64,000 bases of DNA from Anabaenopsis elenkinii CCIBt3563. Its GTDB lineage: Bacteria > Cyanobacteriota > Cyanobacteriia > Cyanobacteriales > Nostocaceae. Both the position numbers and the translations under genes were made by a program. The DNA is taken from the NCBI RefSeq assembly GCF_015245355.1, contig NZ_CP063311.1, positions 1,573,217 through 1,637,216 on the forward strand, given 5' to 3'. The notes beneath the pieces were generated by a model, which saw nothing but the letters and a program-made list of their open reading frames with translations, ran no database searches and was not told the origin of the DNA. Positions within the stretch are counted from its first letter, which is position 1. The number at the start of each line of letters is the position of its first letter. Positions 1 through 64,000 of the stretch are shown here, piece after piece.

Positions 1-75
1 GAGGGTGTCGTTGTGTACACGACCATCAGCCGCTATTGTGCCATCATAGTCTGTAGCTAATACAAAGTAACGCAT
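1..75 (-). CDS. HAD-superfamily hydrolase, N-terminal fragment
   Basis: Only the first 25 codons lie in the window; the gene runs off the left edge. The peptide opens MRYFVLATDYDGTIA, with the DxDGT signature of HAD motif I, whose first Asp is the nucleophile in family phosphatases. Many cyanobacteria carry Cof-like or sucrose-phosphate-phosphatase-like HAD proteins with this opening, but the substrate cannot be told from this fragment. It lies 37 bases downstream of the glycerate kinase gene on the same strand and may share its transcript. Confidence 0.7.
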   Translation of the reverse strand, partial: MRYFVLATDYDGTIAADGRVHNDTL

Positions 76-112
76 AGACAAAACTCGTATATCTGATCTT
101 AAGATACACAGC

Positions 113-1084
113 CTATACGGCTTTTTTATCCGGCTTTAGAGATACTGCACTGTCCCTTAACTGGGGATAGACTCCCTCCACCCTGTGATCAGAATTAATG
201 GCAATTACTAAGTCAACTCCTGCAGACGATTCCACCAACGGCGTGATGAATAATTGCGGGTGCAGCGATCGCCAAAAATATTTGACAAATTCCTCAACCT
301 GTGCATCTGACATCCCCCCTCTGCCAGTAGCGATCATTTGTTGTTCTGCTTGTTGCCGCCAAGTCAGGGAATAACGGTAATCAGTCGGATATAACACAAT
401 TAAACTATCTAATCTTGCCCACAGAGGTAAATAATCACTCAGTCGCTGATTCATGTCACGAGCAAATACTCGCTCCTCCTCTGTAACAATGGGCGGCGGT
501 GCATGATTAAATACATCTGGATGAATTGGCTTTACCCCCACAAACCAACCTTCAAACAGAACAATATCAATATTTTCCACTATTTCTGGGGTAGTGCGAT
601 CGCCAGCGCCATTGTATGCCGATTTATCAAAGCGGGGAATACTCACCGGACTTACGCCCTGACGAATTTGATCTAGGACTTTTAAACCTAAATCTAGATC
701 ATGGGTTCCTGGAGGGCCCCGCCAAATCAATCGCGGGTCTTGCTCAGTTAAAATCAGGCGCTCATTGTAAGTTTTATATAAATCATCCAAAGATAAACTC
801 ACACTCCGATATCCCAACGCCCCCAAAAGCAAACACAGCACCTGACACATTGTGGTTTTACCGGTACCCTGTCCGCCTAAAATTCCCTGAATTAGAGGTC
901 TTCCCAAGGCTTGACGATGGGATGCTAACTTTATGCTCAATGGCAGCCATAAGTCCCACAACAGGGGTAACATTGTTTCTAGTGGTTGATTCAGGTGGGT
1001 GTGGCAGAATTGCTCAAAAGTTGGCAGCACACAGTTGAGTAAACTTGCTTTTGTGGGGTTTATTTCAGTTTCCCAAGCATCCAT
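113..1084 (-). CDS. glyK: D-glycerate 3-kinase (plant/cyanobacterial GLYK type)
   Basis: This P-loop kinase probably phosphorylates D-glycerate to 3-phosphoglycerate, the last step of the photorespiratory cycle, in the cytosol. The 323-residue protein has a Walker A motif (GGQGTGKTT) near residue 70. It also has the family segments SLDDLYKTYNERL, RGPPGTHDLDLG, PRFDKSAYNGAGDR and LFEGWFVG, in the order expected for GLYK. It starts 2 bases after the stop of the Ycf20-like gene, so the two are probably cotranscribed. The family is clear from the motifs. The substrate rests on the plant and cyanobacterial relatives; uridine-kinase-like folds are the nearest alternative. Confidence 0.85.
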   Translation of the reverse strand: MDAWETEINPTKASLLNCVLPTFEQFCHTHLNQPLETMLPLLWDLWLPLSIKLASHRQALGRPLIQGILGGQGTGKTTMCQVLCLLLGALGYRSVSLSLDDLYKTYNERLILTEQDPRLIWRGPPGTHDLDLGLKVLDQIRQGVSPVSIPRFDKSAYNGAGDRTTPEIVENIDIVLFEGWFVGVKPIHPDVFNHAPPPIVTEEERVFARDMNQRLSDYLPLWARLDSLIVLYPTDYRYSLTWRQQAEQQMIATGRGGMSDAQVEEFVKYFWRSLHPQLFITPLVESSAGVDLVIAINSDHRVEGVYPQLRDSAVSLKPDKKAV

Positions 1085-1086
1085 GA

Positions 1087-1419
1087 TTAGGAACCCAGTT
1101 TGAAGGACTCGACAAACATACTATATATAAAACCAACCTTGAGAACGTTAAGTGATTCTACCCACAGCGAGGGTTTCGCCAAAAACCTGCGACTATAAAA
1201 TATTCTGCTGGTCACCTCGGTCAAGACCACAAGAATACCGGCGATGACAATATCTAATGTACCTCTTTGGCCGGCTATGGTAGAAATTGCTGTTCCCAGG
1301 AAAAAACCAAAAAAGAAACTAATCAATATTAAGGACAAACGTCGCCAAGGATTTAAGAACCATTGCCCCAAACGCCCAGCAATGGTATCGAATAAATTAG
1401 TTAAACGAGTATTTTGCAT
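1087..1419 (-). CDS. ycf20: Ycf20-like DUF565 membrane protein
   Basis: A 110-residue protein with two or three hydrophobic segments: roughly residues 25-48 (LILISFFFGFFLGTAIS) and 54-70 (LDIVIAGILVVLTEV), and a weaker one at the C-terminus. The pattern FDTIAGRLGQWFLNPWRR followed by these helices is typical of the DUF565/Ycf20 family, conserved in cyanobacteria and plastids. In plants and algae the family is linked to non-photochemical quenching, but the molecular role is unknown. It is the first gene of a likely two- or three-gene unit with glycerate kinase. Confidence 0.8.
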   Translation of the reverse strand: MQNTRLTNLFDTIAGRLGQWFLNPWRRLSLILISFFFGFFLGTAISTIAGQRGTLDIVIAGILVVLTEVTSRIFYSRRFLAKPSLWVESLNVLKVGFIYSMFVESFKLGS

Positions 1420-1525
1420 TAATAACCAGGGTAGTGGGTGGGAAACGGTGACATTTTATAGCTTTAGAGAATAGGCTAGTATTTGGTAAAGCCTAAACAA
1501 AATATTATTACTAACCATTATCAAC

Positions 1526-2119
1526 ATGAAATTCACAGCATATCGTAACGCTGCTATGACGATTTGTACTTTAGGTCTGCTGGGCTTGATGGTGGGGTGC
1601 TGGGAAATAACTGTTTCTTTTGAGCCAGTAAATGAGGATATAAATCTACCTGCTGCTCACATCGCTGATTCTGATGTCATTGGAGTCGCACCTGTACTAG
1701 ATAAAACAGTGACTTCTACTACCATAAATTACGAAACTACCCAAACCAATAAAATCGGCGATACTTCCATCTTGGCAGCAGATGGTCAAGGCTCAACTGC
1801 TCATACCAACAATCAAGGTAGTTTACGCATGAGCAATCAAACAAATCAGCCTGTGCGCCTGGCTTTACTGACGCGACAGCCACAGATGACTACCTCTGTG
1901 GTTCCTGCTCATTGGGATTTTGATCCCCAAGAAGGTAGCGCCAAGGGGTTGATTCTGTCCTTACCTGATGAGAATCTAAAGTTGGAACCCGGAGATATTA
2001 TGGTCGCTTTTGCACAAGACGGTTCTCGCCGTTACTGGGGACCCTATGTAGTCGGGAAAACTTCTTGGCCGCAATGGGACAGGGAAAATCAAGAATGGTT
2101 ATTGATACTGACTCCTTAA
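1526..2119 (+). CDS. Hypothetical protein, possible lipoprotein
   Basis: A 197-residue protein I do not recognise as a named family. It starts with a short basic stretch and a hydrophobic core (residues 9-24) ending at Cys25 (LGLMVGC), which resembles a lipobox and suggests a membrane-anchored lipoprotein; the -3 Met makes the box weaker than consensus. The middle (about 40-110) is polar and rich in Thr, Asn and Gln and probably disordered. The C-terminal 90 residues look folded, with a WDFDPQEGSAKGLILSLPDEN stretch and several Trp residues. It precedes the glycosyltransferase by 48 bases on the same strand, so an envelope role is possible. Confidence 0.6.
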   Translation: MKFTAYRNAAMTICTLGLLGLMVGCWEITVSFEPVNEDINLPAAHIADSDVIGVAPVLDKTVTSTTINYETTQTNKIGDTSILAADGQGSTAHTNNQGSLRMSNQTNQPVRLALLTRQPQMTTSVVPAHWDFDPQEGSAKGLILSLPDENLKLEPGDIMVAFAQDGSRRYWGPYVVGKTSWPQWDRENQEWLLILTP

Positions 2120-2167
2120 TTTCCCATTCGCCACCTTCTACGCCCGAAATAACTACATACATCAATA

Positions 2168-4015
2168 ATGAGGATTAAACTGACTTTTCCTAATACCGTG
2201 AAAGACTGGTACAGAAATATATTTACAACTCCCATCTGGGCTGTAACTATACTAATTGTGATTGTTTGGCTGGCTTATGGGTGGAATTTGGGTAGTGTAG
2301 GACTGATTGATGAAACAGAGCCACTGTTTGCTGAAGCCTCCCGTCAAATGTTGGTTACAGGTGATTGGATTACCCCCATTTTTAATGGTGAAACTCGTTT
2401 TGATAAACCAGCTTTAATTTACTGGTGTCAAGCGATCGCCTATGCCATTATGGGCGTGAATGAGTGGTCAGTGCGGTTACCTTCAGCCATAGCGGCGGTG
2501 GGAGTCATCGGGTTAACTTTTTACACCATACACTGGTATTTTGCTCAAAAAGACCGATTAGAGCAGGTTTCACGTCCGATCCGGCGCAACTTTACAGCAA
2601 TGCTTGCAGCGGCTATGCTAGCACTCAGTCCTGAGATGATTGTCTGGGGAAGAGCCGGCGTCTCAGATATGATGCTGACTGGGTGCATGGCATCAGCATT
2701 ATTATGTTTTTTTCTAGGGTATGCTAGTCAGGAAGAACCAGAGGCACAATTCCCTGTATCTCTATTCCCCAACTCCTGGTATGTGGCTTGTTACGTCCTC
2801 ATTGCTGCGGCGATTTTGAGTAAAGGACCCGTAGGAATTGTTTTACCCATACTCATTATTGGCGCCTTTCTGATTTATCTCGGCAACATCCGCCAAGTCT
2901 TAAAAGAAATGCGTATCTTTACGGGGATGCTGATTATTTTCGGTTTATCAGCCCCCTGGTATGTCCTGGTAACTTGGCGTAATGGTTGGAATTATATCAA
3001 TTCTTTTTTTGGCTATCACAATGTAGAACGTTTTACAGAAGTCGTTAATGGTCACTCCGCTCCTTGGTATTTCTACTTTGTAGTAGTATTGCTGGGATTT
3101 GCACCTTACTCAGTGTATTTACCCATGGCAATGGCTAGCACCAAATTTTGGCAGCGATCGCACTGGCGACATTGCCAAGAGCGCTCTCAACAATTGGGTT
3201 TATTTGCCTGTATCTGGTTTATTGCTATCTTTGGGTTTTTTAATATTGCTGTCACTAAACTTCCCAGTTATGTATTGCCTTTAATGCCCGCCATAGCTAT
3301 TTTAATAGCCTTAGTATGGAGTGATTTTTTACCCGCTAACAAGTCAGATCTGCCCTGTGCCTCTGCTTTTCTCAAAATCAGTCTGTGGAATAACGTGATT
3401 TTAGCCACAGTATTTGCAGTGGCACTATTTCAGATCAGTCATTTAATGGATCATAACTCAGTTGTACCCGGCTTCCGCCTACTGCTTCAAAACGCGGGTT
3501 TACCAACACTAGGGGGATTGATTTGGTTTGCGGGGGCCCTACTCCTTGGCGCTTTAATAATTAGTCGCCATTGGCACAGTATTATTACGGCAAATTTACT
3601 AATTTTTACAGCCACCTTGGTCATTGTCTTAATGCCAGCCTTATTCTTGATGGATCAACAACGTCAGCAGCCTTTACGGGAATTATCAGCTCTGGTAATG
3701 GCACAAGAACATATGTCTATGGCTGGGTTACCCAAGCTATCAGATGAGGAATTAGTTATGGTGGGCTTCAAAAAGCCAAGCGTAGTATTTTATACTCGAA
3801 AACCTGTAAATTATATTTACCAGCCCCCAGATGCTGTGGACTATATTCAAAATCGAACTGCTCAGGCAGAAAAACCGCCTTCAATGTTGGTCATAGCTTC
3901 ACAAAAAGACTTGGTTAAAATGAACTTGCCACCGGATAGTTACGATATTTTAGACACTAGAGAAAGTTATCAGTTAATTCGAGTTTCTTTGTCTGCTTTT
4001 AAACCCAAGGCTTGA
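2168..4015 (+). CDS. ArnT-like (GT83/PMT-superfamily) membrane glycosyltransferase
   Basis: A 615-residue polytopic membrane protein. A first membrane helix (residues 20-40) precedes the acidic LIDETEPLFAEASRQM stretch and TPIFNGETRFDKPALIYW. These are the signature of ArnT-like transferases, which move a sugar from a polyprenyl-phosphate carrier to an envelope acceptor; the Asp/Glu pair is the presumed catalytic site. About ten further hydrophobic helices follow, then a soluble tail of about 100 residues. The acceptor is unknown: in cyanobacteria lipid A, glycoproteins and glycolipids are all possible. The last 46 bases overlap the 3' end of the convergent hybrid kinase gene. Confidence 0.8.
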   Translation: MRIKLTFPNTVKDWYRNIFTTPIWAVTILIVIVWLAYGWNLGSVGLIDETEPLFAEASRQMLVTGDWITPIFNGETRFDKPALIYWCQAIAYAIMGVNEWSVRLPSAIAAVGVIGLTFYTIHWYFAQKDRLEQVSRPIRRNFTAMLAAAMLALSPEMIVWGRAGVSDMMLTGCMASALLCFFLGYASQEEPEAQFPVSLFPNSWYVACYVLIAAAILSKGPVGIVLPILIIGAFLIYLGNIRQVLKEMRIFTGMLIIFGLSAPWYVLVTWRNGWNYINSFFGYHNVERFTEVVNGHSAPWYFYFVVVLLGFAPYSVYLPMAMASTKFWQRSHWRHCQERSQQLGLFACIWFIAIFGFFNIAVTKLPSYVLPLMPAIAILIALVWSDFLPANKSDLPCASAFLKISLWNNVILATVFAVALFQISHLMDHNSVVPGFRLLLQNAGLPTLGGLIWFAGALLLGALIISRHWHSIITANLLIFTATLVIVLMPALFLMDQQRQQPLRELSALVMAQEHMSMAGLPKLSDEELVMVGFKKPSVVFYTRKPVNYIYQPPDAVDYIQNRTAQAEKPPSMLVIASQKDLVKMNLPPDSYDILDTRESYQLIRVSLSAFKPKA

Positions 4016-7000
4016 TTAATTTCCGCCAATAAATCTTCCATGGATATGGAACGAGGCAAAATCTCAGGGGCAATGTGTTCTTTTTGAGACACTATCCCCA
4101 CCACAAACTGTGCTAATTCACTCGTTAGGTTTTCAGTTGCCATCAAGCTATTGTAAGATTTTTCTGTCAGAGACTCCCTAGGGCTGTAACTTAATCGCTG
4201 GTCAATGATCAAAATCGGTGGCAAATGTAAAGGTAACTCTGCTAATGCTGTTAACTCCTCTAGCACCTCTTGCGGAACAGAAGAATCTCCTAAGCAAATC
4301 AGCAGTAAATCAACGCTTTGGTGGCGAATTTGTTGTATGACTTCTGCCCAGGAACGACTCATTGAGGCTTTCAATCCAGCAGTTTGTAAGTACTGGATTA
4401 AAGCTTGAAACCACTCAGAACCACGTCTGGTTACACCCTGCAAGCTATGGTCACTGTCGTGATTGGGTGAATATTTGGCAATTGTTTCATCAACCTTTAC
4501 AGGTGTGCTCCCAACTTGTGCTATGTCAGGGTATGGCCGCACCCCGCCGCCGTAGTCCAGCATGGTTAAATCTACCACTAGGATACTGGGTGGGCAGCAG
4601 ATACCAGATGCAATTTGTAAGACAGATAATAAAGCATCTTTGCTATCCCCAGGGTTGTCTTGTTCTGGCGACAATTGTCTCAAGTAAGGAAACACCGACA
4701 AACCAGGTATTTGGGAAGCAGCTAGAGTAGTTGCTACATCACAAGTAACCAGTGGAATATTGGCCAATATGGGATGTTGAGCTAACTCTTCTAGGTAAGT
4801 TTGTGCCAAGGCACCTTCCACATCTAGTAAAATTACATCGAACTGCCAAACCTGTGCCAAGAGTTCAGCCTGATCTAAATCATCTACTTCTATCACCCGA
4901 TGTTCTCGCAATGAAGGGTGGGGTTTCACTGTGTCTAAATTCTGTTCTACTAACCTGAGAATTCTCAGTGGAGTTATGGTTGGGGTGATTTGATCATTGT
5001 TTAACTGTGACTTTTTGGTTGCAGGTTGAGTACACAAGTTTTCTAACAGTGGTACTAGAGCCTGATCCTGAACTGGTAGGTTGAGGAAACCATTACCACC
5101 ATGGGCAAATACTTGCTCTTTTTCCGCTCCTGTGGCTGTGACTATGACAGGAATCTCTTTAATTGCAACATCAGATTTCAATAAGGTCAGGACATCCCAA
5201 CCTGACAATAGGGGTAATAAGGGGTTTAAGAAGATCACTTTGGGTTGCAAGCGGCGAGCTTTCTCTACTGCTTCTGTTCCTGAGCGAGCAATGACGACGC
5301 GATAACCCAAACCTTTAAGCTTATCAGTCAAATCTTCGATATATCGGGCTACTGCTTCCACTACTAGCACTAACCTTTGTGAGCTAGTGGGTTGATGTTG
5401 GGTAGTTGTGGCCACGTGCCGGCGTGCTAAGATTTCTCTGGCAGACCCTGGGGGAACGGCGTTACCCCTAACTCCACAGCTGCTAACTTCTGGTGTTTGA
5501 GGAGTTGGTATCTGGCTATGTTCTTTGATTCCTATCTCTGGTTCACTCAGTCCTGTTGTGGGCGGACTTGGGGGGAGTAGTAATGTAAATTGGCTACCTT
5601 TGCCTTCACGAGATAGGAAGCTGACATCACCCCCGTGAAGACGAGCTAAAGCCCTGGTTAAAACTAACCCCAGACCAGTACCTTCAAATTGGCGCGTCAG
5701 GGGATTTTCTAGCTGTTGGAATTTTTGGAAGATTAAATGTTGCTGATGTTCGGGAATTCCAATACCTGTATCCCAGACAGTAAAGGCAATCCAGCCTTCC
5801 CAACGACTTACCCGCAAACCAATTTCCCCAGAGTTTTCTGTGAACTTAAAGGCGTTGGAAAGTAGGTGTACTAGCATCTGCCGCAAGCGCAATTCATCCG
5901 CTACTATCTCGTCTAAATCTGGCTCTATGAGGATGGCTAATTGGGGTATGGAATTGGCTACTGGGGTGGCTTTAGCTTTGATGGTTTGAGTGTGAATCGC
6001 TTTGGCTTCTGTGATGGCGCGATCGCACACTGCACGAATTTTCACCGGTACAAGGGCTAAATCCATCTGTCCGGTTTCCATGCGGGTTAAATCTAAAATG
6101 TCATTAACTACACTCATCAAATGTCGTCCGCTTTGATGAATCAGTCCCGCATAACGGGCTTGACGCTCGTTGAGTTCACCCAACTGCTGATCTACCAGTA
6201 ACCGCGACAATCCCAAAACCGCAGTTAGAGGAGTCTTGAGTTCATGACTAATACAAGCTAAAAACTCATCTTTTAATCGATTCAATTGGATGAGGTCAGC
6301 ATTTTTGGCAGCTAGTTCTTTATATATTTGCTGCTGTTCGGTGACATCAGTAGCTAATACTAAACATAGGTGATTACTTCCTTGGATCCCAAGATTAGCC
6401 TCAGTTTGCTGACAGTTCAATTCTGGGAGATTTAGTTCTTGGGAGATCAGTTCTGATTTGTGATGATCTAAGATAATTTTGGCAAACTGCCAAATCCGCT
6501 CGCTACCATTGTGCACCTCCACAACACAGGTGCAAGTACCCATCTGGCTATCCAAAAAGCAGTGATTGGATTTATTCTTGCTGGCGGTTGACTGCTTACT
6601 CTGGGCAGCTTGCCTAGCAGATGCTCCGCAAATGCTATTGTCTAAGCTATGTGTCGGCAAAGGTGAATATCCCCCTACTGGCGGAGGTTCATTCCCTGAC
6701 ACCAAGGTCTGTTCTGTAGAATCAGATTCACCGGGATGCTCATTGTCTTGAGTAGACATTCTCCTAGCTTGAGTGTACTCTGTAGGGGGTTTTCTGTCTG
6801 GGGAGGTTAGTATTGCTTCCACTTGATCCCGAATACCTTCTGGATCTTTCAATACTCCTAATTGCTCCCACCAAGCCGGATTTTGAGCTACTATTTCACC
6901 TGTTCCAGTTTGCAGCATTAACGGCCATGGCAGTATTTCTAATAGCTGCACTAGTGATTTTTGTGCTGAGTGATATTGATTTTTTCTCCCCGATCTGGCC

Positions 7001-7626
7001 ATGGCTTCTCCACGTAAGCAATCCCGCAGTGCTGGCAGCAATCGCGGCTGTCCGGCTTTGCATTCCGCCATTCTCCGGGCAGATCGCCAGTGAGTTTTGC
7101 TTATTTTTCTAGAGGTGTTAGCATGGTTTCTGGAGGTGTTTTTGGGGGTTCTCTTACCTGGGTCTGAACATTGACTGCTACTAGAATCAAAAGCCAATTT
7201 TTCTTGAGCTAATACTCTTAAGACTCGTGAGCTATTCAGCAGTCCTAAAAATTTCCCTTCCTGATCAATCAGTGCCCAATCTAAGTTATTTTTGTTTCCC
7301 GTCCTGTGGTCAGGCCAAAGTAACTCTAATTGCTCTAGATAGTAAGTTGCTGGTAATGTCTTGAGTGAGTCGATTATCCCTTGCTCCCAGCTTGACAATG
7401 GCTGTTGCCAGTCTAAAACTTGCTCTTCACTGCCTACTGCCAATAATTTTTGTGTTAAGCGGGCAGAGTGCACCAATCCTAAGGGGTGTTGTTGCTGATT
7501 TACTACTACCAGGCGATCGCACTGCTCTTGCTCAAAAATCTCCAGCACCATAGCCAGAGTACTTGTTTCTAGGCAGCTGGGTACCTTGGCGAGAAAGTGA
7601 TAAAGCGGGTACTGTAACATTGACAT
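3970..7626 (-). CDS. CBS-PAS hybrid histidine kinase with degenerate receiver domains
   Basis: A 1218-residue soluble sensor kinase divergent from kaiABC. The N-terminus (about 1-145) looks like a CBS pair, followed by a variable linker and a PAS-like segment near 230-275. HisKA carries SHELKTPL with His461 as predicted phosphosite. The HATPase domain has a clear N-box (NAFKFTENSG) and G-boxes (DTGIGIP, GTGLGL). The C-terminal half holds at least one recognisable receiver-like domain (about 745-860), in which the phosphoacceptor position reads FLNP, with Asn for Asp, and further weak receiver-like repeats (about 880-990 and 1080-1190). Phosphorelay through the first receiver is therefore unlikely. 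A link to the clock is inferred only from position. Confidence 0.85.
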   Translation of the reverse strand: MSMLQYPLYHFLAKVPSCLETSTLAMVLEIFEQEQCDRLVVVNQQQHPLGLVHSARLTQKLLAVGSEEQVLDWQQPLSSWEQGIIDSLKTLPATYYLEQLELLWPDHRTGNKNNLDWALIDQEGKFLGLLNSSRVLRVLAQEKLAFDSSSSQCSDPGKRTPKNTSRNHANTSRKISKTHWRSARRMAECKAGQPRLLPALRDCLRGEAMARSGRKNQYHSAQKSLVQLLEILPWPLMLQTGTGEIVAQNPAWWEQLGVLKDPEGIRDQVEAILTSPDRKPPTEYTQARRMSTQDNEHPGESDSTEQTLVSGNEPPPVGGYSPLPTHSLDNSICGASARQAAQSKQSTASKNKSNHCFLDSQMGTCTCVVEVHNGSERIWQFAKIILDHHKSELISQELNLPELNCQQTEANLGIQGSNHLCLVLATDVTEQQQIYKELAAKNADLIQLNRLKDEFLACISHELKTPLTAVLGLSRLLVDQQLGELNERQARYAGLIHQSGRHLMSVVNDILDLTRMETGQMDLALVPVKIRAVCDRAITEAKAIHTQTIKAKATPVANSIPQLAILIEPDLDEIVADELRLRQMLVHLLSNAFKFTENSGEIGLRVSRWEGWIAFTVWDTGIGIPEHQQHLIFQKFQQLENPLTRQFEGTGLGLVLTRALARLHGGDVSFLSREGKGSQFTLLLPPSPPTTGLSEPEIGIKEHSQIPTPQTPEVSSCGVRGNAVPPGSAREILARRHVATTTQHQPTSSQRLVLVVEAVARYIEDLTDKLKGLGYRVVIARSGTEAVEKARRLQPKVIFLNPLLPLLSGWDVLTLLKSDVAIKEIPVIVTATGAEKEQVFAHGGNGFLNLPVQDQALVPLLENLCTQPATKKSQLNNDQITPTITPLRILRLVEQNLDTVKPHPSLREHRVIEVDDLDQAELLAQVWQFDVILLDVEGALAQTYLEELAQHPILANIPLVTCDVATTLAASQIPGLSVFPYLRQLSPEQDNPGDSKDALLSVLQIASGICCPPSILVVDLTMLDYGGGVRPYPDIAQVGSTPVKVDETIAKYSPNHDSDHSLQGVTRRGSEWFQALIQYLQTAGLKASMSRSWAEVIQQIRHQSVDLLLICLGDSSVPQEVLEELTALAELPLHLPPILIIDQRLSYSPRESLTEKSYNSLMATENLTSELAQFVVGIVSQKEHIAPEILPRSISMEDLLAEINQALGLKADKETRIN

Positions 7627-8317
7627 AAGGAACCTTAGGGGTCATTCTTCTTTGTGTAAGCTTGCCGCTTCACCATCGGCACTTCGGCAAAAAGTATTGG
7701 AGAAGCAAAGCAATAATATTCAGAAGAATCATTTCACGGATTCTTTTTACAGTTTCAATGCCAGACAAGGAGGAAAGCCATTCCCCCTGTACTAACGACA
7801 AGGTTCTTAAAAGACAAGACATATGGGATTGACTCGTTGCCCTGGTCACTCTTAGTTCTAGGTGAATATCCTTCTCAGTTTCCTACTGGTGTTGAAACTG
7901 CTCTGCAATAGTGACAACTAAAACAATTATCAGGCCAAAGATTCGCTAATAAACCTTGAGGAATTATAATGATTTAGAATGTGAAGATACTTTGAGTTAA
8001 TTTAAGTATCTATTACAAGGAGTCAGAACCCCACCTGTCAATCCGGAAGATAGACAAATTCCTCATCTGGGGATTTCGTCTTGACTGACTGGGTTTAAGG
8101 GACAGTTTTCCAGACACGCCTTGCTATGCTCCCGCTATTTCCCTGTTACCTCATGCCAACTATGGCACATCCTGACAGGGGGTCAGGCAATGTAGTTTAC
8201 CTAGTTACTAAACTTCAACTGTCTTGGTAACTAACATTACCGGAGTATGAGGGAGTTATCACCATCCAGGGAAATGCATCAGGACTACTTTTCCCACCGA
8301 CAAAGGCTAACCTTGAG

Positions 8318-8659
8318 TCAATTCCCCCCACCTCTGTGCCCACAACGGACAGTTAGCCCTTGTTCATCGATGTCAGGGTAACCACGACCCGGATGTTCTA
8401 GTAAAACAACTTTACCCATACATGAGGAAATATACATAAGTCTATGCTCAACTAATTCATGTATCTTGACTAAAAAACCAGACTTCATCAATAAACTACG
8501 AATCCCCACCACTGATTGCAGTGTATCTGGTGGACTTGAGGTTAATATGATGTTGATAGCAGGCATTCTCTCAACGAGAAATGACCACTTGAATACACAA
8601 CTAGGCATAAAGTCAAAAGTGTGATTCACATCTAATATAGATATTCCCAAGATGATCAT
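8318..8659 (-). CDS. Doubtful small open frame upstream of kaiA
   Basis: A 113-codon frame with no recognised domain. Its central part (IILTSSPPDTLQSVVGIRSL) has a plausible alternation of hydrophobic and polar residues, but the C-terminus (CGHRGGGN) and the rare-residue-rich N-terminus do not look typical. No strong ribosome binding site is obvious. It may be a decayed gene or chance; it is reported because it is the only sizeable frame in a 1.3-kb gap. Confidence 0.2.
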   Translation of the reverse strand: MIILGISILDVNHTFDFMPSCVFKWSFLVERMPAINIILTSSPPDTLQSVVGIRSLLMKSGFLVKIHELVEHRLMYISSCMGKVVLLEHPGRGYPDIDEQGLTVRCGHRGGGN

Positions 8660-8744
8660 ATATCAGTATAAGGATATCTCAGTATATAGATGATGATACT
8701 ACTACTAATATTGATTTTTCCACTGCCAAAAATTAGATCATCCG

Positions 8745-8774
8745 GCTCAACTAGCCATTCAAGTCCAGTTGAGC
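8745..8774. repeat. Inverted repeat about 190 bases upstream of kaiA
   Basis: GCTCAACT (8745-8752) and AGTTGAGC (8767-8774) form a perfect 8-bp inverted repeat with a 14-base spacer. It could be a protein-binding dyad or an RNA hairpin in the kai leader. No T-run follows, so it is not a typical terminator. Confidence 0.4.
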
Positions 8775-8963
8775 GGGCAGATTAGGCATTTTAACTATGA
8801 CAGCACAGACTAACTACTTTGCCCCCAGAGTAGAACTACTACCACTGTTAAAACTTACTACCTACTGACGTGATGGTGACAATATCTTAATAAAAATTTT
8901 ACTAATAAACATTTTGATGTATTTCCATGTCAGAAGCACAAACCACAGCACTTCTTTCAGCAG

Positions 8964-9287
8964 ATGAATCAAGTAGATCGGCAGGTATTGTTACAACAAC
9001 TCAAATCAGATTACCGCCATATTCTTCTCAATTACTTCACCCCAGACAAAACTCTGAAAGAACAAATCGATAAATTTATCAATGCAGTATTTTGTGCTAA
9101 TATTCCTGTGCCACAAATCCTTGAATTTCATATGGAATTAATTGAAGACTTTTCCATACAACTAAAGCTAGAAGGAAGGAGTGACGAAATATTACTTGAT
9201 TACCGCCTAGCACTAATAGATATCCTTGCTCACCTATGTGAACATTATAGATGTTCAATCTCTAAAGAGAGTAAATTATTCAGATGA
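8964..9287 (+). CDS. kaiA: Circadian clock protein KaiA, short form (C-terminal domain only)
   Basis: A 107-residue protein matching the C-terminal helical domain of KaiA, which stimulates KaiC autophosphorylation by binding its C-terminal peptide. The segments [31 protein letters not shown] and [24 protein letters not shown] align with the end of full-length (about 284-300 residue) KaiA. The N-terminal pseudo-receiver domain is absent. A short KaiA is known in Anabaena PCC 7120, so this is a lineage trait, not a sequencing fault. Its last bases overlap the kaiB start (ATGA), showing tight coupling. Confidence 0.95.
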
Positions 9288-9598
9288 ATCAAACCAAAAA
9301 AACCTATGTGCTCAAGCTTTATGTAGCTGGTAACACACCTAACTCTGTTCGAGCCTTAAAAATACTTAAAAATATTTTAGAGCAAGAATTTCAAGGAGTT
9401 TATGCCTTAAAAGTAATTGATGTACTAACTAACCCCCAGCTAGCCGAAGAAGATAAAATCTTAGCCACTCCAACATTATCTAAAATTTTGCCCCCACCCG
9501 TTCGCAAAATCATTGGTGATCTATCCGACAGAGAAAGAGTATTAATTGGATTAGACCTACTTTATGAAGAACTGGGCGAAGAGTATTGGGAAGAATAA
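9284..9598 (+). CDS. kaiB: Circadian clock protein KaiB
   Basis: A 104-residue thioredoxin-like protein beginning [20 protein letters not shown] and containing [21 protein letters not shown], the hallmark KaiB segments. KaiB is a fold-switching protein that binds phosphorylated KaiC, sequesters KaiA and recruits output kinases. Its start lies inside the kaiA stop (4-base ATGA overlap), so translation is probably coupled; kaiC follows after 86 bases. Its length matches the family. It ends with an acidic [11 protein letters not shown] tail, also usual. Confidence 0.97.
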
Positions 9599-9684
9599 AC
9601 AAATTGTCATCATAAAAATTTGCTCACAAATAACCAATTTTAGTAATATAAAAAACGGGTATAAGACCCATCTCTTAGTAAGCA

Positions 9685-11250
9685 ATGAGCGCAAAAGACC
9701 AAGCAACGCCAAACAACACCCCCTTAGTTGGTGTAGAAAAGATTCGCACGATGATCGAGGGCTTTGACGACATTAGCCACGGAGGTTTACCTATTGGTAG
9801 AACTACTTTAGTTAGTGGTACATCCGGCACCGGTAAAACCTTGTTGTCACTGCAATTTCTCTATAACGGTATTACCCAATTTGATCAAGCCGGTGTATTT
9901 GTCACCTTTGAAGAATCCCCCAGTGACATTATTAAAAATGCAGAAATTTTCGGTTGGAATTTACAACAGCTAATTGAAGAAGGTAAGTTATTTATTCTGG
10001 ATGCTTCACCTGATCCCGAAGGTCAAGATATCGTAGGTAACTTTGACCTTTCGGCTCTGATTGAGCGTTTGCAATATGCAATTCGCAAATACAAAGCCCA
10101 AAGAGTATCAATTGACTCCATCACAGCCGTATTTCAGCAGTATGAAGCCATGGGAGTAGTGCGGCGGGAGATTTTCCGCCTTGTAGCCCGTCTCAAGCAA
10201 CTGCACGTTACAACTATAATTACTACTGAACGTAGCGAGGAATATGGTTCTGTTGCTTCATTTGGAGTAGAAGAATTTGTTTCCGACAATGTAGTAATTG
10301 TCCGTAACGTTTTAGAAGGAGAACGGCGGCGCCGCACAATTGAAATTCTCAAATTGCGTGGTACAACTCACATGAAAGGGGAATATCCTTTTACAATTAC
10401 CAATGCAGGAATTAATATTTTTCCCTTGGGAGCCATGCGCTTAACCCAACGCTCCTCTAATATCAGAGTATCCTCTGGAGTAGAGACCCTAGATAAAATG
10501 TGTGGGGGTGGTTTCTTTAAAGATTCTATTATTTTGGCAACGGGAGCTACCGGGACTGGTAAAACTTTATTGGTCAGTAAATTTTTGCAAGATGGCTGCA
10601 TCAACGGTGAACAGGCAATATTATTTGCTTATGAAGAATCACGGGCCCAACTATCTCGTAATGCTTACTCTTGGGGAATTGATTTTGAAGACTTAGAACG
10701 TCAAGGGTTACTGAAAATAATTTGTACCTATCCTGAATCAACTGGTTTAGAAGACCACTTGCAAATTATTAAATCAGAAATTGCCATGTTTAAGCCATCT
10801 CGCATTGCCATTGACTCCCTGTCAGCATTAGCCAGAGGAGTCAGCAATAATGCATTTCGGCAGTTTGTCATTGGTGTGACTGGTTATGCGAAACAAGAAG
10901 AAATCACTGGTTTTTTTACGAACACAACTGACCAATTTCTGGGATCACATTCGATTACTGACTCCCATATTTCCACAATTACTGACACAATTTTGATGTT
11001 ACAGTACGTGGAAATTCGGGGGGAAATGTCACGGGCAATAAATGTATTTAAAATGCGAGGTTCCTGGCACGATAAAGGTATCCGTGAGTACAACATTACT
11101 GCTGACGGTCCGGAAATTAAAGATTCTTTCCGTAACTACGAACGAATTATTAGTGGTGCGCCTACCCGCGTTAGTATCGATGAAAAGGCGGAACTATCTC
11201 GTATAGTGCAACGTTTTGACAACAAACCGAACTCCGACTCCCCAATTTAG
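9685..11250 (+). CDS. kaiC: Circadian clock ATPase/kinase KaiC
   Basis: A 521-residue double RecA-domain protein, close to the 519 of Synechococcus. CI has Walker A GTSGTGKT at 45-52 and the Glu76/Glu77 pair. CII has GATGTGKT at 287-294 and Glu317/Glu318. The autophosphorylation sites are present as Ser430/Thr431 in ITDSHISTITDT (equivalent to S431/T432 in S. elongatus). The C-terminal tail that KaiA binds (SGAPTRVSIDEKAELSRIV) is also present. It is the core oscillator, forming hexamers in the cytosol. Nothing looks degraded. The 86-base gap after kaiB could allow separate promoter control. Confidence 0.98.
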   Translation: MSAKDQATPNNTPLVGVEKIRTMIEGFDDISHGGLPIGRTTLVSGTSGTGKTLLSLQFLYNGITQFDQAGVFVTFEESPSDIIKNAEIFGWNLQQLIEEGKLFILDASPDPEGQDIVGNFDLSALIERLQYAIRKYKAQRVSIDSITAVFQQYEAMGVVRREIFRLVARLKQLHVTTIITTERSEEYGSVASFGVEEFVSDNVVIVRNVLEGERRRRTIEILKLRGTTHMKGEYPFTITNAGINIFPLGAMRLTQRSSNIRVSSGVETLDKMCGGGFFKDSIILATGATGTGKTLLVSKFLQDGCINGEQAILFAYEESRAQLSRNAYSWGIDFEDLERQGLLKIICTYPESTGLEDHLQIIKSEIAMFKPSRIAIDSLSALARGVSNNAFRQFVIGVTGYAKQEEITGFFTNTTDQFLGSHSITDSHISTITDTILMLQYVEIRGEMSRAINVFKMRGSWHDKGIREYNITADGPEIKDSFRNYERIISGAPTRVSIDEKAELSRIVQRFDNKPNSDSPI

Positions 11251-11349
11251 TGTCGTGGTATATCCATACCTAAATTGAGGATCGTGCTATATTCTGCTGA
11301 TAAGATGGGTTTTCTGCCCCTAATCTTGATTTTCGTGTGAGGGGATGCG

Positions 11350-13245
11350 GTGAAAGGACAATATTTATTTTATAGTTTCTTACCTGGCGTCACAGCAGCA
11401 GTATTAACAACCCAAACTGCTTTGGCGACAACAGTCAACGGTATACCAATTGCTTCTTCCTCTGGGGTCTTGACCTTTCCTGATAGTCAAACCTGGTTGG
11501 GAGCAAATATTAATACCCAAATGCCTGATAGTAAATCTCCCGGAGATTTACTATCAGAATCTCAGTTAACTAGACTAGAATTACACTCTTCAAGTAGTAA
11601 GAATAACCCAGCTATCTCGATCCAACCAACAGCGACTGGTATAGGGAACAAATTCCCTGTACCAAATCTGCTAGGGGTAAGAGGATCAACAACATTATTG
11701 GGGGTACATGGTTGTTCAGCTATTAGTGGTTGTCTACCTCCATCAAGAAGTAGGAACTTGATAGCTGGGAGTTATCCATCTGCTAGCAACACCAACTCAG
11801 GATTGGTAAATACTGCTGGGATCTTAACTTTTCCCTCACCACAAACTGAGTATGTTGCACCTGCAACCACCGGAGAAAATATCACACCAGTGGAAAAGGT
11901 GGAATTTGCCCCTACTAATGGCGTGGAAATTCCTGATTACCTAACTCCTAGTCCCAACCTCCTGCAATTTCCTACTAAACCAGAGGAAGTAAGATTGGAA
12001 ACTAATCAGCCGATTAGTTTGGCACAGGCCTTAGAACTAGCAAGGCGCAACAATCGAGATTTACAGGTGTCTATATTGGAGCTAGAACGAGCCCAAGCCG
12101 CCCTACGCCAGGAGCAAGCTGCTTTGTTACCTAATCTGGGTCTTACTGCTGATGTCAGTCGCGGCCGGTCTGCTGGAGACCAGCTAGGGTTTAAAAGAGG
12201 ACAACGACCAGAACCCGAAGCTAATACGAATTTCACAGGCGAAGCTCAACTGAGCTATGACCTATTTACCTCCGGAAGAAGGCAAGCTACCATTAAACAG
12301 GCTGAGGAACAGGTAAGGTTAAGTGAGTTGGCCGTAGAGCGCCAATCGGAAGAAATTCGCTTGAACGTGGCTACGGAATACTACAATTTGCAACAGGCAG
12401 ATGAACGAGTACGCATTGCCCAATCTGCGGTAGAAAATTCCCAAGCTAGTTTACGAGATGCACAAGCTTTAGAAAGGGCTGGGGTGGGTACGCGATTTGA
12501 TGTTTTGCAATCCCAAGTTAATTTGGCTAATTCCCAGCAAGAACTGACTAATGCTCGCTCCCAGCAGGAAATCGCCCGTCGCATTCTGGCGACTCGCCTA
12601 AGTGTGCCACAATCGATAAATCTGACTGCAGCCGATCCGGTGCAATTAGCTGGTCTGTGGAACAAAGACTTAGAAACTAGTATTATTTTAGCATTTCAAA
12701 ATCGTCCAGAATTGCAACAGCAATTGGCACAACGTAATATCAGTGAACAACAGCGACGGGGAGCACTTGCAGCCCTCGGTCCGCAAGTTAGCTTCATTGC
12801 TAGTTATAACCTGCTAGATCAATTTGATGATGGTGTGAGCGTTACCGATGGTTACTCTGTGGGAGTCAGGGCGAGCTTAAATTTGTACGATGGTGGAGCC
12901 GCCAGAGCTAGGGCTGCTCAGGCCCAAACTAATGTAGCGATCGCGGAAACTCTATTTAGTGAACAGCGCAACCAAATCCGCTTTCAGGTAGAACAAGCTT
13001 TTTCTACCCAGCGAGCTAGTTTGGAAAATGTCCAGACTGCTAATGCTGCTTTAGAACAGGCTAGAGAGGCTCTGCGTTTGGCTCGGTTGAGATTCCAAGC
13101 CGGTGTAGGTACTCAAACTGATGTGATTAACTCCGAAAACGACTTAACAAGAGCTGAAGGTAATCGGATTACAGCTATTTTAGATTACAATCGCGCTTTG
13201 GCTCAGTTACAACGAGCCGTCACCACCAGGGCCTTAGCTGAGTAA
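11350..13245 (+). CDS. hgdD: TolC-family outer membrane efflux protein (HgdD-like)
   Basis: A 631-residue protein with a GTG start and an N-terminal signal-like segment (YLFYSFLPGVTAAVLTTQTALA). A low-complexity region of about 200 residues follows, containing two related LTFP..QT motifs. The C-terminal 400 residues hold two OEP repeats with long helices (LAQALELARRNNRDL; ALRLARLRFQAGVGTQTDV). In Anabaena PCC 7120 the gene directly after kaiC (alr2887) encodes HgdD, the TolC that exports heterocyst glycolipids and other substrates. The same position and architecture support orthology. It starts 99 bases after kaiC and may be partly cotranscribed. Confidence 0.85.
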   Translation: MKGQYLFYSFLPGVTAAVLTTQTALATTVNGIPIASSSGVLTFPDSQTWLGANINTQMPDSKSPGDLLSESQLTRLELHSSSSKNNPAISIQPTATGIGNKFPVPNLLGVRGSTTLLGVHGCSAISGCLPPSRSRNLIAGSYPSASNTNSGLVNTAGILTFPSPQTEYVAPATTGENITPVEKVEFAPTNGVEIPDYLTPSPNLLQFPTKPEEVRLETNQPISLAQALELARRNNRDLQVSILELERAQAALRQEQAALLPNLGLTADVSRGRSAGDQLGFKRGQRPEPEANTNFTGEAQLSYDLFTSGRRQATIKQAEEQVRLSELAVERQSEEIRLNVATEYYNLQQADERVRIAQSAVENSQASLRDAQALERAGVGTRFDVLQSQVNLANSQQELTNARSQQEIARRILATRLSVPQSINLTAADPVQLAGLWNKDLETSIILAFQNRPELQQQLAQRNISEQQRRGALAALGPQVSFIASYNLLDQFDDGVSVTDGYSVGVRASLNLYDGGAARARAAQAQTNVAIAETLFSEQRNQIRFQVEQAFSTQRASLENVQTANAALEQAREALRLARLRFQAGVGTQTDVINSENDLTRAEGNRITAILDYNRALAQLQRAVTTRALAE

Positions 13246-13278
13246 ATTCAACAAAAAACTTGTGGTATCTTGCTGACA

Positions 13279-13303
13279 AGCCCCCCGAATCAATCTGGGG
13301 GCT
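13279..13303 (+). terminator. Probable rho-independent terminator of hgdD
   Basis: AGCCCCC (13279-13285) pairs with GGGGGCT (13297-13303) around an 11-base loop, 34 bases after the hgdD stop. It is followed by GTTCTT, only a modest T-run. Confidence 0.6.
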
Positions 13304-13418
13304 GTTCTTCCCCTATCATTGACCCGCAATAGTACCAAACTCCTAAGTGGCCATGGTGACAACATGAAAAGGGAAATCAGTTACAGTAAAGATAAATAAA
13401 CAAAGCCCTTTAAAATAA

Positions 13419-14099
13419 ATGGTTGCTATACCCTTAGAGGAAATCTCTACTCAACTAGAAAGTCCCAATTTACGCGATCGCATGGTAGCCCTAGCTAGCT
13501 TGCGTCATATATCAGCGGAAGACGCAGTACCCTTAATTAAAAAGGTATTGAATGACGAATCACTGCAACTGCGCTCTATGGCAATATTTGCCCTGGGAGT
13601 GAAACCCACAGATGAATGTTATGAAATTTTAGTAAAAATTCTGGAAAATGACCCAGATTATGGTATACGTGCCGATGCAGCTGGAGCTTTAGGATATTTG
13701 GGTGATGCTAGAGCCTTTGAGGTGCTGGTGAGGACTTTTTATGAAGATACTGATTGGCTAGTGCGCTTTAGTGCTGCTGTGTCCTTGGGAAATATCAAAG
13801 ATCCGCGGGCCCATGATGTTTTAATTGAGGCATTGAATAGCAGTGAAACAGTATTACAAGAAGCCGCAATTTCCGCACTAGGGGAAATACAAGATATTGA
13901 TTCTGTAGATAGTATTCTGCGCTTTGCTCAGTCAGATGATTGGTTAGTGCGCCAACGTCTGGCGGAAGCCTTAGGAAATCTTCCTACTACTAAGAGTATT
14001 TCTGCTCTAAAATACTTAGAAAAAGATCGGCATCCCAACGTTGCACAAGCGTCGAGGATTTCCCTGGGAAAGCTGGAAAAACAAACCTTAAAAGCTTAA
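13419..14099 (+). CDS. HEAT-repeat (PBS lyase-like) protein, NblB-like
   Basis: A 226-residue protein made of about six HEAT-like repeats of roughly 31 residues, e.g. [58 protein letters not shown] and [19 protein letters not shown]. Proteins of this size and pattern in cyanobacteria belong to the CpcE/NblB group, acting on phycobilisome bilins or on phycobilisome degradation. The next gene encodes a bilin lyase, which supports a phycobiliprotein role, though NblB versus a more general HEAT scaffold cannot be decided here. No catalytic residues are visible, as expected for such repeats. Confidence 0.75.
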
Positions 14100-14146
14100 T
14101 CTCAACCCAGGGATGTTCATCCTTTTGTTACAGGGTAATTTCATTT

Positions 14147-14707
14147 ATGAATATTGAAGAATTTTTTGAGTTGAGTGCTGGTAAATGGTTTTCTCACCGT
14201 ACTAGTCACCATTTAGCCTTTAAACAATCTGAAGATGGTAAATCAGACATCTTAATAGAGAGTCTAGCCGCCAATCATCCAGAGGTGATCAAACTGTGTG
14301 AACAATACGAAATTGCTCCTAGTAAAGCCTCCTGTGGTGCTAGAGTTACCTGGAATGGTACCATGGAATGGGACGAAGAAAAACACATCGGCTCTACTGT
14401 CTTAGTTACCGTCCCGGATGAGAATAATCCCCATGAAGGTAAACTACTACGGGAAATGGGTTATGCCGAGAAAGCCCCCGTCGCTGGAACCTATAAAATG
14501 GGTAGCGATGGGGCTTTAACTCTGTTGACAGAGTATGAAACCATGTCTAGTGAAGAACGTTTATGGTTCGCTAGTCCGAATTTACGGATGCGGGTGAGTG
14601 TCCTCAAGCGTTTTGGTGGCTTTAGTATGGCTTCCTTTACTTCGGAAATCCGTATGGGTGGATCACCTACCAAAGCATCAGAAACAGCCAATTCCGCATC
14701 TAGTTAG
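14147..14707 (+). CDS. cpcS: CpcS/CpeS-type phycobiliprotein bilin lyase
   Basis: A 186-residue lipocalin-fold lyase. Segments [49 protein letters not shown] and [14 protein letters not shown] are typical of the CpcS/CpeS family. These enzymes attach phycocyanobilin to Cys84-type sites of phycocyanin, allophycocyanin and related subunits. Length is normal for the family. It starts 47 bases after the HEAT-repeat gene on the same strand, so the pair likely forms a unit for phycobiliprotein chromophorylation or turnover. Which of the several CpcS/CpeS paralogues of Nostocales this is cannot be settled without alignment. Confidence 0.88.
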
Positions 14708-14879
14708 TTCTGTTACTCGTTTCTCCTTCGAGGTTATACTTTACCTACATCTTTCTTAACATTCTTGAAAAGCTTATAAAATAAGGATTTCGAGATGTGA
14801 AAAATGCACCCCTCTTGACAAAAAGTAATAGATAGCCTCGAAGGACATGGTTTAGCGGTGAGGTCTTTTGAGGAGGATG

Positions 14880-16352
14880 TCACATTTGTAACAAGTTGGA
14901 CAGCATCTGGGGTAGTGGTAGGACAATAATTACTAACAATCCCATTGCCATTAACCCCAAAATGTCACGTTTATTATCCAGTTCCGTCACATCATTCAAA
15001 GCCGGTTCATCAATCAAAGGTATAAATAATAAAATAATTGCCCACAGCAAAAATCCTGACTGCACTAAAGACAGTAGTAATAGTAATAAACGGGAAATTT
15101 GACCGATGACCATGGCGCTTCTTTGTCCAAACATCGCATGAACAATGTGACCCCCATCTAATTGTCCCACAGGCATCAAATTCAAGGCTGTAACGATTAG
15201 ACCGAGAAAACCGGCTACGGCCACGGGATGAAGGTTAATTGCTGATGTTGAGGTTAACTGGTTCCCTAATGCTAATTTAGAGAGTAATGCTAATAAGATT
15301 GAGGATTTGGGGTTGAGTGCTTCCGGGTTGAAAAGTCCTGCTTGGTCGGTGAGAGGAACCAATTCCGAATTAATCAACCCCCAGAATAGTATAGGTAGAG
15401 TGATGAGAAAACCTGCCAATGGCCCAGCAATGCTGACATCAAATAAAGCTTTGCGGTGAGGAACAGGACTGCGCATTTGAATAAATGCGCCAAAAGTGCC
15501 TAAAAATAAGGGCAGAGGAATAAAATAAGGCAGGGTTGCCCGAATTCGGTAGTATCGCGCCGTGAAATAATGACCCAGTTCGTGAACGCCCAAAATAGTC
15601 ATCAGACCTAAAGAGTAGGGTAATCCTTGCCAGAATATCCTGGGGTCAGATACTAGTTGTTGTGGGTCAGCCCCGGCAATGCTAGACCCTACTAAAGTAG
15701 TAGTAATTAAAGTGGCTACTAGCAAAAATAAAGCGAATCCTGGGCGTGTGATCTTCTGCGGCTGACTAGGATTTCTCGCTGCTTGAGTGTTAGGTACAAG
15801 CACAAAGAAAGGTTTACCGTTGAAACCTTCTTGAAAAATCAGTAGAAAGCGATCGCCAAATTCCGCTTCTATATTAGCCTTAATCTGCTGATAAGCTCGA
15901 GTAGGTGTGGTTCTGATCTGACCCCGACAGATAATAGCCTGGGGTCTGTATTCAATGTTGTGGATGTAGTATACAGACCAGGGAAAACAATTTCTCAGTT
16001 GAATTTCTTCGGTTGGTTCAATGGGTCGCACTGGTAATGGTTCTACGGTAGGATGGATGGCCGATTGTGATCTAATATCTTGAGGTTGAGTGGGTGTATT
16101 TTTGGTTTTTCTTCGGCCCTGTTCCAACAACACCCAGTATAACAGAACGCAGATAATTGATGGCCAAATAATCAGTGGTGATGGCGGCGGTTGTTGTTTT
16201 CCATAAATCACAGTCCATCCGCTCAATATCAAAGCTGGAGTCATTAACACCAGCCACAGCAACCAGACTGGTGTCTGGGTGATATGAGCGACGCTGCGCT
16301 GCACTATCAGATAAGTAACTATTCCCAGTAGGAGAAGGAACCAAAATGTCAT
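14880..16352 (-). CDS. Site-2-type (M50) intramembrane metalloprotease, EGY-like
   Basis: A 490-residue membrane protein. Two N-terminal helices (1-60) precede a soluble region of about 120 residues, then about six further helices. The zinc motif HELGH is at 257-261 and the second metal-binding motif LMPVGQLDGGH lies about 130 residues downstream, both intact. This arrangement matches cyanobacterial and plastid EGY-type S2P homologues, which cut membrane substrates; the plant enzyme EGY1 is needed for chloroplast development. The substrate here is unknown. It is convergent with the cpcS gene and separated from it by about 170 bases with no clear terminator. Confidence 0.88.
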   Translation of the reverse strand: MTFWFLLLLGIVTYLIVQRSVAHITQTPVWLLWLVLMTPALILSGWTVIYGKQQPPPSPLIIWPSIICVLLYWVLLEQGRRKTKNTPTQPQDIRSQSAIHPTVEPLPVRPIEPTEEIQLRNCFPWSVYYIHNIEYRPQAIICRGQIRTTPTRAYQQIKANIEAEFGDRFLLIFQEGFNGKPFFVLVPNTQAARNPSQPQKITRPGFALFLLVATLITTTLVGSSIAGADPQQLVSDPRIFWQGLPYSLGLMTILGVHELGHYFTARYYRIRATLPYFIPLPLFLGTFGAFIQMRSPVPHRKALFDVSIAGPLAGFLITLPILFWGLINSELVPLTDQAGLFNPEALNPKSSILLALLSKLALGNQLTSTSAINLHPVAVAGFLGLIVTALNLMPVGQLDGGHIVHAMFGQRSAMVIGQISRLLLLLLSLVQSGFLLWAIILLFIPLIDEPALNDVTELDNKRDILGLMAMGLLVIIVLPLPQMLSNLLQM

Positions 16353-16519
16353 GTGATCTTCAGTAATTTGGCAAAAATGTCCCGGTCACCGGTGGTCACC
16401 ATAGCCTTCTCCTGGGGAGACCCTGCTTAGTAAACACACCCGCGGACTTTGAACCCAAGTCGATAACAGTTAACAGAAGTTCATTATTAATTTAACGCTA
16501 ACACGAAAGTCCCTACCTT

Positions 16520-16805
16520 CAGCGAAGCGGCGCATCTTGAGATTGTATATATTGCTTGATTTTCTCAATTTGAAGCAACAAGTAGAAGCAACATAATATC
16601 AACTCGACCAAAAAACAGGTTTTCTATAAAAAGTAGATAGATATTCTGAAAATTCTTTTTGGATAATCCTACTGGATGCTGATTTCAAGCTGCCTACAAA
16701 AGAAGATAAATTGTTATCTGAATGAAAATCAACTACCAGATGAACATGGTCTACTTCTGGTGAAAATTCAATTAGTCTGCACTTGCTAGTAAACATATAA
16801 TACAA
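16520..16805 (-). pseudogene. tnpA: Broken IS200/IS605 TnpA (Y1 transposase) remnant
   Basis: The minus strand encodes the middle of a TnpA: LIEFSPEVDHVHLVVDFH contains the HUH metal-binding motif (HVH), followed by a KSASSRIIQKEFSEYL helix and KPVFWSS. The N-terminal part is missing and a TGA stop interrupts the frame at 16599. Beyond the stop, other frames still read YYVAST and then IEKIKQYIQSQDAP-like sequence, so small deletions have shifted the frame. It lies divergent from tnpB as in IS605 elements. The element therefore cannot transpose itself without TnpA supplied in trans. Confidence 0.8.
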
Positions 16806-16839
16806 TATATCAAAATACCTTCAGGAGGAAAATAAATCA

Positions 16840-18192
16840 GTGGCGACGAGGCGGATGACTTTCAGGCTATACCCAAATAAGCAGATAGAACAGTATTTGA
16901 GGTATCACCGAAAGCTTCACAAAGACCTTTTTAACGCTGCTGTATACAACAGATTTAATCAATATCAAAGATTCAACCATAACGTTGATTATTTTGAGCA
17001 ACAAAATTGTTTACCTGCGTTCAAAGAAGTGTGGACAGAGTATAAAGAAATCAACTCTCAAGCTCTGCAAGCCACATTAAAACGGGTAGATTATGCTTTT
17101 GAACGTTGGTTCAAAGGTTTAGGTAATCGTCCTAAATTCAAATCAATTTTACATTATTCAGGTTGGACATATCCCGCTAAATCTGGGTATTCAGTAGAAT
17201 CCCACGGCGAAAATGGGTATTTGAATCTGTCTAAAATCGGACGTATTCAGATGCGGGGTAAAGCTAAGTATTGGGGAACTCCCACTACTTGTACTATCGT
17301 TTATCGTTATGGTAAATGCTACGCATCGATCACTGTAGATGTTTTAAACCAAGTTCTCAAGCCAGAAATTTTACCAACTGGTGCTGTTGGTATAGATATA
17401 GGTTGTAATGCAGCATTGTCAATTACTGATGGTCAGAATCATCAGCAGATTGAGGCTCCTAAGTTTTTGAGAACCGCTGAACATCAAATCAAGAAAGCAT
17501 CCCAGAATAAAAGACGAAAACGCGCACCAAATAGAACCAAAAAAATTAAGGCTTCTAGGAGATGGAAAAAAGCTCAATCAAAGGTTAGTAAACTAATTCG
17601 TCAAGTTGCTAACCAGCGTCAAAATTGGGTACATCAAGTTGCAACAGACATTGTACGCGGTAATAGCTTCGTTGCAACTGAGAAACTAGAAGTCAAGAAC
17701 ATGACCAGTAAAGCTAAAAAAGGCAAGGGTAAGAAACAAAAAGCAGGTTTGAATAAATCAATACTAGATGTTGGTTTTGGAATGCTTCGCAGTACCATCA
17801 AGTACAAAGTTGAGCAGATCGGTGGTGTGTTTGTAGAAGTTCCCACCAAGAAAGTAAAGCCTAGCCAAACCTGTCCTAAATGCGGTCATCAACACAGGAA
17901 AACACTTGATATGAGAGTGCATAATTGTGTTGTTTGTGGTTATATACAAGACAGAGACATTGCTGCTGCACAAGTAATGCTTTACTGGGCAAAAGGAATT
18001 CTACCGGAGTCAGGAACTGGCTTCGTAGTCGCACAGTCGTCTAGCTCTACCACATCTACCAGTAAGCATAAGCTTGCTGGAGCGATGCGGCAACTAGGAG
18101 CAAAGAAGCGACAAAAATCTACAGAAAGTTTTGCTAAAAACGAACTGAGGGAGGTAGAAACCCACAGTTCAGGCCAAGCCAACTGTGGGTAG
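16840..18192 (+). CDS. tnpB: IS200/IS605-family TnpB (RNA-guided nuclease)
   Basis: A 450-residue TnpB with a GTG start preceded by AGGAGG at a good spacing. The RuvC residues are all present: Asp186 in GIDIG, Glu281 in ATEKLE and the Asp of the DRD motif at 371-373. The zinc ribbon CPKC...CVVC lies between about 347 and 366. TnpB proteins are guided by an RNA made from the 3' end of their own element and cut DNA beside a short target motif, helping the element to persist. The C-terminal 60 residues are basic, Ser/Thr-rich and overlap the probable guide-RNA scaffold. The partner tnpA is broken. Confidence 0.93.
   Translation: MATRRMTFRLYPNKQIEQYLRYHRKLHKDLFNAAVYNRFNQYQRFNHNVDYFEQQNCLPAFKEVWTEYKEINSQALQATLKRVDYAFERWFKGLGNRPKFKSILHYSGWTYPAKSGYSVESHGENGYLNLSKIGRIQMRGKAKYWGTPTTCTIVYRYGKCYASITVDVLNQVLKPEILPTGAVGIDIGCNAALSITDGQNHQQIEAPKFLRTAEHQIKKASQNKRRKRAPNRTKKIKASRRWKKAQSKVSKLIRQVANQRQNWVHQVATDIVRGNSFVATEKLEVKNMTSKAKKGKGKKQKAGLNKSILDVGFGMLRSTIKYKVEQIGGVFVEVPTKKVKPSQTCPKCGHQHRKTLDMRVHNCVVCGYIQDRDIAAAQVMLYWAKGILPESGTGFVVAQSSSSTTSTSKHKLAGAMRQLGAKKRQKSTESFAKNELREVETHSSGQANCG
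18160..18190 (+). ncRNA. Right-end hairpin of the tnpB element, probable end of the omega-RNA scaffold
   Basis: ACCCACAGTT (18160-18169) and AACTGTGGGT (18181-18190) form a perfect 10-bp stem with an 11-base loop at the tnpB stop codon, followed by AGTTCAT. In IS605 elements such right-end hairpins close the guide-RNA scaffold, and the guide is the flanking DNA just beyond. The exact end of the scaffold is inferred, not shown. Confidence 0.55.
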
Positions 18193-19120
18193 TTCATAAA
18201 GAATAGGAGTTACGCATTGACAGAATAACAAAATAGTGAATTGATAAATATAGGTCGTCTACTTGCTAGGTATCAGACAATTAGAAAAATCACGAAACCA
18301 TCCACAGCGCAATGCAATCTAGACCTATACACCTTATTTTTACTGTCAGAGCCAAAGTTTGGGGGGTGCAGTAGGTTAGCAGAGATATTAGGAGACGTTT
18401 CACATGATAGTGTGAATCGCTTTTTATTGAGAGAGCGATATGAACCGAAAGATTTATTCAACATTATAGAAAAAGTTATTAACTTGGTAGGAGGAATACT
18501 AAGTGTAGATGATACAGTGATATTCATGGTAATTCAGTGCCAATAAATTACAGAATATATGATAAAAAGGAGGGAAAAACAAAAAACGATTATTTTAGAG
18601 AAATGGTAAGTGAAATAATAAGCTGGGGAGTCAAACCCAGAATTGTAACAGGTGATAGTTGGTATTCAGGAGTAGAAAATTTGAAATTCCTAAAAAACCA
18701 GAAATTGGGTTTTCTCTTCGGAATTGAAAAAAATAGAACTGTTTCAAATGAGCCACACAAGTATTGTCAAGTAAGCACTCTGGCTATTCCCGAAGAAGGA
18801 TTAAGGACTCATCTGAAAGAATTTGGATTTATAAAGTTGTTTAGGAAAGACTTTAAAAAAGAAGACTCTAGACACTATATTTTGTATCTTCCAGATGAGG
18901 AAAGAATCGAGGATATAACTAGAAATGAATTTATGACAATTCATGATACTCATTGGGGAATTGAAACCTTTCATCGAGCCATAAAACAAGTATGTGGAAT
19001 TTGTCGGTTCATGGTTAGGGATACTCATGCAATTAAGACTCACATCTTTTGTTCACTTCAAGCTTTTGTTAAGTTGGAGTTTATGCGCTCTGAAAAAATA
19101 ATTAGCAATTGGTATGAAAT

Positions 19121-20302
19121 CAGAAATGTTGAATGTCTTTACAAAACTTTACATAATTCTGTATAGTAGTCTTATCAAGGGTGAAAATGTCAACATAGCA
19201 TAATATCTTCCATCCAATGGACGTAACTGATTTGTTGACACATACAGGCTTGGAGATAGCGAAATTTATCTAATAACTTATCACCCCATTCTTTAGGAAT
19301 AGAGACGAGTCCTAAAATTAGATAAGCGATGAGACTTGCATACAGTTGAATCGCAATACCATTCACATTTTTAGTAATTAATTTATCCAGCTTCAAGTGC
19401 ATCTTTAAGAACTTCCATAACAGTTCGACTCCCCATCGACAGCGATAAATATCCCGGATATCTTCATCTGTCACTGGTGCTTCTCCATCGGCTGGTAAAT
19501 TAGTAACCAACCGGAATTCTACTTCAGTTTCTAAGTCACAAAAATTAATCACTCTATAAGCTTTAGCATCTTTAGCTGAACCAATTTTTACTAGTCCAGT
19601 TTCTGAATCAGGCTCTAGTTTCCAATTATTTTTTATTCGTAAAACAAAATACTTACTAGCTTGGTTTAATTCGTCGATAAAATTTAATCCGGCGAAGCCC
19701 CTATCCATTACTCCAACAGCATCTGCTGGCAATTTAGACATCATTTTTGAGCCAAACTTATAATCATGTTTATGCCCAAAATTGATGAAATTATCCTCTG
19801 GAATTCCCGTGGCAAGATTGAGAGAACTAAAAAGCTTTACTTGGTGATGACCTAACACCCATAGTAATTTACTTGTCAATGTGATGACGGTTGAATCAAT
19901 TGGACATATTGCGTATTTATTATGTAACTTCTTCTGGGCTTTTTTCTGAATTAATTGATTTAATTGCTGATATATTTTTTGGAATGGTTCTTGGCTTCGA
20001 TGTGTGTTGGCTTTGGAGAATGTGCCAATATTCACGCTAAACCCTGTATGATTTAATCTTTTAAATAAATCCCGCATACTCGTTAAGCTATTATCCAGTG
20101 CATAAGCTAGCCAACACTCCACGAACAGACGGCTATTCAATACCGGATAATCGTTTTTTGGTAATGGGCTGAGGATGTCTTTGACAATCTTCGGAAATGA
20201 ATTTATAATCGTCATTAAACAATACCTTTTAGATAGCTAGCCCAAATTTTAATATATTTTGGGCAATTTTTATACCCTCTTTCTTAACATTCAACACTTG
20301 TG
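19121..20302 (-). mobile_element. IS4-like insertion sequence nested in IS copy 1
   Basis: A complete 1182-bp element. The left end CAGAAATGTTGAATGT (from 19121) and the right end read on the other strand, CACAAGTGTTGAATGT, match at 14 of 16 positions. It is flanked by a perfect 9-bp direct repeat GTATGAAAT (19112-19120 and 20303-20311). The uninterrupted target is visible in IS copy 2 at 63.47 kb (AATTGGTATGAAATACAACG on the transposase strand), which confirms the ends exactly. Confidence 0.95.
19190..20215 (-). CDS. IS4-family transposase of the nested IS
   Basis: A 341-residue DDE transposase, apparently intact. The first Asp is in CPIDSTVITL, the second in GVMDRGFAGL, and the Glu lies in YRCRWGVELLWKFLKMHLKLDKL, a form of the Y-R-E-K signature of IS4 transposases. 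It fills most of a 1182-bp element whose ends and 9-bp duplication are intact, so it may still be mobile. It reads on the minus strand, opposite to the host transposase remnant. Confidence 0.9.
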   Translation of the reverse strand: MTIINSFPKIVKDILSPLPKNDYPVLNSRLFVECWLAYALDNSLTSMRDLFKRLNHTGFSVNIGTFSKANTHRSQEPFQKIYQQLNQLIQKKAQKKLHNKYAICPIDSTVITLTSKLLWVLGHHQVKLFSSLNLATGIPEDNFINFGHKHDYKFGSKMMSKLPADAVGVMDRGFAGLNFIDELNQASKYFVLRIKNNWKLEPDSETGLVKIGSAKDAKAYRVINFCDLETEVEFRLVTNLPADGEAPVTDEDIRDIYRCRWGVELLWKFLKMHLKLDKLITKNVNGIAIQLYASLIAYLILGLVSIPKEWGDKLLDKFRYLQACMCQQISYVHWMEDIMLC

Positions 20303-20472
20303 GTATGAAATACAACGGAATCTGTTTACTTTAGTTGTACGTGAGCATATTTTTGCTAATCTTAATAGCGATCGCATGATCTAGATATCATAGATCATAT
20401 TTTTTGTCAATGCGTAAGTCCTAAAGAAGTTCAATTCGTCAGCTAATTTTTCACACTCCTCAGTTTCGGTTT

Positions 20473-21168
20473 TTGCCCATGTGCCCCTTACCTCAACAGC
20501 CTAATCAAACAGCCAAGTCACCACGTCCGGTACTAGATGGGATCTTTGCCTTTCCACCCAACAGGGACACATTAGGGGGAACCTCTTATCTTATTTTAGG
20601 AAAGGAAGGTAATATTCTCATAGATTCTCCGGCTAATGACCCCATAAATCAAGATTTTTTGCGATCGCATGGTGGGGTGCGCTGGTTATTTCTGACTCAT
20701 CGAGGTGCTATCGGTAAAACAGCACAAATTCAGCAAACCTTTAGTTGTGAGGTCCTGATTCAAGAGCAAGAAGCCTATTTATTACCTGGACTAACCCTTA
20801 CCACCTTTACCCAGGAATTGAGACTCAATTCCACATCCGAAGTGATTTGGACATCTGGACATTCTCCGGGTTCATCTTGTCTCTACTACAGTGATTTTGG
20901 GGGTGTGTTATTTTCCGGTCGTCATTTAGTGCCTAACTCCACAGGGGAGCCGGTAGCTTTTCGCACTGCGAAAACCTTTCATTGGCCCAGACAAATAAAA
21001 AGTTTGCAATTACTGCGAGAAAGGTTTACACCCGAAACACTCCAGTACATATGTCCCGGGGCTAACACAGGTTTCCTCAGAGGAAGATATGTCATAGATA
21101 ATGCTTACCACCGCCTTGTTAGTGCCTGTATTAGCCTGAGTGTTTCCCCTGAATCAAGCAATAGTTGA
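20473..21168 (+). CDS. Metallo-beta-lactamase-fold protein with degenerate metal site
   Basis: A 231-residue protein with the MBL-fold layout: an early strand region (GGTSYLILGKEGNILIDSPA), a TH motif and the later GHSPGSSCLYY and LFSGRHL blocks. The usual HxHxDH zinc ligands are replaced: the motif reads THRGAIGK, keeping only one His. The downstream His of SGHSPGS is kept, and SGRHL replaces the usual GD. Activity as a normal hydrolase is therefore doubtful. The family occurs widely in cyanobacteria without a known role. It begins about 45 bases after the IS copy 1 boundary, so its native promoter may have been displaced by the insertion. Confidence 0.8.
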   Translation: MPMCPLPQQPNQTAKSPRPVLDGIFAFPPNRDTLGGTSYLILGKEGNILIDSPANDPINQDFLRSHGGVRWLFLTHRGAIGKTAQIQQTFSCEVLIQEQEAYLLPGLTLTTFTQELRLNSTSEVIWTSGHSPGSSCLYYSDFGGVLFSGRHLVPNSTGEPVAFRTAKTFHWPRQIKSLQLLRERFTPETLQYICPGANTGFLRGRYVIDNAYHRLVSACISLSVSPESSNS

Positions 21169-21265
21169 GAAGCATCAACAGAATATATACCCGTAACAGT
21201 ATGTTAATTAATCAATGATTTGCCCGCATTCTGGAAGGAATCGGGTATTTAGCTGGAAATTTGTG

Positions 21266-22528
21266 TCACTTAACCCCAGTATCTACCCCAGCAAATACAG
21301 AATTTGTCTTGAATAATTCCAGGGCCCCTTGATATTGCAAATCCTCCGGGGTAGCAATTTGTGCGCGGGTAATTGATGCTTGGGAAATCACCTGATCTGG
21401 GGTAATTCCCAATTTATTAATATCCCGATGTGATGGTGTTTCGTACTTAGCAATTGTCACTGCCAAGCCAGAACCGTCGGATAATTCAAATAGAGACTGA
21501 ATTAGACCTTTACCAAAAGTAGTTTCCCCCACCAAGATAGCACGATGGTTATCTTGCAGCGCCCCAGCCAGAATTTCACTAGCGCTGGCAGTACCTTTAT
21601 TGACTAAAATCACCAGAGGGTCATCTGTCAAAGCTGGGCCAAAGGATTCAAAACTGCCCTGAATGCCCTGGCGATTTACGGTGTAAACTATGGTACCGGA
21701 GTTCAACCACAGACGGGCAATTTCAATTCCTGATTGTAATAATCCCCCCGGATTATTACGTAAATCTAAAATATAGGCAGCCGCACCTTGTTTCTCTAAA
21801 CTAGAAATGGCATGGGCTAATTCCATAGAGGCGTTAGCATTGAATTGGGTCAGACGCAGGTAACCAATGGGGGTACCTTGGGGAGACAACCTCAGTTGTG
21901 CGACTACAGGATTAAGCTCAATGCGATCGCGCACTATTCTTACCTGTTGTTCTCCGGTACCATCTCGTGAAATCAAAAGTGTGACAGAACTACCAATCGG
22001 ACCGCGCATTTTAGCCGCCGCCTCGTCAAGAGTTAAATTTTCTGTAGAAATCCCTTCAATTTTCACAATGCGATCACCTGGTTTAATACCTGCTAAATCT
22101 GCAGGGGAATCCATAATAGGAGTCACAACTTCCAGCTTTCCGGTTTCAGGATTGATGGCGATTTGCAACCCCACCCCAGTCAGTTCGCCGGAAGTATTCA
22201 CCTGCAAACTGCGGTATTGCTCGGGGTCTAAAAACCGCGTAAACGGATCCCCCAGAGTTTGGAGCATTTTCCGAATAGCCCCATAAGCTGCTTCTTGGTT
22301 CTTGAGTGGCTTCTCCAGAATCTTTCGCCTCACCTCAGACCAGTTTTGATGATTAAATGTCTCATCTAGATAATTGCGGTTGACAATTCGCCAAACTTCT
22401 GAAACTAATTTTTGTTCATCGGTTAAAGCGGTGGCTGATGGCATAAAAGTGCCTATTACCAAGCAAAAAGCCACTAGCAGTGAAAATCCTAGCCGAAAAA
22501 CCCGTTTTTCCATGAACCCCATTTTCAA
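21266..22528 (-). CDS. ctpA: C-terminal processing peptidase CtpA
   Basis: A 420-residue S41 serine protease that cuts the C-terminal extension of the D1 precursor (PsbA) in the thylakoid lumen, allowing assembly of the manganese cluster. A signal peptide covers residues 1-35 (FSLLVAFCLVIGTFMPSATA). A PDZ domain follows at about 110-195 (GELTGVGLQI...SPADLAGIKPGDRI). The catalytic Ser-Lys dyad is Ser315 (GTASASEIL) and Lys340 (TFGKGLIQS), 25 residues apart as in the plant enzyme. It is divergent from petB, an arrangement also known in other cyanobacteria. An internal Met4 or Met6 start is possible. Confidence 0.92.
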   Translation of the reverse strand: MKMGFMEKRVFRLGFSLLVAFCLVIGTFMPSATALTDEQKLVSEVWRIVNRNYLDETFNHQNWSEVRRKILEKPLKNQEAAYGAIRKMLQTLGDPFTRFLDPEQYRSLQVNTSGELTGVGLQIAINPETGKLEVVTPIMDSPADLAGIKPGDRIVKIEGISTENLTLDEAAAKMRGPIGSSVTLLISRDGTGEQQVRIVRDRIELNPVVAQLRLSPQGTPIGYLRLTQFNANASMELAHAISSLEKQGAAAYILDLRNNPGGLLQSGIEIARLWLNSGTIVYTVNRQGIQGSFESFGPALTDDPLVILVNKGTASASEILAGALQDNHRAILVGETTFGKGLIQSLFELSDGSGLAVTIAKYETPSHRDINKLGITPDQVISQASITRAQIATPEDLQYQGALELFKTNSVFAGVDTGVK

Positions 22529-22897
22529 AATCCACCTGCTCCCAAATTTGCCAAAAAATACTGAGGAAAAATGCCTATTTACATCATCCTTGATGAAATC
22601 TATATCTCAACTATGTTACGTTTTTTATAGAACTGGTGCATTCCTCTCATCAAGTTCTTGCTAAAACTGATGGGTTCCATTGCACCCAGCAAAGGATAAG
22701 ATCGACTTGGTAGCCAAGCACTTGTGGTGTTAGCTTGCCAAGACAAGGCAATATATTCCATATTTACAGAGTGTTAAGTTTCACGAAAAGTCTTATCACT
22801 TTGCTCAAAACCAAACTAAATCCCCTTTGTGAAAATCCCAAAATAGTTAATTGGGAGATAAATCAACCGCAACCGATTTTTAGGAACTTCAGATTGT
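22529..22897. promoter_or_regulatory. ctpA-petB divergent intergenic region
   Basis: These 369 bases must hold the promoters of both divergent genes. I see AT-rich patches and a short CAAGCACTTG palindrome near 22717 but no promoter I can place with confidence. A GGAACT stretch lies about 15 bases before the petB ATG, a weak ribosome binding site. Confidence 0.5.
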
Positions 22898-23545
22898 ATG
22901 GCCAACGTGTATGACTGGTTTGAGGAACGCCTAGAACTTCAGGCCCTCGCCGATGACGTAACTAGCAAGTATGTCCCTCCCCATGTAAATATTTTTTACT
23001 GCTTGGGCGGAATTACCCTAGTTTGCTTTCTAATTCAGTTTGCAACTGGATTTGCAATGACTTTCTACTACAAGCCGACTGTGACTGAAGCTTATGCTTC
23101 GGTACAGTACATTATGAATGAGGTCAATTTCGGTTGGCTGATCCGCTCCATCCATCGCTGGTCTGCCAGCATGATGGTGTTGATGATGATTTTGCACGTT
23201 TTCCGAGTATACCTCACAGGTGGTTTCAAAAAGCCTCGGGAATTAACTTGGGTCAGTGGTGTGATTCTCGCAGTCATCACTGTTTCTTTTGGTGTTACAG
23301 GCTACTCCCTACCTTGGGACCAAGTTGGTTACTGGGCGGTAAAAATCGTCAGCGGCGTACCAGAAGCAATTCCGGTGGTTGGCGTTTTTATTTCCGATAT
23401 GTTAAGGGGTGGTTCTAGTGTTGGTCAAGCAACCCTGACTCGTTACTATAGCGCTCACACCTTTATACTACCCTGGTTAATTGCGGTGTTCATGTTGTTC
23501 CACTTCTTGATGATCCGCAAGCAAGGTATTTCCGGTCCTTTGTAA
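22898..23545 (+). CDS. petB: Cytochrome b6 (cytochrome b6f complex)
   Basis: A 215-residue thylakoid membrane protein identical in length to the family norm. It starts [13 protein letters not shown] and has four helices carrying the two bis-His haem b pairs ([53 protein letters not shown]). The conserved Cys near the N-terminus ([12 protein letters not shown]) is the covalent haem c(n) site. It forms the quinol-oxidising core of the complex with petD, which lies 239 bases downstream. That gap contains a long imperfect palindrome, listed separately. Confidence 0.98.
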
Positions 23546-23583
23546 TGGTTTGTAATGGAATGAAGGCACAATGGGAAAAGGCG

Positions 23584-23696
23584 ACAGCTTTGAGTTCCTA
23601 GATGCAAATGTTTGTTTTAAACTTATGAGAAATCAGTAATTAATCTCTCATAAGCGACAATAAAAACAAAGGTTTGGATTTGAAGCTCAAAGCTGT
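23584..23696. repeat. Long imperfect palindrome between petB and petD
   Basis: Three nested inverted pairs share one centre. ACAGCTTTGAG (23584-23594) pairs perfectly with CTCAAAGCTGT (23686-23696). AAATGTTTGTTTT (23606-23618) pairs with AAAACAAAGGTTT (23663-23675) at 11 of 13 positions. CTTATGAGA (23622-23630) pairs perfectly with TCTCATAAG (23646-23654) around a 15-base loop. The whole 113 bases can fold into one long hairpin in the petB-petD transcript, or represent a MITE-like insertion. Confidence 0.8.
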
Positions 23697-23784
23697 AGAC
23701 ACCCTCCCCGCTAGGGTAAGCCTCATAGCTCATGGCTTTCACAAATGCTTTAACTGAATTTGAGCAGGAGAGCGTAATTTAAAT

Positions 23785-24267
23785 ATGTCCACGCAGAAAA
23801 AACCCGATCTGAGTGATCCTCAGTTAAGAGCTAAACTCGCCAAAGGCATGGGTCACAACTACTATGGTGAACCGGCTTGGCCTAATGACCTACTGTATGT
23901 ATTTCCCATTGTGATTATGGGTTCATTTGCTTGTATTGTGGCTCTAGCTGTGCTAGATCCAGCAATGACAGGTGAACCAGCTAATCCTTTCGCCACACCC
24001 CTGGAAATTTTACCAGAGTGGTATTTGTATCCTGTATTCCAGATTTTGCGATCGCTTCCTAACAAACTTTTAGGAGTGTTAGCAATGGCTGCTGTACCCC
24101 TGGGATTAATCCTCGTTCCCTTTATTGAGAACGTGAATAAATTCCAAAATCCCTTCCGTCGTCCAGTGGCAACTACAGTGTTCCTATTTGGTACACTAGT
24201 AACTGTCTGGCTAGGTATTGGTGCTGCTTTACCATTAGATAAATCTTTGACATTGGGATTGTTCTAA
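23785..24267 (+). CDS. petD: Cytochrome b6f subunit IV
   Basis: A 160-residue membrane protein, the usual length, starting [35 protein letters not shown]. It contains the PEWY quinol-site motif ([16 protein letters not shown]) and three helices. With cytochrome b6 it forms the Qo site of the b6f complex in the thylakoid membrane. The petB-petD order is standard in cyanobacteria; the 239-base spacer is longer than a simple operon gap because of the palindrome in it. A GGAG ribosome binding site lies upstream (GCAGGAGAGCG). Confidence 0.98.
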
Positions 24268-24596
24268 ACTAAGTAGCAAAGGTTCTGTGACACCTGTAGT
24301 TTGAAGATCATCGTGCAAAATAAGCAGTTGACGGTAGAAGGCTAACTGGCTGGGAACTACCGAACCGCTCAAATGTGATTGGACAGTTGCTGATAATTTT
24401 GCCGGATGTTATTTTCAAACTTACAGGTGTCAATGTAAAAATCCACGCAAAACAGCTGATGGGCAAGGGGATATCAGACAGGGTAGGCCTGCGATCGCTG
24501 CTTGAACCCAAAATCAACCCAAAATTAACCCAAAATTAATCCCCCGTCATTTATGCGGGGGAGTACCTCAAGGAAATTATATTCAAGTCAAGGTCA
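24268..24596. other. petD downstream region with a GC-rich hairpin
   Basis: No gene is seen in 329 bases. CCCCCG (24541-24546) and CGGGGG (24556-24561) form a small hairpin, preceded by three imperfect copies of AACCCAAAAT(T/C). No T-run follows, so terminator function is uncertain. A HIP1-type GCGATCGC lies at 24491. Confidence 0.45.
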
Positions 24597-25034
24597 ATGC
24601 TTAGCATAGTGCAGCAAGACCATCTGGCGGTAAAGAGCGAACTCAAGCTCCTAAACTACGTACAACAATGGTTTGACCAATTTTCTCTGACATATTTGTC
24701 TCAATTGGGTTGGTCACAAAGCCAACTTTATCGCCTCAACTTAGCATTAGCAGAGGGTTTTACCAATGCAGTTCGTCATGCCCATAGTACCTTACCACCA
24801 GAAACTACCATCGAAATTGAAGTGAGTCTGTGGATTGATAGACTGGAAATGAGAATTTGGGATCAAGGAAAACCTTTCAATCCTGATGCGCTCACAGAAC
24901 CACAGCCAGGTACACTCCAAGTAGGTGGATATGGATGGTTTCTGCTGCGACGATTGGCTGACCATGTTGTCTACGAACGCAGTGCAGATGGTAAAAATTG
25001 TTTACTAATACTCAAATATGCGCGAGAAAACTAG
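24597..25034 (+). CDS. RsbW-like ATP-binding protein (anti-sigma factor/serine kinase)
   Basis: A 145-residue HATPase_c protein. The N-box is EGFTNAVRHAH, the G1 box is IWDQGKPF, and a glycine-rich GGYGWFLLRRLAD lies near residue 105, the arrangement of RsbW/SpoIIAB-type kinases. These bind and inhibit sigma factors or phosphorylate anti-anti-sigma (STAS) proteins in the cytosol. No STAS or PP2C partner gene is adjacent, so the partner is unknown. Length matches the family. The start follows AAGGTCA with no strong Shine-Dalgarno, common in cyanobacteria. Confidence 0.85.
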   Translation: MLSIVQQDHLAVKSELKLLNYVQQWFDQFSLTYLSQLGWSQSQLYRLNLALAEGFTNAVRHAHSTLPPETTIEIEVSLWIDRLEMRIWDQGKPFNPDALTEPQPGTLQVGGYGWFLLRRLADHVVYERSADGKNCLLILKYAREN

Positions 25035-25176
25035 ATATTTTTACCCTGGAATCGCGTATCAGCCTATAGTTCCAAAACTCAATTAATATTTCTTGACCTT
25101 TGGTGGTAGACCATGGGCTTTTGACCTACTATTAAAATCGCTATCCTAGAGGGAGAGCAAGAAAATAATTTCAAAA

Positions 25177-25554
25177 ATGAGCCTTAAATCTTTGCAATTG
25201 AGTCTGGAAAAACTGCGACCTTGGCTGACTATGTTAGCAGTTTTCTGGTTGCTAGCATCACTAGGCTTAGGCTGGCTGGTAAATTCGTTGTTAATTATCT
25301 TTGGTTTGCTGTTATTTATACCAGTTGTCGCCTTCTTCGCCTTTCGCTGGTGGCTACAACGCAATTTAGTAACTGACCAATGTCCCGTGTGTAATTATGA
25401 ATTTTCAGGTTTAAATAACACTCAGTTGCAGTGTCCTAATTGTGGAGAGAAATTGTCAGTAAAACAAGGACATTTTGAGCGCTTCACACCAGAAGGGACA
25501 ATTGATATTCAAGCTGTCGAAGTCCCAACTAAATCACTAGAAGAACAAAAGTAG
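25177..25554 (+). CDS. Small membrane protein with C-terminal zinc ribbon
   Basis: A 125-residue protein with two adjacent membrane helices (about residues 18-36 and 38-56; WLTMLAVFWLLASLGLGWL and LLIIFGLLLFIPVVAFFAF). A rubredoxin-like zinc ribbon follows with CPVC and CPNC pairs (residues 70-73 and 87-90). Its charged tail is soluble. No named function is recognised; such proteins are common in cyanobacteria as conserved hypotheticals. It stands alone on the plus strand, convergent with dnaE. Confidence 0.75.
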   Translation: MSLKSLQLSLEKLRPWLTMLAVFWLLASLGLGWLVNSLLIIFGLLLFIPVVAFFAFRWWLQRNLVTDQCPVCNYEFSGLNNTQLQCPNCGEKLSVKQGHFERFTPEGTIDIQAVEVPTKSLEEQK

Positions 25555-25673
25555 CCCAGTTGGATACTCTATAAGCATCTCCAGGTAGATGAATTAAAGC
25601 CATGAGCAAGCAATCTTCTAGAGTACAACCAGACAGTCAATGAAGTCAAAATTTTCACAATAAAATTTTATCC

Positions 25674-25982
25674 TCACTCTGGTAAACCTGGAACTTGCAG
25701 CAAATCTAATTCCCGTGTAAAAATTTCGTCAATGGGTAACATTTGCCCATCAGAGGTCATAAACTTGTGGTCTTTTGTTGCCCGAATTATTGAACCATCT
25801 TCTAAAGTATATTCAAATAGTTCTTGTTCTCCCCGATTATGCCACTGTGCAATAGGTTGGGTATAAACATTACCATGAATATCAACACTATAAACATGAC
25901 ATTCTTGATATTTCTCCACAATTTCCCCAATGGGAATCAAGCCATATTCTACCGTTAACACCTCCGTATCATAGCTTAAACA
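25674..25982 (-). other. DnaE split-intein N-fragment coding segment
   Basis: The last 102 codons of dnaE encode the N-intein. It begins with catalytic Cys1 ([14 protein letters not shown]) after extein residues AEY and contains block B ([12 protein letters not shown] with the conserved T-x-x-H). It ends at the gene's stop. It is close to the well-known Npu DnaE N-intein, differing mainly in the [17 protein letters not shown] region. Confidence 0.96.
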
Positions 25983-28304
25983 ATATTCGGCAAAATTTAA
26001 CATTTGCTGAAACAATTCCTCAGCTACCTGTTTTTTAACTCCATTCCTCGCCGCCCCATCCACAAACTTTTCTCGCTGCTTTTGCATTTCTGCAACCTTC
26101 TTCTTACCCATAGCGCGGCGCAGTAAGTCAGCTTGTCCTAAAGAATATCCAGCCATATCTTGAGCAATTTTCATAATTTGCTCCTGATAAACCATAATTC
26201 CATAGGTTTCGCTCAGGATAGGTTCGAGAATAGAATTTTGGTAATCAATCACCTCTCGCCCATGTTTACGGTTAATAAACTTAGGAATTAGTCCTGCATC
26301 GAGGGGACCGGGTCGATAGAGGGCCAAAATAGAAGAAATATCTTCAATATTAGAAGGCTTTAAATCTCTAACTATCTGACGCATCCCCGAAGATTCTAAT
26401 TGAAATATTCCTTCTAAATCCCCAGCTTCTAAAAGTTCATAGGATTTTTTCACATCTTTGGGTAAAGTTGTATGTTCACCCTTAGCTAATATTTTTTGAG
26501 ATTTTCTTTCTTGACCTGTAATCTCATCTGGGTTAATGCGATAACCTCTGCTTTGTTCAATTAAATCAATGGTTTTTTGAATCAGGGTCAGGTTGCGTAA
26601 CCCCAGAAAATCCATTTTTAACAAACCCAGTGATTCCAAGTCTTCCATAAAATACTGGGTAATCACCGAACCGTCATTATTCCTTTGCAGTGGGACAATT
26701 TCATCCAAGGGGTCAGCAGAAATCACCACCCCAGCAGCGTGAACACCAAAAGTTTTGTTAGTTCCTTCAATTCGCATCGCCATATCAACCCAATGGCGGA
26801 CTTGCGGATCATTATCATATTTTTCCTTAAACTCTGGTGCTGGGGTTTGTTCAGAAATCATCACCTTGAGTTTAGTGGGTTTACCCCGGACTACGGGAAT
26901 TAATTTCGCCATTTTGTCGGATTCCCCATAGGGAATATTCAACACTCTGGCAACATCTTTTAAAACAGCTTTAGAAGTGAGTCGGTTAAAAGTAATAATT
27001 TGAGCAACCCTATCTTTACCATATTTTTGGGTTACATATTCAATTACTTGATCGCGTTTTTCAATGCAGAAATCTGTATCAATATCAGGCATCGATTTAC
27101 GTTCTGGGTTCAAGAATCGCTCAAATAATAAACCATGATGTACTGGATCTATGTTAGTAATTCTCATGGCATAAGCCACCAAAGAACCAGCAGCGGAACC
27201 CCGACCAGGACCAACAGGAATGTTATTATCTCTCGCAAATTTGATGTAATCCCAAACTACTAAAAAGTAGGTAGAAAACCCCATGGTCTGGAGCATTTTT
27301 AATTCATATTCTAATCTTTCTCTATAGACTGGTTCAACTTCGCTGCGGGATTTGCGGTTTAAACGTTCTAATAGTCCTTGCCAGGCTACTTCTTCAGCGT
27401 AAGTGTCGGGAGTATGGCCTGAGGGTATGGATGGTGTGGGAATCTGAGGTTCACCCATAATATTATAAACTCCCACTTTATCAGCAATTTCTTCAGTGGT
27501 GCTGATAGCTTCATCAATGACATCATGTGGTAAATGGTCACGGAATAAAAGTTTCATTTCTGCGGCGGATTTGAGGTATTCTGTGCCGCTATAACGCATC
27601 CGTTTATCTTCACTAATTAGCTGTCCAGTTTGAATACATAGTAAAGCGTCGTGTGCTTCGACATCAAAACAAGATATAAAATGAGAATCATTAGTCGCAA
27701 TAAATTTGATTCCTAATTCCCGGGCAATTTTAACAATTTCTACATTCACAATGCGGTCTTCTTGAGATCCGTGGTCTTGGATTTCTAAATAGTAATCATC
27801 ACCAAATACTTCTTGATACCACTTGGCAATTTTCCGGGCTATCTCTGGCCTACCACTCAGAATTGCTTGGGGTATTTCTCCACCCAAACAGGCACTAGTG
27901 ACGATTAAACCTTCATGATATTGTTTAAGTATATCTTTATTAATACAAGGACGAGAAAAAATTCCCTTACCTTGTACCCCTTCCAGGTGGGAAATTGTGG
28001 TAATTTTAACTAAGTTTTTATAACCTTGAGTATTTTTAGCTAAAACGACTTGATGATATTTGGGGCGGCGTTCTTGTTTGGTAATGTCGCCGTTGATGAT
28101 ATACATTTCGTTGCCAATAATTGGCTTAATGTTTTTACTGCGGCAGATTTTAATCAATTCTACAGCACCATACATGACACCATGATCAGTCAGGGCGATC
28201 GATTTCATCCCCAGAGCAATGGCTTGATCGACCAATTCTGGTAGCTGACTGGCTCCATCGAGCAAACTATAGTCACTGTGAATATGTAATGGTACAAAGG
28301 ACAT
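25674..28304 (-). CDS. dnaE: DNA polymerase III alpha subunit, N-terminal half with N-intein (split DnaE)
   Basis: The replicative polymerase is made from two genes joined by protein trans-splicing; this is the N-half. The start [18 protein letters not shown] gives a 774-residue extein, matching cyanobacterial split DnaE, so I prefer it to an in-frame Met 14 codons upstream. The PHP domain is N-terminal ([22 protein letters not shown]). The polymerase core has [15 protein letters not shown] and [12 protein letters not shown]. The extein ends ...NFAEY and the next residue, Cys775, begins the 102-residue intein fragment. The C-intein/C-extein gene is not in this window. Confidence 0.97.
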
Positions 28305-28346
28305 ATAAGTCTCCAAGCTCAAACTGATAGTACTGCAATATACCAT

Positions 28347-28450
28347 TTAATTTCGATTTACCAGACTAGCCACCACTGTAGCTAACTCTTCGGCTGCAAT
28401 GGGTTTAGGCTGGATCTGATAACCTTCTTGAATAGCTCCCAGAAATAACC
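28347..28450 (-). pseudogene. Remnant of a response-regulator receiver domain after the membrane kinase
   Basis: Directly after the stop of the upstream kinase, another minus-strand frame reads GAIQEGYQIQPKPIAAEEL followed by ATVVASLVNRN and a stop. This is the C-terminal end of a receiver domain, including the conserved Lys-Pro. It suggests the kinase once had a fused receiver, or a following receiver gene, that was mostly deleted. Confidence 0.7.
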
Positions 28451-28453
28451 CCC

Positions 28454-31400
28454 TTATATTTCTAAGAACAGTGGTATTTTCACCGTAAAAGTTGCACCTT
28501 GTCCTTCCCCCCCACTCTCTGCATGGACAGTACCGCCATGCAATTCTACTAAATGTCTCACAATTGCTAGGCCTAAACCTAACCCGCCATAGGAGCGGGT
28601 ACTGGAACTATCCGCCTGGAGAAAGCGGTCAAAAACATAAGGTAGAAACTCAGGTTTAATACCAATACCTGTATCCCGGACTTGAATTTGAGCATAGCTA
28701 GTCATGGTTCGGGGTAAATTTTGGTGCTCATCAATACTATGGGAAAGTAGAACTTCTACCCTACCCCCTGTAGGGGTAAACTTAATGGCATTAGAGAGTA
28801 AATTCCAGATAATCTGTTGTAAACGCTCCATATCACCGGCCACTACAAATCTGGAATGATTTGGGTCTATTTCCTGGGAAGAAATCACGGTAAAACTCAA
28901 ATCAATTTCTTTGGCTTGGGCGGCTAACTTGACTGTTTTCATCGCCAACTCAATTAGGGGAGCCAAATCGTAAGTACAAACATTGAGATACAACTGTCCC
29001 CTAATCATGCTGGAAATATCCAGCAAATCTTCTATAACCTGAGCTTGGTTCCTAGCATTGCGCTCAATAGTTTCCATCGCCTTGGCCATTTGAGTGTCGC
29101 TGAGTTTGCGAGCTCGTAGCAGTTGCACCCAGCCGAGAATTGCATTCAGGGGCGATCGCAATTCATGGGATAATATACCCAGAAATTCATCTTTCATGCG
29201 GTTGGCTTGTTGCAGTTGCTCTGTTTGCTGCTGCAAAGAAGCAATTAAGCTCGCCCGTTCCATGGCCACTGCTATTTGGTCGCAAACTGCTTGCATCATC
29301 GCCCTTTGATTCTCACTAAAAGAACAGCAACTGCGGCTACCAAAACAAAGAGTACCCAAAAGCCGTTCCGATGCTATTAACGGGTAACTATAACAAGCTT
29401 TCACCCCTAAATTCCGAATCAATTCCGTTTTTGGGTCAGTGGATTCCTGAACATTTTCTAGATAAATAGGACGGCGTTCTTGGGCGACAGCACCGCACAC
29501 CGATTGACCTAATTGCAACCATTCATATTTTTTAGCCTCCTCCTCAGAACAGCCTGTAAAAGATGCTAGGCGGATCACCTGATGGTTTTCCTCAACTAAA
29601 TAATTAAAGTAAACATCTAAACCAATCTGCTCCGCCAGTTTGTGGTAGAAGCTGTCAATCAGTGCTACGGGTTGCTGACTAGATAACAAATCACTGGCTG
29701 TGTTAAACAGCAGCTGTAACCTTTTGTAACTTAATACTTGCGCCTTTTCAATTTCCTTAAGATTGGTAATATCTTGAAACCCTGCTACACAGGTAGCTGG
29801 ATGACCGTGCATTGCTGGTATAGTATCACCAAATATTAGTATAGAGCGCACCCGGTCGCCGGTGTGCCAGTTGATTTCTAATCCATCTAAACGTTCTCCC
29901 CTGGCTACCCGCGCCCCAGGTATTTGGTGGTTAGGAATGGGATTTCCCTCCAAATCTGTGCAATAGTATACTGTGTGATACTCTTCTACTGGTACTCCTG
30001 TGGGAAACATACCCCCCGCTAATTCATCAGCAGCTCGATTAGCAAAGGTGACGTGACCCGTTTCCGGGTCTACAAATAGTAATGGTAGAGGCATCAGATT
30101 TAAGACGTCTTCTAGCCATTTTTGCTGATTGTGAACTGCTTCCTCTATCTGCTTCCGCTCTGTAATATCTAAAAATGCCCCAACACTACCTCTACTGTTA
30201 CCCTGTTCATCAAACAACGGGGCGACATACTGCAACAACTTGAGAATTTTGCCATCTTTATGTATTACCTCAACTTCAGAGTCTAAAACTGTAACACCAT
30301 GAGCAGCAGAATATTGCATAGGTAACTCTTCTGGTGATAGTTTTCTACCCTCGCGGCAAACTTGAAATTCTGGGGGTTGTTCTTGACTAAGGATACTCAT
30401 AGCACCATGTTCACCTGGTGATATCCCTAATTGTTGAGCAAGACAGGGGTTAATTCGCATAGTTTTACAGTCTGCATCTTCAGCAATACCAATACCAATA
30501 GGAATGACCTGAAATAAAGTTTGCAATTCGGTGATCCGACGTTGTAAATCTTGATTAAGTTGTACTATTTGTTCTCTTGCTTGCTGGCGTTCGCTTAAGT
30601 CCAGAATCAACGCCACTGATTCTTGTCGGTTCTCCCCCAGCAACACGTAACCCACTAAAACCGGAATCCGCCGACCATCTTTGTGAATGTATTCTTTTTC
30701 ATAAGGTCTACAAGCACCTCGGGGATTTTCCTGGGCTTGGGCAATACCTTGCCTATCTAAGTGGCGATACTCTGGTGGTGTGATATTTCGCGAATTTAAT
30801 TTACCTGTGAATAAATCCTCACGGGTGTAGCCAATCATCTGTAGAAATGCATCGTTGGCTTGGTGAATACCACCATACACATCACCAAACTTAATACCAA
30901 TGATGTTAGCATCCACAAAAGTTCTCAGTTTTTCTTCCTGTGCTTTGAGCCGCTTTTGTGTCTCAGAATGTTCTCGTTCTATACGTGATATTACTGCTGT
31001 AGTTTGCCAAATCAAAATCGCAAAAATCACTATTAAGATAATGGCAAATAAGGATATAGCAAAAGCAGAACCGTATTTCCCAGCTAATTGACCATGGAGG
31101 ATTAACCAGCCTATAACTAATGGTAGAGTTATAGCTGCCGGCAAAAAACGACGGGCTATCAAGCCACCATAGGTATCACTCATTACTACTGCCATAAATG
31201 CTTGATTCGGACGTGCCCAGAGAATACCTATACAAAGCACAATGAACTTTAGTGCTGTATGTAATCCCATTGATGTTGTATGTGATGGGGTCGTGGGTAA
31301 CAATCCTACTTGATAGATATAGCCGATAAGTACCTGTGCGGAAATTACTAGTACCATCACTGCTAAAATTTGAACATACCAAAAATTACGCTGATTTGGC

Positions 31401-31870
31401 GAATGGGCGGAAATTTCTAGAGCTATACCCAGAAATATAAAGTTTAAGGCACTATTCAACCCCATTCGCCCCGGAGGGGATGTTAATACTGCACTTGTTT
31501 GCTCCTGGAATAGTAATTCATCAATACCAAAGTTCCACCCGAATAAATACTGAGCTAGGGTGAGTAAACCAATTAAGGTAACAGATGCTGCACAAATTCG
31601 CGAGCAGGGTAAGTAACGGTTAGTATCATTACCACCTTTATTTTGTTCTATCTGCGATCTCCATAGAGATATACCAGAGAGGACAAAGCATAAAGCTGTA
31701 TTAGGCTTCATTGTTACTAGACTCGTATTACCGCAGGTTTTCATGAATTCGATGTCGAAACACCAGCCAAACAGCACCAAAACACCGACTAATATTGTGA
31801 TCGCACTTGCAACTTGTACCACTCGTAAGCTATCTAAGCTTGGCAGCAGCCAGCGGTTAAAATTTAACAT
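28454..31870 (-). CDS. Membrane-bound multi-PAS/GAF histidine kinase
   Basis: A 1138-residue sensor kinase. The N-terminal 290 residues form about eight membrane helices in a MASE-like array. At least three PAS domains follow (starting near 310, 440 and 580), with PAC-type ends such as [22 protein letters not shown] domain covers about 720-870. HisKA has [14 protein letters not shown] with His902, and HATPase has [16 protein letters not shown] and GLGLGLAIV. All kinase motifs are intact. The signal is unknown. The protein ends cleanly after the HATPase, and a receiver fragment lies just downstream in another frame, so it may be a shortened hybrid kinase. Confidence 0.9.
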
Positions 31871-32268
31871 TAAGTTTTACCACCTAACTGTCTAGCGTAG
31901 TCATTGTACTTAGTTCAAAGAAATAAAACCTCACCTACATAACTAAAAAATTGTTAGTTAGGCTATGTACTGTTGAGATATTTTTTATCTATCTATAGGC
32001 ATATTTTTGAAATGACACAATCTACATTAGAGAAGAATAGATACAAAAACATCTATCTTGAAACATAATTTTAAAACATAAAATCATGAAAAAATATATC
32101 CTGGGTCGGTTGTGAGCAGTCAGGGATTTGCTGATTATGTTATTTCTAGTCTAATTATTTAGTATTAATAAACACTTTATTATGCCTGTGATCAATAAAT
32201 AGGGGCAATTGATTAATTGCCCCTGGGAGTATATTATTAATTTAATTTTGACGTTTCTAGGTCTTTAG
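31871..32268. other. AT-rich intergenic region between the membrane kinase and DUF2237 gene
   Basis: About 400 bases with no gene. The kinase promoter (minus strand) should lie at the left side and the DUF2237 terminator at the right. The rest is AT-rich with no other structure that I can support. Confidence 0.5.
32201..32225 (-). terminator. Probable terminator of the DUF2237 gene
   Basis: AGGGGCAATT (32201-32210) and AATTGCCCCT (32216-32225 region) form a perfect hairpin with a short AT loop, about 45 bases beyond the stop on the minus strand. It is followed on that strand by ATTTATT. Confidence 0.65.
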
Positions 32269-32640
32269 CTACATAAGGGCGTGTTTTTGCAAATCCTCTA
32301 GTGAACAGACTTCCAAAGCTCTAGAATGGGTAGCGCCAAGCACAACAGGGGGGGCGACACCAGCATCTAAAGCTTCTTGCCAACGGGCTGCACATAAACA
32401 CCAGCGATCGCCTGGTCGTAGTCCGGGAAAATTAAATTGGGGAACGGCTGTACTCAAGTCATTCCCCTGGGATTTAGTAAACTCGAGAAATTCTGCTGTA
32501 ACTTGGGCGCAAACAACATGCATCCCGAAATCCTGACCACCTGTATTACAAAAGCCATCGCGGTAATAGCCAGTCATGGGAGATGTACAGCAACTCTCCA
32601 GGTTGGTTCCTAGTACGTTTTTTGCCTGTGCCATAGTCAA
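32269..32640 (-). CDS. DUF2237 family protein
   Basis: A 123-residue protein with the conserved family pattern CCTSPMTGYYRDGFCNTG, MHVVCAQVTAEFLEF, RPGDRWCLCAARWQEA and LGATHSRALEV. Four to five conserved Cys residues suggest metal binding. The function of DUF2237 is unknown, but it is widespread in cyanobacteria and proteobacteria. It lies 27 bases downstream of the response regulator gene on the same strand, suggesting cotranscription, and ends before a hairpin terminator. Confidence 0.85.
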   Translation of the reverse strand: MTMAQAKNVLGTNLESCCTSPMTGYYRDGFCNTGGQDFGMHVVCAQVTAEFLEFTKSQGNDLSTAVPQFNFPGLRPGDRWCLCAARWQEALDAGVAPPVVLGATHSRALEVCSLEDLQKHALM

Positions 32641-32667
32641 TTTTTAATTTTTGTAGTAATTTTCAGA

Positions 32668-33375
32668 TTAAGACTCCCGTAATACATATCCTACGCCGCG
32701 CACTGTTTGAATCAAACGCTTATGACTCCCATATTCGATTTTCAGGCGTAAGTAGCGAATGTATACCTCTATAACATTGGACTCACCCATAAAGTTGTAA
32801 CCCCAAACATTTTCTAAAATTTGTTCGCGGGTTAATACTTCCCGGGGATGTTCCATTAAGAATTTTAATAGTTCAAATTCTTTCATTGTCAAGTCAATTG
32901 ACCGTCCGTTATGTATGGCCCTACGGGTAGCGACATCTAAAACCAAATCCCCAAAACGTAACTGTTCGGTGGTTTCAACATCGGGCTTTAGGTACAGGTG
33001 AATTAACTTTAAAAAATCTTCCGAGCGATAAGGCTTGAGGACATAATCATCAGCGCCAGCTTCTAAACAAGCCACCCGGTCATCTACTGTATCTCTGGCC
33101 ATGAGTACCAGCACAGGGGCGCACATCCCAGCATTTCTGAGTTTTTTACACAATAAGAGTCCTGATTCTCCTGAGAGCATCCGGTCTACAACAATTAAAG
33201 CAGGTGGCTGATGGCTTTGCCCACTAGAGGCATCACGGCAGTATTGTAAAGCGCTAGCCGCATCATGAGCTAAAATCACCTCATAACCGGCTTCTCGCAA
33301 ATCAAAGCCCAGCTGATTTGCTAGACTCTCATCGGTTTCAATCACCAGAACACAGGGATTGTGAGCAATTGTCAT
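32668..33375 (-). CDS. nblR: OmpR-family response regulator, NblR-like
   Basis: A 235-residue regulator. The receiver domain (1-120) has the acidic pocket (VLVIETDES), the phosphoacceptor Asp in VVDRMLSGESG, and the conserved Lys in YVLKPY. The winged-helix DNA-binding domain (about 140-235) ends VEVYIRYLRLKIE...LIQTVRGVGYVLRES. The sequence style, with ETDESLANQL and the DTVDDRVACLEAGADDY block, recalls NblR, the activator of phycobilisome breakdown under nutrient stress. That name is from family memory and is less certain than the OmpR assignment. nadK lies 104 bases upstream on the same strand. Confidence 0.75.
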   Translation of the reverse strand: MTIAHNPCVLVIETDESLANQLGFDLREAGYEVILAHDAASALQYCRDASSGQSHQPPALIVVDRMLSGESGLLLCKKLRNAGMCAPVLVLMARDTVDDRVACLEAGADDYVLKPYRSEDFLKLIHLYLKPDVETTEQLRFGDLVLDVATRRAIHNGRSIDLTMKEFELLKFLMEHPREVLTREQILENVWGYNFMGESNVIEVYIRYLRLKIEYGSHKRLIQTVRGVGYVLRES

Positions 33376-33479
33376 ACAGGATATACAGATTAATAGTGAG
33401 CTGTGAGCCAGTAATTAAGATAGATACAATTTTTATCCCGGATTTCCTGTGGCCGATGATTCCTAGTAATTGATGGTTA

Positions 33480-34403
33480 CTAAGGTAGCTCTACCGATGT
33501 CGGTTTGGCGATATGTGGTAGACCCCAACCGAGCTTTTCTCGCAAAATGCGGAAAAATTCCGGCGGTTGCAGACGAATGAACCGGACACTGTAGCGCGAT
33601 CGCTCTAAATATACCCGATCTTCTGGGAAGATATAACATCCCCCATTACCATCTACTACCATCACCAGCCGGGGAATATTGACTGGGTAAATGTTGACTG
33701 TTTCTGTATCTGGAAATACTAATGCCCTCGAAGCTAGGGAGTGGGGGCAAATGGGTACTAACTGCAAGACAGGTACACCAGGAGTGATCACTGGACCCCC
33801 GGCACTTAATGAATATGCAGTAGAACCCGTGGGGGTAGAAACTATAATACCATCTGCTGCAATATCTACTGGTGCATGTTGCCCCACAGCAATTTCAAAA
33901 TGGCACATAGAGGTTAAAGGTTCTCGATGCAACACCATTTCATTTAAGCAGAGGGCTTCCCAAAGCACGGACTGACCGCGAAACACTTTCACCGTCAGCA
34001 TAGCTTGTTCTTCTAGGTCAAAATCACCCGCCATCACTTGCTCTATAGCCCGAGGGAGTTGACTAACATAAGTTTCCGTCAAAAATCCCATATGACCAGT
34101 ATTCACCGTTAACAGGGGAATACCAGTGGGGGCAACCTGACGGGAAGCCGCTAAAACAGTGCCATCTCCCCCTAGTACCACAGCGAACCTCATTTCTGAG
34201 TCGAACCCGGGGGGAGTCAGTCCATCAATGGGGGTGTGGCATACAGGACTTTCTGGACTAGAGTAGCCCAATATACCACCCATACTCGTGGTGGTAATGA
34301 CATCCCAACCAGCACAGGTAAATTGATCTTGCAGTTCCATAGCGATGCGACTCGCTATCGGTTTAACGTTATTGTAAATAATGCCTGCTTTCGGCACACT
34401 CAA
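33480..34403 (-). CDS. nadK: NAD kinase
   Basis: A 307-residue cytosolic kinase converting NAD to NADP. It shows the GGDGTVLAA motif, the [10 protein letters not shown] segment and the second conserved block [15 protein letters not shown], all intact. Cyanobacteria usually carry two NAD kinases; which of the two this is cannot be told without alignment. Upstream is ycf39 and downstream the NblR-like regulator, all on the minus strand, but the spacings of about 100 bases allow separate promoters. Confidence 0.94.
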
Positions 34404-34520
34404 ATATCCAAGTTTAGGCGATGCTTTTTACTTCTGTCATCCTGACATATTTTGGACACTGTAGTCATGAGTCTCTCAAAAAAATGCCCATGAATCACCA
34501 ATGAACAAGAACCAACGTTT

Positions 34521-35525
34521 TTATTGACTGTTAACTTTGGAAGACTGCTTAAATGGAGTCTTTTTAGACTTCTCTTTTTTCTTTTTGGATTTATTTTTTT
34601 CGTAGTCTAGCTCTTTGAGCTTCTTCATGATGCGACTGAAATAATCCTGTAGGTAGCTTTCCACAGTGGTGGTTTGTTCCTTGTCTAACCCCAATACCTG
34701 ATAGACCTCATCCATGGGAGCATTTAACGGTTTACCGCTAGCTAAGACTTCTGTAAATTCCAGCCTGTCGGCAACATTCCACCCCCACTGAAAGAAGCGG
34801 ATAAATCGCCGCACTGTCCGCAGCAGGTTAATTGGCATTTTGGTGATTCTGGCTTCTTTTCCAGATAAACGCTCACACAGGTTAATAATTTCCTCTGCGC
34901 TCCAAGGGCGAGTACCTACCACAGGAAAAGCTTGTTTCTGGGTTTCTGGGACGCTCAAACTGCGAATAGCAAATTTAGCGATGTCCTGAGTATCCATATA
35001 AGCCACAGGGGAAGAATTACTAGTTACCCACACTGGTTGATTTTCCAAAATGGGGATACCATATTGGCCGATTAAGCCTTGCATAAAGCCAGCCAAACGC
35101 AAAATTGTGTAGTTTATACCAGACTCAACTAAAAACAGTTCTGTACACCGCTTAATTTCCATCAGTGGTACTTGTGGATACTGATCTGCATCAAGAATAG
35201 AAAAGAATATAAAACGTTCTACACCCGCCGTTTTTGCGGCTTGAATTAATGCCACCTTACCATCCCAATCCACTTGTTTAATAGTCAGTGAATCTGTAGC
35301 ACGAGATGTCGCAGCATCAATGACTGCCGTCACACCTTCCAAGGCTCCTGTAAGGCTTTGGGGGTTACACAAATCCCCTTTGACTAATTCAGCACCCCAT
35401 TCTTTGAGAAATGCCGCTCTTTTGGGACTCCGCACCAGACAGCGTACTTTATGCCCCTCATCGATAGCACGACGAGCCACTTGTCTTCCTAATGTGCCAG
35501 TGGCACCGACAATTAATAAAGTCAT
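34521..35525 (-). CDS. ycf39: Ycf39, atypical SDR photosystem II assembly factor
   Basis: A 334-residue NmrA-like short-chain dehydrogenase homologue. It begins with the Rossmann motif GATGTLGRQVARRA and contains SILDADQYPQVPLMEIKRCTE, a Ycf39 hallmark. With Hlip proteins, Ycf39 binds newly made D1 and helps deliver chlorophyll during photosystem II assembly at the thylakoid. The C-terminus carries an unusual Lys/Ser-rich tail (about 305-334; KNKSKKKKEKSKKTPFK) that is likely disordered. Length is slightly above the usual 320-330. It is downstream of petM on the same strand. Confidence 0.93.
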   Translation of the reverse strand: MTLLIVGATGTLGRQVARRAIDEGHKVRCLVRSPKRAAFLKEWGAELVKGDLCNPQSLTGALEGVTAVIDAATSRATDSLTIKQVDWDGKVALIQAAKTAGVERFIFFSILDADQYPQVPLMEIKRCTELFLVESGINYTILRLAGFMQGLIGQYGIPILENQPVWVTSNSSPVAYMDTQDIAKFAIRSLSVPETQKQAFPVVGTRPWSAEEIINLCERLSGKEARITKMPINLLRTVRRFIRFFQWGWNVADRLEFTEVLASGKPLNAPMDEVYQVLGLDKEQTTTVESYLQDYFSRIMKKLKELDYEKNKSKKKKEKSKKTPFKQSSKVNSQ

Positions 35526-35697
35526 GAGGTTAGTAATAAATTTTTAACTTTTATGAAATGAATCTTAACAGAATTAGCTGTGTAAACAAAAGTTTACATT
35601 ATTTTCATTTATTTATTGAATCTTGGCAGGTCTGGGAAGGGGGAAACCAGAGAACTTAATTCTTGGTCTGACTCCCAGTACCCCCATCCTGTGAGGA

Positions 35698-35802
35698 TTA
35701 CTCCTCTGCGCCCTGGATTTTCAGTAATAAAGCACCTAAGGCCCAACCGACAAAGATTAAACCGAAAGACAACAGCGCTGCATTCAGAAGTTCGCCGCTC
35801 AT
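35698..35802 (-). CDS. petM: Cytochrome b6f subunit 7 (PetM)
   Basis: A 34-residue single-helix protein beginning [15 protein letters not shown] and ending [10 protein letters not shown], which matches cyanobacterial PetM. The hydrophobic helix spans about residues 5-27. It stabilises the dimeric b6f complex in the thylakoid membrane. A good ribosome binding site (AAAGGAG) lies upstream of the ATG on the minus strand. It is too short for a normal length cut-off and reads within a longer unrelated frame. petB and petD are 12 kb away. Confidence 0.95.
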
Positions 35803-36163
35803 GAGTGTGATTCTCCTTTACGAATGGTTGATGATCAGTTTTGCTCAACTGGGCTGCTTTCACCAGATTGAGTCATAACTCAAATCTAATTTTCGCCAGT
35901 GCGATCAAAAAATGCTCACAATTGTGCACATTTTTTTGGCTTTTACTCAGAAGTGTTACCACTATGCTGGTCAACCAGTTGAGAAGACCAAGGCATAGGC
36001 AGTAGCGCATATTCAGGTAAACTAGTCTACCAGAAGCGCTATCAAGGCTTGTTTTTCATGAGTCCTGTGTAAATAATTCTAAACCACTTTGATGATCAAT
36101 CCCTAATTATCCCTTGGTGGCAGTTCCTGGATTGCAGTTTTACTTAATATTTTTTTGTATTAA
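35803..36163. promoter_or_regulatory. petM-pdxA divergent intergenic region
   Basis: About 360 bases contain the promoters of petM (minus) and pdxA (plus). I note a CACAATTGTG palindrome near 35917 that could be an operator, and no further gene. Confidence 0.4.
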
Positions 36164-37222
36164 ATGAGTCAAAATAAAACAGTAGAAGGATCACAAATAA
36201 ATCCCCCGCGTTTGGCGTTAACACTGGGAGACCCGGCTGGAATCGGACCTGAGGTAATTTTAAAAGCTTTGGCTGAACCAGCTATCCGTCAAAAATATGA
36301 CGTAACAGTTGTGGGTAGTAGAGATTTACTGTTAGGGGTTTATCAACGGATTAACACCATTGATTTAGCTCATCCAGATGAGTTACAAGTCCTGGATGTG
36401 CCATTACATGGTGTAAATAAAGATAATATTATTCTTGGTCAGGGTAATGCCGCTAGTGGTGCTGCTAGTTTTGCCTATATGGAATATGCGATCGCCAGCA
36501 CATTGTCGGGTAATTTTGATGCTATTGTCACCGGACCGGTTGCTAAATCTGCTTGGAAGTTGGCAGGTTACAATTATCCCGGACAAACCGAACTTTTAGC
36601 CGCAAAAGCTGGGGTTGACCGCTTCGGGATGTTATTTGTCGCCCGCTCTCCTCACACTGCTTGGACACTCCGCACCTTACTAGCCACCACACATATTCCC
36701 TTAAGTCAAGTAGCCCATACATTAACACCAAAGTTATTGACAGAAAAATTAGATTTACTAGTGAAGTGTTTAGAAGAAGATTTCGGCTTAAAAACCGGCA
36801 GAATAGCGATCGCCGGTTTAAACCCCCACAGTGGGGAAGAGGGACAACTGGGAACTGAAGAACAAGAGTGGTTAATTCCCTGGTTAGAACAAGAGCGGCA
36901 AAATCGCCCCCATTGGCAGCTACAAGGACCCATACCACCTGATACCATGTGGGTTAAGCCGGGTCTGGCTTGGTATGGTTATACTTCTGTTCACAATGCC
37001 GCCGATGGTTATTTGGCACTTTACCACGACCAAGGCTTAATTCCTGTCAAATTGATGGCTTTTGAACGAGCCGTTAACACTTCTATTGGTTTACCATTTG
37101 TCCGCACTTCCCCGGATCATGGTACAGCATTTGACATTGCAGGTCGGGGCATTGCTGACGCTACAAGTATGAAAGCAGCTATAGAGTTGGCAGCAGAATT
37201 AGTGATAACACGTAGAACATAG
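36164..37222 (+). CDS. pdxA: 4-hydroxythreonine-4-phosphate dehydrogenase
   Basis: A 352-residue NAD-dependent enzyme in pyridoxal 5'-phosphate synthesis. It contains [13 protein letters not shown] at the N-terminus, [21 protein letters not shown] and the metal-binding His of [33 protein letters not shown] and [15 protein letters not shown] are also present. Length and motifs are normal. It stands alone between petM and the ndhF3 operon, with about 220 AT-rich bases before the latter. Confidence 0.97.
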
Positions 37223-37451
37223 AGGATACTCTATGGCTAAACTATAGACGATTGATTATATAAGAATTAATTAGAGTAAAGATTATAGATTAGTCTAATT
37301 ATGTAATTCCTTTTTGGCCAGAAAAAAGGTAAACTAGAAAAATTAAAGAAAAATAAATTTATCATTCGCCAAATAATTAGCTAACTAGAAGCCAGAGGAA
37401 ATTATCTCTGTTGCCTAGCTAATTTATACCATCAATAAAGAGGTGAATTTC

Positions 37452-39311
37452 ATGATTCAGTTTCTCATAGGAACTGTTTGGCTAGTCCCTTGCTATGCGT
37501 TAATAGGTGGACTTTTAGCCATTCCTTGGTCACCGGGAGTCATTAAGAAAACCGGCTCAAGACCAGCAGGTTATGTCAATTTATTCATGACATTTTTGTC
37601 ATTACTTCATAGTGTCTTGGCTTTTATATTCATCTGGAACCAACCCCCGCAAGAAATATTTATTCCTTGGCTATCAACCGCCGGTTTAAACCTCACCATT
37701 GCCTTAGAAATTTCTGCAGTTAGTGTAGGTGCAATGGTGGTAATCACTGGATTAAATTTGTTAGCGCAAATTTTCGCAGTTGGTTACATGGAAATGGACT
37801 GGGGTTGGGGGCGCTTTTATTCTCTATTAGGATTATTTGAAGCGGGATTATCTGCCCTAACTTTGTGCAATGATCTGTTTTTCAGCTATGTAATTTTGGA
37901 AATTCTCACACTAGGAACCTATCTGTTAGTAGGGTTATGGTTTAGTCAACCCCTGGTAGTCACCGGTGCTAGAGATGCTTTCCTCACCAAGCGGGTAGGA
38001 GACTTATTCCTACTGATGGGAGTCTTGGGGTTATGGACTTTATCAGGGACTTGGGATTATACAGAGTTAGCAGCATGGGCGAGTAATGCTGAAGTAAACC
38101 CCACAGTGATCACATTAGTCGGGTTAGCATTAGTTGTCGGTCCGATGGGTAAATGCGCTCAATTTCCCCTGCATTTATGGTTAGATGAAGCCATGGAAGG
38201 CCCCGTTCCCAGTACAATTTTACGTAACTCCGTAGTGGTTGCTAGTGGTGCCTGGGTATTAATTAAACTCCAGCCTGTATTAACTTTATCGCCTGTAGTT
38301 TCATCATTTATAATTGGCGTCGGTGTGATCACCTCCGTAGGTGCATCCTTAATTGCGATCGCTCAAGTTGATATCAAACGCTGCTTATCTTATTCTGTTA
38401 GTGCTTACATGGGCTTAGTGTTTATTGCAGTAGGCACCCAACAAGATGAGACAGCATTATTACTGGTACTTGCCCATGCTTTAGCATCTGCATTATTAGT
38501 CATGAGTACTGGGGGTATTATATGGAATAGTATCACCCAAGACATTACCCAACTAGGTGGCCTGTGGAAACGCCGCCCTATTTCTGGGTTAGCTTTCATC
38601 GTTGGTATATTGGAATTAATTGCTTTTCCCCCCTTAGGTAGCTTTTGGGCTTTAGTGAAATTAGCCGATGGAATTTGGAAAACTTACCCCCCCTTAGTGG
38701 GAATTATTCTGGTAGTCAACACCTTAACCGCCATCAGTTTAACTAGAGAATTTTGCTTAATTTTTGGTGGTAAAGCTAAACCAATGAGTGAGCGATCGCC
38801 TGAAGTTCATTGGCCGATGATCATGCCGATGATGATCTTATTTGGCGTAGTCCTGCATTTGCCTTTAGTGTTACAAAGCTTATCACTATTACCCAGTTGG
38901 GCAACCCTGAATAAAGATTTAGCCCTATTACTCATGTGGTCTAGTATTTTTGGTTGTAGCATTAGCGCCGTCATTTATTTAGGTAACATTCCCAAACCAA
39001 TTCGCCTACCTTGGCAACCTTTACAAGACTTATTAGCATACGACTTTTACACACCCAAAATTTATCGTATGACCATCATTTTCAGCGTTGACCAACTTTC
39101 TAAATTCGCTGATATGATTGACCGCTTCATAGTTGATGGTCTCGTCAATTTCGTGGGGTTATTTTCCCTGTTAGGCGGCGAAGGATTGAAATACAGCACC
39201 ACTGGACAGACCCAGTTTTATAACTTCACTGTACTGTTAGGAGTCAGCATTTTGTGTGCATGGATCACCTGGCCTTTCTGGAAAGTACAGTTTTTAAGTT
39301 TGATGTTTTAA
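37452..39311 (+). CDS. ndhF3: NDH-1 subunit NdhF3 (CO2-uptake type)
   Basis: A proton-pumping membrane subunit of about 619 residues with some 15 helices. GPMGKCAQFPLHLWLDEAMEGPVPSTILRNSVVVASGAWVL-like blocks mark it as an NdhF/NuoL paralogue. It is shorter and more divergent than the respiratory NdhF1. The downstream ndhD and CupA-like genes place it in the NDH-1MS complex for CO2 hydration. I choose the ATG at 37452, which follows AAAGAGG at 8 bases, over a GTG nine bases earlier. Type 3 rather than type 4 follows from the CupA call below. Confidence 0.85.
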   Translation: MIQFLIGTVWLVPCYALIGGLLAIPWSPGVIKKTGSRPAGYVNLFMTFLSLLHSVLAFIFIWNQPPQEIFIPWLSTAGLNLTIALEISAVSVGAMVVITGLNLLAQIFAVGYMEMDWGWGRFYSLLGLFEAGLSALTLCNDLFFSYVILEILTLGTYLLVGLWFSQPLVVTGARDAFLTKRVGDLFLLMGVLGLWTLSGTWDYTELAAWASNAEVNPTVITLVGLALVVGPMGKCAQFPLHLWLDEAMEGPVPSTILRNSVVVASGAWVLIKLQPVLTLSPVVSSFIIGVGVITSVGASLIAIAQVDIKRCLSYSVSAYMGLVFIAVGTQQDETALLLVLAHALASALLVMSTGGIIWNSITQDITQLGGLWKRRPISGLAFIVGILELIAFPPLGSFWALVKLADGIWKTYPPLVGIILVVNTLTAISLTREFCLIFGGKAKPMSERSPEVHWPMIMPMMILFGVVLHLPLVLQSLSLLPSWATLNKDLALLLMWSSIFGCSISAVIYLGNIPKPIRLPWQPLQDLLAYDFYTPKIYRMTIIFSVDQLSKFADMIDRFIVDGLVNFVGLFSLLGGEGLKYSTTGQTQFYNFTVLLGVSILCAWITWPFWKVQFLSLMF

Positions 39312-39359
39312 CTGCTCAACCGTAAATCAACACCAAGGAAAACATCGGGACTATATCAT

Positions 39360-40862
39360 ATGTTGAGTTTTCTCATTTGGATACCAATTATCAGCGCCGT
39401 AATTATTGGTTTTTTACCTCATAAACTGGTTTCCCCTAGTCGCATTCGCCTAGTATCTTTAACCATAGCCGCCATAGTCTTAGGCTGGAACTTGTTGATT
39501 TTAGTGAAATTCGACCCCAGCAACTCTGGAATGCAATTTCAAGAATATCTCCCCTGGAATGAAACCTTGGGTTTGAGTTATCAACTGGGAGTTGATGGGT
39601 TATCAATTTTAATGTTGATACTCAATAGTTTACTTACCTGGATAGCCATTTACAGCAGTAACAAAGAAACTCAACGCCCCCGACTATTTTACCCCCTGAT
39701 TTTATTCGTGAGTGGGGGTGTTGCTGGTGCATTCTTAGCAGAAAATCTGCTGTTATTCTTCCTATTCTACGAACTAGAATTAATCCCCTTCTACCTCTTA
39801 ATTTCCATTTGGGGAGGGGAAAAACGCACTTATGCTGGTATCAAGTTCTTAATTTACACAGCTGTTTCCGGTGCTTTGATTTTAGCCAGCTTCCTAGGAA
39901 TGGTATTCCTCAGTGGAGGTACTAGCTTTGCTTGGGATAGTTTATCTATTCAAAATATCGCCCCATCTGCGCAACTTCTCCTCCTAGGAGGAATAATCTT
40001 AGGCTTCGGAATTAAAATTCCTCTAGTTCCCTTCCATACTTGGTTACCTGATGCTTATGTAGAAGCTTCAGCACCCATTGCTATTTTATTAGGCGGCGTT
40101 TTAGCTAAGTTGGGAACCTATGGACTGTTACGCTTTGGGATGGGAATGTTTCCCCAAGCTTGGAATGTGGTAGCACCAACCTTGGCTTTTTGGGGGGCTA
40201 TTAGTGCAATTTATGCCGCTGTCATTGCGATCGCCCAAAAAGATATCAAACGCATGGTAGCGTATAGCTCCATCGGTCATATGGGTTATATCTTGTTAGC
40301 CAGCGCCTCTAGCACAGCTTTAGCCCTAGTGGGTGCAGTGGCTCAAATGTTCAGCCATGGTTTAATTCTGGCAATTCTTTTTCACCTAGTCGGGGTAGTA
40401 GAAGTCAAAGTTGGTACAAGGGAATTAGAAAAACTCAACGGATTAATGAGTCCTATCCGCGGTTTACCCTTTATTAGCGCCCTACTAGTTCTCAGTGGTA
40501 TGGCCAGTGCGGGTATTCCCGGTTTAACAGGATTTATAGCCGAATTTATTGTATTTCAAGGTAGTTTCTCAGTCTTTCCCATACCCACACTACTATGTAT
40601 AGTATCTAGCGGTTTAACAGCGGTGTATTTCGTCATACTCCTCAACCGTACCTGTTTTGGCAAGCTGGATAATAATTTGGCTTACTATCCCAAAGTTTTG
40701 TGGTCAGAAAAAGTTCCCGCCTTAGTATTAGCAGCTCTAATTATCTTCTTGGGTGTACAACCCACCTGGTTAGTCCGTTGGAGCGAAACTACAACCACAG
40801 CCATGGTAGCCGCAATTACCCCCATAGAAAAAACCATAGTTGCTCAAATTCCCCATAATTAG
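39360..40862 (+). CDS. ndhD3: NDH-1 subunit NdhD3 (CO2-uptake type)
   Basis: A 500-residue subunit of about 14 helices. It has FYELELIPFYLLISIWGG, containing the conserved Glu pair, and KIPLVPFHTWLPDAYVEASAP with the conserved Lys, followed by the HMGYILLA block. It forms a proton channel of the NDH-1 complex in the thylakoid membrane. It lies 48 bases after ndhF3 and 52 before the CupA-like gene, a tight operon. The order ndhF3-ndhD3-cupA is the inducible high-affinity CO2-uptake operon of cyanobacteria. Confidence 0.88.
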   Translation: MLSFLIWIPIISAVIIGFLPHKLVSPSRIRLVSLTIAAIVLGWNLLILVKFDPSNSGMQFQEYLPWNETLGLSYQLGVDGLSILMLILNSLLTWIAIYSSNKETQRPRLFYPLILFVSGGVAGAFLAENLLLFFLFYELELIPFYLLISIWGGEKRTYAGIKFLIYTAVSGALILASFLGMVFLSGGTSFAWDSLSIQNIAPSAQLLLLGGIILGFGIKIPLVPFHTWLPDAYVEASAPIAILLGGVLAKLGTYGLLRFGMGMFPQAWNVVAPTLAFWGAISAIYAAVIAIAQKDIKRMVAYSSIGHMGYILLASASSTALALVGAVAQMFSHGLILAILFHLVGVVEVKVGTRELEKLNGLMSPIRGLPFISALLVLSGMASAGIPGLTGFIAEFIVFQGSFSVFPIPTLLCIVSSGLTAVYFVILLNRTCFGKLDNNLAYYPKVLWSEKVPALVLAALIIFLGVQPTWLVRWSETTTTAMVAAITPIEKTIVAQIPHN

Positions 40863-40914
40863 CACTTCTGATCTTTGACCAACCCTTGACGATCATCATT
40901 GCGAGGCCATCATC

Positions 40915-42228
40915 ATGGTACAAACTCCAGAGAAACCTACAAATAAACTACCTCCTTCCCGACATGAATTTGCTGATGTGATTCATCGCCTGGAAGCTGG
41001 TGGTTCTATGTTACCCGATACACCAGAAAATTTAAAACAAATCATCGGTATTTATAAAGCCTATGCAGTACCGATGGATTTTTACTGGCGTAACTTGCTG
41101 TATATTGCCGAACGAGTATTTTTAAATCCCCTACCCTTCTTTAAATACTTCTTACCTCAAGAATACTTAGAACTCCATAATCATTATGCCGGCGACGATG
41201 CAGAATTGAGAGTCTGGCGCGGTCGGGCCACCGCACACCCTGAACTTTTGGCATTTATTGAGAAGGGTGAAACTATAAAAATGCCCAAATTATTACATCA
41301 CCTATTCCATGACCGCATTAATATGGAGTTTGCCGAAGCCTGTATGCGGGCTATGTTTTGGCATAGAAGAATGGGTGGTAAATTTGACCCTTACTTAGAC
41401 ACACCGGAGTATAAAGCCAACGCCGATAGAGCCATCAAAGCCTATTTTCAAGGTAACCCATTCATGTTAGGGCTTTATAAACTGTTCCCAGATATGTTTA
41501 TAGAACAATGTCGCCAAATGTCTTACTATGCCAATTTGGGGCTATTCTGGGAAGTTATGGCCCCTGTGTTTTTTGAAATGTCAGATTTATATGACGAAGG
41601 CAAAATTACCACAGTCCCGGAGGCCATGAATTTTCTGGTAAATGGTATTTTTGCAGTCGCCAATCGTCCCATTTACCATCATGTTTATATCCGGGGTGAA
41701 TGCTACGAAATTATCCCCAAATCTCAAGGCTTTGTCTGGCTGTATGAAGCAGCCTTACCTTATGTAGAAGCTGTTTTTTATCGTACCGCACCTTTCAGGG
41801 GGACAAAATCTTATAATGCTCAGGCGCGCCAAATACCAGATAACCAAGCAGATTTTCACTATGGTATTCTTTATGCTGATGTGTTCCCCGTTGGTACAGC
41901 AGGTATTCCCCCAACACTGTTAATGCAAGATATGTTGCACTTCTTACCACCATATTTAGTGGAAGAATACAAACAACATTGTCGAGGTGAGGATGATATG
42001 TTGATTCAGTTGGGAATTAGTTTTCAACGGTCAATGTACAATGTTACCTCTGCGGTGATTCAAGCCTTACGCACGGCCCTTCATTATCCTTTAGATGACC
42101 CCGACCCTGAGCATTTACAAGCTAATCGAGACTTTTTTGAGGCGCAGTTAAACCGCTTTACCCGTCCTGACTACGGTATTCGTGATGCGGCCCGTCTAGG
42201 TGACGTTCAACGCCAAGATTATCGCTGA
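40915..42228 (+). CDS. cupA: CO2 hydration protein CupA (ChpY)
   Basis: A 437-residue protein of the ChpX/ChpY family, which binds the NdhF3/NdhD3 arm of NDH-1 and carries a Zn site for CO2 hydration. The conserved LLHHLFHDRINMEFAEACMRAM segment (His129, Arg134) fits the proposed metal-binding region. The longer form, with an insertion around 85-125, points to CupA rather than the shorter CupB (about 380). That distinction is from memory and needs alignment. cupS often follows cupA, but here an IS-containing repeat lies 15-40 bases downstream and no cupS is seen. Confidence 0.8.
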   Translation: MVQTPEKPTNKLPPSRHEFADVIHRLEAGGSMLPDTPENLKQIIGIYKAYAVPMDFYWRNLLYIAERVFLNPLPFFKYFLPQEYLELHNHYAGDDAELRVWRGRATAHPELLAFIEKGETIKMPKLLHHLFHDRINMEFAEACMRAMFWHRRMGGKFDPYLDTPEYKANADRAIKAYFQGNPFMLGLYKLFPDMFIEQCRQMSYYANLGLFWEVMAPVFFEMSDLYDEGKITTVPEAMNFLVNGIFAVANRPIYHHVYIRGECYEIIPKSQGFVWLYEAALPYVEAVFYRTAPFRGTKSYNAQARQIPDNQADFHYGILYADVFPVGTAGIPPTLLMQDMLHFLPPYLVEEYKQHCRGEDDMLIQLGISFQRSMYNVTSAVIQALRTALHYPLDDPDPEHLQANRDFFEAQLNRFTRPDYGIRDAARLGDVQRQDYR

Positions 42229-42267
42229 AATTTTTTACTGTACCCACCCTCACCCTCCCCTTGTCAC

Positions 42268-43933
42268 GCTATCCATTACCCACATCTTTCTTAACAATTA
42301 GACAAAAGACTTAACATCAGAGTGAAAGCCTTGATGGCTATAGTTTTGAAAGAGAAGAGTGGGTAATGGTATCATGGAAAAGTGGGCAGCGAAAGAATTG
42401 GCACAGGTAAACTTAGGGGATGCACGTCGAAACAAGCGGTTAATCAGGATAGTAGAAGATTTGGCAGCACAACCAGATAGTAGTGTACCACTTGCTTGTG
42501 GAAATATAGCAGCAACAAAGGCAACATATAATTTTTGGAAATCACCACATTTTCAAGCAGGTGATATTCGTGCTGCCCACACATCCAGCACCATAGAAAG
42601 AATCAAAAAACATGAGATAGTATTGGCAATACAAGATACAACAAACATAGATTTAACATCGCACCCAGCCACAAAAGGAGTAGGTTATCTTGACCACAGA
42701 AAATCATCAGGATTAAAAGTACATTCAACACTTGCAGCCACAAGTAATGGAGTACCGTTAGGAATTATTGAGCAGCAAGTATGGGCAAGAGAACAAGAGA
42801 ATTTAGGTATTGCTAAAAAACGTCGTCAACGAGAGACAAAAGAAAAAGAAAGTCAACGTTGGTTGGATGGGTTGCAGACTACACAAAATTTGATTCCCTC
42901 AGAAATTGAAGTAGTAACAATAGGTGACTCAGAGGCGGATATATTTGACCTTTTTAACCAGCAACGTCGAGAAAAATCACACTTACTAATTCGTGGGACT
43001 CATAATCGTAAAGTAGACCATTGTGGCAAATATCTACATCTTGCCATTCGTCAAATCGAAGCATCTGGAACAGTGACTGTAGAAGTAAAACGCTCTCCAG
43101 AACATAGTTCCAGACAGGCGAGACTGACAATTAGGTTCACGAGTTTTGATATTCAAGTACCATTACACCATATTGGACGTTTACAGCTAAAACCTGTCAG
43201 GTTACAAGTAATTTTGGCAGAAGAGGAAAATCCACCTCCAGGAACAAATCCCATTAGTTGGTTATTAATTACTAGCTTAGAAATTAACAGTCTAGAAGAT
43301 GCTGCATGTTGTGTTCAATGGTACACTTACCGTTGGTTGATAGAACGTTATCATTACACATTAAAAAGTGGCTGTGGCATCGAGAAATTACAACTGGAAA
43401 CTGCTGACCGAATTCACATGGCACTAGCCACTTATACTATTGTCGCTTGGCGATTGTTATGGCTTACTTATCAAGCACGAGTTCATCCTGATTTACCTTG
43501 TGATGTTGTTTTGGAAAACAGTGAATGGCAGTCCTTATGTGCCACTATCAACAAAAATCCTATTCCTCCAGACCACCCACCTTCTTTGCATGATGCTGTG
43601 CGAATGATTGCCACTCTTGGTGGTTTTTTGGGTCGCAAAGGTGATGGTGAACCGGGTGTGAAAACCATTTGGCGTGGGCTACGACGCTTACACGATATTG
43701 CTGCTACTTGGCAATTACTTCACTCCGATTCCCCATCTTATCTTGACATTTAGCGATCGCCTATGGCGGAGGGTAGCCCCTCGCCCCTGTATTCAAAAAC
43801 TCAATCACCTGTTGGGTCTTCTCAATATCCATACTTATTCTTTTTTGTCAATCCTCCCCACTATGCACATCTCTACAACCTTTATTGTGTTTGCCTTCCA
43901 GCAATGTTAAGAAAGATGTGGGTAATGGATAGC
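42268..43933 (+). mobile_element. Complete IS4-family (Tn5/IS50-like) insertion sequence
   Basis: A 1666-bp element with long terminal inverted repeats: GCTATCCATTACCCACATCT... continues identically for about 29 bases at both ends. It is flanked by a perfect 8-bp target duplication CTTGTCAC (42260-42267 and 43934-43941). It inserted into the loop of the palindromic repeat, which is reconstituted exactly when the IS is removed. Confidence 0.95.
42374..43753 (+). CDS. Tn5-like IS4-family transposase
   Basis: A 459-residue intact transposase; the ATG at 42374 (MEKWAAKELAQVNLGD) fits the family better than a GTG five codons earlier. The DDE residues are seen in IQDTTNIDL (first Asp), TIGDSEADIFDLF (second Asp) and YRWLIERYHYTLKSGCGIEKLQ (Glu within a Y-R-E-K motif). 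The N-terminal LGDARRNKRLIRI region is typical of Tn5-like transposases. Ends and target duplication are intact, so the element may be active and looks recent. Confidence 0.93.
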   Translation: MEKWAAKELAQVNLGDARRNKRLIRIVEDLAAQPDSSVPLACGNIAATKATYNFWKSPHFQAGDIRAAHTSSTIERIKKHEIVLAIQDTTNIDLTSHPATKGVGYLDHRKSSGLKVHSTLAATSNGVPLGIIEQQVWAREQENLGIAKKRRQRETKEKESQRWLDGLQTTQNLIPSEIEVVTIGDSEADIFDLFNQQRREKSHLLIRGTHNRKVDHCGKYLHLAIRQIEASGTVTVEVKRSPEHSSRQARLTIRFTSFDIQVPLHHIGRLQLKPVRLQVILAEEENPPPGTNPISWLLITSLEINSLEDAACCVQWYTYRWLIERYHYTLKSGCGIEKLQLETADRIHMALATYTIVAWRLLWLTYQARVHPDLPCDVVLENSEWQSLCATINKNPIPPDHPPSLHDAVRMIATLGGFLGRKGDGEPGVKTIWRGLRRLHDIAATWQLLHSDSPSYLDI

Positions 43934-44038
43934 CTTGTCACGGGAGGGGACTTGATTTTGTTGTTTTTTGTGTGTTCGGTGTGTTCGGTGTTGAAAAGTT
44001 ATCAAACATCCTCTTTGGCGTAAACTATATTATTAATT

Positions 44039-44066
44039 GTTGGGTTACGCCGTCGCTTAACCCAAC
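44039..44066. repeat. Dispersed inverted repeat downstream of the nuclease-like gene
   Basis: GTTGGGTT (44039-44046) and AACCCAAC (44059-44066) form a perfect 8-bp stem around a short loop. It resembles the GTTGGGTT...AACCCAAC elements scattered through cyanobacterial genomes. It lies 10 bases beyond the stop of the minus-strand gene and could act as its terminator. Confidence 0.6.
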
Positions 44067-44075
44067 CTACATCTA

Positions 44076-45020
44076 TTAATCTGCTGCTGGTAAATGGGAG
44101 TTAACAAGCTGTGTAAATTCTTCTAAAGAACTAACATTAATTGCTGATACAAATATTTCTTCTAAAAAAGATGTATCATTAATTTGATTAATACTAGCAA
44201 CCAGATTTTCTGGAATGTCACCAAACCGTACTTGTACCAGTTTGATAATATCTTGTTTCCGAGTTTTTTCTATAGTCCGTTGTTCAATGTTCGTTAACAA
44301 TGGCATTTTTAGTTTCTCCTGATAATTAGTTAATTTTTCCTCAAAACTTAATTGCAAATCTCCAGATAAAGCCATCATTAAATCAATGACTTTATACAAA
44401 TCAACAATTTCTTTACGGTTATAACCTCTTTCATAGAGTAATCTAGCTAACTTCCATTTCCACTGTTCCCTAGCTGAAAGGTTGCTATTAGTGGCTTTAG
44501 TCTTTAAATGTGCCATTACCACTATAGCAAAAATATTATTACTTTGCTCTAACTCCTCCCATTGATAATTGAGCAGCTTAACACTAGAAAAATTAAAGAT
44601 TAGTTGACTACTCCCTAAACCATATCGGTAAGAATTAGGTAGCCAATTTTTCGTTTCATCTCCTAGTATAGCTAAACTAATCACTGGTTTTTGATATAAA
44701 TCAAACGCCCGATAGTTATAGATAAACATTCGTTGCGAAAACTCTTTATCATATTGACTTTGTACTTCTACATGAATTAATACCCAAACTTCTTGATTAT
44801 CTAACAACCACACCTGAAATAATTTATCAGCATGGCGGGTTTTACTGTCCGCAGTTGCGGTAATCTGCTCTAATTCTTTATCGAGAGAAATGGGGGTTTT
44901 AGTCCAGTCTATTTCTTGATTTATTTCTGGGTAAAAGAAGGCGAGAAAGGAATCAAAATAATCTCCTATTACTTCTTTCCATGTTTCATCATAGTTAGCT
45001 GTAATTTCGGTCATGGTCAT
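44076..45020 (-). CDS. PD-(D/E)XK nuclease-like Rpn-family protein
   Basis: A 314-residue protein of the Rpn/YhgA-like group (annotated as transposase or recombination-promoting nuclease in many cyanobacteria). The core HADKLFQVWLLDNQEVWVLIHVEVQSQYD carries the Asp and Glu-x-Gln of the PD-(D/E)XK nuclease site. The C-terminus has QDIIKLVQVRFGDIPENL, usual in the family. In E. coli Rpn proteins cut DNA and promote recA-independent recombination; the cyanobacterial role is unknown. Such genes are multicopy and mobile, consistent with its place beside an IS and repeats. Confidence 0.8.
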   Translation of the reverse strand: MTMTEITANYDETWKEVIGDYFDSFLAFFYPEINQEIDWTKTPISLDKELEQITATADSKTRHADKLFQVWLLDNQEVWVLIHVEVQSQYDKEFSQRMFIYNYRAFDLYQKPVISLAILGDETKNWLPNSYRYGLGSSQLIFNFSSVKLLNYQWEELEQSNNIFAIVVMAHLKTKATNSNLSAREQWKWKLARLLYERGYNRKEIVDLYKVIDLMMALSGDLQLSFEEKLTNYQEKLKMPLLTNIEQRTIEKTRKQDIIKLVQVRFGDIPENLVASINQINDTSFLEEIFVSAINVSSLEEFTQLVNSHLPAAD

Positions 45021-45081
45021 TAGAGGATGTTATTAATTAATTTTTCTGCTTCTTTGGGGAAATCAGTTATATTCAAAGGAC

Positions 45082-45108
45082 GGAAGATATTATGTTATGT
45101 TGACATTT
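45082..45108. mobile_element. Short remnant of the nested IS4-like element
   Basis: A 27-base stretch (start GGAAGATATTATG) matches the end of the nested IS transposase and its stop (19185-19211, opposite strand) at 26 of 27 positions. It encodes EDIMLC and a stop. No other part of the IS is seen around it. Confidence 0.55.
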
Positions 45109-45202
45109 AACCAAATCATAGAACAATTGTATCTGAATATGTAACCTTGTCTTATAACTTCAAAATTTCTGGGAAAATTATGTACTGGGAGCCTATTTAA
45201 TC

Positions 45203-46888
45203 ATGTTACAAGGATGGATACAAATCGCATTGACCCTGGTCATAGTCATAGGCACAACTCCATTATTAGGAAGGTATATAGCACAAGTTTTCATGGGAGA
45301 ACAAACACTACTCGAACCCATAATTAATCCCTTAGAAAGAATAATTTATGTCTTAAGTGGGGTGCGTCACCAGCAAAATATGACAGGATGGCAATATACC
45401 CAAGCGTTGCTCTATAGCAATTTATTCATGGGGATTTTAGTTTATTTAATCCTCATGTTCCAAGGATGGTTACCCCTAAATCCCACAGGATTAAGCGCCC
45501 CTAATTGGGATTTAGCATTACATACTACCATTTCCTTTGTTACCAACACCAACCAACAGCATTATACTGGTGAAACCACCTGGAGTTATGCCAGTCAAAC
45601 CTTCGCTTTAGGTTTTTTAATGTTTACCTCAGCCGGTACGGGGATAACAGTTAGTATAGCCTTTATTCGTGGTTTAACTGGCAGACAGTTAGGCAACTTT
45701 TACAGTGACCTCATCAGGTCAATTACCCAGATATTATTGCCCATATCAATAATTGGCGGTTTATTATTGCTATTGGCTGGTGTACCAGAAACCTTAGCAA
45801 GACCAGCAACAATTACCACCTTAGAAGGTGCAACTCAAGTAATAGCTCGTGGTCCAGTGGCCCACTACGAAATTATTAAAGAACTCGGAGAAAACGGTGG
45901 TGGCTTCTTTGCTGTCAACTCAGCACATCCCTTTGAAAATCCTAATGGCTTCTCCAACTTATTAGAGCAGTGGGCGATGATGGCCATACCCACCTCACTA
46001 ATTTACACCTACGGTATATTTATGAATAACCGTAAGCAAGCATGGTTAGTATTTTGGATGGTATTGATCATTTTCCTCTTCTTAGTAGGAATTACAGCAG
46101 TAGGGGAATTTGGAGGAAATCCCTTAGTTAATTCCCTCTTAGGAGGAGAGCAACCCAACTTAGAAGGAAAAGAAGTAAGATTTGGTTGGGCGCAAACTGC
46201 ACTCTGGGCGGTCATGACCACAGCCACAATGTGCGGTGCTGTCAACGGAATGCACGACTCCTTAATGCCTCCTGGGGGTTTTGTCACCCTCTTTAATATG
46301 TTCTTACAAATAATTTGGGGAGGACAGGGAACCGGTACAGCTTACCTATTCATCTACTTAATTTTAACAGTATTTCTCACAGGCTTAATGGTAGGGAGAA
46401 CACCAGAATTTTTAGGCAGAAAAATTGAAAAAAAAGAAATTGTTTTAGCCAGCATCATCTTATTAGTTCACCCCTTCGCCATTCTCATTCCTTGGGCGAT
46501 TGTCTTTGCCTTTCCTAATACCCTCTCCGGTATTAGTAACCCTGGATTTCATGGAGTTTCCCAGGTAATTTACGAATACGCTTCCGCCGCGGCCAACAAC
46601 GGTTCTGGTTTAGAAGGATTAAATGATCATACCCTATGGTGGAACCTGAGTACAAGTATCAGTATCTTAGCCGGGCGTTATATCCCTATCATGGCACTGT
46701 TACTTTTAGCAGATAGTATGTCTGGTAAAAAACCAGTCCCTATCACCACCGGAACCCTGAGAACCGACACCAAACTATTCACAGCAGTTACAGCGGGGGT
46801 AATTTTAATCTTGGGCGCTCTCACCTTCCTCCCCGCCCTAGTCCTAGGTCCGGTAGCAGAAGCATTTCAACTAGTAGCAGGAAATTGA
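45203..46888 (+). CDS. kdpA: Potassium-transporting ATPase A chain
   Basis: A 561-residue membrane protein with about ten helices forming the K+-selective channel of the high-affinity Kdp pump. All four filter regions are present: [48 protein letters not shown] and [12 protein letters not shown]. It is the first gene of a kdpA-kdpB-kdpG-kdpD cluster, with kdpB 27 bases later. No frameshift is seen. Kdp genes are normally induced by K+ limitation or desiccation; no operator is recognisable upstream. Confidence 0.96.
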
Positions 46889-46915
46889 CCAAAAATTCCA
46901 CCCATTCACCTAAAA

Positions 46916-48985
46916 ATGGCAACAAGTACAAGACGGCGAAAAAAACGCAGACATAAACCCCAAGTCCCACACTCTCAACTCTACCCCCAAGCATTGCGGC
47001 AAGCATTTGTCAAACTGTACCCACGTAACATGATCAAAAATCCAGTCATGTTCCTAGTCTGGTTGGGTACTCTCATCACAGCACTGATGACAATTGCACC
47101 GAATATATTTGGCCCAACTCCAGGACAAAATCCCCGACTATTCAACGCAATAATCACCTTAATTTTATTCTCCACCGTTGTCTTTGCTAACTTTGCCGAA
47201 GCCTTAGCCGAAGGACGAGGTAAAGCCCAAGCGGATGCTTTGCGCTGTGCAAAATCCGAAGCCAAAGCCCAAAAAATTCTCCCCGATGGTTCTATTCAAG
47301 AGGTAAATTCTACAGCCTTACGGCGAGGGGATACAATCAAAGTTGCCGCTGGTGATGTCATACCCGCCGATGGTGAAGTAATTAGCGGTGTAGCCTCCGT
47401 TGATGAATCAGCTATTACAGGAGAATCAGCACCAGTATTAAAAGAACCGAGTTCAGACATTGCCAGTTCTGTAACCGGAGGAACCCGTATAGTCTCCGAC
47501 GAGCTGATCATTCGAGTCACCACCGACCCCGGACAAGGCTTTATTGACCGCATGATTAGTTTAGTAGAAGGCGCTTCCCGCAGCAAAACACCTAACGAAA
47601 TCGCCTTGACAGTTTTACTGGCAGTGCTCACCCAAGTATTTTTAGTGGTAATTGCCACACTACCTACAGTGTCATTTTACCTCAACTCACCCCTGAGTAT
47701 TGCCGTACTCATAGCCTTATTAGTAGCCCTAATTCCCACCACCATCGGCGGCTTGTTAAGTGCGATCGGCATTGCAGGAATGGATAGAGTGGCTCAGTTT
47801 AATGTGATTGCCACTTCCGGGCGTGCAGTTGAAGCTTGCGGGGATATTAACACCCTGATCTTAGACAAAACTGGTACGATTACTTTGGGAAACCGCCTAG
47901 CAGAAGAATTTATTCCCGTCAATGGTCATTCCATGGTAGAGGTAGCCCAAGTTGCCCTAGCATCCAGTATCTTGGATCAAACACCAGAAGGTAAGTCAAT
48001 TGTCAAACTCGCAGAGAAATTAGGCGCAAAATTAGATTTTGACCCCCAACAAGCCGAAAGTATCGAATTTTCCGCCAGAACTCGCATGAGTGGCACTAAC
48101 TTATCTAACGGCGTAGAAATTCGCAAAGGTGCAGTCAATGCCATTAAAGGATTTGTCAGGTCTCGCAATGGAGATTTAACACCTGAGCTTGACACGGCGT
48201 TTCAAAGAGTCTCCCAACTAGGTGGCACTCCCCTAGCCCTCTGTAAAAACAATGAGATGTATGGTGTAATTTATCTCAAAGATATAATTAAACCGGGGAT
48301 TCGGGAACGATTCGACCAAATGCGACGCATGGGCATTAAAACCATCATGCTCACAGGTGATAACCACATGACCGCATCTGTAATTGCCCAAGAAGCCGGA
48401 GTTGATGACTTCATCGCCGAAGCCACCCCCGAAGACAAAATTACAGTTATTCAGAGTGAACAAGCCCAAGGAAAACTTGTAGCCATGACCGGAGATGGCA
48501 CCAACGATGCTCCCGCCTTAGCTCAAGCCAATATTGGTGTAGCAATGAATACAGGTACTCAAGCAGCCAAAGAAGCCGCTAACATGGTAGACCTAGATTC
48601 TGACCCCACCAAGTTAATTGATCTTGTCACTATTGGTAAACAATTGCTGATTACCCGTGGCGCACTGACCACCTTTTCCATTACCAACGATATCGCCAAA
48701 TACTTCGCCATCCTCCCGGCTATCTTCGCTGGTATTGGTGTTGGCGCTCTCAATATTATGGCTTTAACCAGTACCCAGTCTGCCATTCTCTCAGCCTTAA
48801 TTTACAATGCTTTAATCATTCCCGCCCTCATTCCCCTAGCACTAACTGGCGTTAAATTCCGACCACTCACCGCCGACCAACTTCTACAACGGAACATATT
48901 CATCTACGGACTGGGCGGCGTTATCACACCCTTTATTGCCATCAAAATCATAGACCTTTTGATCACAACCATAGGACTAGCATAA
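46916..48985 (+). CDS. kdpB: Potassium-transporting ATPase B chain
   Basis: A 689-residue P-type ATPase. The phosphorylation site is Asp317 in LDKTGTIT. SITGESAPV-type actuator sequence (AITGESAPV), the nucleotide-binding KGAVNAI region and MTGDGTNDAPALAQA are intact. It energises K+ uptake through KdpA. Its stop overlaps the next start by one base (TAATG), so translation is coupled with kdpG. All catalytic residues that I can check are present, which suggests the pump is under selection even though kdpC is not next to it. Confidence 0.97.
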   Translation: MATSTRRRKKRRHKPQVPHSQLYPQALRQAFVKLYPRNMIKNPVMFLVWLGTLITALMTIAPNIFGPTPGQNPRLFNAIITLILFSTVVFANFAEALAEGRGKAQADALRCAKSEAKAQKILPDGSIQEVNSTALRRGDTIKVAAGDVIPADGEVISGVASVDESAITGESAPVLKEPSSDIASSVTGGTRIVSDELIIRVTTDPGQGFIDRMISLVEGASRSKTPNEIALTVLLAVLTQVFLVVIATLPTVSFYLNSPLSIAVLIALLVALIPTTIGGLLSAIGIAGMDRVAQFNVIATSGRAVEACGDINTLILDKTGTITLGNRLAEEFIPVNGHSMVEVAQVALASSILDQTPEGKSIVKLAEKLGAKLDFDPQQAESIEFSARTRMSGTNLSNGVEIRKGAVNAIKGFVRSRNGDLTPELDTAFQRVSQLGGTPLALCKNNEMYGVIYLKDIIKPGIRERFDQMRRMGIKTIMLTGDNHMTASVIAQEAGVDDFIAEATPEDKITVIQSEQAQGKLVAMTGDGTNDAPALAQANIGVAMNTGTQAAKEAANMVDLDSDPTKLIDLVTIGKQLLITRGALTTFSITNDIAKYFAILPAIFAGIGVGALNIMALTSTQSAILSALIYNALIIPALIPLALTGVKFRPLTADQLLQRNIFIYGLGGVITPFIAIKIIDLLITTIGLA

Positions 48986-49218
48986 TGCCACACTCCCCGC
49001 CCCTTTGGGTTTTAATCATGAAAAATCTATCTCTTACCCTTTCTCTTACCCTCTTGGTCTCACTCATCCTGAACTTATTCCTAGCACAAATCCTTTACGC
49101 CGCCACCCCTGAAGCAATATCACGCTCTGCATCCTACGCAATTACTCTTTTAGGACTAGCAACTTTTGGCGTCAGTATGTATTTGTTTGTTGTCATTTTT
49201 CAACCAGAGAAATTTTAA
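48985..49218 (+). CDS. kdpG: KdpG/KdpF-like small membrane subunit
   Basis: A 77-residue protein with two hydrophobic helices (about residues 12-38 and 47-72). It lies in the place of kdpG in Anabaena kdp operons (kdpA-kdpB-kdpG-kdpC-kdpD), where the product resembles KdpF, the small stabilising subunit. The start either overlaps kdpB by one base or is the internal Met at 49018. kdpD follows after 11 bases. There is no room for kdpC (about 190 residues) between them. Confidence 0.75.
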   Translation: MPHSPPLWVLIMKNLSLTLSLTLLVSLILNLFLAQILYAATPEAISRSASYAITLLGLATFGVSMYLFVVIFQPEKF

Positions 49219-49229
49219 CTATCTTACTT

Positions 49230-50351
49230 GTGTTTGTATTTATGTTTGATTCCTCTGATCATATTCATCTTCTCCCCCCCCGACGTGGGAAGCATAAAAT
49301 TTTTATTGGTATGGCTCCCGGTGTCGGTAAAACTTACAAAATGCTTGAGGAAGCACATCAACTCAAGCAAGATGGAATTGATGTAGTGATCGGGATCTTA
49401 GAAACTCATGGACGCAAAGAAACCGCCATGAAAGCTGCGGGAATAGAGGTAATTCCCCAAAAAGCTTTTATCCACCAGAACGTTACTCTACAGGAAATAG
49501 ATACAGATGCAATTGTGCAACGTTCCCCTCAACTCGTTTTAGTGGATGAACTCGCTCATACTAACGCCCCTGGTTCCCCAAGAAAAAAACGCTATCAGGA
49601 TGTAGAAGTCATTTTAGCAGCGGGAATAGATGTTTATTCCACTGTTAATATTCAACATTTGGAAAGTTTGAATGATTTAGTCGCCAGAATTACAGGTGTT
49701 GTGGTGCGAGAGCGCATTCCTGATTATGTGTTAGATGAGGCTGATGCTGTTGTGGTTATTGATGTGACACCACAAACTTTAGAAGAGCGCTTAGAAGAAG
49801 GTAAAATTTACGCGGCTGAAAAAATTGACCAGTCTCTGAAAAACTTTTTTCGGCGTCGTAATCTGATTGCTTTAAGGGAACTAGCATTAAGAGAAGTAGC
49901 AGATACCGTAGAAGAACAAGCAAATACTGCCAACTTTTTACAACCCAATTACAACATTCAAGAACGGGTGTTAGTATGTGTATCTACTTATCCTGGTTCT
50001 GTGCAATTATTACGCCGAGGCGCACGGATTGCTCACTATATGAATGCTCGACTGTATGGTGTGTTTGTGGCCAATCCTGAACGATTCCTGACTAAGGAAG
50101 AAACTTTACATCTAGATACCTGTGAGCATTTATGCCAAGATTTTGGCGGAGAGTTTCTACATATTAAAAGCCAAAATGTTGCTCAAGAAATTTCTCAAGT
50201 AGCAACAAACTATCATATTACACAAATTATTATTGGTGAAACTAAGCAGCCGCGTTGGCAAACATGGTTTCAAAAGTCTTTTACTCAACAAATGATAGAC
50301 TTAACTAGAAATAGAAATATAGATTTACATATTATTTCCACAGATAAATAA
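49230..50351 (+). CDS. kdpD: KdpD-like N-terminal regulator without kinase domain
   Basis: A 373-residue protein with the KdpD sensor domain: Walker A (MAPGVGKTYKM) near residues 29-37, Walker B-like VLVDELAHTNAPGS and the conserved RRRNLIALRELALREVAD stretch. A universal-stress-protein-like domain covers about 245-373. The four membrane helices, histidine kinase and ATPase parts of E. coli KdpD are absent. This short form is the usual cyanobacterial KdpD, so it is not a recent truncation. It follows kdpG by 11 bases and probably senses K+ or stress to control the operon. Confidence 0.88.
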   Translation: MFVFMFDSSDHIHLLPPRRGKHKIFIGMAPGVGKTYKMLEEAHQLKQDGIDVVIGILETHGRKETAMKAAGIEVIPQKAFIHQNVTLQEIDTDAIVQRSPQLVLVDELAHTNAPGSPRKKRYQDVEVILAAGIDVYSTVNIQHLESLNDLVARITGVVVRERIPDYVLDEADAVVVIDVTPQTLEERLEEGKIYAAEKIDQSLKNFFRRRNLIALRELALREVADTVEEQANTANFLQPNYNIQERVLVCVSTYPGSVQLLRRGARIAHYMNARLYGVFVANPERFLTKEETLHLDTCEHLCQDFGGEFLHIKSQNVAQEISQVATNYHITQIIIGETKQPRWQTWFQKSFTQQMIDLTRNRNIDLHIISTDK

Positions 50352-50381
50352 CTCATAGGATTAATTCAATTAACTTGTAAA

Positions 50382-51032
50382 TCAATGTTCAAATAAATCT
50401 TTAAATTGTAATAAATCTAAGGTAACAAGGGTCGGTAAAACTTGAAAACATTCTTGAGCAATTTCCCACCGTTCTTCCCGTTTGAGTATCGCTGTAAGTT
50501 TTTGCTGTACACTCAGTAGGTAGCGGACATCATTAGCAGCATAATTGAGTTGAGCCTCTGACAAATTAGCAGCGTTACCCCAATCGGAACTCTGAGAGCT
50601 TTTATCTAATTCTATATGTTCTAATTCCTGGACTACATCTTTGAGTCCGTGACGATTGGTGTAGGTACGAGCTAGCTTACTGGCAATTTTGGTACAAAAT
50701 ACAGGTTTAACTTGAATCCCCAGATGATAACGCAAAGCCGCAATATCAAAGCGGGCGAAGTGGAAAACTTTCACCACGTTGACCGCTTCCAAAAGTATCT
50801 TTAAATTTGGGGCTTCGGTTTGGCCTTTGGTGATACCAATTACCGTAACTTGTCCCTGAAGATTACATAGCTGAACTAGACAGAGGCGATCGCGCTGTGG
50901 TAATAATCCCATAGTTTCAGTATCCACAGCGATCGCATCGGATTTTAAATACTCAGCCAAAGCAGCCTCAGTCAAGTCACCTATGGCTGCGCCGCGTAGG
51001 CTATCGCTGATTTGAAAATCTTGTAATGTCAT
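50382..51032 (-). CDS. Ribonuclease D-like 3'-5' exonuclease
   Basis: A 216-residue DEDDy exonuclease. Exo I is AIAVDTETMGL, Exo II lies in VKVFHFARFDIAALRYHLG, and Exo III is LNYAANDVRYLL, all with their catalytic acidic residues. The HRDC domain of full RNase D is absent, as in many cyanobacterial homologues. It trims RNA 3' ends, probably tRNA precursors. The N-terminus carries an SDSLRGAAIGDL segment encoded by a dispersed repeat (50981-51006). The gene is convergent with kdpD, with 30 bases between them. Confidence 0.88.
   Translation of the reverse strand: MTLQDFQISDSLRGAAIGDLTEAALAEYLKSDAIAVDTETMGLLPQRDRLCLVQLCNLQGQVTVIGITKGQTEAPNLKILLEAVNVVKVFHFARFDIAALRYHLGIQVKPVFCTKIASKLARTYTNRHGLKDVVQELEHIELDKSSQSSDWGNAANLSEAQLNYAANDVRYLLSVQQKLTAILKREERWEIAQECFQVLPTLVTLDLLQFKDLFEH
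50981..51006. repeat. Small dispersed repeat inserted in the RNase D-like gene
   Basis: CTATGGCTGCGCCGCGTAGG followed by CTATCG is an imperfect palindrome like those scattered in Nostoc-type genomes. Here it falls within codons 10-18 and keeps the frame, adding LRGAAIGD-type residues. Confidence 0.6.
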
Positions 51033-51120
51033 GAACTACCCAAATATAAATGTAATGTGTCTGAGAAAAAAACTATCAGACACTACATTAATTATGCTGC
51101 CAACATCGGTGTAAATCAAT

Positions 51121-51675
51121 CTATCTACTGCGAATAAAAATTTGAGTTAGGTAAACTTCCCCTTCCTGATTGGTAGCAACACCAATTCCGGTGAGGTCGT
51201 AGTCGCCACGAATATTCTGCAAGTGTTGCGGACTTTTGAGCCACCCGGTAATGGCTTCGCCGACTGGATTACTATATCCTTTATTTAAGGCTAGATTCTC
51301 TGAGGCGTTATTATACTTTAGGGGAATGGCGGTGACCCGCTCTTCAAATCCCTCATGGCTAAACGGGACTTTACCATTAGCCATGTTTTGGCTATGAATC
51401 CTCGCCTGTTGAGTAATATGTGTATTTAGCCTCAACTTTGGCAGATTCTGAGACACTCGATATTGGTTAATTTCGTCAAAAACTGATTTCTCTAGTGCAT
51501 TGGTTTGAATACTAGTAGTAGTACTTAACATTGCCACCTGACTCGGAGGAATTAACAAAGGTTGACCAGCATTAGTCTGCTCTGTAGAATTGTGAGCTCT
51601 TATGGAGGTATTCATTAATCCACTTCCCAGGACAAGCACACTTATAATGATGCCAACAGCAGGTTGTCGAAACAT
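51121..51675 (-). CDS. CAP-domain (SCP/PR1-like) secreted protein
   Basis: A 184-residue protein with an N-terminal signal segment (VGIIISVLVLGSGLMNTSIRA). The CAP domain covers about 62-184, with EINQYRVSQNLPKLRLN, ARIHSQNMANGKVPFSHEGFEERV and HLQNIRGDYDLTGIGVA. Bacterial YkwD-like CAP proteins are secreted, with unclear roles. The CAP His in FSHEGF is present. It is divergent from the DNA methyltransferase gene, with 169 AT-rich bases between. Confidence 0.85.
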   Translation of the reverse strand: MFRQPAVGIIISVLVLGSGLMNTSIRAHNSTEQTNAGQPLLIPPSQVAMLSTTTSIQTNALEKSVFDEINQYRVSQNLPKLRLNTHITQQARIHSQNMANGKVPFSHEGFEERVTAIPLKYNNASENLALNKGYSNPVGEAITGWLKSPQHLQNIRGDYDLTGIGVATNQEGEVYLTQIFIRSR

Positions 51676-51844
51676 GGAAAGTTGCTTGATATATATAATT
51701 AGTAGACCTATAATCTAACTTCTGGTTCTAGGAATATATAACAGGATAATCTCGAAAATTAGTTAAATTCCGCCATTCTGGCAAATAATCTTAGTTGTAA
51801 GTTATACACTTAGAACAAATTTAGTCAGTTGCCGAGATATTTTT

Positions 51845-52762
51845 ATGAATAATTTTTTCAGTGGTGATGAGGCTCTACTATCAGAAGATATGCCCTTAAA
51901 TCCTTATTACACCCAACAGTGGGGAAAAGCATATTTAGGAGATAGCTTACAGCTATTAAGATCCATAGCACCCAATAGTATTAATCTTATCCTCACTTCA
52001 CCGCCATTCGCTCTCACACGTCAAAAAGCATATGGTAATCAAACTCCGGAAAAATATCTTGAATGGTTTTTACCTTTCGCCGAGGAGTTTAAAAGGGTTT
52101 TAAGTGATGATGGCTCATTAATTTTAGACTTGGGCGGCGCTTACCTGCGTGGTCATCCAGTCCGAAGTATCTACCAATATGAACTTTTAGTAAAACTGTG
52201 CAAAGAAATGGGCTTTTTTCTAGCCCAAGAATTATATCACTACAATCCAGCAAGATTACCCACTCCTGCTGAGTGGGTGACAATCAGACGAGTGCGTGTA
52301 AAAGACTCGGTAAATGTAGTTTGGTGGTTGTCAAAAACACCAAATCCTAAGGCCGATAATCGCAAAGTTTTAAAACCATATAGCCACAGTATGAAACACC
52401 TGCTCAAAAATGGCTATAAAGCTCAAATGCGCCCCAGTGGTCATGATATTTCGGATAAGTTTCAGAAGGATAACCAGGGCGCAATTCCCCCAAATTTATT
52501 AGAAATTGCCAATACTGAATCCAATAGCGCTTATTTACGGCGTTGTAAAGCAGAAGGGATTAAACCCCACCCCGCGCGGTTTCCTCTCAAGTTCGCTGAA
52601 TTTTTCATCAAGTTTTTAACTGATGAGGGTGATATGGTGTTAGACCCCTTTGCAGGTTCTAACACCACTGGGTTTGTAGCTGAAACTTGGGAACGCCGAT
52701 GGATTTCTTGTGAAATTAATCAGGATTATGTGATGGGGAGTCTTTATCGGTTTAGTGATTGA
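51845..52762 (+). CDS. Orphan N4-cytosine/N6-adenine DNA methyltransferase (DmtB-like)
   Basis: A 305-residue beta-class methyltransferase: the catalytic motif TSPPF (residues 51-55) comes before the SAM-binding motif DPFAGS (near 272). TSPPF is more usual in N4-cytosine enzymes. Cyanobacteria conserve solitary enzymes of this kind, and the Anabaena DmtB and Synechocystis sll0729 enzymes methylate GGCC. The resemblance suggests this function but is not proven. No restriction gene is adjacent. Its last 19 bases overlap the 3' end of convergent larE. Confidence 0.82.
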   Translation: MNNFFSGDEALLSEDMPLNPYYTQQWGKAYLGDSLQLLRSIAPNSINLILTSPPFALTRQKAYGNQTPEKYLEWFLPFAEEFKRVLSDDGSLILDLGGAYLRGHPVRSIYQYELLVKLCKEMGFFLAQELYHYNPARLPTPAEWVTIRRVRVKDSVNVVWWLSKTPNPKADNRKVLKPYSHSMKHLLKNGYKAQMRPSGHDISDKFQKDNQGAIPPNLLEIANTESNSAYLRRCKAEGIKPHPARFPLKFAEFFIKFLTDEGDMVLDPFAGSNTTGFVAETWERRWISCEINQDYVMGSLYRFSD

Positions 52763-53565
52763 AGGGGGAGATGTTGATTTAATTTACCGCTGCGGTATCC
52801 TTCTAAATCTAGAGTGACATAGATAAATCCTAATTCCTGAAATGTACAAACTAGGGACTGTAAGTCGGTAGTCAAGATAAAATCTTTGATATTTGCTGGT
52901 AATAATTCAATTCTGGCGGTATCACCTTCAGAACGCACGCGCAAATTCTCCCAACCCAGTTTTCGCAGATAAATTTCTGCCCTACCTACTCTTTGTAACT
53001 TGGCTATGGTAATCTCTTCACCGTAGGGAAAGCGAGAACTCAGACAAGGTTGAGCGGGTTTATCCCACCAGGGTAAACCAAGTTGTTGTGAAAGTTGACG
53101 GACTTCGGCTTTACTCACACCGACCTCTGCTAAAGGCGATCGCGCACCTCTTTCTTTAGCTGCTTGAATTCCTGGGCGATAGTCCTGTAAGTCATCAGCA
53201 TTCACCCCATCTACTACATAGGGATAACCTAACTCCTCTGCTAAGGGTTTTAGGGTATCATGCAATTCACTTTTGCAAAAATAACAACGGTTGACAGGGT
53301 TAGAGGTGTAATTGGGATTGTCCATTTCATGAGTTTGGACTATCCTATGGGGAATCCCTATGGTTGCAGCTTGAATTTTCGCATCTTCTAGTTCTTCTGG
53401 TAACAGGGAAGGAGAAACAGCTGTGACAGCTAAAGCGCGATCGCCCAATACATCATAAGCAATCTTGGCCACCAAAGTGCTATCAATCCCCCCAGAGTAG
53501 GCAATTAGAGCCATCTCCATTTCCCTAAATAAAACTTTTAACTGCTCAAATTTTTCTGTCAACAT
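52744..53565 (-). CDS. larE: ATP-dependent sacrificial sulfur transferase LarE
   Basis: A PP-loop enzyme (SGGIDSTLVAK at residues 18-28 from this start) that donates sulfur from its own Cys to make the nickel-pincer cofactor. The conserved CYFCKSELHDTL and QPCLSSRFPYG are present; the latter contains the sacrificial Cys. I choose MLTEKFEQLK at 53565, which fits the family, over an in-frame Met 12 codons upstream. Lactate racemase (larA), larB and larC are not in the window, as in many organisms where larE stands alone. The role in this organism is unknown. Confidence 0.9.
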   Translation of the reverse strand: MLTEKFEQLKVLFREMEMALIAYSGGIDSTLVAKIAYDVLGDRALAVTAVSPSLLPEELEDAKIQAATIGIPHRIVQTHEMDNPNYTSNPVNRCYFCKSELHDTLKPLAEELGYPYVVDGVNADDLQDYRPGIQAAKERGARSPLAEVGVSKAEVRQLSQQLGLPWWDKPAQPCLSSRFPYGEEITIAKLQRVGRAEIYLRKLGWENLRVRSEGDTARIELLPANIKDFILTTDLQSLVCTFQELGFIYVTLDLEGYRSGKLNQHLPLQSLNR

Positions 53566-53660
53566 GATTTTCAAATCTGCTCCCAACCCTATAGCACCCA
53601 ATTAATTCTATTCTAGGGGATATATATATGGGTTTAACACCCACCGAAAACATCAAACTT

Positions 53661-54527
53661 ATGGATATACAAATTGTTCAACTAATTGTTAATGGTATAG
53701 CGGTAGGTAGCATTATCGCCCTGGCCGCGGTGGGATTGACCCTGACCTATGGTATTTTACGGTTATCTAATTTTGCTCACGGTGATTTTCTTACTCTCTC
53801 TGCCTATTTGACCCTGTTACTCAATACCGGTGGTATGAATATTTGGCTATCCATGATTCTGGCGGCCGCGGGAACAGTAGTAGCAATGCTGCTCTCAGAA
53901 AAGTTGTTATGGGCAAGAATGCGCTCTATTCGTGCTACCTCCACAACCTTAATTATTATTTCCATTGGGCTGGCTTTATTCCTGCGCAATGGTATTATTT
54001 TTATCTGGGGCGGCCAGAACCAAAATTACAATTTACCCGTTACCACTGCTTTGAATATTTTTGGCATCAGGATACCCCAAAATCAATTGCTGGTATTCGG
54101 GTTAGCAGTGGTGGCAATTTTCGCGTTGCACTATCTGCTGCAAAATACCAAAATTGGTAAAGCCATGCGTGCGGTTGCTGATGATTTAGACTTAGCCAGA
54201 GTTTCGGGGATTAATGTCGAGCAAGTCATCCTCTGGACTTGGATTATTGCGGGGATATTTACCTCTTTGGGTGGGAGTATGTATGGCTTGATTACAGCTG
54301 TACGTCCCAATATGGGCTGGTTTTTGATTTTACCCTTATTCGCTTCCGTGATTTTAGGTGGTATTGGTAACCCCTACGGTGCGATCGCCGCCGCCTTTAT
54401 TATTGGTATTGCCCAAGAACTGAGCACTTTATGGATTGGTTCACAGTATAAACAAGGTATAGCACTGTTAATGATGATTTTGGTGCTGCTCATTCGCCCA
54501 AAAGGTTTATTTAAAGGTACGATTTAA
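53661..54527 (+). CDS. natD: Branched-chain/neutral amino acid ABC transporter permease (NatD/LivH)
   Basis: A 288-residue inner membrane permease from the Met at 53661 (MDIQIVQLIVNGIAVGSIIALAAVGL); an upstream Met at 53628 adds 11 residues. It has about eight helices, the conserved LRLSNFAHGDF and the coupling segment KAMRAVADDLDLARVSGI. In Anabaena NatD is the LivH-like permease of the N-II neutral and acidic amino acid system, and cyanobacterial natD genes usually stand apart from natC and natE. No partner transport gene is adjacent, which fits that. The assignment to NatD rather than another LivH is inferred. Confidence 0.8.
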   Translation: MDIQIVQLIVNGIAVGSIIALAAVGLTLTYGILRLSNFAHGDFLTLSAYLTLLLNTGGMNIWLSMILAAAGTVVAMLLSEKLLWARMRSIRATSTTLIIISIGLALFLRNGIIFIWGGQNQNYNLPVTTALNIFGIRIPQNQLLVFGLAVVAIFALHYLLQNTKIGKAMRAVADDLDLARVSGINVEQVILWTWIIAGIFTSLGGSMYGLITAVRPNMGWFLILPLFASVILGGIGNPYGAIAAAFIIGIAQELSTLWIGSQYKQGIALLMMILVLLIRPKGLFKGTI

Positions 54528-54547
54528 GCAGCACCTTCCACTTCTAA

Positions 54548-54682
54548 TTATTCAATGATGTGGAAATAATAAGCTGCAACTAAGAAGTTAACAGCTAATA
54601 ACAGCAAGGCCCAGGCCGCACGGAAGGTGTAGGGGGGTTTAGCACCTGTTGCTGGAACGGGGGAATTTTGAACTTTAGCCAT
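54548..54682 (-). CDS. psaX: Photosystem I subunit PsaX
   Basis: A 44-residue single-helix protein: MAKVQNSPVPATGAKPPYTF, then the RAAWALLLLAVNFLVAAYYF helix. The AFR/TFRxxWAxLLLAxNFLVAAYYF pattern matches PsaX of cyanobacterial photosystem I, a peripheral subunit that binds one chlorophyll. The ATG at 54682 has a GGAGAA ribosome binding site upstream. It is too short for a normal length cut-off. lipA lies upstream on the same strand. Confidence 0.93.
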   Translation of the reverse strand: MAKVQNSPVPATGAKPPYTFRAAWALLLLAVNFLVAAYYFHIIE

Positions 54683-54766
54683 CAGTCGTTCTCCTTCTTT
54701 TTTGACTTTATTCAGAAATACCAAACAGCTGTACCAAAAAACCAAAATTCTTTAAAAATATTTGTG

Positions 54767-55684
54767 TCAACCTTCCTCACCAGCATGGTAAGAGCTACGC
54801 ACCAAAGGACCACAGCGGACGTGGTTAAATCCCATTTCCCGTGCTACCTGCGATAGTGCATCAAATTCTTCTGGTGTCCAGTATTTTTGCACTGGCAAAT
54901 GTTCTAAGGAAGGACGCATATATTGGCCGATAGTGAGGCGATCGCATCCTACTGCCCTTAAATCTACCATGGTTTCTATAACTTCTTCCCTAGTTTCTCC
55001 ATGTCCGAGCATTAAACCGGACTTAGTGGGGATAGTAGGATCAATTTCTTTCACCATAGCCAGTACACCCAGGGAGCGATCGTACTTAGCACCCCGACGT
55101 ACCGGACCTGTTAACCGCCGTACCGTCTCCACATTGTGATTAAAACAAGCCGGTTTAGCGGTGACAATTGCGGCTATTCTTGCTCTTTGTCCTGATTCTC
55201 CTGCACCAGCGCCGCCCCAAAAATCTGGTGTTAGCACTTCGATTTGAGTTTCTGGATTTAACAGGCGAATATTATCTATTGTCTTGACAAAATGCCCCGC
55301 TCCCTGGTCTGGTAAATCATCACGGGCTACAGAGGTCAGAACCACATAACGTAATCCCAATAGCTGCACAGCTTCAGCTACTTTTTGCGGTTCCTCTGGG
55401 TCAATAGGCATGGGGGCATGACCCTTATCTACTTGACAAAAAGCACAAGATCGGGTACAGACAGGCCCTAATAGTAAGAAAGTGGCAGTTTTTTGACCAT
55501 AGCATTCTCCTCGGTTGGGGCATCGTCCCTCTTCACAAATTGTATGAATTTGCCGTTGCTTAATAATCCGTTGTACAGTAGAAAGCTCACTAGCCCTGCC
55601 AATAGAGCGGCGTAACCAGCTAGGCATAGTCAAACTCCCGGTGGGGAGGGGTTGGGGTGCTGGTTGTGGCGTAGTCATAGACAT
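54767..55684 (-). CDS. lipA: Lipoyl synthase
   Basis: A 305-residue radical SAM enzyme inserting two sulfurs into protein-bound octanoate to make lipoate. It has the auxiliary cluster motif [12 protein letters not shown] and the radical SAM motif CTRSCAFC, plus the C-terminal [13 protein letters not shown] with the RSSYHA serine ligand. Length is normal. Cyanobacteria often have two lipA genes; this one is downstream of ndhB with no shared function evident. The gene may start two codons later (MTTPQP). Confidence 0.95.
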
Positions 55685-55794
55685 TTAAGCAATATCCAAA
55701 AGTACTGTAGCCCTAATGATGGCTTTGACACAAATTTAACATAATTCAGCAGGGGTGCTAGTGTCTTGCACCCCCTAAAGTTGCAACATCCAAT

Positions 55795-57357
55795 CTACAA
55801 CTCTTCTAGTTCTGGTGTTGAGATTATACTGACCTGGTTTTTCTCCACCGCTGTTGCTTGTAGCATTGCAGTATTAGAGATAGAGTTGTTAGCCAGTGTA
55901 AATAGTGGATTGGACAAAATCCCCGCGATGGAAGTAGCAATTAAAGTTACTATTAGTCCCACTTGCAAAGGTCTAAATCCTGGTAAGTTCCACTGTACTG
56001 CTGGATAATTTTTGACTACCTCTGACATTTCCTGGGGTTCTTTGACTACCATCATTTTGACCACGCGAATGTAGTAATAGATGGAGACAACACTAGTAAC
56101 TAAGCCCAGTAAAACTAACCAGTAAAGTCCAGCTTGCCAACCAGCCCAGAACAGGTAAATCTTCCCAAAAAACCCAGCTAATGGCGGAATACCACCCAAG
56201 GAAAGTAGAGATATACTCAACCCGAGTGTAAGCAGTGGGTCTTTTTGATACAAGCCAGAGTATTCGGTAATTTGGTCTGTTCCTGTCCGTAGGGAGAAGA
56301 GAATCACGCAGGTAAAACCGCACAGGTTCATGAACAAATACACCATGAGGTAAAATACCATGCTGGCGTATCCGGCTTCAGTTCCCGCAATCATACCAAT
56401 CATCACAAATCCAGCCTGAGCAATGGATGAATAAGCTAACATCCGCTTCATGCTAGTTTGGGCGAGGGCGACTACGTTACCCAATACCATACTTAGGACT
56501 GCAAGGGCAGTGAAAATAAATCTCCATTCCTCCGCAACTAGGGGGAAGACTGTTGTTAGCAAGCGAATGGCTAGGGCAAACCCAGCGGCTTTGGAACCCA
56601 CCGATAAAAAAGCAATCACCGGGGTGGGAGCGCCTTCGTAAACGTCTGGGGTCCACTGGTGAAAGGGTGCGGCGGAGATTTTAAAGCCGATACCGGCAAT
56701 CACGAAAATTAGGGCAATTACCAAACCTAAAGACTGACCAACGTTTGCCGCAGCAATACCATTAGAAATCGCCCCTAATTCTGTTTGTCCACCGGATAGA
56801 CCATACAGCAGGGAAACACCGTATAAAAATATTGCTGTACTGGAGGCTCCAATCAACAGGTATTTCAGCGCAGCTTCGTTAGAGCGGGGGTCGCGCTTAG
56901 TATAACCTGTGAGTAGGTAAGAGGAAATACTGAGGGTTTCCAGTGAGATGAAAATCATCACCAACTCACTAGCACCGGATAAAAACATCCCTCCCAGGGT
57001 AGCAGTGAGCAAAATAGCAATAAATTCTGCTAGAGGAGTACCACTTTGCTCAATGTAGCGAATTGACATCAATATAGTTACCGCAGCAGATAAGGCAATA
57101 ATACCGCGAAAAACAATACTCAGGTCATCACCAATAAAGCTACCGGTAAAGGAAATGGGATTAGTAGCATCCCATTGAAGATAGAGAGCGCCAACCGCAG
57201 CCACTAAACCCGCGATCGCCACATATCCAATCCAGCGTGAGGAGCTACGTCCCAAAATCAAATCAACAATCAAAACCCCTAAGAGGGTGACAATTACAAT
57301 CCCCTCTGGCAAAATCGTTCCAGCATTCAGCTGGGAAGTGAGATTAGAAAAATCCAT
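55795..57357 (-). CDS. ndhB: NAD(P)H-quinone oxidoreductase subunit 2
   Basis: A 520-residue membrane subunit of NDH-1, normal length, with 14 helices. It has [56 protein letters not shown] with the conserved Lys, and the [12 protein letters not shown] block. NdhB is the shared subunit of all cyanobacterial NDH-1 forms, including the CO2-uptake form whose NdhF3/NdhD3/CupA parts are encoded 15 kb away. It is single and complete. Confidence 0.97.
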
Positions 57358-57759
57358 GAGATATATAGGTTTTGACCATTAGACATTAAGGAAGCATCTG
57401 AGTTTATTCTATTGTTACGGCTGGATATTTTCGATATTTCTGTAAGGTTTTCTCAAAAATTCTTCCCCTGTCATCCATTGTGGGGAAATTATTTGACCCC
57501 ACCCTCACCCTCCCCTTGTAATGGGAGGGGACTGGATTTGATTGTCTGTTCCGGTGTTCCGGTGTTCCGGTGTTCCCTTAGTTGTGGTTTTAACATTCAT
57601 CTTTTTAGGTGCAAGATGTGAGTAATCCCACACTTGTGAAACTTTTTGAGACTCACATAGATTTAGACTCTAGATTTAGACTAAAAATACAAGCTGCTTG
57701 CATAATCCCTAAGTACCGTATAATTACTGTGGGGGAGTTATCCAAGGAACTAATAACCA
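57358..57759. other. Intergenic region with palindromic repeat core B
   Basis: About 400 bases without a gene between ndhB and hsdR, which are divergent. It contains repeat copy B (57495-57577, listed separately). The right part (57600-57750) is AT-rich and should carry the hsdR promoter; GGGGGAG near 57731 may be part of the leader. Confidence 0.5.
57495..57577. repeat. Dispersed palindromic repeat, copy B
   Basis: ACCCCACCCTCACCCTCCCC is followed by TTGTAATGGGAGGGGACTGG and GATTTGATTG, the same G/C-rich hairpin core as copies A and C. Three TGTTCCGG units (57547-57570) and a partial fourth follow. The terminal inverted repeats of copy C are absent. Confidence 0.75.
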
Positions 57760-60700
57760 ATGTCTGAGTCATTAAATTTTTCGTTCCTAGCAGTCCATAA
57801 TCAACAACTGGTAAGATTAGGTACTCTAGCTGAAAGATATTTTACAGATGACCCTAATACCTGTTTAATTAAGTTACGCCAGTTTGGTGAATTGCTGGCT
57901 CAATTAGCAGCAGCGAATATAGGACTGTATCAGGTAGAGGATGAACGCCAGATTAATTTGCTCAATCGGTTGCGCGATCGCGGGTTACTCAAGGGAGAAG
58001 TTGATCAACTGTTCCATGAACTGCGTAAAATTGGTAATACAGCAACCCATGAGCTTTCAGGAAATCACCGACTAGCTTTAAGTGGTCTAAAATATGCTCG
58101 TGCGTTGGGGATTTGGTTTCATCGGGTATTTGGAGATCATCCTAAATTTGCGCCTGGTCCGTTTATTCCCCCACCTGACCCAACTATAGAAACCCAGACC
58201 CTCAAAGCTGAATTAGCACGCTTGCGAGATGAGGTAAAAAAGCAACTTTCAGCAGTGGAAGCGGCGCAAGCATTAGCAGCAATAGAAGCCCAACGGCGCA
58301 TAGTTGCGGAAGATTTAGCCCGGGAAGCTGAGGCTAAAACCCAAGAAGTTGTGAGTCAGTTGGTGGGAATCCAAGCTCAAGGGAAGGAAAAATCACAACA
58401 AACCATTGAGCGGACTATTTCCCAAGCACAGATTGCGGAAATTGGGGTGTTATTGGATGAGCAAGAAACACGAAAACTCATTGATGCTCAATTACAAGCT
58501 GCGGGATGGGAAGCAAACACCGAAGAATTGACTTATCAAAATGGTGTCCGTCCTCAAAAGGGAAGAAACCTAGCGATCGCAGAATATCCCACAGCTAATG
58601 GACGCGCTGACTATGCTTTGTTCTGTGGGTTGCAGATTATGGGAGTAGTAGAAGCGAAACGTCAAAGTAAGGATGTTTCCCAAGGAGCATTAAACCAAGC
58701 TAAACGCTACAGCGAAGGGTTTCTTTTGGGGGAGGAGGTGTTTGCTGGTGGTCCTTGGGGACGGTACAAAGTTCCTTTTGTGTTTGCTACTAACGGTAGA
58801 CCATATTTACAGCAACTGGAAACTAAGAGCGGAATCTGGTTTTGTGATTTGCGTCGTCCTACTAACTTGCGACTATGCCTCACCGGGTGGTATAGTCCTG
58901 AAGGTTTACTAGATGTTTTAGCTCAAGATATTGATCAGGCTAATCACCGTTTAAGCCAAGAAGGGTTTAAGTATGGGTTTGAACTACGTGATTATCAAAT
59001 TCGTGCTATTCAAGCTGTAGAGTCCGCTTTGGCTAGGGAACAACGGGTACTACTCTTAGCAATGGCCACAGGTACAGGAAAAACTAAAACCTGTATTGCT
59101 TTAATTTACCGCTTACTCAAAACTAAGCGATTTCGGCGGATCTTATTTTTAGTTGATCGTAGCGCCTTAGGTGAACAAGCTGACGATGCTTTTAAGGATT
59201 CTCCCATGGAGAATTTACAAACTTTTGCTGATATATTCGAGATTAAAAACTTAAAAGATATTGAACCAAGTAGAGATACTAAGGTTCATATTGCTACGGT
59301 GCAAGGTATGGTCAAGCGGATTCTCTACCCTGGTGATGGTGCATCTGTAATTACCCCAGACCAGTATGATTGTATTGTAGTGGATGAGTGTCACCGGGGC
59401 TATGTACTAGATCGGGAATTAAGCGATCGCGAATTGGAGTTTCGAGACTTTAAGGATTATGTATCAAAATACCGTCGGGTGTTAGAGCATTTCGACGCTG
59501 TAAAAATTGGTTTAACTGCAACTCCCGCACTCCACACCTCAGAAATTTTTGGTCAACCTGTTTACATCTATAGCTATCGAGAAGCTGTGATCGATGGTTG
59601 GTTGATTGACCACGAAGAGCCTTTCAAGATTAGCACCAGGTTATCTGAACAGGGGATAGCTTGGCAAGCCGGGGAGAAAATGGAGTTTTTTAATCCTCAA
59701 ACTGGGCAACTTGATTTAGTTAATGCCCCTGATAACGTAAAATTGGAAGTAGAACAGTTTAACCGCAAGGTAATTACAGAAGATTTTAACCGGGTTGTCT
59801 GTGAAGCTGTAGCGGAGTATATTGATCCATCTCTCCCAGGAAAAACCTTGGTTTTCTGTGTGACTGATTATCATGCAGATATTGTGGTTAAGCAACTTAA
59901 ACAAGCTTTTCAGAATAAATACGGCAGCATAGAGGATGAAGCAGTAATTAAAATTACAGGTAATGCGGATAAACCATTACAGTTAATTCGGAAGTTACGC
60001 AATGAAGTTAACCCCAAAGTGGCTGTAACTGTAGACTTGCTGACCACGGGAGTTGATGTTCCCTCAATTTGTAATCTGGTGTTTATTCGGCGAGTTAATT
60101 CCCGGATTCTCTATGAACAAATGTTAGGCAGGGCGACTCGTCTATGTGATGATATTGGCAAAGAGGTATTTAGAATTTTTGATGCGGTGCGGTTATATGA
60201 GGCGATCGCCCCTGTGTCTACTATGAAACCTGTGGTAGTTAACCCCAATGTTTCCTTTACTCAATTGGTGGAGGAGTTGGAAACTGTCCACACCCCGGAA
60301 AATTTAGAACTAGTTATTAACCAACTACTGGCGAAAATTCAACGCCAACGCAAACATTTATCCCCTAACAGTCGAGAACAGTTAGAAGCGATCGCGGGAA
60401 TCCCTTTATCAAATATAGTTCCCCATCTCAAGGAAAGTACACCAGACCAGGTGAAGGAATGGTGGAAACAAAGAAAGGCGATCGCCCAAATTCTAGACCG
60501 TCGGGATGGTGGAACTCAACGGATTTTAATTTCTCGTCATAGTGATGAATTGGTGGGGATTGAGCAGAGTTATGGTAATGCTCAACCTCCCCAAGATTAT
60601 TTAGAGAGCTTTAAGGCTTTTTTGACAGATAACATTAATCAGGTTCCCGCTTTGATAGTTGTGACACAGCGTCCCCGGGAGTTGACTAGAGCGCAACTCA

Positions 60701-61092
60701 AAGAACTGCGAATCCTCCTAGATACAGCAGGATATACAGAAACTAACCTCAAAACTGCATGGCGAGAAACAAATAATCAAGAAATTGCAGCTTCTATTAT
60801 TGGCTATATTCGTCAAGCTACCTTAGGCGATGCTTTAAGACCCTATTCAGAACGGGTAGATCAGGCCATGAAGAAAGTCCTGTTTAGTCGGAGTTGGACA
60901 CCCCCCCAACGTCAGTGGTTAGAACGAATTGGTAAACAGATTAAGGCGGAAACAATTGTCGATCGGGAAGCTCTGGATAAAGGAGAGTTTAAAACCCATG
61001 GGGGATTTAACAGACTTAATCAAGTTTTTGATGGGAATTTAGAGACTATTATCACCCAAATCCATGAAAATATTTGGGATCTGACTGGATAG
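57760..61092 (+). CDS. hsdR: Type I restriction endonuclease subunit R (HsdR)
   Basis: A 1110-residue restriction subunit. The N-terminus (about 1-125) is a DUF4145/HEPN-like domain, followed by a long coiled coil (about 145-225). The nuclease domain reads GRADYALFCGLQIMGVVEAKRQ, with the Asp and Glu-x-Lys of PD-(D/E)XK. The helicase has Walker A (MATGTGKTKT, near 440), VDECHRGY and TTGVDVPSICNLVF, then a C-terminal R-subunit domain. No break is visible. It cuts DNA after translocation when joined with HsdM and HsdS. A MITE and a toxin remnant separate it from hsdM. Confidence 0.95.
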   Translation: MSESLNFSFLAVHNQQLVRLGTLAERYFTDDPNTCLIKLRQFGELLAQLAAANIGLYQVEDERQINLLNRLRDRGLLKGEVDQLFHELRKIGNTATHELSGNHRLALSGLKYARALGIWFHRVFGDHPKFAPGPFIPPPDPTIETQTLKAELARLRDEVKKQLSAVEAAQALAAIEAQRRIVAEDLAREAEAKTQEVVSQLVGIQAQGKEKSQQTIERTISQAQIAEIGVLLDEQETRKLIDAQLQAAGWEANTEELTYQNGVRPQKGRNLAIAEYPTANGRADYALFCGLQIMGVVEAKRQSKDVSQGALNQAKRYSEGFLLGEEVFAGGPWGRYKVPFVFATNGRPYLQQLETKSGIWFCDLRRPTNLRLCLTGWYSPEGLLDVLAQDIDQANHRLSQEGFKYGFELRDYQIRAIQAVESALAREQRVLLLAMATGTGKTKTCIALIYRLLKTKRFRRILFLVDRSALGEQADDAFKDSPMENLQTFADIFEIKNLKDIEPSRDTKVHIATVQGMVKRILYPGDGASVITPDQYDCIVVDECHRGYVLDRELSDRELEFRDFKDYVSKYRRVLEHFDAVKIGLTATPALHTSEIFGQPVYIYSYREAVIDGWLIDHEEPFKISTRLSEQGIAWQAGEKMEFFNPQTGQLDLVNAPDNVKLEVEQFNRKVITEDFNRVVCEAVAEYIDPSLPGKTLVFCVTDYHADIVVKQLKQAFQNKYGSIEDEAVIKITGNADKPLQLIRKLRNEVNPKVAVTVDLLTTGVDVPSICNLVFIRRVNSRILYEQMLGRATRLCDDIGKEVFRIFDAVRLYEAIAPVSTMKPVVVNPNVSFTQLVEELETVHTPENLELVINQLLAKIQRQRKHLSPNSREQLEAIAGIPLSNIVPHLKESTPDQVKEWWKQRKAIAQILDRRDGGTQRILISRHSDELVGIEQSYGNAQPPQDYLESFKAFLTDNINQVPALIVVTQRPRELTRAQLKELRILLDTAGYTETNLKTAWRETNNQEIAASIIGYIRQATLGDALRPYSERVDQAMKKVLFSRSWTPPQRQWLERIGKQIKAETIVDREALDKGEFKTHGGFNRLNQVFDGNLETIITQIHENIWDLTG

Positions 61093-61125
61093 CTCCCCCA
61101 AAGTTCCACAGCCCATTAAGATATT

Positions 61126-61315
61126 TAAGAGGATGTTTGATAAGTTTTCAACAGGTAATTTTTATCTTAGGGAACAGGGAACAGGGAACAGGGAACAGGG
61201 AACAGGGAACACACCACAACAATCAAATCCAGTCCCCTCCCCTTACAAGGGGAGGGTTAGGGTGGGGTAAAACAATACTTGATACACTAATCATGACTTA
61301 TCAAACATCCTCTTA
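61126..61315. mobile_element. MITE-like element, copy C of the palindromic repeat
   Basis: A 190-bp element with perfect 19-bp terminal inverted repeats: AAGAGGATGTTTGATAAGT (61127-61145) and ACTTATCAAACATCCTCTT (61296-61314). TA at each end suggests a Tc1/IS630-type TA target duplication. Inside are six GGGAACA units and the G/C-rich palindromic core shared with copies A and B. It has no coding capacity. Confidence 0.82.
61170..61211. repeat. Heptamer tandem repeat (GGGAACA)6
   Basis: Six perfect, uninterrupted GGGAACA units, a short tandemly repeated repetitive (STRR) sequence of the kind found in heterocystous cyanobacteria. It lies inside the MITE-like element. Confidence 0.95.
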
Positions 61316-61410
61316 GTATAGATTATGAAGGGCAGTTAATTTATATTAAGTATATCCTCACTCACGCCGAATATGATAAGGAGAACTGGAAAGATGACCC
61401 TTACTTTTAA
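61315..61410 (+). pseudogene. higB: 3' remnant of a HigB-like toxin gene
   Basis: Just after the MITE, an open frame reads SIDYEGQLIYIKYILTHAEY then DKENWKDDPYF and stops at 61410. The IYI(K/R)(Y/F)xxTHAEYDK pattern is the C-terminal end of HigB-family mRNA interferases. Only about 31 codons remain, without the start and most of the fold. The frame ends 17 bases inside the antitoxin gene, as expected for a higBA operon. The MITE end falls exactly where the gene is cut, and no 5' part remains on its other side. Confidence 0.8.
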
Positions 61411-61795
61411 TCGAGATAAATACAGGGAATTATTAACAGTTTATCTTCCCAAGCTGATTAAAACTGAAGCAGAAAATGAGCAAGCTTTAGCGATGGTAGA
61501 AGATTTAATGCACCGGGAGCGCACTCCTGAAGAAAATGAAGTTTATCAGTTGTTAATTATTTTAATTGAGAAGTTTGAACAAGAATATTATCAGCCTAAT
61601 CAGCAGAATAATCCTGGTTCTATGTTGTTATTTCTTTTAGAGGAATCTGATAAAAATAGAGAAGATTTAGTACCGGTTTTAGGGACAGAAGATATAGTTG
61701 ATAATATTTTGAATGGACAAGAGAAAATAAATGCAGAACAAGCGCGGAAGCTGGGAGATTTTTTTCATGTAGAATCTAGTTTATTTATGGAATAA
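61394..61795 (+). CDS. higA: HigA-like antitoxin (toxin partner truncated)
   Basis: A protein of about 133 residues from the ATG at 61394 (MTLTFNRDKYRELL), overlapping the toxin remnant by 17 bases. The N-terminal half is the helical domain of COG5499 HigA proteins (AENEQALAMVEDLMHRERTPEENE). The C-terminal half is a small helix-turn-helix region (REDLVPVLGTEDIVDNILNG...INAEQARKLGDFF). HigA binds its toxin and represses its operon. Here the toxin is reduced to a fragment, so this is an orphan antitoxin that may act on other HigB toxins or only as a DNA-binding protein. Confidence 0.85.
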   Translation: MTLTFNRDKYRELLTVYLPKLIKTEAENEQALAMVEDLMHRERTPEENEVYQLLIILIEKFEQEYYQPNQQNNPGSMLLFLLEESDKNREDLVPVLGTEDIVDNILNGQEKINAEQARKLGDFFHVESSLFME

Positions 61796-61878
61796 TAATT
61801 AAATTCGTAGTTGGGCTATAGCCCACTAACTAACTATCTTGTCCGCTGTTAATCCTGGGGAAAATCCTGATCTGAATT

Positions 61879-63312
61879 ATGGTAGCTACCTCTGATATTG
61901 TACAAAAGCTGTGGAATCTATGTGATGTTTTACGGGATGATGGCGTTACATACCTACAATATGTCACAGAGTTAACCTATCTGCTATTTCTGAAAATGGC
62001 TCAGGAAACAGGAGCAGAAAAGCAATTACCAGAGGGTTACCGCTGGGGTGATTTAGTTGCTCAGAATGGGGTAGAACAACTAGAATTTTATCGATCGCTC
62101 CTATTAATGTTAGGTTCTAAAAATTCCGCTCAAAGAGTACAGACAATTTTCGCTAATGCTCAAACTTCCCTCAAGCAACCCCGCATCCTCAAAAAACTAC
62201 TAACCAGTATTGATGGTTTAGATTGGTTCTCGGATCATCGAGATGAGTTTGGGGATTTGTACGAAGGACTGTTACAAAAAAACGCCGATGAAAAGAAATC
62301 TGGCGCGGGTCAGTATTTTACCCCCAGACCATTAATTGATTCTATGGTTGACCTGCTCAAACCACAACCAGGAGAGTTAATACAAGACCCCGCAGCGGGT
62401 ACGGGTGGGTTTTTAATTGCAAGCGATCGCTATATCCGTCAATACCATGACCCCTTTGACTGGACAGAAGCACAACAAGACTTTCAACAGCATCAAGCGC
62501 TTTATGGTATGGAGTTAGTGCAAGATGCTCACCGCTTGCTGTTAATGAATATGATGTTACACGGCATTGAAGGTAATGTAAATTTAGGTGATACCCTTTC
62601 TTCAACAGGACAGCGATTACCCAAAGCCGATGTCATTCTTACTAATCCTCCCTTTGGGACAAAAAAAGGAGGGGGTTTACCTTCCAGGGATGATTTTACC
62701 TATTCCACCTCTAATAAACAACTGGCATTTTTACAGCACATCTACAGATCACTGAAACCAGGGGGAAGAGCAGGGGTAGTTTTACCGGATAACGTCCTGT
62801 TTGAGGATGGACAAGGTAAATCTATCCGCGCTGATTTGATGAATAAATGTAATTTACATACTATTCTCAGGTTACCAACTGGTATATTTTATGCTCAGGG
62901 TGTCAAAACTAATGTGTTATTTTTCCAACGGGGGACAACAGAAAAAGATAACACTAAGGCAGTTTGGATCTATGATATGCGTACTAATATGCCGAGCTTT
63001 GGTAAACGTTCCCCCCTGACTCGTAACCATTTTACTGAGTTTGACCAGTGCTATGGGGATGACCCCAATGGTGATAGTCCCCGGGTAGATTTGGGTGAAG
63101 ATGGGCGTTTTCGCTGCTTTACCAGGGAGTATATTACAGAACGTCATGAAAATTTAGATATTTCCTGGTTACGGGATGATAGTTTACAATCTGGGGATTT
63201 ACCGGAACCAGAGGTAATTGCTGCTGAGATTTTAGCAAAACTGCAATTTGCCACACAGGAGATGGAAGCTTTAGTTATGTTACTGAATGGGGATGATGTG
63301 AGTTTTTCCTAG
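61879..63312 (+). CDS. hsdM: Type I DNA methyltransferase subunit M (HsdM)
   Basis: A 477-residue N6-adenine methyltransferase subunit. The N-terminal helical domain (VQKLWNLCDVLRDDGVTYLQYVTELTYLLFLKMA) is followed by KSGAGQYFTPRPLID, the SAM-binding motif DPAAGTGGFL near residue 170 and the catalytic NPPFG near 256. All are intact. It should act with HsdS, which recognises DNA, but no hsdS lies before the IS at 63361, about 50 bases downstream. hsdS may lie beyond the IS, outside the window, or be lost. Confidence 0.95.
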   Translation: MVATSDIVQKLWNLCDVLRDDGVTYLQYVTELTYLLFLKMAQETGAEKQLPEGYRWGDLVAQNGVEQLEFYRSLLLMLGSKNSAQRVQTIFANAQTSLKQPRILKKLLTSIDGLDWFSDHRDEFGDLYEGLLQKNADEKKSGAGQYFTPRPLIDSMVDLLKPQPGELIQDPAAGTGGFLIASDRYIRQYHDPFDWTEAQQDFQQHQALYGMELVQDAHRLLLMNMMLHGIEGNVNLGDTLSSTGQRLPKADVILTNPPFGTKKGGGLPSRDDFTYSTSNKQLAFLQHIYRSLKPGGRAGVVLPDNVLFEDGQGKSIRADLMNKCNLHTILRLPTGIFYAQGVKTNVLFFQRGTTEKDNTKAVWIYDMRTNMPSFGKRSPLTRNHFTEFDQCYGDDPNGDSPRVDLGEDGRFRCFTREYITERHENLDISWLRDDSLQSGDLPEPEVIAAEILAKLQFATQEMEALVMLLNGDDVSFS

Positions 63313-63360
63313 GGTTAAAGAAGGTAAATGGTAAGAAATTAAAGGTAAAGTTTCTTTTCT

Positions 63361-64000
63361 AGGACTTACGCATTGACAAAAAATATGATCTATGATATCT
63401 AGATCATGCGATCGCTATTAAGATTAGCAAAAATATGCTCACGTACAACTAAAGTAAACAGATTCCGTTGTATTTCATACCAATTGCTAATTATTTTTTC
63501 AGAGCGCATAAACTCCAACTTAACAAAAGCTTGAAGTGAACAAAAGATGTGAGTCTTAATTGCATGAGTATCCCTAACCATGAACCGACAAATTCCACAT
63601 ACTTGTTTTATGGCTCGATGAAAGGTTTCAATTCCCCAATGAGTATCATGAATTGTCATAAATTCATTTCTAGTTATATCCTCGATTCTTTCCTCATCTG
63701 GAAGATACAAAATATAGTGTCTAGAGTCTTCTTTTTTAAAGTCTTTCCTAAACAACTTTATAAATCCAAATTCTTTCAGATGAGTCCTTAATCCTTCTTC
63801 GGGAATAGCCAGAGTGCTTACTTGACAATACTTGTGTGGCTCATTTGAAACAGTTCTATTTTTTTCAATTCCGAAGAGAAAACCCAATTTCTGGTTTTTT
63901 AGGAATTTCAAATTTTCTACTCCTGAATACCAACTATCACCTGTTACAATTCTGGGTTTGACTCCCCAGCTTATTATTTCACTTACCATTTCTCTAAAAT
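63361..64000 (-). mobile_element. DDE-type IS, copy 2 (partial, cut by window edge)
   Basis: The end AGGACTTACGCATTGACAAA and the following 600 bases match the right part of IS copy 1 (18204-20421) without its nested insertion. It lies in the opposite orientation to copy 1. The other end is outside the window. Confidence 0.93.
63399..64000 (-). CDS. DDE transposase of IS copy 2 (C-terminal part)
   Basis: The last 200 or so codons of the same transposase as copy 1, with the GDSWYSG and WGIETFHRAIKQVCG motifs and identical residues wherever both copies can be compared. Without the nested IS it ends QRNLFTLVVREHIFANLNSD then RMI and a stop. The 5' part, including the region deleted in copy 1, lies beyond the window, so whether it is intact is unknown. 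Confidence 0.9.
   Translation of the reverse strand, partial: FREMVSEIISWGVKPRIVTGDSWYSGVENLKFLKNQKLGFLFGIEKNRTVSNEPHKYCQVSTLAIPEEGLRTHLKEFGFIKLFRKDFKKEDSRHYILYLPDEERIEDITRNEFMTIHDTHWGIETFHRAIKQVCGICRFMVRDTHAIKTHIFCSLQAFVKLEFMRSEKIISNWYEIQRNLFTLVVREHIFANLNSDRMI

Follow-up and report, generated by a model that had tools for sequence, protein, structure and literature searches.

The HigBA pair of Escherichia coli K-12 and Shigella (PDB 5ifg, 5ycl) is a type II toxin-antitoxin system in which the toxin gene comes first and the antitoxin gene overlaps it. Type II antitoxins also occur as orphans, which the available text of PMC7354431 treats as remnants of degraded pairs, with anti-addiction proposed for them but not demonstrated as a common use. 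For the MITEs of Anabaena sp. 90, the available part of PMC3542288 reports 147 copies, complete or partial, 15 of them within disrupted ORFs, and MITEs are described as hotspots for homologous recombination in the available part of a review (PMC10969869). The genes higA and hsd are tabulated separately in the accessible portion of PMC6211672, and the titles and abstract openings listed from an open-access library name neither a MITE-truncated higB nor a type I restriction operon with HigA in it.

The window analysed here, 64,000 nucleotides of the 4.5-Mb single-contig genome of Anabaenopsis elenkinii CCIBt3563 (G000:C1:1573217-1637216; completeness 99.9%, contamination score 5.34%), holds a clean but ordinary case of toxin-antitoxin decay: a MITE, the tail of higB and an intact higA all lie in the 786 nt between hsdR and hsdM on the plus strand (Table 1). 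HigA of the window and the intact HigB of a relative match both partners of the E. coli K-12/Shigella pair (relative's HigB against 5ifg_A, E = 2.1e-06), and the locus shares with that pair a toxin-first order and an overlapping antitoxin gene, but it lacks the toxin front and the promoter and retains only the last 31 codons of the toxin. Compared with the orphan antitoxins in the available text of PMC7354431, the window shows a likely agent of decay, the MITE at the break, and a site within a restriction operon. A sequence-only reading of the window had proposed that the MITE truncates a HigB toxin and leaves an orphan HigA; its observation stands, and its interpretation needs an added deletion and the operon context.

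Table 1. Features of the higB remnant locus and the surrounding type I restriction operon, in window coordinates
Feature	Position	Strand	Basis or remark
hsdR, type I restriction endonuclease subunit, complete, 1110 aa	57760..61092	+	NCBIfam NF008521, 1610.7 bits, residues 4-1108
Left target-site triplet TAA	61126..61128	.	MITE family duplication is 3 bp
MITE, 184 bp	61129..61312	.	Ends GAGGATGTTTGATAAG / CTTATCAAACATCCTC; GGGAACA heptamer repeats inside
Right target-site triplet TTA	61313..61315	.	Same as the empty target in higB of L035, L036 and L038, reading GTTAGTATAG
higB 3′ remnant, 31 codons plus stop, without start codon	61315..61410	+	Residues 69-99 of a relative's 99-residue HigB
AAGGAG within the higB remnant, likely higA Shine-Dalgarno	61378..61383	+	Sequence; putative function
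higA, antitoxin, 133 aa, intact	61394..61795	+	phmmer to E. coli HigA 5ifg_B, E = 4.3e-05
hsdM, type I methyltransferase subunit, complete, 477 aa	61879..63312	+	Pfam N6_Mtase 1.9e-77, HsdM_N 7.9e-10
IS701-family element, continuing past the window end (L174:116-2354)	63363..64000	-	Beyond it, hsdS without its N-terminal part

The 31-codon HigB stub adjoining the MITE was borne out, with its residues matching positions 53-73 of 74 in the Pfam HigB_toxin model (PF09907) at 30.9 bits against a cut-off of 27. The reading frame of the tail starts at 61297, inside the MITE, and contains no ATG, GTG or TTG; the window locus thus holds no complete HigB, and the stub should, from its sequence, be inert as a toxin. 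Following the suggestion to look for an intact higB without the MITE, we found that relatives have the site without an insert at L035, L036 and L038: their 99-codon higB shows GTTAGT at codons 68/69 and reads GTTAGTATAGATTAT where the window has the MITE, TTA and then GTATAGATTAT. To the left of the MITE there is no higB front, but hsdR, followed after its stop by 33 bases and TAA. An upstream part of higB elsewhere in the genome, which would have spoken against the truncation, was looked for and not found: the 68-residue N-terminal part of the relative's HigB, searched against the genome at E up to 1, matched only two other intact higB genes (51% and 34%), at C1:3256208-3256411 and C1:3317704-3317907, and PF09907 returned the same two genes and the stub, and nothing else. 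Each of these two, the other HigB genes whose existence had been asked about, lies beside its own HigA. With its antitoxin intact and the cognate higB front not found in the genome, the locus carries an orphan antitoxin. That the MITE truncates HigB holds to the extent that it sits at a codon pair intact in relatives and that the toxin is broken; the insertion alone is insufficient, and since the front is not left of the MITE, a deletion (or a collapse in the assembly) is required beyond it.

The inverted arms (61126-61145 and 61296-61315) are complementary at 20/20 positions across a spacing of 150 nt, and the 20-base inverted end described from the sequence alone is in this sense real, except that each arm takes in a target triplet as its outermost three bases, since TAA and TTA are by chance reverse complementary; the element proper is therefore that of Table 1. 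It is short, has terminal inverted repeats, occurs in many copies and encodes no transposase, as befits an IS-derived MITE, and its predicted RNA fold scores z = -4.83 against shuffles. The two triplets that flank it are unlike, and both are of TNA type. No record in the plasmid collection covers 80% of the MITE, and likewise none the region. The GGGAACA heptamers within it (61168-61210) match by themselves in other genomes, for instance G005, and the available text of PMC4692102 describes other G-rich heptamers (GGGNATC) in Nostoc.

The family is abundant, with at least 52 matches, whole or partial, in this genome, a lower bound obtained by scoring 40 of 267 first-look candidates; end-like sites with at most three mismatches number 152 + 138 (290 in total), against 0 for a reversed control pattern. 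Among the matches listed for 19 other genomes, those in the same-genus genome G001 are near-full, the best are partial in 16 genomes, and two genomes have none. For 34 copies of this genome with both ends and no end in common (drawn from 43 stretches, five of which had no end pair), the flanking triplets are equal in 23, where shuffling gives a mean of 10.2 and 0/20000 shuffles reach as high; the other 11, some of them nested or tandem, have unlike triplets. Both flanks are TNA in all 35 rows of this genome, a count that includes one row whose right end is common to another. In G001, 20 stretches gave 19 copies; two of these lack TNA on one side, and among the 17 with TNA at both flanks the triplets are equal in 14. 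A 2-bp TA duplication was considered and ruled out, the middle base agreeing across sides far above shuffles and TCA, TGA and TAT pairs being present.

Inspection of 14 transposase matches, in which some genes are represented by two pieces, yielded four IS of 902-911 bp in the same genome (L249, L250, L256 and L257) that have the ends of the MITE, a PF13340/DUF4096 transposase and matching triplets (TCA, TAA, TAT and TAA). From their ends and 3-bp duplications these four are probable parents of the MITE; a fifth candidate, L255, has unlike triplets (TTA/TAA) and a left end that is not clear-cut. Equal triplets and four IS with the same ends identify the family as MITEs that derive from an IS and duplicate 3 bp of target. 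We take it to belong to the IS1031 group of the IS5 family, with which it shares the DUF4096 transposase of elements of about 900 bp, the 3-bp duplications and the ends, the window MITE itself differing in having no transposase. Elements of the IS1031 group duplicate a TNA target. The Anabaena sp. 90 MITEs are alike in their many copies, some in disrupted ORFs, and are set apart by their description: the available text of PMC3542288 calls them type II, with no parent IS in that genome, whereas the window family has parent-like elements in its own genome. Copies in tandem or abutting occur at L005, L016 and L020, and many copies have unlike triplets; together, these two features suggest that MITEs of this genome may often recombine with one another.

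The surrounding operon is itself damaged. Past the window, hsdS starts beside the IS701 element and has lost its front of about 120-190 residues, judged from the ORFs of relatives; the leftover ORF of 359 codons begins in the central conserved region and, on its sequence, seems to retain one recognition domain. The operon thus has complete HsdR and HsdM and a truncated HsdS in place of a two-domain one. According to the available text of PMC6158711, a half HsdS that retains the first of its recognition domains is able to dimerise and function in an engineered system; here it is the second half that is left, so that the operon is weakened and not certainly dead. The best named matches of hsdM are from Nostoc and allied cyanobacteria. 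Of 109 hsdM loci (29 from other relatives and 80 from named genomes, in overlapping sets and with some loci ending at contig ends), none has HigA or HigB at E <= 1e-4. For the 80 named-genome loci (L094-L173), hsdR lies upstream in the same orientation in 74, the remaining six being dropped, and the hsdR-hsdM gap in these 74 ranges from 0 to 5191 bases with a median of 371, reaching 200 or more in 41. Pfam scanning of 50 of the 64 listed gap ORFs identified three Phd/YefM antitoxins, two PIN domains, single TIR, HEPN, Uma2, NYN and RNase III domains, and others. Unknown ORFs are also part of this gap content. The variety of genes indicates that the gap takes up cargo, of which higBA is probably one instance, and the absence of HigA and HigB from all 109 loci likewise makes higBA a probable incoming cargo. 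The higBA loci examined in relatives lie at other genomic places, and because the nearest relatives G001 and G007 have no hsdM of the window type at E <= 1e-60, the ancestral state, with higBA inside the operon, is not observed among them. An 11-base likeness of the left flank to gaps of relatives (L067/L098), seen by eye, was dropped when a short-word search at E up to 10 did not return it.

How, then, was the front of higB lost? We consider it fairly probable that two MITE insertions recombined and that the intervening piece, with the higB front, was lost. The starting point would be an E. coli K-12-type HigBA pair, higB first and overlapped by higA over 17 bases, placed between hsdR and hsdM. 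An IS1031-type MITE would have entered TTA across codons 68/69 of higB, as the empty target in relatives supports, and a second MITE in the same orientation presumably entered at TAA just 3′ of hsdR. Homologous recombination between the two would most likely have removed the front 68 codons together with the native promoter and left one MITE with unlike end triplets. The TAA/TTA mismatch is weak on its own, given that 11 of 34 copies in this genome have unlike triplets and that one triplet may have changed by point mutation. Comparison of segments of the MITE with other copies, as a sign of a hybrid, ended in ties among many copies too alike to tell apart.

The same junction would arise if the true order were hsdR, MITE, higB front, MITE, stub, higA and hsdM, and the assembly had merged the two MITEs and dropped the middle; we judge this unlikely, and under it a MITE at codons 68/69 would still interrupt higB. 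A high-copy repeat of about 190 bp would favour such a collapse, the unlike triplets of the window MITE would fit it, and there are three runs of N near other MITE copies (L002; L013; L019/L025/L190) in a genome with the contamination score given above; the hsdS gene with its front gone at the IS701 element is a similar sign nearby. Against it, the window is free of N, the genome is one contig with a high completeness score, and the dropped piece of higB is found nowhere in it. The N runs themselves may be either scaffold gaps or masked stretches. Deletions beside transposable elements are well known, and a single MITE insertion, after which DNA was deleted on one side from its left end into the hsdR-hsdM gap, by adjacent deletion or slippage, would need the fewest insertions; it is nonetheless quite improbable in our estimate, as a TNA-type triplet stands at the exact left end of the MITE, which a blind deletion would produce only by chance. 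Simple insertion of a MITE is ruled out, as it would leave the higB front on the left of the MITE, where hsdR sits instead.

Recombination or not, the outcome is no isolated one. In 60 related genomes PF09907 has 118 matches, of which 89 are full, 21 lack the 5′ part, 4 lack the 3′ part and 4 are middle pieces, and a HigA match follows 77 of the 89 full and 17 of the 21 front-truncated HigB. A finer HigB model applied to the surroundings of the 20 further front-truncated loci, the window set aside, recovered the front nearby in two and did not find it in 18, L288 giving only a chance-level match; with the window included, the front was not found nearby in 19 of 21. At L296 it lies in another frame. 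At L298 (975-1456), which with the window locus was inspected for mobile elements at the breakpoint, the halves of a split higB flank a near-palindromic insert with arms (1181-1265 and 1271-1355) that are 72% complementary, as a simple insertion should look from its sequence. These counts suggest that a higB with its front gone and a HigA behind it is frequent in these cyanobacteria. Among 150 listed HigA matches, at least 55 are not preceded by a HigB match, in a search by a single query that misses distant HigA. The generalization that the toxin is lost and the antitoxin kept is therefore supported in part: 5′ truncation outnumbers 3′ truncation by 21 to 4, with HigA behind 17 of the 21, but the HigB profile is best conserved at its end, so that C-terminal stubs are easier to detect than N-terminal ones. 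Moreover, the likely ribosome-binding site of higA lies within the stub, which gives a dull reason for the survival of the tail, and HigA is no better kept behind truncated HigB: a HigA that carries no stop and is nearly complete (beginning no later than residue 15 and reaching at least residue 121) follows 12 of 17 truncated HigB, window included, and 64 of 77 full ones.

The antitoxin gene of the window is complete, its product 86% identical to the same-genus HigA, and the described 17-base overlap with higB follows from the gene coordinates (61394-61410). HigA has no Pfam match above cut-off (Cmr1_C only, E = 0.14) and no NCBIfam match. The AAGGAG motif lies ten bases 5′ of its start, so that higA would have retained its likely ribosome-binding site within the stub. 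Transcription of higA from the MITE, which the sequence-only reading proposed to check, finds no backing in sequence prediction: between 61000 and 61950 there is no promoter-like site on the plus strand, and a MITE promoter for higA was set aside, since the three sites found, against 3.4 in shuffles, are all on the minus strand. In the same interval no terminator-like site was found, against 0.6 in shuffles. If higA is transcribed at all, this would probably be by read-through from hsdR.

The orphan might owe its retention to selection, acting either against an outside HigB (anti-addiction) or in the regulation of the hsd operon by DNA binding; we hold either role to be improbable. HigA remains readable behind most truncated HigB, as counted above, which would favour selection were it not that orphans are no better preserved than HigA behind full HigB. 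Between the window and the same-genus G001, higA has dN 0.063 and dS 0.289, and the whole-gene dN/dS of about 0.22 also covers evolution that preceded the break; the branch leading to the window has 5 nonsynonymous and 4 synonymous changes (9 and 4 on that of G001, with 16 ambiguous sites excluded from each), with no sign of constraint since the break. Branch-specific selection could not be upheld in any case, the changes being too few, the ambiguous sites 16 and the assumed tree, with the window next to G001, unsure because NG86 dS to L036 (0.257) is smaller than to L035 (0.289). Three HigA that lack an intact HigB immediately follow hsdS (L317:4990-5403, L318:5023-5436 and L327:5004-5453), but hsd genes occur near 3 of 40 HigA without intact HigB and near 1 of 40 with it, an association that is not significant (Fisher p = 0.62) in stretches of about 10 kb around 40 hand-picked of 72 HigA without and 40 of 77 with intact HigB, the window not being counted. 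In L317 and L318, which look like one arrangement in two genomes, a same-frame remnant 5′ of higA ends in NEPYF, like a HigB tail. We consider very improbable the further idea that beheaded higBA loci are repeatedly captured by cyanobacterial type I operons, with HigA recruited as a DNA-binding regulator, or as an antidote by which the host of the operon would withstand HigB-carrying elements, and the HigB tail retained as the leader of higA. Neither orphan versus paired preservation, nor the branch counts, nor the hsd association gives a sign of a selected role for the orphan. Passive retention would suffice, no selection being needed to explain the persistence of higA, and the retention of HigA may indeed be passive; the orphan is probably a lingering gene that is read through from hsdR.

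The locus offers a clear view of the death of a toxin-antitoxin pair, in which the mobile element is known, its target is placed to the base, the empty site survives in relatives and the antitoxin is left. The repeated front-truncated higB loci form a natural set on which to test if selection maintains orphan antitoxins or they simply persist.
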